34,970 nucleotides of DNA from Lysobacterales bacterium (lineage in GTDB: Bacteria > Pseudomonadota > Gammaproteobacteria > Xanthomonadales > Ahniellaceae): the NCBI GenBank assembly GCA_017997455.1, contig JAGOEZ010000008.1, positions 1-34,970 of the forward strand, written 5' to 3'. The translations under genes and the position numbers were made by a program. The notes under the pieces are model-generated. The model ran no database searches and was not told the origin of the DNA. It saw only the letters and a program-made list of their open reading frames with translations. Positions within the stretch are counted from its first letter, which is position 1, and the number at the start of each line of letters is the position of its first letter. Below are positions 1 through 34,970 of this stretch, one piece after another.

Positions 1-10
1 GCGGCGGAGT

Positions 11-36
11 GGGCGACCGCCCCTGAGCGGTCGCCC
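11..36 (-). terminator. Stem-loop downstream of rpfF
   Basis: A perfect 9 bp inverted repeat (11-19 with 28-36, 8 nt loop) lies 62 bp beyond the rpfF stop. It has no T-run on the minus strand, so it may be only an RNA-stabilising or weak termination hairpin. It could also serve a convergent gene left of the window. Confidence 0.45.
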
Positions 37-97
37 ATCCGGTGCCGCAGGCCAGGCCGACCGGCTGGCGCGCCGGTCGCCGCTGGCCCTTGAAGCC

Positions 98-1048
98 TTA
101 CGAGTTGCGGGCGACCAGGCGCTCGGCCACGAGCGCCTCGACCGCGGGCGCGGTCTCGTCGCCGGTCTCGCCGTTGGCGCGCTTGGTCTGGGCGCGGACC
201 AGCCGCTCCATGGTGCGCAGCGACTTGTCGCCGAGGCGCATCGCGGTGTCGACCCAGATCTCGGTGATCCGCATCAGCTCGTCGAGCGTGATCGGCGAAC
301 CGCCGACCTGGGCGACGCGCTGCATGGCGCGGCGCGCGTGCGGGATGCGGCGGTTGCGCCGGATCACGTCCTCGACCGCGGCCGCGCCTTCACCCTTCGG
401 GGCCAGCACGTCGACCACGCCGAGCTTGTACAGCTCTTCGCTGGAATAGATGTTGCCGCTGAGCATCATGCGCTCGGCCTGGGTCGGGCCGACCCGGCGC
501 GACAGGAAGGAATAGGCGCCCATGCCGGGGAAGAGGTCGAACAGGACCTCCGGAAGTCCCATGCCGACACCGGTTTCCGCGACGATCGTGTTGCACGACA
601 GCGCGGCCTCGAAACCGCCGCCCAGCGCATCGCCCTGGACCAGTGCGACGCTGTGCAGGCCGACGTCGAGGCCGGCATGGAAGGCATAGACGCCTTCGAC
701 GCAGCTGCGCGCGTAGGCCATCAGGTGCTGGCGGTCGCGGGCGCGGATCAGGCGCGCGAACAGGTCGAGGTCGCCGCCGAGGTTGAACACCGGCGCATCG
801 GAGGCGAGTACGACGTGCCCGAGCAACGGGGCCAGGCCCGCTTCCGCCTGCTGGCGGATGTTGGCGCAGAGCCGCATCTGGAACTCGCGGATCTCCTTGA
901 TCAGGAGCAGGTGGAAGCACGGGCGGCGCGCGATCGGCGCGGCACGCTCGGCATGCATGAAACACCAGTGGGAATCCGAATCCGGATCGGAATGGGTGCG
1001 CAGCACCCGGGAGCCGGTATCGCCCGACAGCGCCAGTACGGTATTCAT
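98..1048 (-). CDS. rpfF: RpfF-type DSF synthase (crotonase family)
   Basis: This 316 aa enoyl-CoA hydratase/isomerase-fold protein closely resembles Xanthomonas RpfF, which makes cis-unsaturated DSF signal fatty acids by dehydrating 3-hydroxyacyl-ACP and cleaving the thioester. The RpfF hallmarks are visible: NLGGDLDLF (residues 89-97), GGGFEAALSC (143-152) with Glu147, and GLPEVLFDLFPGMGAYSF (164-181) with Glu167. The two glutamates match the catalytic pair Glu141/Glu161 of X. campestris RpfF. The C-terminal stretch MRITEIWVDTAMRLGDKSLRTM is also typical. The protein is about 27 residues longer than the 289 aa X. campestris protein, at both ends. The ATG is preceded by GAGGTGA at good spacing. 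It is divergent from dinB, and two RpfB-like ligase genes follow 1.4 kb away. The sensor gene rpfC, usually adjacent, is not visible and may lie left of position 1. Confidence 0.93.
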   Translation of the reverse strand: MNTVLALSGDTGSRVLRTHSDPDSDSHWCFMHAERAAPIARRPCFHLLLIKEIREFQMRLCANIRQQAEAGLAPLLGHVVLASDAPVFNLGGDLDLFARLIRARDRQHLMAYARSCVEGVYAFHAGLDVGLHSVALVQGDALGGGFEAALSCNTIVAETGVGMGLPEVLFDLFPGMGAYSFLSRRVGPTQAERMMLSGNIYSSEELYKLGVVDVLAPKGEGAAAVEDVIRRNRRIPHARRAMQRVAQVGGSPITLDELMRITEIWVDTAMRLGDKSLRTMERLVRAQTKRANGETGDETAPAVEALVAERLVARNS

Positions 1049-1067
1049 GAATCACCTCATCAGGGGA

Positions 1068-1097
1068 TGCTGCTCGACCGGCCGCGCGCGAGCAGCA
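1068..1097 (-). promoter_or_regulatory. Inverted repeat in the rpfF 5' region
   Basis: A perfect 9 bp inverted repeat (TGCTGCTCG at 1068-1076, CGAGCAGCA at 1089-1097, 12 bp spacer) lies 20 bp upstream of the rpfF start, just before its ribosome binding site. It could be a 5' UTR hairpin or an operator. No clear sigma-70 promoter was recognised in the 152 bp between rpfF and dinB. Confidence 0.35.
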
Positions 1098-1200
1098 GAC
1101 AGTAGCTACCATCCATGGAGGCAGGGGTCGACCGGTTAACTTGATGTTATTACCGACTCCGGAGCCAAAAAGCGAGAGGCAGTTGACAAAAACCGGTGAC

Positions 1201-2403
1201 ATGGTGTTCACCGGGGCCGCCGCGGCCCCCCGCGCACGTGCCATCGCGCACGTCGACATGGACGCCTTTTACGCCGCGATCGAGCAGCGCGACCGCCCCG
1301 AACTGCAGGGTCGGCCAGTCATCGTGGGAGGGCTCGGCCCACGGGGCGTGGTGTCCACTGCCAGCTACGAGGCGCGGCGCTACGGCGTGCGCTCGGCGAT
1401 GCCGACAGCGAAGGCTCGCCGGCTGTGTCCGGACGGGGTCTACCTGGTCCCGAGGATGAAGACCTATGCTGCTGTTTCGCGTGAGGTTTTCTCCGTTTTC
1501 GAGAGCGTCAGCCCGGAGGTCGAGGGGCTTTCCCTGGACGAGGCTTTCATCGACCTGGGACGCAGCCTGACGCTGTTCGGGACGCCGCGCGAGATCGGGC
1601 TTCGGATCAAGGCCGGGGTGCTCGCGGCAACCGGCTTGCGTTGCTCGGTTGGACTGTCGTGCAACAAGTTCCTGGCCAAGCTGGCGAGCGAGCTGTCCAA
1701 GCCCGACGGGCTGCTGGAAATCCCGCGGGAGAACGTGCGGGAAACACTCGATCCGCTCCCGGTCGGCCGGCTGTGGACCGTCGGCCCGATCGCCGCGGCC
1801 AGGCTCGAGGCGGCAGGCATCCACACGGTCGCGCAGTTGCGCGATGCCGGCGACTCGCGACTACGCGCACTGCTGGGCGCGCAAGGCCTCGCCTTGGCCC
1901 GGCTGGCGCGCGGCGAGGACGAGCGTCCGGTGCAGCCGAACCAGGCCGAGCGTTCGCTCGGCGCCGAGGAAACCCTGGACACCGACCTGGCGTCGCTCGA
2001 CGCGGCGCAAGCGCTGCTCATGCGCCTGGTCGAGCGGGTGGCGGAGCGCGCACGCGCGCATGGCCTGGTCGGCCGCGTCGTGACGCTCAAGCTGCGCGTG
2101 CCCCCCTTCGAGACCTCGACCCGGCGCACGCTGCTGGAACCGCCGTCCGGTGCGACCGCGCGCCTGCATGCGGCGACCGCGGCGCTGCTCGAACGCTGGT
2201 GGGGCGAGGCCAGGGCGCCGCGGCTGCGCCTGCTCGGCGTCGCGCTGTCGGAACTCGCGCGCGCCGATGGCGCCGACGCCGGCGGGCTCTTCGACGCCCC
2301 GGATGCCGACGCCAACGACGGCCTGGTGGACCGCATCAACCGGCGCTTCGGCGGCGGCGCGATCCGTCGCGCGCGCGGCCTCGTCGAGCCGGGACCGCGC
2401 TGA
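1201..2403 (+). CDS. dinB: DNA polymerase IV (Y-family)
   Basis: This 400 aa translesion DNA polymerase has the Y-family motifs in order: HVDMDAFYAAIEQRD (17-31, metal-binding Asp19, equal to Asp8 of E. coli Pol IV), YEARRYGVRSAMP (56-68), SLDEAF (111-116, the catalytic Asp-Glu pair), and a helix-hairpin-helix thumb region near 165-190. The little-finger domain follows. Near the C-terminus GGLFDAP resembles a beta-clamp-binding LF motif. I chose the ATG at 1201, which leaves 16 residues before HVDMDAF. An in-frame ATG at 1144 is also open, but it lacks a well-placed ribosome binding site and would give an unusually long N-terminus. The gene is divergent from rpfF and convergent with the acyl-CoA ligase gene, 18 bp apart. 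No SOS box was recognised upstream. The symbol dinB follows the family. Confidence 0.92.
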   Translation: MVFTGAAAAPRARAIAHVDMDAFYAAIEQRDRPELQGRPVIVGGLGPRGVVSTASYEARRYGVRSAMPTAKARRLCPDGVYLVPRMKTYAAVSREVFSVFESVSPEVEGLSLDEAFIDLGRSLTLFGTPREIGLRIKAGVLAATGLRCSVGLSCNKFLAKLASELSKPDGLLEIPRENVRETLDPLPVGRLWTVGPIAAARLEAAGIHTVAQLRDAGDSRLRALLGAQGLALARLARGEDERPVQPNQAERSLGAEETLDTDLASLDAAQALLMRLVERVAERARAHGLVGRVVTLKLRVPPFETSTRRTLLEPPSGATARLHAATAALLERWWGEARAPRLRLLGVALSELARADGADAGGLFDAPDADANDGLVDRINRRFGGGAIRRARGLVEPGPR

Positions 2404-2421
2404 GCGCCGGCGCGCGGGCCC

Positions 2422-4116
2422 TCAGGCCGGGCGCGGCGCGCTGTCGCGCAGTTCGCGCCGCAGGATCTTGCCGACGTTGGTCTTGGGCAGCGCGTCGCGG
2501 AACTCGATGAAGCGCGGCTGCTTGTAGCCGGTGAGCTGGGTGCGACAGTGCGCCCGCAGCGCGTCTTCGGTCAGTTCCGGGTCGCGCGCGACCACCACCA
2601 GCTTGATCGCCTCGCCCGTGCGCTCGTCGGGAACGCCGACCGCCGCGGATTCCAGCACCCCTGGGTGGGCGCCGACGACGTCCTCGATCTCGTTGGGATA
2701 AACGTTGAAGCCCGAGACCAGGATCATGTCCTTCTTGCGGTCGAGCACGTAGATGTAGCCGCGTTCGTCCATGCGGCCGATGTCGCCGGTGCGGAACCAG
2801 CCGTCGCCGAAACAGGAGGCGCGGGTGTCCTCCTCGCGCTGCCAGTAGCCGGCGCTGACGTGGGGCGCGCGGATGCAGATTTCGCCGACCTCGCCGGGCG
2901 GGCGGTCGCGGCCCTCGTCATCGCAGATGCGGACCTCGGCGCCCGGCAGGGGCTGGCCGATCGAGCCGGGCGGGTTGTCGCGGCCGGGCGGGTTGCCGGT
3001 GATCGCGCCACAGGTCTCCGAGAGCCCGTAACTCTCCAGCAGCGTGCACCCGGTCCGCTCGAGCCAGCGTTGCGCCGTGGCGCGATGCAGGGCCGCGCCG
3101 CCTTCCATGCTCAGGCGCAGGCGCGAGAAATCGACCTGCTCGATGCCGGGCGCGCGCAGCAGGGCATCGTAGAGCGTGGTCACGCCGCCGAACACCGTGG
3201 GGCGCTCGCGCACGAAGTCGCGCACCAGCGCTGGCAGGTCGCGCGGGTTGGCGACCAGCACGAGGCGCGCGCCGATCGCCCAGCCGAGCAGGCAGCCGAC
3301 GGCAAGCGCGGCGACGTGGTAGATCGGCAAGGCGATCAGGAACACCTCCTGCCCGGGCCGCAACTGGCCGCCATACCAGGCCTGCAGCGACAGCACCTCG
3401 GCGGTCGCGGCGCGCTGGGTCAGCATGGCGCCCTTGGCGACGCCGGTGGTGCCGCCGGTGTACTGGAGGAAGGCGATGTCGTCGTGGCCGATGTCCACGC
3501 GCGGCGCGGGGCGGGCGGTGCCCTGGGCCAGCGCGTCGTTGAAGCGCACGGCGCCGTCGATGCGGTAGTCGGGCACCAGCTTCTTCACGTAACGGGCGAC
3601 GAAGTTGACGATCGCCGACTTCGGGAAGCCGAGCAGGTCGCCCAGCCCGGTGGTCACGACCTGGCGCACCGGGGTCTCGTGCAGGACCTCGGCCACGGTA
3701 TGGGCGAAGTTGTCGAGCACGACCAGCACCGAGGCGCCGGCATCGACCAGCTGGTGCTTGAGCTCGCGCCCGGTGTACATGGGGTTGGTGTTGACCACGG
3801 TGAGCCCGGCGCGCAGCACGCCGAACAGGGCCACCGGGTACTGCAGGATGTTGGGCAGCATGATCGCCACCCGGTCGCCCTTCTTGAGCTTGAGGACGTT
3901 GAGCAGGTACGAGGCGAAGTGGCCGCTGAGGCGGTCGACGTCCTCGTAGCTGAGCGTGCGGCCCATGCTGCCGAACGCCGGGCGCGCGGCATGGTCGCGA
4001 CAGGCGCCCTCCAGCAGGCTGGTCAGGGTGTGCTCGCCCAGGTCGAGCCCGGCGGCGACGCCGGGCGGGTAGTGCGCGACCCAGGGTCGCGGGTAGCCGG
4101 CCTGTGCGGCGTGCAT
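2422..4116 (-). CDS. Long-chain fatty acyl-CoA ligase, RpfB/FadD type (copy 1)
   Basis: This 564 aa ANL-superfamily ligase activates a fatty acid as acyl-AMP and then makes acyl-CoA. It has the AMP-binding P-loop YTGGTTGVAKGAML (about 220-233), the ESYGLSE motif, the FACS signature DGWFRTGDIGRMDERGY followed by DRKKDMILVSGFNVYPNEIED, and the C-terminal catalytic lysine in KTNVGKILRREL. It is the downstream member of a tandem pair: its ATG lies 32 bp after the stop of the next copy, so the two are probably co-transcribed. Residues 51-234 are identical to residues 47-230 of the other copy, while the acyl-pocket half after the P-loop differs strongly. In Xanthomonas the homologue RpfB acts on DSF-type fatty acids. 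The position near rpfF suggests the same here, but an ordinary FadD beta-oxidation role is equally possible. Confidence 0.9.
   Translation of the reverse strand: MHAAQAGYPRPWVAHYPPGVAAGLDLGEHTLTSLLEGACRDHAARPAFGSMGRTLSYEDVDRLSGHFASYLLNVLKLKKGDRVAIMLPNILQYPVALFGVLRAGLTVVNTNPMYTGRELKHQLVDAGASVLVVLDNFAHTVAEVLHETPVRQVVTTGLGDLLGFPKSAIVNFVARYVKKLVPDYRIDGAVRFNDALAQGTARPAPRVDIGHDDIAFLQYTGGTTGVAKGAMLTQRAATAEVLSLQAWYGGQLRPGQEVFLIALPIYHVAALAVGCLLGWAIGARLVLVANPRDLPALVRDFVRERPTVFGGVTTLYDALLRAPGIEQVDFSRLRLSMEGGAALHRATAQRWLERTGCTLLESYGLSETCGAITGNPPGRDNPPGSIGQPLPGAEVRICDDEGRDRPPGEVGEICIRAPHVSAGYWQREEDTRASCFGDGWFRTGDIGRMDERGYIYVLDRKKDMILVSGFNVYPNEIEDVVGAHPGVLESAAVGVPDERTGEAIKLVVVARDPELTEDALRAHCRTQLTGYKQPRFIEFRDALPKTNVGKILRRELRDSAPRPA
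3416..3967 (-). repeat. 552 bp near-identical block, copy in ligase 1
   Basis: This block matches 5146-5697 at a constant offset of 1730 bp with one difference (C at 3505, G at 5235, silent). It covers the codons for the N-terminal adenylation half, up to and including the AMP-binding P-loop. Identity stops abruptly at both ends, outside which the two genes clearly differ. Confidence 0.95.
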
Positions 4117-4148
4117 GCGCGGTCGGGCGCCCGGCCGCGGTGCGCGGC

Positions 4149-5834
4149 TCAGCCCGCGGCCTTGGCGGCGGAATCGCGCAGCTCGCGCCGCAGGATCTTG
4201 CCGACGTTGGTCTTGGGCAGCGCGTCGCGGAACTCGATGAAGCGCGGCTGCTTGTAGGCGGTGAGATTGGTCCGGCAGTGGGCCTTGATGTCGTCCGCCG
4301 TCAGCGCCGGATCCTTCTTCACGATCACGACCTTCACCGCCTCGCCGGACTTGTCGTCCGGGACACCGACCGCCGCCACCTCGAGCACGCCCGGATGGGT
4401 CGCGATCACGTCCTCGATCTCGTTCGGGTACACGTTGAAGCCCGAGACCAGGATCATGTCCTTCTTGCGGTCGACGATGTAGAAGAAACCCTTCTCGTCC
4501 ATGCGGCCCATGTCGCCGGTCCGCAGCCAGCCATCGTCGGTCAGGACCTTGGCGGTCTCGTCGGCGCGCTGCCAGTAGCCGCGCATCACCTGCGGGCCGC
4601 GGATGCACAGCTCGCCGACTTCGCCCATCGGCAACTGGCGCCCGTTGTCGTCCTGCACCGACAGTTCGGTGGAGGGCGCGGGCAGGCCGATCGAGCCGTT
4701 GTATTCCTTGAGGTCGACCGGGTTCATGGTCGCCACCGGCGCGCTCTCGGTCATGCCGTAGCCTTCGAGCAGGGTGCCGCCGGTGACCGCCTTCCAGCGC
4801 TCGGCCACCGCGCGCTGCACGGCCATGCCGCCGCCGAAGGACATCTTGAGGTGCGAGAAGTCGACCTGGTCGAAGCCCGGGGTGTTGAGCAAGCCGTTGA
4901 AAAGGGTATTGACCCCGGTGATCGCGGTGAAGCCCAGCTTCGAGATCTCGCGCACGAATCCGGCCATGTCGCGCGGATTGGTGATCAGCACGTTGAGCCC
5001 GCCGAACTTCATGAACACCAGGCAATTACAGGTCAGCGCGAAGATGTGGTAGAGCGGCAGCGCCGTGACCATCACCTCCTCGCCCAGGCTCAGGCGGCGG
5101 ATGTACCAGGCCGAGACCTGCTGCATGTTCGCCACCATGTTGCGGTGGGTCAGCATGGCGCCCTTGGCGACGCCGGTGGTGCCGCCGGTGTACTGGAGGA
5201 AGGCGATGTCGTCGTGGCCGATGTCCACGCGCGGGGCGGGGCGGGCGGTGCCCTGGGCCAGCGCGTCGTTGAAGCGCACGGCGCCGTCGATGCGGTAGTC
5301 GGGCACCAGCTTCTTCACGTAACGGGCGACGAAGTTGACGATCGCCGACTTCGGGAAGCCGAGCAGGTCGCCCAGCCCGGTGGTCACGACCTGGCGCACC
5401 GGGGTCTCGTGCAGGACCTCGGCCACGGTATGGGCGAAGTTGTCGAGCACGACCAGCACCGAGGCGCCGGCATCGACCAGCTGGTGCTTGAGCTCGCGCC
5501 CGGTGTACATGGGGTTGGTGTTGACCACGGTGAGCCCGGCGCGCAGCACGCCGAACAGGGCCACCGGGTACTGCAGGATGTTGGGCAGCATGATCGCCAC
5601 CCGGTCGCCCTTCTTGAGCTTGAGGACGTTGAGCAGGTACGAGGCGAAGTGGCCGCTGAGGCGGTCGACGTCCTCGTAGCTGAGCGTGCGGCCCATGTTG
5701 GAAAAGGCGGGGCGGGCGCGAAAGCGCTCGCAGGCGGCGTCCAGCACCGCCGCCACCGAGGCATACTCGGCCAGGTCGACGGTTTCGGGCGTGCCGGCCG
5801 GGTAGCTCTGCAGCCAGGGCTTGTCCACACTCAT
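4149..5834 (-). CDS. fadD: Long-chain fatty acyl-CoA ligase, RpfB/FadD type (copy 2)
   Basis: This 561 aa long-chain acyl-CoA synthetase has the same length as E. coli FadD. It has the P-loop YTGGTTGVAKGAMLTHRN, the motif EGYGMTES, the FACS signature DGWLRTGDMGRMDEKGF followed by DRKKDMILVSGFNVYPNEIED, and the C-terminal KTNVGKILRREL lysine. It is first in the two-gene unit. The ATG is preceded by AGGGAGGGAT about 6 bp upstream, a strong ribosome binding site. Of the two copies this one looks the more canonical: the post-P-loop region HRNMVANMQQVSAWY reads like classical FadD/RpfB. Known FadD proteins work at the inner membrane, activating imported or recycled fatty acids. RpfB of Xanthomonas is the same family and affects DSF turnover. 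I cannot tell from sequence which copy, if either, acts on DSF. Confidence 0.92.
   Translation of the reverse strand: MSVDKPWLQSYPAGTPETVDLAEYASVAAVLDAACERFRARPAFSNMGRTLSYEDVDRLSGHFASYLLNVLKLKKGDRVAIMLPNILQYPVALFGVLRAGLTVVNTNPMYTGRELKHQLVDAGASVLVVLDNFAHTVAEVLHETPVRQVVTTGLGDLLGFPKSAIVNFVARYVKKLVPDYRIDGAVRFNDALAQGTARPAPRVDIGHDDIAFLQYTGGTTGVAKGAMLTHRNMVANMQQVSAWYIRRLSLGEEVMVTALPLYHIFALTCNCLVFMKFGGLNVLITNPRDMAGFVREISKLGFTAITGVNTLFNGLLNTPGFDQVDFSHLKMSFGGGMAVQRAVAERWKAVTGGTLLEGYGMTESAPVATMNPVDLKEYNGSIGLPAPSTELSVQDDNGRQLPMGEVGELCIRGPQVMRGYWQRADETAKVLTDDGWLRTGDMGRMDEKGFFYIVDRKKDMILVSGFNVYPNEIEDVIATHPGVLEVAAVGVPDDKSGEAVKVVIVKKDPALTADDIKAHCRTNLTAYKQPRFIEFRDALPKTNVGKILRRELRDSAAKAAG
5146..5697 (-). repeat. 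552 bp near-identical block, copy in ligase 2
   Basis: This is the partner of 3416-3967, with 551 of 552 positions identical. Two shorter identical stretches lie at the same offset: 75 bp (2453-2527 with 4183-4257, the C-terminal lysine motif) and 43 bp (2702-2744 with 4432-4474). The constant offset shows a tandem gene duplication without net indels over this span. Confidence 0.95.
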
Positions 5835-5934
5835 CGGAATATCCCTCCCTGCGCCCCCGGGGATGGTGCCAGCCGCGACCCGCGTCCCGGGGCGGGCGAG
5901 GGGCATGATTCGCCCGATTGGAGCATAGGCCCCC

Positions 5935-6366
5935 ATGACTGACAAGCGGATACGCCGGCTGGCCGCCGTGGCCCTTTGCGGCCTGTTGGCGGCTTGCGCC
6001 GGCGACACGCCGGAGGCGCGCGTCCGGGCCGGCGTGGCCGCGCTGGAGGGCGCGGTCGAGGCGCGCCGCCCGGCCGCGGCCGTGGCGCTGCTGAGCGAGG
6101 ATTTCAGCGCCGATCGCGGGCAGTTCGACCGCGCGGGCATGCGCGCCTTCCTGGCCGCGCAACTGCTGGGTGCGGAACGGATCGAGGTCGTGGTCGGGCC
6201 GGTCGGCGTGACCCTGCATGGCGATCGCGCGACCGCGGAATTCACCGCGCTGGTCAGCGGCGGCCGTTATCTCGGCGACCGCAATGAATCCCTGCATCTG
6301 CGCACGGGCTGGCGCCTCGAGGACGGCGAGTGGCGCTGCTATTCCGCCGAGCGCGTCGAGGACTGA
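5935..6366 (+). CDS. Small lipoprotein with an NTF2/SnoaL-like domain
   Basis: This 143 aa protein has a lipoprotein signal peptide: basic start (TDKRIRR), hydrophobic core, and lipobox LAAC with Cys21. The mature part begins with a helix rich in Ala and Glu, followed by alternating strands ending in TGWRLEDGEWRCYSAERVED. That pattern is typical of NTF2-like (SnoaL/DUF4440) folds, which bind small ligands or act as accessory domains. I do not recognise a specific family. It is divergent from the acyl-CoA ligase pair (100 bp apart) and convergent with the haloperoxidase gene. GGAG lies about 11 bp before the ATG. Function unknown. Confidence 0.75.
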   Translation: MTDKRIRRLAAVALCGLLAACAGDTPEARVRAGVAALEGAVEARRPAAAVALLSEDFSADRGQFDRAGMRAFLAAQLLGAERIEVVVGPVGVTLHGDRATAEFTALVSGGRYLGDRNESLHLRTGWRLEDGEWRCYSAERVED

Positions 6367-6370
6367 ATCC

Positions 6371-6396
6371 GCGTGGCGGCCCCGTGGCCGCCACGC
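6371..6396. terminator. Perfect hairpin between convergent genes
   Basis: An 11 bp perfect stem (6371-6381 with 6386-6396) with a 4 nt loop fills the 39 bp gap between the lipoprotein and haloperoxidase stop codons. Neither strand has a long T-run, but the position and strength fit a bidirectional terminator. Confidence 0.65.
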
Positions 6397-6405
6397 GTGC
6401 CGCGA

Positions 6406-8070
6406 TCAGACGGTCACTTGCACGCCGCTGAAGGTGCGCAGGGTGAATCCGGCGAAACTCGCCGGCAGGGTCGGGCGCAGCTCGGCCAGGAACGCCAGTG
6501 CCACGCGCTCGCCCTGCAGCAGGCCTTCCACGCTGTCACTGCGGAAGTGGACGCCGGCCGTGTCGCGGCCCAGGGCGATGTTGGCCGCGAGCTTGTTGAG
6601 TTCGCCCTCCACGGTCAGCGGGCCCGCGTAGTCGAGCAGGCTCGATCCATCCGCGCTGGCGACCTTGTTGCCGCTGAGGACGAAATCGCCGCGATACAGC
6701 GCCTTGAGCACGGTCACCGTCGCGCCCACGCTCGACGCGTGTCCGGCCGGGTAGGACGGATGGACCGGATTCCCGACCTTGTAGGCCATGGGCAGCAGGT
6801 AGTTGCCGTACCGACTGAAGGTCGCGGCGAGCGCGGCGGAGTTGAGCAATTCGGCCGGAATCGGGTAGCTGGCCTGGCCGCTCAGGTGGTTCTGCACGCG
6901 ACCGCTGTAGGCGTCCGGCCGCGCGCGCCGGTGGACCTGCCATTTCTGGTAGAAGCAGGCCGTGATCGCCGGCGCCTGGGCACCGCCCAGCAGTTGCACG
7001 AACTGGTTGAAGCCGCCGACGAGGCCGGCTTCGTTGGGCGCCTGTGCCGGCAAGCTGGGGTTCGGCGGCGCGCCCAGGCGATTGAGGATGAGGGCCGCTT
7101 CCAGGGCGGGCTGGGCCCCGTAGTCGCTGAGCAGGTAGGTCGACAGGTCGCGCCCGTTGCGCTGGTAGACGGCGGTGGACTCGACCGGCGTCGGACCGGC
7201 ACCTCCTCCCCGCTGGGCCAGCAACCAGTCGGCGTAGGAGACCTGGAAATTGTTGCCGGCGACGAACGGCCGCAGCCTCTGTTCATGCTCGTAGGGTCCG
7301 TGCGGAATGGGACGGACCAGGAACTGCGACAGGAGCGGTCCCTCCAGTTCGCCCGGGAAATTGCCCCGGAAGACGTTGGCGGGCGTGACCTGGCCATTGC
7401 TGCGCGGTCCGCGGTAGCCGGGCTGCGCATTGAGGTCGGCGCAGGCCGCGGCGATCATCGGATCGCTGCCATAGGCCGCGTAAGGCACGTCGCGGGTCAG
7501 TGCCAGCCAGTACAGCTCGACCATCTCCGCAGCCGCCTCGGCACTGCTGAAATTCGGTGGCGGTGGGCAGGGCACGCCCTGGGGGTCGGGGCCGGCGAGC
7601 GAATAGTTGAAGCCGTGGAAGGGAGCGATCAGGCGCGTGGCGGGCGTGGTGCCCATCGTCACCGTGGCCAGCGCCGCGCGCGAGTTGGTGTTCAGGGCGA
7701 ACACCAGGGTCTGGTAGGCGGACGGCGACACCTCGCCGAGGTCGTTGTGCGCGAGGCCCTTGCTGAACGAATTGATGTTGGCCGGAAGGGACGCTTCGTC
7801 GCCGTTTGGGGTCCTGCTGCACTCGAATTCGGCGCGCTGCACCTGCGCGGCGCGCAATCGCACCTGGTATGCCGAGGTCCGGCGCACGTTCGAGCCACTG
7901 ATGACCGTGACATCGCAGGTGGGCGGCGACTGCGCCCCCGCAGCGAGGGTCGGCAAGCCCAATCCCAGGCCGATCGAGGCTCCTCCCATGAGCTTGAGGA
8001 AATCCCGCTTGCCACTGTTGAGGTCGTCGGGCGTGTCAGGCGCGCCGAGAGTTGATTCGTGCTCGTTCAT
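6406..8070 (-). CDS. Exported vanadium-dependent bromoperoxidase-type protein
   Basis: This 554 aa protein belongs to the vanadium haloperoxidase/PAP2 superfamily. The vanadate pocket can be lined up with the Ascophyllum bromoperoxidase by exact spacing: Lys376 and Arg384 (in KWQVHRRARP), His437 (HPSY), Gly443 and His444 (PAGH), and Arg502 and His508 (GRDTAGVH). The algal residues, from memory, are Lys341, Arg349, His411, Gly417, His418, Arg480 and His486. The one difference is Ala442 in place of the pocket serine. The N-terminus carries a Tat-like signal with Lys-Arg in place of Arg-Arg (GKRDFLKLMGG, 20-30) and a hydrophobic stretch to about residue 46. Such enzymes oxidise halides with hydrogen peroxide; substrate choice cannot be read from sequence. 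The ATG at 8070 was chosen because GGAG lies 6 bp upstream; a frame-open ATG at 8121 has weaker support. It appears monocistronic. Confidence 0.85.
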   Translation of the reverse strand: MNEHESTLGAPDTPDDLNSGKRDFLKLMGGASIGLGLGLPTLAAGAQSPPTCDVTVISGSNVRRTSAYQVRLRAAQVQRAEFECSRTPNGDEASLPANINSFSKGLAHNDLGEVSPSAYQTLVFALNTNSRAALATVTMGTTPATRLIAPFHGFNYSLAGPDPQGVPCPPPPNFSSAEAAAEMVELYWLALTRDVPYAAYGSDPMIAAACADLNAQPGYRGPRSNGQVTPANVFRGNFPGELEGPLLSQFLVRPIPHGPYEHEQRLRPFVAGNNFQVSYADWLLAQRGGGAGPTPVESTAVYQRNGRDLSTYLLSDYGAQPALEAALILNRLGAPPNPSLPAQAPNEAGLVGGFNQFVQLLGGAQAPAITACFYQKWQVHRRARPDAYSGRVQNHLSGQASYPIPAELLNSAALAATFSRYGNYLLPMAYKVGNPVHPSYPAGHASSVGATVTVLKALYRGDFVLSGNKVASADGSSLLDYAGPLTVEGELNKLAANIALGRDTAGVHFRSDSVEGLLQGERVALAFLAELRPTLPASFAGFTLRTFSGVQVTV

Positions 8071-8088
8071 CGCACGCTCCCGTATGGA

Positions 8089-8106
8089 CGGACCGGAGTT
8101 GGTCCG
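8089..8106 (-). promoter_or_regulatory. Inverted repeat upstream of the haloperoxidase gene
   Basis: A 6 bp inverted repeat (CGGACC at 8089-8094, GGTCCG at 8101-8106, 6 nt spacer) sits 18 bp before the haloperoxidase start. It may be a 5' UTR hairpin or operator. Support is only its symmetry and position. The rest of 8107-8186 shows no clear feature. Confidence 0.25.
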
Positions 8107-8186
8107 CCTCTGTTCCTCCAATACACGGGGTGCGCGCGGCTATTACGCCACCGCCGAGACTGCGCCAGGTCGAGGATCCCGCGAAA

Positions 8187-8217
8187 GCGAACGCCCGGCG
8201 CAGGGCCGGGCGTTCGC
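8187..8217 (-). terminator. Intrinsic-type terminator of acnA
   Basis: A perfect 13 bp stem (8187-8199 with 8205-8217, 5 nt loop) lies 31 bp beyond the acnA stop. On the minus strand the stem is followed closely by a short TTT. This is a strong hairpin with a weak U-tract, probably ending the nudJ-mnmA-hflD-acnA run. Confidence 0.7.
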
Positions 8218-8248
8218 GGGTCACGCTGGGCCTGGACCGCCGGCGGGA

Positions 8249-10945
<2,697 letters not shown>

Positions 10946-11016
10946 GGCGTACTCCGTGCGCGAGGCGCTGGCTGTGCGGGGCGGGAAGGGGCCGGCACGC
11001 GCCTGCCCGGGGCGGC

Positions 11017-11022
11017 ATTATC
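11017..11022 (-). promoter_or_regulatory. Possible -10 box for acnA
   Basis: GATAAT (minus strand) matches TATAAT at five of six positions and overlaps the hflD stop codon. It would start transcription roughly 65 nt before acnA. No good -35 element is present at 16-18 bp, so support is modest. Confidence 0.3.
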
Positions 11023-11656
11023 CCCGATCGGCCGGCGCGGGGCACGCGGATTGCGCCAGCAGGCTGCGCGTGCCGGCCAGCAACCAGCCCCGGCGCAGCA
11101 GCAGGTGCCAGTGGCGCCCGCCGCTCTGGCGCCACAGCACCGCGGAACGCACCGCGGCCAGCAGCAGGGCCCGGATCCGGGCCACGACCCGCGCCTGGCT
11201 GAGGTACAGCCCGTTGCCCTGGATCATGACGCGCGGACGCAAGGTGCTGAGCGTCTGTGAGTAGAGTTCGCCGAGCCGCTCGTAGACGGTGTCGTGGTCG
11301 CCGCCCATCGCGTCGGCCGAGCGCGATGCCGCCTCGATGCCGGCACGGACGCGCTCGAGCACCTCCGGTCGACGGCCCAGGCTGCCCTGCAGGTGCAGCA
11401 CGGTCACCACGGCCCGGGTGAGGTATGCCGACGCGCCGTCGCGCTCGAGTTCGGCGCGCAACAACTCGAGGCCGGTGCGCACGCCGGCGCAGCCGCCATA
11501 GACCGCGGCGGCATTCGCGGCATCGAGGCGGAACACCGTCGCCAGGCAGGCTTCGGCGATCTCCGGCGCGACCCGGCCCTCCTGCGCCAGCAACTGCGCC
11601 TGGGCGACGGCCTGGTAGGCGCCTGCGAGTCCCAGCACGATGCCTTCGCTGTTCAT
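11018..11656 (-). CDS. hflD: HflD homologue (high-frequency lysogenization protein, DUF489)
   Basis: This 212 aa, mostly helical protein is placed in the HflD/DUF489 family by its length, its N-terminus ([15 protein letters not shown]), and the conserved stretch around [16 protein letters not shown] and [23 protein letters not shown]. coli HflD is membrane-associated and modulates phage lambda CII; its housekeeping role is unclear. The start codon overlaps the mnmA stop (ATGA, 11653-11656), implying translational coupling. The order nudJ-mnmA-hflD is the same as in E. coli, where purB follows; here acnA takes that place. Confidence 0.9.
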
Positions 11657-12771
11657 GCCATGCCACCGTAGCTCGCGTCCGTGGCTTCGATGATGCCTCC
11701 TCCCAGGCACACCTCGCCGGAATAGAAGACGACCGACTGTCCGGGCGTCACCGCGCGTTGCGGCGCGTCGAAGCGGACGCTGGCCTGCCCGGCCTCGATC
11801 GCCACGCCACAGTCCTGGTCGGGCTGGCGGTGGCGGGTGCGCGCGGTGCAGCGGAAACTGGCTGCCGGCGCGGATCCGCTGATCCAGGCCAACTGGCCGG
11901 CGCGCAGCCGCGTGCAGCGCAGGTGCGGGCTGGCCGCGCCCTGGTCGGCGATGAGCAGGTTCCGGCCCACGTCCTTGCCGACCACGTACCAGGCGCCCTC
12001 GGGCGCGCCGCGCCGCCCGCCGATGCCGAGACCCTCGCGTTGGCCCAGTGTGTAGTACCAGGCGCCGGCATGCTCGCCCACCACCACGCCTTGCGGGGTC
12101 TCGATGGGGCCGGGGCTGGCCGGGAGGTAGCGCGAGAGGAAGGCGCGGAAGTCGCGTTCGCCGATGAAACAGATGCCGGTCGAGTCCTTCTTGTCGTGCG
12201 TGGGCAGCCCGGCCTCGCGCGCCATCCGCCGCACCTCGGCCTTGGGCAGGTGGCCGATCGGGAACTCGGTCCGGGCCAGCGCGGCCTGCCCGATCGCATG
12301 CAGGAAATAGGTCTGGTCCTTGGCTGCGTCGGCGGCCCGCAGGAGGCGGCAGGTTCCCTCGTGGCGGTCGACGCGGGCGTAGTGCCCGGTAGCGATGCGC
12401 TCGGCCCCCAGCGCCAGCGCATGCTCGAGGAAGGTCTTGAACTTGATCTCGCGGTTGCACAGCACGTCCGGGTTGGGCGTGCGCCCGGCGCGGTACTCGG
12501 CGAGGAAATGGCTGAACACGCCATCCCAGTACTCGCGCGCGAAGTTGCGGACGTGGAAGGGCAGGCCAAGGCGCGCGCAGACTGCCAGGGCGTCGCGGCG
12601 ATCGGCGTCCGCGCGGCACGGCCCGTCGCGCTCGTCCTCCTCCCAGTTCTGCATGAAGAGCCCGGCGGCGTCGCGGCCCGATCGGGCCAGCAGCAGGGCG
12701 GCGACCGAGGAGTCCACGCCGCCGGACACGCCGACCACCACCGGTGGCCCGGCCGCCGTCACCCGGGCCAC
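11653..12771 (-). CDS. mnmA: tRNA-specific 2-thiouridylase MnmA
   Basis: This 372 aa cytoplasmic enzyme thiolates U34 of the tRNAs for Lys, Glu and Gln, using persulfide sulfur and ATP. Visible features are the PP-loop [10 protein letters not shown] (14-23), [12 protein letters not shown] with catalytic Cys105, ATGHYAR, and [15 protein letters not shown] with Cys201. These are the two cysteines of the relay (Cys102/Cys199 in E. coli). The C-terminal beta-barrel ends with the [18 protein letters not shown] motif. The start is the GTG at 12771, 16 bp after the nudJ stop. No strong ribosome binding site is visible, so translation may be coupled to nudJ. Length fits the family (about 360-380). 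Confidence 0.96.
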
Positions 12772-12787
12772 GCGCGTGCGCCCACGC

Positions 12788-13282
12788 TCAGTCCGCGCCC
12801 ACGCACTGCAGGGAATCCAGCGGGATGCGCCGGCCCGCCAGCCAGTCGTCGACGCCGCGCGCCACCAGCGGGCTGCGCGCGTGCTCGCGCCGGGCCTCGA
12901 GTTCGGCGCGCGACAGCCACAGCACTCGCTCGATGCCGCGGTCGAGGATCGCGCCGGCGAGCTGCTCGACCGCGTCCGCGCAGAAGGTGAAACGCAGGAA
13001 GGACGCGCCGTCGTGCCGGCTGGTCCACTGGTAGATCCCGACCAGGGCCTGCGGCCGCACGATCCAGCCGGTCTCCTCCAGGGTCTCGCGCGCGGCCGCG
13101 TCGACCAGGGCCTCGCCCTGCTCGAGGTGCCCGGCGGGCTGGTTGATCACGAGGCGGCCGCGCACGCGCTCCTCCACGAACAGGAAGCGGCCGTCGCGTT
13201 CGACGATCGTGGCGACGGTGGCGTCCGGCCGCCAGACGCCGTCGGCCGCCACGTTGGGGACTGCTGGATGGTTGCTGGCCAT
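12788..13282 (-). CDS. nudJ: Nudix hydrolase, NudJ-type
   Basis: This 164 aa protein has a complete Nudix box at residues 51-73: Gly51, Glu57, Arg65-Glu66, Glu69-Glu70 and Gly72 in the GX5EX7REUXEEXGU pattern. This family hydrolyses nucleoside diphosphate derivatives; E. coli NudJ removes phosphate from thiamine and hydroxymethylpyrimidine pyrophosphates and from nucleotides. The stretch [15 protein letters not shown] and the position directly before mnmA and hflD match E. coli nudJ (ymfB). It is first in the minus-strand run and divergent from clpS (157 bp apart). No promoter could be recognised with confidence in that gap for this gene. Confidence 0.88.
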
Positions 13283-13427
13283 GGATCGGTGCCCGCCGCG
13301 CTGGCCGGGCGCGCCCTTGCAGCGCGCGAACCCGCCCCCAGATCACCGGCGTGAAGAACGCATGTTGCACCGGCAGCGCGCCTTTCGTCCATGGCAGGGT
13401 TCGCGCCGGGCGCCGCGCGACCGGTCC

Positions 13428-13433
13428 TATAAT
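13428..13433 (+). promoter_or_regulatory. Consensus -10 box of clpS
   Basis: A perfect TATAAT ends 6 bp before the clpS ATG, placing the expected transcription start on or next to the A of the start codon. There is no Shine-Dalgarno sequence between the box and the ATG (GGGCGC). A convincing -35 hexamer is not seen. The arrangement predicts a leaderless clpS mRNA. Confidence 0.65.
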
Positions 13434-13439
13434 GGGCGC

Positions 13440-13787
13440 ATGATTCCCCCAGGCCCGCAGCTAGGCGCCGGCGAGACGCCCGAACGCGAAGCCCAGCACG
13501 GCACCGTGGTCGAGGCCGCGCGCCCGGAGACCGCGCGGCCGCCGATGTACCAGGTCGTCCTGCTCAACGATGACTTCACGCCCATGGACTTCGTAGTGGC
13601 GGTGCTGGAAACCTTCTTCGCCATGACGCGCCAGAAGGCCACGCAGGTGATGTTGCACGTGCACACGCGCGGCAAGGGGATCTGCGGGGTGTTCACCCGC
13701 GAGGTGGCGGAAACCAAGGTCACGCAGGTCAACGAATTCTCGCGCAGCCACCAGCATCCCTTGCTGTGCACGATGGAAAAGGCATAG
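13440..13787 (+). CDS. clpS: ClpS adaptor of the N-degron pathway
   Basis: This 115 aa adaptor binds substrates with N-terminal Leu, Phe, Tyr or Trp and hands them to ClpA. The pocket residues match E. coli Clp[12 protein letters not shown] with Asn43, Asp44, Asp45 and Met49 (E. coli Asn34, Asp35, Asp36, Met40), and [15 protein letters not shown] with His75 (E. coli His66). The end, [10 protein letters not shown], is typical. The flexible N-terminal tail, needed in E. coli to act on ClpA, is about 9 residues longer here. clpA follows after 101 bp. The start is the ATG at 13440; it has no ribosome binding site but a perfectly placed -10 box, so translation is probably leaderless. Confidence 0.96.
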
Positions 13788-13888
13788 TGGCAGGCGTCGC
13801 GAGCGCAGGCGTCACCGCGGCGGCAGTCGCCCGCGGCTGAAGCAGGCCACGCGACACACGCAGTCCAGTCACAGGGGCGTACCCGACC

Positions 13889-16156
<2,268 letters not shown>

Positions 16157-16268
16157 GCGGCACGCCGGCGCGGAGCGCGCAGCGGGCTTCATGCTAGGCT
16201 GCGCAGCAGCCCCTGCCGCTGCGGATCGCGCGGCCAGCGGGAATCCGTCGTGGTCCGGGAGCGCGTGC

Positions 16269-18125
16269 TTGGAGTCCGTGGATCGAGTCGCGTGGACGCG
16301 TCCCGGCGGTCGTGCCCGCTTGCTGTGTGCCCTGGCGCTGCTGCTCGCGGCGCCGCTGGCCGGCGCCGACTTCACGCCGCAGGGTACCCAGCCGGGCCTT
16401 GCGGCGACCCTGGACGAGCCGCTGGCCTGCGCGAGCTGCCACGGCGCCTTCGAGCCCGGCGAAGCGAACTTCCTGCCGCACAGCAGCTGGAGCGGCTCGC
16501 TGATGTCCAATGCCGCGCGCGACCCGATCTTCTGGGCCGCGCTCGACGTGGCCAACCGCGACCTGCCGGGCGTCGGCGACTTCTGCCTGCGTTGCCACTC
16601 GCCGGCCGGCTGGCTCGCGGGGCGCGTGCGCAAGGATGGCGCCGGCGGCTTGGTCGACGGCACCAACGGTTGCCGGCTGCTGGGCGACCACGACAACGCC
16701 GACACCCAGAAGAACGATTACGCCGGCGTGACCTGCCACCTGTGCCACCGCCTGGCGCCGACCGGGCCGGCGGGACAGCGCGCGGCGCAGGGCAACGGCA
16801 ACTTCTGGCTCGACGACAGCCTCGAGTGCGACGGCTACTTCGGGCCCTGCCGCCGCGGACCCTACGCCTACGGGGCCAACGACCCGCTGGCGCCGCCGCA
16901 TGCCTGGGTCTACTCGCGCCACACGCAGTCCAGTGAACAATGCGGCACCTGCCACGACGTCTCCTCGCCGGACACCCCGACCGGGCCGGCACGGACGCTC
17001 ATCCTGGCCGACGGCACCGATACCGGGCTGGCCTTCCCCGCGGACCGCACCTACAGCGAATGGAAGCAGAGCGCCTACGCGGCCGTGCTGTACGCCGATT
17101 CGGCCGAGCCCGACTCGATGCCGGCCGTGCCGCCCGCCGGCGTCACCGATTGCCAGGACTGCCACATGCGGCGCAGCAGCGATCCGGCCGCGCGCGCCTG
17201 CCAGCAGAATCCCGAAGGCTCGCGCGCGGGCGGCGCGCTGGCGGTGCACGAGTTTGCCGGCGGCAACGTCTGGGCGATCAGGCTGCTGAAGGGGCTGTAC
17301 GGCGTGGGCCTGGACCGCATCGACGCCTTCGACCGCAGCATCGCCTGGGCGCAGGAACTGCTGAGCGACCATGCCGCGGATATCGCGGTGGACCTCGAGC
17401 CCTGGGCAGGCGGCAACGCGCCGCTTTCGGCGCGCGTGCGGGTCACCAACCGCAGCGGCCACAAGCTCCCCACCGGTTATGCCGAGGGACGGCGCATCTG
17501 GTTGCAGCTGGTCGCGCGCGACGCGACCCAGGCCGTGCTGTTCCAGAGCGGGACCTGGAACCCGGCGACCGGCGAACTGCCCGCGGACCCGCAGCTGAAG
17601 GTCTACGAGACCGTGCATGGCATCTGGGACGCCGGCAGCGGCAGCTGCCGCACCACCGACGCCATGGGCCGCAAGCAGTTCCACTTCGTGCTCAACAACT
17701 GCATCACCAAGGACAACCGCATCCCGCCGCAGGGATTCCGCCTGCCGGACGGACCCGGTTACGTCGGCGCGACCCTGGCGCCAGTGGGCTACAGCTATCC
17801 CGAAACCGCGCCGGGCTCGGGCGTGCTGGTGAACCACGACGACACCCAGTACCTCATCCCGCTCCCGCCCGGCGCGGTGCCGCCGATCACGGTGACGGCG
17901 ACGCTGCAGCACCAGACCTCGAGCCGCGAATACATCGAGTTCCTGCGCGACGAGGCGGTCGAGAATGCCATCCCGAGCGAGAACGACATGTGCAACCGCG
18001 ACTGGACCGTGGGCCCGGCGGACCGCAGCCGCGGCCAGTTCCTCCACGACCTGTGGAGCGACCCGGCCTATGGCCGCTCGCCGCCCACCGTGATGGTCGT
18101 GGCGGCGGCGAGCACGCCGCAATGA
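16269..18125 (+). CDS. Periplasmic five-heme c-type cytochrome (A)
   Basis: Five CxxCH heme-binding motifs lie in the N-terminal half: CASCH, CLRCH, CHLCH, CGTCH and CQDCH (residues 54-58, 106-110, 156-160, 225-229 and 295-299 from this start). The C-terminal half, about 270 residues, has no heme motif and looks beta-rich. A Sec signal (RARLLCALALLLAAPLAGA) precedes DFTPQGTQPGL, so hemes are attached in the periplasm. I chose the TTG at 16269 because GGGAG lies 7 bp upstream and it gives a normal signal peptide; an ATG at 16191 and a GTG at 16278 are also in frame. A paralogue lies at 22801-24690, sharing DPxFWAALDVANxDLPGVGDxCLRCH and SGHKLPTGYAEGRR. I do not recognise a characterised family. 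It may carry electrons to or from extracytoplasmic partners. It is the first gene of the block after clpA. Confidence 0.88.
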   Translation: MESVDRVAWTRPGGRARLLCALALLLAAPLAGADFTPQGTQPGLAATLDEPLACASCHGAFEPGEANFLPHSSWSGSLMSNAARDPIFWAALDVANRDLPGVGDFCLRCHSPAGWLAGRVRKDGAGGLVDGTNGCRLLGDHDNADTQKNDYAGVTCHLCHRLAPTGPAGQRAAQGNGNFWLDDSLECDGYFGPCRRGPYAYGANDPLAPPHAWVYSRHTQSSEQCGTCHDVSSPDTPTGPARTLILADGTDTGLAFPADRTYSEWKQSAYAAVLYADSAEPDSMPAVPPAGVTDCQDCHMRRSSDPAARACQQNPEGSRAGGALAVHEFAGGNVWAIRLLKGLYGVGLDRIDAFDRSIAWAQELLSDHAADIAVDLEPWAGGNAPLSARVRVTNRSGHKLPTGYAEGRRIWLQLVARDATQAVLFQSGTWNPATGELPADPQLKVYETVHGIWDAGSGSCRTTDAMGRKQFHFVLNNCITKDNRIPPQGFRLPDGPGYVGATLAPVGYSYPETAPGSGVLVNHDDTQYLIPLPPGAVPPITVTATLQHQTSSREYIEFLRDEAVENAIPSENDMCNRDWTVGPADRSRGQFLHDLWSDPAYGRSPPTVMVVAAASTPQ

Positions 18126-18754
18126 GATCCCGGCAGAGGCTGGTCCTGGATCGATTGGAGACGGCGTGGTCGCGCCTCGGCGCGACGATCGTGGCGGCGG
18201 CGGCGCTGGCCGCCTGCGCCGGCGTGCGCAGCCCGGAACTGGCGCCGGGTTCCGCGGCGGCGCACGTGCCCCACGAGCAGTTGGCCAACGGCGACGCGAT
18301 CGTGGTCGTCCGCGACTACGTGGACGAGTTCAAGCTCGACGGCGGCACGGTGCACAAGCGCGTCCGCTGGGCCTGGAACTACTCGCGCGGCCTCACCCAG
18401 GAGCTGCGCAGCAACCTCGATGGCTCGGAGCTCGTGGTCATCGACCACCCGCGGCTGACCCTGCGCGCCACCGCGGACGAGTTGCAATACGCGGTGTCGC
18501 TGGTTCGCGACGACCCGCGCTTCGCCGGCCGGGTGACGCCCGAGCTGCAGTTCGACAGCGGCTTCAGCTACCGTGAACCCGGCAATCCGGCCTGCTACCT
18601 GCATTCGCGCTGCATCCACGTGATCGCCAGCCGCGACGCCGGCGCCCACATCGTCATCCATGCGATCGTCGACCTGATGCAGGGGACGATCGTCGATCCA
18701 GACTATGATCCGCGCATGACCGGCATCGCGGATCCACCGGGCAAGGGAGAATAG
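18122..18754 (+). CDS. Lipoprotein of unknown function
   Basis: This 210 aa protein has a lipoprotein signal: basic N-terminus, hydrophobic AATIV-type core and lipobox LAAC with Cys32. The mature part contains VVVRDYVDEFKLDGG and a cysteine pair CYLHSRC that could form a disulfide. No family was recognised. Its ATG overlaps the cytochrome A stop (ATGA, 18122-18125), so translation is probably coupled. The next gene starts 7 bp after its stop. Context suggests a membrane-anchored partner of the cytochrome or of the secreted proteins downstream, but this is inference. Confidence 0.75.
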   Translation: MRSRQRLVLDRLETAWSRLGATIVAAAALAACAGVRSPELAPGSAAAHVPHEQLANGDAIVVVRDYVDEFKLDGGTVHKRVRWAWNYSRGLTQELRSNLDGSELVVIDHPRLTLRATADELQYAVSLVRDDPRFAGRVTPELQFDSGFSYREPGNPACYLHSRCIHVIASRDAGAHIVIHAIVDLMQGTIVDPDYDPRMTGIADPPGKGE

Positions 18755-18761
18755 GGCAGTG

Positions 18762-19964
18762 ATGAAGCATTTCCTGGCTGTGGTCGCCGTGGGCGGCTTG
18801 CTTGCGTTGTCGCCATCGGCGGCGCGCGCGGATTCGCCCACCTGCACCGCGCCGGAGGTCAAGCTGTCCTGGCCGGCCGTGAACCCGGTTTGGGAGCTGT
18901 GCTGGGTCGCCTACGGCAACAGCTCGGGCCCGCGCGGTTCGGGCCTGGAGCTGCGCAACGTGCATTACAACGGTCGCCTGGTGCTCAAGCGCGCGCATTC
19001 GCCGCTGCTGTTCGCCGAGTACACCAGCAGTACCTGCTACCGCGACTGGAAGGACGAGGGCGGGCCCTTCGTCGCCGAGCCGGCGGTGCGCAACCAGCTG
19101 GGGACCTCGGTGGCCTTCAATGCCACGACCAGTTGCGACCGCTCGGCGCAACCGGTCACCTCGTACGGTGCCTGTCCGTTCCAGCTGCCCGGCCGGAGCT
19201 CGGGCGACTGCTTCACCGGGGTCGCGATCGAGGAAGGCGGCGACCACGTCACCATGACCGCCAGCTATTCGGCGGCGTGGTACTTCTACACCTCGCGCTT
19301 CACCTTCAATGCCGACGGCTCCTTCGACCCGCAGTTCGGCTTCGGCAACCGCGACGGCACCGGCAACGGCACCACGCACTGGCACCACAACTACTGGCGC
19401 CTGGACTTCGACATCGAGGGTGCGGACAACGACCGGGTGCTGCAGGACGACGCCGTGCAGGCGCTCGAGTTCGCGACCCTGCGCTGCGATCCCTCGACCA
19501 CGCCGGCCTGCGCGACCGAGCGCAACTGGTCGGTGGTCGATTCGGTGACCGGTCGCGGCTACCGCCTGCTGCCGAGCGGGGACGACTACAAGACCCCGAC
19601 CAACCAGTCGGGACGCAACTTCCACCTGCGCGACGTCATCGGCTCGATCTACAAGAACGGCGAGTACGGCGACCAGGCGTCCAACAGCCTCGGCGACTGC
19701 GTGATGGCCCACGGCAACCTCGCCAACGGCGAGGATCTCGATGGCGCCACCGGCGCCGGCACCGATGTCGTGCTCTATTACCGCGCCGGCGTGCGCGATC
19801 GCACCAACGAGGGGCCGGGCACCCAGGACTCGATGGTCTGCAAGAGCGCCGGCCCGGTGTTCGTGCCGATCGGCGACTGGAGCGTGGGCGGGCCACGCCC
19901 GGATCCGCTGTTCGCCGACGGTTTCGAGCCGGCGGTCGTCACGGGGAGTGCGCCGGGCGCCTAG
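18762..19964 (+). CDS. Secreted copper-amine-oxidase-like protein
   Basis: This 400 aa protein has a signal peptide (MKHFLAVVAVGGLLALSPSAARA). It resembles the catalytic barrel of copper amine oxidases: GSGLELRNVHYNGRLVLKRA near 58-78, WYFYTSRFTFNADGS (173-187), and THWHHNYWRLDFDIEG (205-220), matching the copper-ligand motif HxH followed by RxDxDxDG with His206 and His208. Two key features are not conserved. The TPQ consensus TxxN-Tyr-[DE] is at best TASYS (Tyr169), and the region where the third copper His is expected reads GVRDR (343-347). Classical enzymes are larger (about 630-750 aa) and carry extra N-terminal domains. It is rich in cysteines, consistent with export. The C-terminus has PLFADGFEP, a tail shared with the next protein. 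ATG 18762 has AGGG 5 bp upstream; GTG 18759 is possible. Confidence 0.72.
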   Translation: MKHFLAVVAVGGLLALSPSAARADSPTCTAPEVKLSWPAVNPVWELCWVAYGNSSGPRGSGLELRNVHYNGRLVLKRAHSPLLFAEYTSSTCYRDWKDEGGPFVAEPAVRNQLGTSVAFNATTSCDRSAQPVTSYGACPFQLPGRSSGDCFTGVAIEEGGDHVTMTASYSAAWYFYTSRFTFNADGSFDPQFGFGNRDGTGNGTTHWHHNYWRLDFDIEGADNDRVLQDDAVQALEFATLRCDPSTTPACATERNWSVVDSVTGRGYRLLPSGDDYKTPTNQSGRNFHLRDVIGSIYKNGEYGDQASNSLGDCVMAHGNLANGEDLDGATGAGTDVVLYYRAGVRDRTNEGPGTQDSMVCKSAGPVFVPIGDWSVGGPRPDPLFADGFEPAVVTGSAPGA

Positions 19965-20163
19965 CGGCGACGTTGGGGGGGCGACCGCGCACCCGCAGCC
20001 CGGTGCGCGCGATGCCTGCGCCCGGGCGGACGCGTCTGCTCCGCATTTGCATTCGTTCATGCCGTGTGACGACTCGCGCCGATGCGCGCGACGGCACGCC
20101 GCGCCGTTCGAGTGGCTGGATCCTGCGTTCGTCGCCGCGGGTCCGTGGTCTCGCCCGGACGGC

Positions 20164-20193
20164 TTGTGCGCCGACGCAGCCAGCGGCGAAAAT
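20164..20193 (+). promoter_or_regulatory. Possible promoter of the Ig-domain gene
   Basis: TTGTGC (20164-20169) and GAAAAT (20188-20193) are separated by 18 bp, 31 bp before the next start codon. They are weak matches to sigma-70 consensus. The 260 bp gap 19965-20224 otherwise shows no gene or strong hairpin; this suggests a second transcription start inside the block. Confidence 0.25.
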
Positions 20194-20224
20194 GGCGGAT
20201 CGTTTTCGAGCGGGAGTTGGCTCC

Positions 20225-22804
20225 ATGAAGGCGCGCGCAACGGCGATCCTCTCTGCCACGGTCGCCGTGGTCCTCGCATCGAACGCCTTCGCGGCAACCC
20301 CGCCGGCCGACCCGGTCGACGGCGTCGACCAGTTGCGCGCGCAGGAGCTCAGCGGCTGGGACGGCCGCATGGATCGCGTGACCACCCGCGGCGGCAGCGT
20401 GGAATTCATCTGGAACGACGACCTGCTGGGGATCCTCGGCCTGCAGCGCGCCGGTGATCCCGCGCAACGCTCGGTCACGGTGCCCCTGGGCGCGGCCAGC
20501 CGCTTCGACGTCGACGCCCGGCGCGAGAGCGTGCGCGGCATCGCCGGTGGCGAGGTCGGCCTGGCTGGCGATATCGTGTTCAGCACCGGCCGCGGGCGCA
20601 TCGTGGTGGAGGCGCCTCGACTGGTGGTGCGCCCGGGCGATGCGCTGCGCATCGATGTGATGGGCAAGGATGGGCAGGTGCTGCTGTACGTCGACCGCGT
20701 GATGTACGAGCTCCTCGACGACGGCCAGCGGTTCTACATCCGCAGCGCCGACCTGCGCGTCGCGCCGGCGCTGGCCGCGCGGATCGGACGTCCGGAGTCC
20801 GTGGACCTGGCGATCGCCGAGCTCAAGGTGATGACCGCGGTCGCGGCGCGCGCCGGCGGCAGCGAGCCCTATGCCTGCGGCGACCCGAACTGGCCGGGCG
20901 AGTCGGTGCCCGGCGGCGGCGGCGCGCGCTACCAGGCCGACGTCTTCATGCAGGCCTTCAGCGGGCAGCTGTCGCGTTGCCGCGCGACGCCTGCCGGCGG
21001 GGCCTGCGACGGCCCCGGCGGCGCCACCGACGGCGACGTCGTCTACACGCCCTCGTCGACCCTGATCAACAACATCGCCAACGGCAGCATCGTGGCGACG
21101 ATTCCCGGCGATCCGCTCGGCACCAGCACCACGGCCCACACCGCGGACGTCGAGTGGGACCAGAAGTTCACCAACTCGGCGAGCGGGCCCTATGCGAGTC
21201 CCGACCAGCACCCGTACCTTATCTGGAACCTGTACCGCCTCGACACCGACGGCAGCATCACCCAGGTCGGTCGTTCGGGCGTCAAGCACGCATTCCTCAC
21301 CACCAACGTGGGGAGCGGCTGCGAGAGCTGCAACGGCAACCACGTGCTGGGACGCCAGTGCGGCGATACCTACGGCACCGGCAACAACGACAGCAACAGC
21401 GACCTCGGGCCGCGGCGTGAGTTGCTGCCGGCGGCCGGCTTGTGGGGCCGCTGCGGCTCGATCTACGACACCAATTGCGACGGCGTATCCAACCCGTCGG
21501 GCAACACCAGCTACGACCAGCGCCTGATCGTGAAGGAGTCGGCGCTCGATGCGGCCGCGAATCCCGGCGCGACTTACCAGTTCGAGTCCTGGTACATCGT
21601 TCGCGACGACATCAACATCTACAACACCATGGCCAGCCGGCCCTTCACGCCATCCTGGAATGGCGCCAGCTGGACCGCCGCCAACGGCAGCCCGTTCCGC
21701 CTCGGACCGGCGCTGGACCGTTGGATCGACGCCGGCGTCGCCGCGGGCGACCTCACCCGCAATGTCGAGCTGGTGGCGCCCGAGGGGCGCGCGAAGGTCG
21801 CGGTGCGGGTCGACGATCTCGGCAATGGCAGCTGGCGCTACCACTACGCGCTGATGAACTTCGACTTCGCGCGCGGCGTGACCCAGGGCAGCGAGCCGAA
21901 CCTGCGCGTCGTGCGCAACGATGGTTTCAACCGCTTCGCGGTCCGCGTCGGTGCCAGCGCCACGATCTCGCAGATCGCCTATGCCGACGGCGATCCCGCG
22001 CGCGCCGACTGGATCGCCACGCAGACGGCCAGCGGCATCGAGTGGGCCGCGCCGGATGCCGCGGCGAGCCAGAACTGGGGCGTGATGGCGCGCTTCAGCT
22101 TCGTGGCCAACCAGGCGCCGGTGGATGGCGCCACCGCCACGCTGGGCGTGACCGAAGCCGGCACGCCGGCCAGCTACGACGTGGCCACTGTGAAGGCCGG
22201 CGGTGCCGCAACGCCCAGCGCGCCCGATCTCGTCAACGACAGTGGCCGCTCGAGCATCGACAACATCACCAATGCCGCGGACCCGATCTTCACTGGCACC
22301 TGCCAGAGCGGCGATTCCATCCAGCTGCGCAATGGGGCCAGCGACGTGGGCGCCCCCGTGGCATGCACCAGCGGCAACTACCTCATCACCATCGCCGGCC
22401 TGGCCGAGGGCAGCTACAACCTTGCCGCGCGGGGTTCGCTGGGCGCTGACCTGAGCGCGCCCAGCGCGGCGGTGGCGGTGGTCGTCGATCGCACCGCGCC
22501 CGCGGCACCCGCGATCACCGGCCCGGCGGCGATTCCGTCCATCGCGGTGACGGTGACCGGCACCGGCGGCGAGGCCAGTGCGGAATTGCGCCTGTTCGAC
22601 GGCGCGGTTCAGGCCTGCTCGACCATCCTCGCCGGTGCGGGCAACTGGAGCTGCAATGCCACCCTGGCAGGCCCGGGCCTGCGCACGGTCGTGGCACGCC
22701 AGACCGATGCCGCTGGCAACGTCGGCGCGGACTCCGCCGGGTTCGACATCGACGTGTCGGGCTTCATCTTCGCCAACGGCTTCGAGACGCCGGTCCTTCA
22801 GTGA
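20225..22804 (+). CDS. Large secreted Ig-domain protein
   Basis: This 859 aa exported protein has a clear signal peptide (1-23, ending SNAFA). Residues 24-200 are beta-rich with no recognised family. A cysteine-rich segment (350-400) has SGVKHAFLTT, CESCNGNHVLGRQCGDTYG and LGPRREL; the cysteines and Asp/Asn-rich part suggest metal binding or disulfides. The CESCNGNH is not a heme motif. The C-terminal third (about 676-845) has two bacterial Ig-like repeats with paired cysteines, the type found in surface adhesins (DRTAPAAPAITGP and ARQTDAAGNVGADS are typical seams). The tail IFANGFE (848-854) matches the tail of the preceding protein. GGGAG lies 9 bp before the ATG. Its stop overlaps the GTG start of cytochrome B (GTGA). 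Function unknown. Confidence 0.8.
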   Translation: MKARATAILSATVAVVLASNAFAATPPADPVDGVDQLRAQELSGWDGRMDRVTTRGGSVEFIWNDDLLGILGLQRAGDPAQRSVTVPLGAASRFDVDARRESVRGIAGGEVGLAGDIVFSTGRGRIVVEAPRLVVRPGDALRIDVMGKDGQVLLYVDRVMYELLDDGQRFYIRSADLRVAPALAARIGRPESVDLAIAELKVMTAVAARAGGSEPYACGDPNWPGESVPGGGGARYQADVFMQAFSGQLSRCRATPAGGACDGPGGATDGDVVYTPSSTLINNIANGSIVATIPGDPLGTSTTAHTADVEWDQKFTNSASGPYASPDQHPYLIWNLYRLDTDGSITQVGRSGVKHAFLTTNVGSGCESCNGNHVLGRQCGDTYGTGNNDSNSDLGPRRELLPAAGLWGRCGSIYDTNCDGVSNPSGNTSYDQRLIVKESALDAAANPGATYQFESWYIVRDDINIYNTMASRPFTPSWNGASWTAANGSPFRLGPALDRWIDAGVAAGDLTRNVELVAPEGRAKVAVRVDDLGNGSWRYHYALMNFDFARGVTQGSEPNLRVVRNDGFNRFAVRVGASATISQIAYADGDPARADWIATQTASGIEWAAPDAAASQNWGVMARFSFVANQAPVDGATATLGVTEAGTPASYDVATVKAGGAATPSAPDLVNDSGRSSIDNITNAADPIFTGTCQSGDSIQLRNGASDVGAPVACTSGNYLITIAGLAEGSYNLAARGSLGADLSAPSAAVAVVVDRTAPAAPAITGPAAIPSIAVTVTGTGGEASAELRLFDGAVQACSTILAGAGNWSCNATLAGPGLRTVVARQTDAAGNVGADSAGFDIDVSGFIFANGFETPVLQ

Positions 22805-24690
22805 GCAGGTGGTTCGCGTTGCGCCTGCCGGCGCGAGCCGGTCGGCGCGTCTTGACGATCCTTGCCGCGTGCCTCGTTGCGACAGCGGCGAACGCCGTCG
22901 CAGCCGGAGGTCCGGCTGATTTCACCCTGCACGGTACCCAGCCCGGCCTGGCGGTGCCGATGGACGGCTCCACCGATTGCCTCAACTGCCACGGCGGGTT
23001 CTCCGGCGCCGACCGCAGCTTCATGCCGCACTCGACCTGGAGCGGCTCGATCATGGCCAACGCGACCCGCGACCCGTTGTTCTGGGCCGCGCTGGACGTC
23101 GCCAACCACGACCTGCCGGGCGTCGGCGACTGGTGCTTGCGCTGCCACACGCCTTCGGGCTGGCTGGCCGGACGCGCGGGCAAGAATGCCCAGGGCATCG
23201 TGGTCGCGGGCGGCGAGACCGGCTGCCGCCTCACCGGCGACCACGACGACTACGAGAACTACGACTCCGAATTCAACGGCAACGACTACGGCGGCGTGAG
23301 CTGCCACCTGTGCCATCGCCAGCAGGCCAACGGCACCTTGCCCGCGGGCGTGCGCCGGGACAGCGGCAATCTTTTCATCGACGACAGCCTCGATTGCGAG
23401 GGCAGCGGATTCGGCCCGTGCCGGATCGGGCCCTATCGTTATCCCGAGGAAGGCATCTCCGCACCACCGCACGTCGCTGCGTATTCTGCCTTCGTCAAGC
23501 GCGGCGAGTTCTGCGGCAGTTGCCACGACGTCACCACGCCGATCCTGGCCAGCGGGCCGGCGGTGACGCTCAAGGACGCAACCGGGGCCGACACCGGCAT
23601 CCCGTTCCCGGTCGAGCGCACCTACAGCGAATGGCGCGCCAGCGCCTACAACGACCCGATCTTCGTCGACGGATTCGCGCCTGAGGAGCCGCGCGGCGAC
23701 CTGGCCCGCTTCGGCCGGACCTGCCAGTCCTGCCACATGGCCTCCAGCACCGACCCGCTTGCGCGGGCCTGCCAGCAGAATGCGCCGGGCTCGCGCACCG
23801 GCAACCTGCCGGTGCATGAACTGGTCGGCGCCAACGCGTGGATCACCGGCGTGATCGGCATGCTCTATGGCGGCCCGGACGGCCTCAACCGCGAAGCCGA
23901 GTTCGCGCGCTCGGTGCAAGCCGCGAACGACATGTTGACCTTGCGCAGCGCCGACCTGGCGCTGGCGCTCGATCCGCTCGCCGGTGGCGCGCAGTCCCTC
24001 ACCGCCCGCGTGCGCGTGACCAACCTCAGCGGCCACAAGTTGCCGACCGGTTACGCCGAGGGGCGGCGCATGTGGTTGCAGGTCGAGGCCAGCATCGGCG
24101 CCGGGCCGCCATTCTGGCGCAGTGGCGACTACGACGAGGCCAGCGGCACACTGACCGAGGATGCGCAGGCCAAGGTCTACGAAATCCAGCAGGGCATCTG
24201 GAATGCCAGCAGCGGCGAATGCGCGATCAGCGATGCGCTGGGGCGCAAGGTCTTCCACTTCGCCACCAGCGATTGCATCCGCAAGGACAACCGCATCCCG
24301 CCGCGCGGTTTCCGTGGTGGCGCCGACCCGGAGCTGCGCCCGGTCGGGCAGGTGTATCCGGAAACCAGTCCGGGTTCGGGCGTGCTGGTCGACTACGACG
24401 ACACGGTCTACGCGATCCCGCTGCCGCCGGGCACCACGGGCGCGGTCACGGTCAACGTGCGCCTGCGCCACCAGGTGGCGACGCGCGAGTACGTGGAGTT
24501 CCTGCGCAACGAGGCCGTCGACTACGCCTTCCCGAGCGAGAACGCCTTGTGCGCGCCATTCCGCGCGCCGCTGGAAACCGGGCCGCGCACGCAGAGCCGC
24601 GGCCAGTTCATGTACGAGCTGTGGACCAACAACGGGCGTTCGCCGCCGGTGACGATGCGGACGGCGGTGGCGACGAGTACCAGCCCCTAG
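22801..24690 (+). CDS. Periplasmic five-heme c-type cytochrome (B)
   Basis: This 629 aa paralogue of cytochrome A has five CxxCH motifs at the same relative places: CLNCH (60-64), CLRCH (112-116), CHLCH (168-172), CGSCH (238-242) and CQSCH (308-312). A Sec signal (RRVLTILAACLVATAANAVAA) precedes GGPADFTLHGTQPGL. The C-terminal half has no heme motif, and SGHKLPTGYAEGRRMWLQ, KDNRIPPRGF and REYVEFLRNEAVDYAFPSEN are shared with cytochrome A. The start is GTG 22801 within the overlap GTGA with the upstream stop, so translational coupling is likely. Conservation of all five hemes and the C-terminal domain in both copies argues that each is functional. Redox partner and substrate are unknown. Confidence 0.88.
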   Translation: MSRWFALRLPARAGRRVLTILAACLVATAANAVAAGGPADFTLHGTQPGLAVPMDGSTDCLNCHGGFSGADRSFMPHSTWSGSIMANATRDPLFWAALDVANHDLPGVGDWCLRCHTPSGWLAGRAGKNAQGIVVAGGETGCRLTGDHDDYENYDSEFNGNDYGGVSCHLCHRQQANGTLPAGVRRDSGNLFIDDSLDCEGSGFGPCRIGPYRYPEEGISAPPHVAAYSAFVKRGEFCGSCHDVTTPILASGPAVTLKDATGADTGIPFPVERTYSEWRASAYNDPIFVDGFAPEEPRGDLARFGRTCQSCHMASSTDPLARACQQNAPGSRTGNLPVHELVGANAWITGVIGMLYGGPDGLNREAEFARSVQAANDMLTLRSADLALALDPLAGGAQSLTARVRVTNLSGHKLPTGYAEGRRMWLQVEASIGAGPPFWRSGDYDEASGTLTEDAQAKVYEIQQGIWNASSGECAISDALGRKVFHFATSDCIRKDNRIPPRGFRGGADPELRPVGQVYPETSPGSGVLVDYDDTVYAIPLPPGTTGAVTVNVRLRHQVATREYVEFLRNEAVDYAFPSENALCAPFRAPLETGPRTQSRGQFMYELWTNNGRSPPVTMRTAVATSTSP

Positions 24691-24712
24691 CGGGCGGGGT
24701 GCGGGGCGTCAT

Positions 24713-24818
24713 CGGGATCCCGCATCAATGCCCAGCCACGGGCTGTAGGGGATGAGGCCATCGGCAACCTGGATCCCGGCTCATCGTGCATCCATGCACT
24801 GGCCGGGATGAGGCCATC
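24713..24818. repeat. Structured intergenic repeat region
   Basis: The 134 bp between cytochrome B and infA is dense in symmetry. It has a perfect palindrome CGGGATCCCG (24713-24722) and a direct repeat GGGATGAGGCCATC (24748-24761 and 24805-24818). A 37 bp element has an 8 bp outer stem (24773-24780 with 24802-24809) enclosing the inner hairpin GTGCAT/ATGCAC (24786-24799). It resembles a repetitive extragenic element; copies elsewhere cannot be checked here. Confidence 0.55.
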
Positions 24819-24827
24819 CTGGCCTCA
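24809..24827 (-). terminator. Hairpin overlapping the infA stop codon
   Basis: A perfect 8 bp stem (24809-24816 with 24820-24827, 3 nt loop) includes the infA stop codon. There is no T-run on the minus strand. It could end or protect the infA transcript together with the larger hairpin just beyond it. Confidence 0.4.
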
Positions 24828-25043
24828 CTTCATGCGGTAGGTGATGCGGCCTTTGGTTAGGTCGTAGGGGGTCATCTCGACCTTGACCTTGTCGCCGGTG
24901 AGGATGCGGATGTAGTTCTTGCGCATGCGGCCGGAGATGTGGGCCGTGATCACGTGACCGTTCTCGAGCTTCACGCGGAACATGGTGTTGGGAAGGGTTT
25001 CCTGTACGGTCCCTTCCATTTCGATCTGGTCGTCTTTGGCCAT
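24825..25043 (-). CDS. infA: Translation initiation factor IF-1
   Basis: This 72 aa single S1/OB-fold protein has the usual length and start ([19 protein letters not shown]), and the motifs [20 protein letters not shown] and [21 protein letters not shown]. It binds the A-site region of the 30S subunit during initiation. It lies 9 bp after the aat stop on the same strand, so it is co-transcribed with aat, as in E. coli. A weak -10-like CACAAT inside the 3' end of aat (minus strand, 25085-25090) may give extra transcription. No strong Shine-Dalgarno sequence is visible. Confidence 0.98.
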
Positions 25044-25052
25044 CGGGGCACT

Positions 25053-25859
25053 TCAGCTGCGGCCGGGCGGCCGCGAAGCGCGGGATTGTGGCACGCCGAC
25101 GCCGGTGCGGGAAGCGGCATCGGCGCCGGCATCGGCGAGTTCGGCCGGCGCGATGCGGGGAAAACGTTCGGCCCAGTTGCCGGAGGGAAAGGGCGCCGCG
25201 GCCAGTTCGCGGGCGCTGGCCAGGAACTCGGCGCGGGGCATCAGGGTGGCGCCGAGCGTGTGCAGGTGGGCGGACGAGACCTGCGCGTCGATCAGCGGAA
25301 ACCCCCAATGCGAAAGCGCCCGGGCCAGCGCGAGCAACGCCACTTTCGACCCGCCGGGCAAGCGGCTCACCATGGATTCGGCGTAGAACATGCGCCCCAG
25401 GACCACGCCGTAGAGGGCGCCGGCCAGCGCCGGCCCTTCGCGCACCTCGATCGAATGGGCATGCCCGAGGCGGTGCAGCGCGACGTAGGCGGCACGCATC
25501 TCGGCGGTGATCCAGGTCCCTTCGCCCTCGCCGCGCGGCGCGGCGCAGGCGTCGATCACGCCCTCGAAATCGCGGTCCGCTGCGATGTCCCAGTCGCATT
25601 TGCGCAGCCACGCGCGCAGCCGTCGCGGCACGTGCATGGCCGCGGTGTGGAACACGCAGCGCGGGTCGGGCGACCACCACAGGATCGGTTCCCCGGGGCT
25701 GTACCACGGGAAGATCCCGAGCCGGTAGGCGCGCAATAGCCGTTCCGGTTCGAGCCCGCCGCCGGCGGCCAGCAGGCCGTTGGGACGCGCCAGCGCGCGG
25801 CTGACCGGCGGGAACGGGGCATCGGCTTCGGGCGCAAGCCAGGGCAACGCGAGTTTCAT
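25053..25859 (-). CDS. aat: Leucyl/phenylalanyl-tRNA-protein transferase
   Basis: This 268 aa cytoplasmic enzyme transfers Leu or Phe from aminoacyl-tRNA to proteins starting with Arg or Lys, creating N-degrons read by ClpS. Typical motifs: NGLLAAGGGLEPERLLRAYRLGIFPW, PILWWSPDPRCVF, GTWITAEMRAAY, FYAESMVSR, and FPLIDAQVSSAHLHTLGA. It is about 34 residues longer than E. coli Aat, mainly through an Ala/Gly-rich C-terminal tail (residues about 235-268). The start codon overlaps the stop of the upstream GNAT gene (ATGA, 25856-25859), and infA follows after 9 bp. Confidence 0.96.
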   Translation of the reverse strand: MKLALPWLAPEADAPFPPVSRALARPNGLLAAGGGLEPERLLRAYRLGIFPWYSPGEPILWWSPDPRCVFHTAAMHVPRRLRAWLRKCDWDIAADRDFEGVIDACAAPRGEGEGTWITAEMRAAYVALHRLGHAHSIEVREGPALAGALYGVVLGRMFYAESMVSRLPGGSKVALLALARALSHWGFPLIDAQVSSAHLHTLGATLMPRAEFLASARELAAAPFPSGNWAERFPRIAPAELADAGADAASRTGVGVPQSRASRPPGRS

Positions 25860-26992
25860 GCCGCGCGCTCCGCGTACGGCGAGTGCGCCAGCACCGATTG
25901 CTCGTAGCGCGCGACCCAGGCGCGCTCGCGCGCGACCGCGCTGGCGACCGCGGTACGCAGGGCGGGATCGCGCAGCCAGTGGAAGGAGCGGGTGCGCACT
26001 GGCAGGAAACCGCGCGCGACCTTGTGCTCGCCCTGCGCGCCAGGCTCGAAGCGCGCCAGGCCGCGCGCGATCGCCAGTTCGATGCCTTGGTAGTAGCAGG
26101 TCTCGAAGTGCAGCCCCGGCGCCAGCGCGTCGCTGCCCCAATAGCGGCCATAGAGCACTTCGTCGCTGGCGAGGAACAAGGCCATGCAGCGCGCGCCATC
26201 GGCGCGCGTGCCCATGACCACGATGAACCGCGGCCCGAGCGCGGGCGCGAGGGAGGCGAGGAATGCGGGGGTCAGCGCGGCCACGTTGCCCTTGGCTTCG
26301 AAGGTATCTGCATAGAGCCGATGGACTTCCGCGAGTTCCGGAGCGCCGATCCCGCTGCCATCGTACTGCGCGAACTGCCAGCCTTCCGCCCGCACCTTCG
26401 CGCGTTCGCGGCGGATCTCCTTGCGGCGCTTGGAGTTCAGGGCGCCGAGGAAGGACTCGAAGTCCGGGTAGCCGTGGTTCGCCCAGTGGAACTGGATGTC
26501 CTCGCGCTCCAGCCAGCCGGCGTCGCGCAGCACCCGGGCGTCCTCGCTTTCGACGAAGTTGACGTGCGCGCCCGACCAGCGCGCCGCCTCGGCCATGTCG
26601 CGCAGCGCGTCGACCAGCGTCGCGCGCGCCGCGGCGTGGCGTGGATCGACCAGCAGGCGCGGCCCGGGCACCGGCGAGTAGGGCACGGCGGCAAGCAGCT
26701 TGGGGTAGTACTTGCCACCGGCCCGCTCGTAGGCATCGGCCCAGGCGTGGTCGAAGACGAACTCGCCGTGCGAATTGGCCTTGCGGTAGGCCGGTACCGC
26801 CGCGACCAGGGTATCCCCATCCCACAGGCCCAGGTGGTGCGGACGCCAGCCCAGGCGCTCGCGCAGGCAGCCGTGGCGCTCCAGCCCGGCGAGGAAGTCG
26901 TGGCTGACGAAGGGGTTGCGCCCCGGCGCCAGCGTGTCCCAGTCGGCACGCGGGATCGCGCCGAGGTCCGGCAGGACCCGCAGCGTGGTCAT
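25856..26992 (-). CDS. GNAT-fold protein of the FemAB-like/DUF482 family
   Basis: This 378 aa protein shows the DUF482 (FemAB-like, GNAT superfamily) pattern: FVSHDFLAGLERHGC, GEFVFDHAWADAYERAGGKYYPKL, VPYSPVPGPRLLV, HWANHGYPDFESFLGALNSKRRKEIRRERAKV, and ETCYYQGIELAIARGLARFEPGAQGEHKVARGF. Relatives include FemAB-type enzymes that use aminoacyl-tRNA as donor, but the function of this family is not established. Its stop overlaps the aat start by 4 bp, which implies coupled expression with a known aminoacyl-tRNA-protein transferase. The ATG 26992 was chosen over ATG 27037 because it gives the usual short N-terminus; its ribosome binding site is weak. It is 102 bp downstream of trxB. Confidence 0.85.
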   Translation of the reverse strand: MTTLRVLPDLGAIPRADWDTLAPGRNPFVSHDFLAGLERHGCLRERLGWRPHHLGLWDGDTLVAAVPAYRKANSHGEFVFDHAWADAYERAGGKYYPKLLAAVPYSPVPGPRLLVDPRHAAARATLVDALRDMAEAARWSGAHVNFVESEDARVLRDAGWLEREDIQFHWANHGYPDFESFLGALNSKRRKEIRRERAKVRAEGWQFAQYDGSGIGAPELAEVHRLYADTFEAKGNVAALTPAFLASLAPALGPRFIVVMGTRADGARCMALFLASDEVLYGRYWGSDALAPGLHFETCYYQGIELAIARGLARFEPGAQGEHKVARGFLPVRTRSFHWLRDPALRTAVASAVARERAWVARYEQSVLAHSPYAERAA

Positions 26993-27094
26993 GGCCGCGG
27001 TATGCGTCGGCGCCGCGGACGGCCCGGATCGCAGCAAGCGCGCTGGTGCAGCCGGATCATGCCGGTCGCGCCAATCCGACGCGGTGCCGGGACT

Positions 27095-28156
<1,062 letters not shown>

Positions 28157-28183
28157 CTACCCGGAACGGGCACCGAATGACCA

Positions 28184-28208
28184 GCGCCGCGATTGCGGCG
28201 TTTTCTTT
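28184..28208 (+). terminator. Intrinsic terminator in the ald leader (possible attenuator)
   Basis: An all-GC 6 bp stem (CGCCGC 28185-28190 with GCGGCG 28195-28200, loop GATT) is followed by TTTTCTTT (28201-28208). It is the best intrinsic terminator in the window, on the plus strand, 41 bp before ald. The gene to its left (trxB) runs the other way, so the transcript it ends must begin within the roughly 140 bp upstream. The 5' arm can also pair perfectly with GCGGCGC at 28071-28077, a possible antiterminator. Confidence 0.7.
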
Positions 28209-28249
28209 ATGCACGCCCCCCCGCAGCGATCCGTCAGGAGATCGACGCC

Positions 28250-29314
28250 ATGCGCATCGGAATTCCCCGCGAGACCAAGACCCTGGAAGGGCGAGTCGCC
28301 CTGGTGCCGGCCGCCTGCGCCGACCTGGTGCGGCGTGGTTACGAAGTCTGGGTCGAGGCCGGGGCAGGGCTCAAGAGCGGCTTCGGCGACGGCGACTACA
28401 CCCGGGTGGGCGTGAAGATCGCGCCGGATGCCGCGGCCCTCTACGAGAAGGGCCAGCTGATCGTCAAGGTGAAGGAACCGATCGCCGGCGACCTCCAGCA
28501 CCTGCGCAAGGACCACCTGCTTTTCTGTTACCTGCACCTCGCGCCGGAACCTGAACTGACCAAGCGCCTGCTGCAGATCGGCCTCACCGGCATCGCCTTC
28601 GAGACCGTCGAGCTCGACAACGGCGACCTGCCGCTGCTCGCGCCGATGTCGATCATCGCCGGCCGCATCGCGATCCAGATCGGCACCCACCTGCTGCACC
28701 AGCCGGCCGGGGGCAAGGGCAAGCTGCTCGGCGGCCTGCCCTCGACCGAGCGCGGCAAGGTGGTGGTGCTGGGCGCCGGCGCGGCGGGCGGCAATTCGGC
28801 CGAACTGGCCGCTTCCGGCGGCGCCAACGTGGTGGTGTTCGAGAAGCGCCAGGACCGCATGGCGCAGATGATGGCGCTGGGTTCCAACGTCACCACGCTG
28901 TATCCCTACGAGGAAGCGGTGGCGCGCGAGATCGCCAGCGCCGACCTCGTGATCGGCGCGGTGCTGGTGACCGGGGCCAAGGCGCCGCACGTGATCACGC
29001 GCGCGATGGTGGCCGGGATGGAGCCGGGTTCGGTCATCGTCGACATCTCGGTCGACCAGGGCGGCTGCGCGGAGACCACGCGTCCCACGACCTATGCCGA
29101 CCCGACCTACGTGGTCGATGGCGTGACCCATTTCGCGGTCACCAACATGCCGGGCGCGGTGCCACAGACTTCCTCGCATGCGATTTGCGCCGCGATCCTG
29201 CCCTTCGTGCAGAAGCTCGCCTCCGGCGACTGGCGCGACAACCGGCCGCTGGTGCGGGGCATCAACGTCGAGAATGGCCAACTGGTCCATCCGGCATTGA
29301 AGGACATGGTCTGA
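28250..29314 (+). CDS. ald: Alanine dehydrogenase
   Basis: This 354 aa NAD-dependent enzyme interconverts L-alanine and pyruvate plus ammonium. Motifs: MRIGIPRETKTLEGRVALVP at the start, IVKVKEP with Lys75, CYLHLAPE with His96 (the pair that holds pyruvate in known structures), the Rossmann GAGAAGGNSAELA near 172-184, and GSVIVDISVDQGGCAET. Related PntA-type proteins are longer and carry a membrane part. AGGAG lies 9 bp before the ATG. It sits between trxB and ftsK, where E. coli has lrp. The intrinsic terminator upstream suggests regulated read-through. Confidence 0.95.
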   Translation: MRIGIPRETKTLEGRVALVPAACADLVRRGYEVWVEAGAGLKSGFGDGDYTRVGVKIAPDAAALYEKGQLIVKVKEPIAGDLQHLRKDHLLFCYLHLAPEPELTKRLLQIGLTGIAFETVELDNGDLPLLAPMSIIAGRIAIQIGTHLLHQPAGGKGKLLGGLPSTERGKVVVLGAGAAGGNSAELAASGGANVVVFEKRQDRMAQMMALGSNVTTLYPYEEAVAREIASADLVIGAVLVTGAKAPHVITRAMVAGMEPGSVIVDISVDQGGCAETTRPTTYADPTYVVDGVTHFAVTNMPGAVPQTSSHAICAAILPFVQKLASGDWRDNRPLVRGINVENGQLVHPALKDMV

Positions 29315-29321
29315 TAAGCTA

Positions 29322-29337
29322 AACGCTTCATAGCGTT
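29322..29337 (+). promoter_or_regulatory. Small hairpin/operator between ald and ftsK
   Basis: A perfect inverted repeat AACGCT-TCAT-AGCGTT lies 7 bp after the ald stop and 18 bp before the ftsK -10 box. It may be a weak terminator of ald without a T-run, or an operator at the ftsK promoter. Confidence 0.35.
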
Positions 29338-29354
29338 ACGCACGGTTCAGAAGG

Positions 29355-29360
29355 TAAAAT
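29355..29360 (+). promoter_or_regulatory. -10 box of ftsK
   Basis: TAAAAT (five of six consensus positions) ends 6 bp before the ftsK GTG, the same geometry as at clpS, so transcription would start at the start codon. A clear -35 is not seen. AAGG lies too far upstream (12 bp or more) to be a good ribosome binding site. Confidence 0.5.
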
Positions 29361-29366
29361 CTCACG

Positions 29367-31688
29367 GTGGGGCGCAGCGCCAAAGACGTATCAGCGGTTG
29401 CCGAAGGCAACACCCTCGAAAGGCGGCTGCGCGAAGCCGCCGTGCTGCTGCTGCTGCCGTTGATCGCGTACCTGGCCCTGTGCCTGGGCAGCTACGATCC
29501 GGCCGACCCGGGTTGGTCGCACGATGCCGGCGACGCCCCGGTGCGCAACCTCGGCGGCGCGATCGGCGCCTGGGTTGCCAGCACCCTGCTGGTGTTCCTC
29601 GGTATTGCCGCCTGGCTGATCCCGCTGGTCCTGGGCGTGGTCGGATGGCGGCTGCTGCGCGGCGACCGCGGGCAGGGGCTGGCGATCGAGCCACCGCTGC
29701 GCCTGATCGGCATCGTGGCCCTGCTGGTCAGCAGCGCCGCCCTCGCGCACCTGCATTTCGGCACCAGCACCTCGACCTTGCCCGAACAGGCGGGCGGGGT
29801 GCTGGGCCAACTGGTCGCGCGGCTGCTGGTATCCGGCTTCGGCGAGGTCGGTGCAACCCTGTTCCTGCTGGCGCTGGCGCTGGTGGCGTTGACCCTGGCG
29901 GCTGGCGTGTCCTGGTTCCGGGTCATGGACCGGCTCGGCGCCCTGGCGATCGCGCTGGCCGCGGGCAGCGTGGTCGCGCTGCAGCGCCTGCGCGAGTGGA
30001 ATGCGGGGCGCAAGGCCCGCGGCGAGCGCGAGGAGGTGCGCAAGGTCGACGTGGTGCGCCAGACCCGGCGCGAGCCGATCCGGATCGAGCCCAAGATCGA
30101 GCCGATCGAGAAGAGCGAGCGCGCCTCGCGCGAGCTGCAGATCCCGCTGTTCGCCGCGCTGCCGCGCGGTTCGCTGCCGCCGCTGTCGGTGCTCGATGAA
30201 CCGAAGCAGCAGGTCAAGGGCTATTCGCCCGAGACCCTCGAGGCGCTGTCGCGCCAGGTCGAGCTCAAGCTCAAGGATTTCCGCATCGACGCGCAGGTGG
30301 TCGGCGTCTATCCGGGGCCGGTGATCACCCGCTTCGAGATGGAGCCGGCGGCCGGCGTGCGCGGCAGCCAGATCTCGAACCTGGACAAGGACATCGCCCG
30401 CGGCCTGTCGGTCGTCAGCGTGCGCGTGGTCGACGTGATCCCGGGCAAGACCGTGATCGGGCTGGAAATTCCCAACGCCAACCGCGAGACCGTGTACCTG
30501 TCGGAAATCCTGCGTTCGAAGGAATACGACAAGTCGAGCTCGCCGATCTCCCTGGCGCTGGGCAAGGACATCGGTGGCCGGCCGGTGGTGGTCGACCTCG
30601 CGCGCATGCCGCACCTGCTGGTCGCCGGAACCACCGGTTCGGGCAAGTCCGTGGCCCTGAACGCCATGGTCCTGAGCCTGCTGTACAAGGCCAGCGCCAA
30701 CGACGTGCGCGTCCTGATGATCGATCCCAAGATGCTGGAACTGTCGGTCTACCAGGGCATTCCGCACCTGCTGGCGCCGGTGGTCACCGACATGAAGGAC
30801 GCCGCCAACGCGCTGCGCTGGTGCGTGGCCGAGATGGAGCGCCGCTACAAGCTGATGTCGGCGGTAGGCGTGCGCAACCTCGCCGGCTTCAACCGCAAGG
30901 TCAAGGACGCGCAGGAAGCGGGGCAGCCGCTGCTCGACCCGCTGTTCGTGGCCCGCCCCGACCAGCCCGGCGCCAGCGCGCAGCCGCTGGAGACGCTGCC
31001 GCTGCTGGTGGTGCTGATCGACGAATTCGCCGACATGATGATGATCGTCGGCAAGAAGGTCGAGGAACTGATCGCGCGCCTGGCGCAGAAGGCGCGCGCC
31101 GCCGGCATCCACCTGATCCTCGCCACCCAGCGGCCCTCGGTCGACGTGATCACCGGCCTGATCAAGGCCAACATCCCGACCCGCATCGCGTTCCAGGTCT
31201 CGAGCAAGATCGACTCGCGCACGATCCTCGACCAGTCGGGCGCCGAGACCCTGCTTGGCCACGGCGACATGCTCTACCTGCCGCCCGGCACCGCCACGCC
31301 CGAGCGCGTCCATGGCGCCTTCGTCAGCGACGAGGAGGTGCATCGCGTGGTGGCGCACCTCAAGTCGCACCAGGGCGGGCCCGAGTACGTCGATGGCGTG
31401 CTCGACGACGTGCAGTCGCTCGGCGACGGCACCATCGTCGGCCCGACCGGATTGCCCGAGGCCGGCGCCGAGGGCAGCGGCGGCGAGCTCGATGAACTCT
31501 ACGACCAGGCCGTGCGCGTGGTGACCGAGACCCGGCGCGCGTCGATCTCCGGCGTGCAGCGGCGCCTGAAGATCGGCTACAACCGCGCCGCGCGGCTGAT
31601 CGAGGAAATGGAGGCGCAGGGCGTGGTCAGCCCGCCCGAGCACAACGGCAACCGCACGGTGCTGGCGCCGCCGCCGCCGCGCGACTGA
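29367..31688 (+). CDS. ftsK: DNA translocase FtsK
   Basis: This 773 aa septal protein pumps chromosomal DNA and activates XerCD at dif during division. The N-terminal membrane domain has four to five hydrophobic segments (about 24-43, 65-97, 112-130, 161-184, 190-208). The linker is short (about 208-260), without the long Pro/Gln-rich part of E. coli FtsK. The motor follows with Walker A GTTGSGKS (421-428), Walker [14 protein letters not shown] (546-558) and [24 protein letters not shown]. The C-terminal gamma winged helix (about 705-765) has [27 protein letters not shown]. The start is GTG 29367, with a -10 box 6 bp upstream; no other good start precedes the membrane domain. lolA follows 89 bp downstream, as in E. 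coli. Confidence 0.96.
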
Positions 31689-31777
31689 GTCGCCGCGCTG
31701 GCACGCCACTCCCGAGGTGGCCGCGTTCAGCGAACGCGCGCCATGATGGGCCCGAATCCCCGCCCCGGTAAGTCCCC

Positions 31778-32437
31778 GTGATCTCCCGTTGCCTCGCCAT
31801 TGCCCTGCTGCTGCCGCTGTCGCTGCCGGCCGTCGCCGCCGGTCCCGCGCGTGAGCGCCTCGATGACTTCGCCCGCGGCCTCGACGGCTTGCAGGGCCGT
31901 TTCACCCAGGTCGTGCATGACGCCAACGGCATCCTGCAGGAGCGGTCGGAGGGGCAGGTCGCGTTGCGCGCGCCGCGCCAGTTCCGTTGGGAATACGAGG
32001 CCCCTTATCCGCAACTGATCGTGGCCGACGGCAGCAATGTCTGGGTCCACGACCTCGACCTCGAACAGGTGACGGTGCGCAGCCAGTCGGCCGAGGAGTC
32101 GCAGAGTCCCTTGACCGTGCTGACCGACCTGGCACTGCTGGAGCGCGACTACCGGTTGTCGGAGGCCGGCGAGTCCGAGGGCATCGCCTGGCTGCGCCTC
32201 GAGCCCCGCGCGGCTGAAGCCCCGTTCGAGCGTTGCGACCTCGGATTCGACGCGGCCCGGGGACTGGTGTCGATGCGCCTGCTCGATGGATTGGGCCAGC
32301 GCAACGAGATCCGTTTCGCCGACTGGATCCGCAACCCGGCATTCGCGGCCGACGCATTCACCTTCACCGTCCCCGAAGGTGCGGACCTGATCGGCGAGCC
32401 GGTCCAGGCCGCGCAGGCCTTCCCGATCCGGGACTGA
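31778..32437 (+). CDS. lolA: Outer-membrane lipoprotein carrier LolA
   Basis: This 219 aa periplasmic chaperone shuttles lipoproteins from LolCDE to LolB. It has a signal peptide (MISRCLAIALLLPLSLPAVAA), then RLDDFARGLDGLQGRFTQVV, the strand motif RAPRQFRWEYEAPYPQLIVADGSNVWVHDLDLEQV, and DWIRNPAFAADAFTFTVPEGADLIGE near the end. Start is GTG 31778; the ribosome binding site (GGTAAG) is weak. It lies between ftsK and rarA, the conserved order. Confidence 0.95.
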   Translation: MISRCLAIALLLPLSLPAVAAGPARERLDDFARGLDGLQGRFTQVVHDANGILQERSEGQVALRAPRQFRWEYEAPYPQLIVADGSNVWVHDLDLEQVTVRSQSAEESQSPLTVLTDLALLERDYRLSEAGESEGIAWLRLEPRAAEAPFERCDLGFDAARGLVSMRLLDGLGQRNEIRFADWIRNPAFAADAFTFTVPEGADLIGEPVQAAQAFPIRD

Positions 32438-32477
32438 GGTCCTGCCGGTCCCCCGGCACCGCGACTCGCCCCCGGGA

Positions 32478-32529
32478 GAGCGGCTTCAGCCGCGATCCGC
32501 GGTTCCCCGGGCCGCGGCTGAAGCCGCTC
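32478..32529. repeat. REP doublet (REPIN-like) between lolA and rarA
   Basis: A 17 bp inverted repeat (GAGCGGCTTCAGCCGCG at 32478-32494 and its complement at 32513-32529, 18 bp apart) contains in each arm the small hairpin GCGGCT-TC-AGCCGC. Two inverted REP units facing each other are the form of REPINs, which RAYT transposases mobilise. No RAYT gene is in the window. Confidence 0.75.
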
Positions 32530-32556
32530 CCGCGATACTGCTGGCATCATGGGCGC

Positions 32557-33927
32557 ATGAGCCGCCGCGCCGCCAAGCCTGCCAGCGCCACCCTGTTCGC
32601 GCCGCCCGCCGGCATGAGTCCGCTGGCAGAGCGCATGCGGCCGCGCGAACTCGACGAGATCGTGGGCCAGGAGCGGCTGCTGGGTCCGGGCACGGCCTTG
32701 CGCCGCGCGATCGAGGCCGGGCAAATGCACTCGATGATCCTGTGGGGGCCGCCGGGCTGTGGCAAGACCACGCTCGCGCTGCTGCTGGCGCGCTACGCCG
32801 ACGCCGAGTTCGAATCGATGTCGGCGGTCCTGTGCGGCCTGCCGGAAGTGCGCGAAGCGGTGGCGCGGGCGCAGGCGCGCGCGGATGCCGGGCGCCGCAC
32901 GGTGCTGTTCATCGACGAGGTCCATCGCTTCAACAAGGTGCAGCAGGACGCCTTCCTGCCCCACGTGGAGCGCGGCACCCTCATCCTGGTCGGCGCCACC
33001 ACGGAGAACCCCTCGTTCGAGCTCAATTCCGCGCTGCTGTCGCGCTGCCGCGTGCACGTCATGGACGCGGTGCCGGCCGCGGCCATCGAGGCGGCACTGC
33101 GGCGGGCGCTGGACGACAGCCGGCACGGCCTCGGCGATCGCGGGCTGGTGGTCGACCAGGCCACGCTGGGCGAGATCGCGCGCGCTGCCGACGGCGACGT
33201 GCGCCGCGGCCTGACCCTGCTTGAGATCGCGGCCGACCTCGCGCGCGAGGGCCGCATCGATGCCGCCACCCTGGCGCAGGTGCTGGCCGACCGCAGCCGC
33301 CGCTTCGACAAGGGTGGCGAACAGTTCTACGACCAGATTTCCGCGCTCCACAAATCGGTGCGCAGCTCCGATCCGGATGCCGCGTTGTACTGGTTCACGC
33401 GCATGCTCGACGGCGGCTGCGACCCGCACTACCTGGCGCGGCGCCTGGTGCGCATGGCGATCGAGGACGTTGGCCTGGCTGATCCGCGCGCGCTGGCACT
33501 GGCAGTCGACGCATGGGCGGCCTGGGATCGCCTCGGCAGTCCCGAGGGCGACCTGGCCCTGGCCGAGGTGGCGATCTACCTCGCCCTGGCGCCACGCAGC
33601 AACGCCGCCTATGTCGCCTTAGGGGCGGCGCGTGGCGACGTGCGCGAGCATGGCACCCAGCCGGTGCCGATGGCGCTGCGCAACGCACCCACCCGCCTGA
33701 TGAAGGAACTCGGTTATGGCCAGGGCTACCAGTACGACCATGGGATCGAGGGCGGCGTGGCGCTGACCCAACAATGCTTGCCGGAGATCCTGCGCGACCG
33801 CAGCTACTACCAGCCCGCCGAGCAGGGGCTCGAGATCCGCCTGCGCGAGAAGCTGGACGCGCTGCGCGCTGCGCGCGTCGCGGCGCGCGCTGCCGCCGGC
33901 GCGCGGCAAGGCGATCAAGGCCCGTGA
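32557..33927 (+). CDS. rarA: Replication-associated recombination protein RarA (MgsA)
   Basis: This 456 aa AAA+ ATPase acts at stalled replication forks and resembles RuvB and clamp-loader subunits. It has PLAERMRPRELDEIVGQERLLG, Walker A WGPPGCGKTT (63-72), Walker B LFIDEVHRFNKVQQD (117-131), sensor GATTENPSFELNSALLSRC, and the C-terminal tetramerisation region with SALHKSVRSSDPDAALYWFTRML and GYGQGYQYDHG. Length and order fit the family (about 440-450). ATG 32557 is used; a Shine-Dalgarno sequence is not evident. Its stop overlaps the GTG of crcB. Confidence 0.96.
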   Translation: MSRRAAKPASATLFAPPAGMSPLAERMRPRELDEIVGQERLLGPGTALRRAIEAGQMHSMILWGPPGCGKTTLALLLARYADAEFESMSAVLCGLPEVREAVARAQARADAGRRTVLFIDEVHRFNKVQQDAFLPHVERGTLILVGATTENPSFELNSALLSRCRVHVMDAVPAAAIEAALRRALDDSRHGLGDRGLVVDQATLGEIARAADGDVRRGLTLLEIAADLAREGRIDAATLAQVLADRSRRFDKGGEQFYDQISALHKSVRSSDPDAALYWFTRMLDGGCDPHYLARRLVRMAIEDVGLADPRALALAVDAWAAWDRLGSPEGDLALAEVAIYLALAPRSNAAYVALGAARGDVREHGTQPVPMALRNAPTRLMKELGYGQGYQYDHGIEGGVALTQQCLPEILRDRSYYQPAEQGLEIRLREKLDALRAARVAARAAAGARQGDQGP

Positions 33928-34331
33928 GCGCTTCGAGCTGGCCGCACTTCCTCGTGGTGGGCTGCGGTGGCGCGGCGGGCGCGATGTTGCGCCATGCGAC
34001 CAACCAGTTGTTCATCGCGCGCGGCTGGTACGGCATCCCCGCGGCCACGCTGCTGGTCAACGTGGCTGGCTGCCTGCTGGGCGGGCTGGTGCTGGCCTGG
34101 CTGGACACCCGGGGACCCGGCGCGCCGCTCTGGCGCAGCCTGTTGTTGACCGGTTTCCTCGGCGGGCTGACGACGTTTTCCGCGCTGGGCATCGAGCTGT
34201 GGCAATTCCTGCGCGCCGGTCGCCTGGATCTCGCCCTGTGGGGCACCGCGGTCCACGTCGGCCTCGGCCTGGTGGCCGTTGCGGCCGGCTTCGCGCTGGG
34301 GCGCGCGCTCTGGCCGGGCGTGCCTGCCTGA
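33924..34331 (+). CDS. crcB: Fluoride ion channel CrcB/Fluc
   Basis: This 135 aa four-helix membrane protein exports fluoride as a dual-topology dimer. Visible: GCGGAAGAMLRH in helix 1, LLVNVAGCLLGGL, the helix-break motif GFLGGLTTFSAL (TTFS conserved), and a final helix AVHVGLGLVAVAAGFALG. The start is a GTG overlapping the rarA stop (GTGA, 33924-33927), so it is translationally coupled. No fluoride riboswitch could fit, because the start lies inside rarA. Confidence 0.95.
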   Translation: MSASSWPHFLVVGCGGAAGAMLRHATNQLFIARGWYGIPAATLLVNVAGCLLGGLVLAWLDTRGPGAPLWRSLLLTGFLGGLTTFSALGIELWQFLRAGRLDLALWGTAVHVGLGLVAVAAGFALGRALWPGVPA

Positions 34332-34347
34332 CCAGGCGCCGCCGGGG

Positions 34348-34376
34348 TTGCCACCCGGCCACGACGCGACTAGCGT
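34348..34376 (+). promoter_or_regulatory. Possible promoter of the last gene
   Basis: TTGCCA (34348-34353) and TAGCGT (34371-34376) are 17 bp apart, 31 bp before the next ATG. The -35 is a good match, the -10 is poor. Confidence 0.3.
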
Positions 34377-34406
34377 TGCGCGCAGTCCGGGGAGTGGAGG
34401 TGGGCC

Positions 34407-34970
34407 ATGCGCGTGTTGATCGCCGCCCTGCTGGGTGGCCTGGTGGTTTTCCTATGGGGCTTCGTGTCGCACGTGGTGCTGCCGGTGGGCGACATGGGCA
34501 TGCGCCAGCCGGCCAACGAGGACGTCGTGCTGGAGGCGATCAAGACCGGGCTGGGCGCCGAGGGCGTCTACTACCTGCCGTCGATCGCGCCGGACAAGAT
34601 GGACGATGAGGCGGCGAGCAAGGCCTGGGCCGAGAAGTCCAAGGCCAGCCCGTACGTCTTCATCGTCCATCGCAGCGGCGGTTACGACCCGTCGGCCATG
34701 GGCCCGAACCTCGCCACCGAGTTCGTGACCAACGTGCTGTCCGCGCTGGTCGCGGCGCTGGTCGCGGCCAGCCTCTCGCTGGGCTTCGGCGGCCGCGTGC
34801 TGATGATCACCGGCATGGGGCTCTTCGCCTTCCTCTCGGTCAACGTGCCGCAGTGGAACTGGTACCACTTCCCGACCGACTTCACGCTGGGCCAGTTCGT
34901 CGGCCACGTGGTGGGCTGGTTGCTGGGCGGCATCGCCATCGCCTGGTGGCTGGGCCGCGGCAGCCGCTGA
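34407..34970 (+). CDS. Four-helix inner-membrane protein of unknown function
   Basis: This 187 aa protein has predicted membrane segments at about 3-24, 104-126, 130-148 and 163-183, and a soluble loop of about 80 residues (25-103) with GVYYLPSIAPDKMDDEAA and PYVFIVHRSGGYDP. I recognise no characterised family, although the layout looks like a conserved hypothetical protein. GGAGG lies 7 bp before the ATG. The stop codon is the last codon of the window. In related genomes serS tends to follow the rarA/crcB pair; here this gene occupies that place or precedes it. Confidence 0.8.
   Translation: MRVLIAALLGGLVVFLWGFVSHVVLPVGDMGMRQPANEDVVLEAIKTGLGAEGVYYLPSIAPDKMDDEAASKAWAEKSKASPYVFIVHRSGGYDPSAMGPNLATEFVTNVLSALVAALVAASLSLGFGGRVLMITGMGLFAFLSVNVPQWNWYHFPTDFTLGQFVGHVVGWLLGGIAIAWWLGRGSR

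Follow-up and report, generated by a model that had tools for sequence, protein, structure and literature searches.

Pentaheme cytochromes of the PHC superfamily and a conserved operon encoding a copper-amine-oxidase fold

Two genes in a Lysobacterales genome, cytA and cytB, encode exported electron-transfer cytochromes in which an N-terminal five-heme domain is followed by an Ig-like domain. Both proteins belong to the pentaheme cytochrome (PHC) superfamily, together with ExtKL, Gsu2801 and T. tepidum c552. In addition, cytA opens a conserved operon with the order cytochrome-F3-F1, whose last product adopts the fold of a copper amine oxidase. We suggest, with somewhat less than even confidence, that F3 and F1 are the two parts of a divergent redox enzyme resembling amine oxidases, from which the pentaheme cytochrome receives electrons.

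Results

The window, a stretch of 34,970 nucleotides, contains cytA, F3, F1, F2 and cytB on its forward (+) strand. The first, cytA (16269..18125), begins with a TTG at 16269, with an ATG at 16191 and a GTG at 16278 as alternative starts, and its product carries a signal peptide (...RLLCALALLLAAPLAGA). Its paralogue cytB (22801..24690) begins with a GTG at 22801 that overlaps the stop codon of gene F2. Both reading frames are open over their full length, and a pattern scan finds exactly five CxxCH heme sites in each protein, encoded at 16428..17165 in cytA (first bases 16428, 16584, 16734, 16941 and 17151) and at 22978..23736 in cytB (first bases 22978, 23134, 23302, 23512 and 23722). The proteins align end to end at about 54% identity, far above chance (phmmer E about 1e-198), with the five sites and seven further cysteines matching. 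A first-pass annotation had described two intact paralogues that share these sites as well as the stretches SGHKLPTGYAEGRR and KDNRIPPxGF, and the alignment bears this out on each point. The five sites are 100% kept in 65 relatives. A third, more distant copy, about 40% identical, lies on another contig (G000:C202:1297-2991).

The last 260-270 residues of both cytochromes contain no CxxCH motif. In the AlphaFold model of cytB (pLDDT 89.5), the strands assigned by DSSP delimit a C-terminal Ig-like domain at residues 384-625 (23950..24675), and carrying this boundary over by alignment places the corresponding domain of cytA at 17376..18113. The same part of the protein includes the motif SGHKLPTG, whose histidine (codon 17460-17462 in cytA; His412 in cytB) is invariant in 65/65 relatives. 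From the sequence comparison, this histidine is probably an axial heme ligand. The C-terminal domain was originally called heme-free; because of the likely ligand, that description holds for CxxCH only. The broader view, that both proteins are exported, transfer electrons and have a distinct C-terminal domain, was right. The same annotation suggested that this domain may bind a partner or substrate; what it corresponds to is the Ig-like domain typical of the PHC superfamily.

Single-sequence searches reveal little about the family: the only Pfam entry to reach its cut-off was the generic Cytochrome_C7, in cytA alone, and a PDB search with the cytA sequence returned no matches. A profile built from 56 relatives, on the other hand, matched 5ze8, the low-potential pentaheme cytochrome c552 of T. 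tepidum, at 1.9e-15 and the ExtKL-type selenoprotein MccSep (9wt8) at E 5e-9. Foldseek with the cytB model gave 5ze8 as its sole significant match (E 6.7e-12, TM 0.65 by target length). The NCBIfam model for ExtKL (NF040886) is matched by 47 of the 56 family members, but the scores of cytA and cytB fall below its equivalog cut-off, so we place both in the PHC superfamily and not in ExtKL itself.

T. tepidum c552 resembles cytA and cytB over its full-length fold, with five c-hemes, a C-terminal Ig-like domain and the histidine of the GHxxPTG motif. However, sequence identity is only about 15%, cytA and cytB are longer, with extra conserved cysteines and loops, and the histidine of the WxGSxH motif in c552 is replaced by methionine. 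We know of no amine-oxidase-like neighbor of T. tepidum c552. ExtKL/MccSep, which the profile matches, and the PHC family of cable bacteria likewise join a pentaheme domain to an Ig-like domain. In ExtKL/MccSep, a selenocysteine near GHxxPxG aligns with a tyrosine of cytA and cytB, which are without selenocysteine, and the location of ExtKL beside the porin ExtI is unlike the gene context found here. Geobacter and cable bacteria are known to have PHC-family cytochromes. A PHC family with an Ig-like domain has been described, and its relatives include ExtKL and, by structure, the archaeal nanowire AvECN (PMC11976967). According to the first-pass annotation, its proposal would have been contradicted by a match, over the full length, to a characterized enzyme family of known reaction. 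None arose; the match is to the pentaheme c552/ExtKL family, for which a structure is known and no reaction is assigned (PMC11976967).

In a survey of 250 genomes of the order, the cytochrome is present in 50, or about a fifth, and the family also occurs in Fimbriimonadia, Planctomycetes, Chloroflexi and others. The distribution bears on the proposal of the first-pass annotation, in which the intact state of both cytA and cytB was taken to mean two roles, either as a heterodimer or as successive steps of one electron path. The two genes do lie close together, and tandem pairs exist in some other genomes. Against this, 44 of the 50 carriers have a single copy, and the other pairs (e.g. in G011) are lineage-specific and of separate origin. 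Within the host family, A (G001, G005, G008, G009) and B (G002, G003, G006) form two distinct clades with good support, and each is found without the other even in genomes that are 98-100% complete. We therefore consider a heterodimer or two-step path highly improbable. The paralogue cytB has diverged and is associated with F2 and not with F3-F1; in relatives, often only one of the two cytochromes is retained.

F3 (18122..18754) overlaps the end of cytA and is followed by F1 (18762..19964). Both are found in the same 31 of the 250 genomes. In 30 of these, a cytochrome gene on the same strand precedes F1 by 591-767 bp (Fisher 2.5e-24), while in the 31st a divergent pentaheme cytochrome adjoins F1. 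F1 and F3 are absent from 20 of the 50 genomes that carry the cytochrome, which must have another partner there.

Those 20 genomes would also suit a reading in which the cytochromes are themselves reductases, acting on nitrite, hydroxylamine, or sulfur or selenium oxyanions at an active-site heme without a sixth protein ligand, with F1 and F3 as accessories. The nitrite reductase-like comparison is to NrfA, which has five hemes and shows weak profile similarity to our proteins, and only four conserved ligand candidates outside the heme motifs (M105, H237, H353 and H424) are found for the five hemes. Nevertheless, the fifth ligand may come from H183 or some other variable residue. The CxxCK active-site heme of NrfA has no counterpart, as all five motifs in cytA and cytB are CxxCH; unlike NrfA, they carry an Ig-like domain, and no significant fold match to NrfA was reported. 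The closest solved relative is also without an assigned activity (PMC11976967). Overall, a reductase role for the cytochromes appears very unlikely.

Between F1 and cytB lies F2 (20225..22804), which encodes a secreted protein of 859 residues and overlaps the start of cytB. It includes a conserved region that falls into no known family, an Ig-like part of the Big_13 type and, at the C terminus, the tag FANGFE (22769-22786). We rejected F2 as a core member of the cassette: it occurs in 101 of the 250 genomes, often without the cytochrome, has no match in the PDB and shows no likeness to amine oxidases. Four genes that precede the cassette in other genomes (F9, F5, F31 and F4) were rejected as partners as well. 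They correspond to GlnD, DapD, an ArsC-type protein and DapE, and since these are housekeeping genes, they represent insertion context. Both F1 and F2 have C-terminal tags and many cysteines, as is typical of exported proteins; the tag of F1 is FADGFE (19911-19928), for which a literature search matched unrelated words in the papers listed.

F1 encodes a secreted protein of 400 residues with the copper-amine-oxidase fold. Foldseek with its AlphaFold model gave 119 PDB matches at E<=1e-3 (best 6e-13, prob 1.00), and the best 50 of the 119 are all copper amine oxidases. An hhalign comparison with copper amine oxidases, using E. coli K-12 TynA and plasmid records as reference sequences, agrees (probability 97%, E 1.2e-10, score 90 against a shuffle maximum of 24). 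Besides the catalytic-domain fold, F1 shares several active-site positions with TynA and its relatives: Tyr174 (nt 19281), His206 (19377), His208 (19383) and Tyr87 align with the TPQ tyrosine, the two copper ligands of the HxH motif and the gate tyrosine, respectively, with posteriors of 0.89-0.97. These four residues and Asp346 (19797) are invariant in 16 F1 members. His288 is invariant too and is an alternative candidate to Asp346 for the metal site.

Other features of the site differ from TynA. The TPQ-precursor position (posterior 0.89) lies in a W-Y-x motif and not N-Y-[DE], with tryptophan replacing the preceding asparagine. Only two of the three histidine ligands are kept, the third (His689) aligning with Asp346 at a posterior of only 0.55. 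The catalytic base, Asp383, aligns with a gap, and it is possible that a shifted aspartate, Asp95, takes its place. Because the third ligand, the asparagine and the catalytic base are not conserved, F1 may be unable to form TPQ, and it may not even be an oxidase. No canonical copper amine oxidase is present among 61 relatives, and PF01179 matches 14 of the 16 F1 members weakly, the window copy scoring 17.4 bits against a gathering cut-off of 27.

The altered ligand and base, along with the low Pfam score of the window copy, could mean that F1 is a dead amine oxidase serving as a structural or matrix protein, whose operon link reflects co-export or co-regulation and no electron transfer. In that case, the 16/16 invariance of Tyr174, His206, His208 and Asp346 would be hard to account for, as would the position of F1 directly downstream of this cytochrome type in 30 of 31 genomes and beside a divergent one in the other. 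A dead enzyme thus seems quite unlikely.

F3 is a lipoprotein of ~210 residues with the lipobox LAAC in the window copy. Aligned by hhalign to the N3 (cystatin-like) domain of nine copper amine oxidases, it scores 40.2, with 60 shuffles reaching 24.6 at most, although the link is weak at a probability of 53%. By sequence, then, F3 resembles the N3 domain, and the gene order F3-F1 is the domain order N3-catalytic found in TynA and its relatives. In contrast to TynA, the two parts are split over two genes and adjoin a multiheme cytochrome.

Discussion

Under our tentative proposal, F3 and F1 would form one enzyme located beyond the inner membrane. In it, two histidines and perhaps one aspartate would make up a metal site beside the tyrosine at the TPQ position, and the enzyme would use this site to oxidize the substrate. 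We infer that O2 reduction would be replaced or accompanied by electron transfer to the cytochrome's chain of five hemes, and from there the electrons could enter the respiratory chain or the genome's Mtr-type outer-membrane conduit.

Such a conduit also suggests a different role for the cassette. On another contig, the genome encodes a porin of the MtrB/PioB type along with decaheme and NapC-type cytochromes. The cytochromes cytA and cytB could be extracellular electron transfer parts that connect the periplasm, through an Mtr-type porin conduit, to outside acceptors, possibly in AvECN-like assemblies, with F1 and F2 as non-catalytic surface scaffolds. The kinship with ExtKL and, structurally, AvECN fits this picture, as do the tags and cysteines of F1 and F2 and the contribution of extHIJKL to metal reduction in Geobacter. 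However, the Mtr cluster is not on the contig of the cassette, which has no porin gene of its own, and the conserved tyrosine and HxH motif of F1 speak against a pure scaffold. We regard this role as doubtful, though it has some real chance of being correct.

Returning to the split enzyme, a more specific version of the proposal would be a cytochrome-coupled oxidase of a new kind, its copper-amine-oxidase fold divided between an N3-like lipoprotein and a catalytic subunit, with a two-His-one-Asp site. It would work as a dehydrogenase that takes electrons from an amine or another substrate and feeds them to the pentaheme cytochrome, perhaps for export from the cell. This version is unlikely in our estimation. 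Among open-licence PMC papers, we found none that mentions copper amine oxidases together with multiheme cytochromes. To our knowledge, no pentaheme cytochrome of this family has an assigned reaction, and a divergent oxidase fold in a tight operon would provide the family with a testable partner and reaction type. If the proposal is true, a copper-amine-oxidase fold that reduces hemes, not oxygen, would be new for this enzyme class.

Two pentaheme cytochromes of a known superfamily

The exported cytochromes cytA (plus strand, TTG 16269 to 18125; alternative starts ATG 16191 and GTG 16278) and cytB (plus strand, GTG 22801 to 24690) are five-heme paralogues, as the first-pass annotation had recognized. 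Each carries five CxxCH motifs, and the two align end to end at 54% identity with seven further cysteines in common. Searching the remainder of the draft genome (2.9 Mb in total) revealed one additional relative, on contig C202, which is approximately 40% identical and ends in ILADGFEP. Heme attachment is plausible, as a cytochrome c assembly protein is encoded in the host genome as well.

Single cytochrome sequences had no match in the PDB, and a generic cytochrome model was the only Pfam match. The strongest PDB match to a profile of 56 relatives was pentaheme cytochrome c552 of Thermochromatium tepidum (5ze8; E 1.9e-15), followed by MccSep, a multiheme cytochrome selenoprotein (E 5e-9), and, at lower strength, by NrfA. 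With the AlphaFold model of cytB (pLDDT 89.5, pTM 0.89), 5ze8 was the single significant match among 350,542 PDB chains (E 6.7e-12). The NCBIfam ExtKL model touches 47 of the 56 members, with cytA and cytB under its cut-off. PMC11976967 delimits a pentaheme cytochrome (PHC) family that includes ExtKL, Gsu2801 and cable-bacteria proteins, contains an Ig-like domain and is compared there with c552 and with AvECN, an archaeal nanowire. We place cytA and cytB, as new members, in this known superfamily, which has no assigned reaction.

We scored ligand conservation over 65 relatives from several phyla. Only three histidines outside CxxCH are near-invariant: H237 (56/63 letters), H353 (63/64) and H424 of SGHKLPTG (65/65). 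Position 105 (cytA numbering), in a WxGSxx motif, is Met in 43 relatives, His in 10 and Lys in nine; c552 has His where the relatives mostly have Met. Axial heme ligands show this type of substitution, and Met/His/Lys switching is as expected for a ligand that tunes redox potential. From conservation, we infer that these four positions are axial ligands, with cytA and cytB identical at each. If so, one of the five hemes lacks a conserved sixth ligand. The C-terminal region, described initially as a separate heme-free domain, corresponds to the PHC Ig-like domain and is indeed separate, but it would supply one heme ligand, H424.

Long PHC-type ORFs (1289-1605 residues, five CxxCH) at L021, L022, L023, L024 and L028 may be fusions to additional domains; they come from Chloroflexi, a methanotroph, Nitrospirota and a deltaproteobacterium. 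A divergent pentaheme subfamily (L114 4209-5957; L121 6217-7881; L122 6655-8319; L142, minus strand) has an extra N-terminal domain (ISGRVVDVVDGxPLAGA) and adjoins the same cassette genes.

One copy or two

Intact duplicates had been taken to imply two roles or a heterodimer. This was not borne out: the cytochrome is encoded in 50 of 250 genomes from the order (E<=1e-60), 44 of which have a single copy and six have two. The A and B clades are separate (support 98/99 and 100/99), confined to the host's family, and each has members in genomes missing the other. A shared chromosomal site, flanked by clpS-clpA and, at its opposite end, by the same small gene, is occupied by A-F3-F1 in G001, by F2-B-F2 in G003 and by A-F3-F1-F2-B in the window. 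The simplest reading is an ancestral locus with both copies followed by differential loss, an inferred order of events.

A proposed split amine-oxidase-like partner

Across 28 related loci, a cytochrome-F3-F1 block recurs, often with F2 upstream or downstream. F1 (18762-19964, secreted) and F3 (18122-18754, a lipoprotein) occur in the same 31 of 250 genomes. F1 starts 591-767 bp past the cytochrome on the same strand in 30 of the 31 (Fisher 2.5e-24); in the last, G007, it adjoins a divergent pentaheme cytochrome. F2 is more loosely linked (101/250 genomes). This large secreted protein (20225-22804) has strongly conserved motifs (DQHPYLIWNLYR, GVKHAF, DTYGTGNND and DDINIYNTM), and its family has no relative that we found in Pfam or the PDB.

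F1 scored sub-threshold against the Pfam copper amine oxidase domain (17.4 bits), which weakly matched 14 of 16 family members (best E 6.3e-7). At E<=1e-3, its AlphaFold model (pTM 0.81) matched the PDB 119 times, and each of the 50 matches listed was a copper amine oxidase (best E 6e-13). Aligned profile to profile with nine oxidases, F1 matched over residues 60-374 (E 1.2e-10; score 90, versus at most 24 over 60 column shuffles). Using E. coli TynA (mature numbering) as reference, the gate Tyr369, the TPQ Tyr466, His524 and His526 correspond to F1 Tyr87, Tyr174, His206 and His208, all invariant (posterior 0.89-0.97). However, His689 aligns with Asp346, invariant but with a posterior of just 0.55, Asn465 is replaced by Trp173, and Asp383 falls in a gap. 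F1 therefore keeps the oxidase fold and some of the active-site residues, but is not a canonical copper amine oxidase.

F3 had no Pfam or PDB match. In hhalign it aligns with the N3 domain of TynA, residues 190-307 (probability 53%, score 40.2, compared with at most 24.6 for shuffles, 18 when reversed and 17-25 for unrelated profiles), and the F3-F1 gene order matches the N3-catalytic domain order. The best reading is therefore a split amine oxidase, of which F3 is the less secure half.

A C-terminal GFE tag

Many secreted proteins end in [LIVM]FA[DN]GFE, including F1 (19911-19928), F2 (22769-22786), a protein at L134 (2991) and many at L064-L083; the divergent cytochromes of L114, L121 and L122 are likewise GFE-tagged. 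The host genome holds 20 exact DNA matches versus none for the reversed pattern, and all 13 readable matches reach a stop within 6-17 codons. Of 61 related genomes, 47 carry the tag, in up to about 46 copies; in F1 and F2 it drew no NCBIfam hit. It resembles a sorting or anchoring signal, one not yet described, that lacks a membrane helix. A low-confidence cytB loop between hemes 4 and 5 (IFVDGFAPEEP, approximately 23650-23690) resembles it; 14 of 29 A/B-type cytochromes have such a motif there (0.24 expected in shuffled sequences) and none elsewhere, whereas in tagged paralogues the motif is C-terminal.

Proposed function

To judge from operon linkage and fold alone, F3-F1 most likely acts outside the inner membrane, where it would oxidize a substrate and pass electrons to the cytochrome. 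Rival readings are that the cytochrome is itself a reductase, that F1 is dead, or that the cytochromes act in extracellular electron transfer; in line with the last, host contig C187 carries an MtrB/PioB porin cluster that includes decaheme and NapC-type cytochromes. There, 4513-9574 encodes a NapC/NrfH-type tetraheme cytochrome, a further heme protein, a decaheme MtrA-like protein and the porin, a candidate outer-membrane electron conduit. A literature search of open-licence PMC papers found none that mentions both copper amine oxidases and multiheme cytochromes; the operon, in which a cytochrome is paired with a divergent amine-oxidase-like protein in split form, is a new variation.
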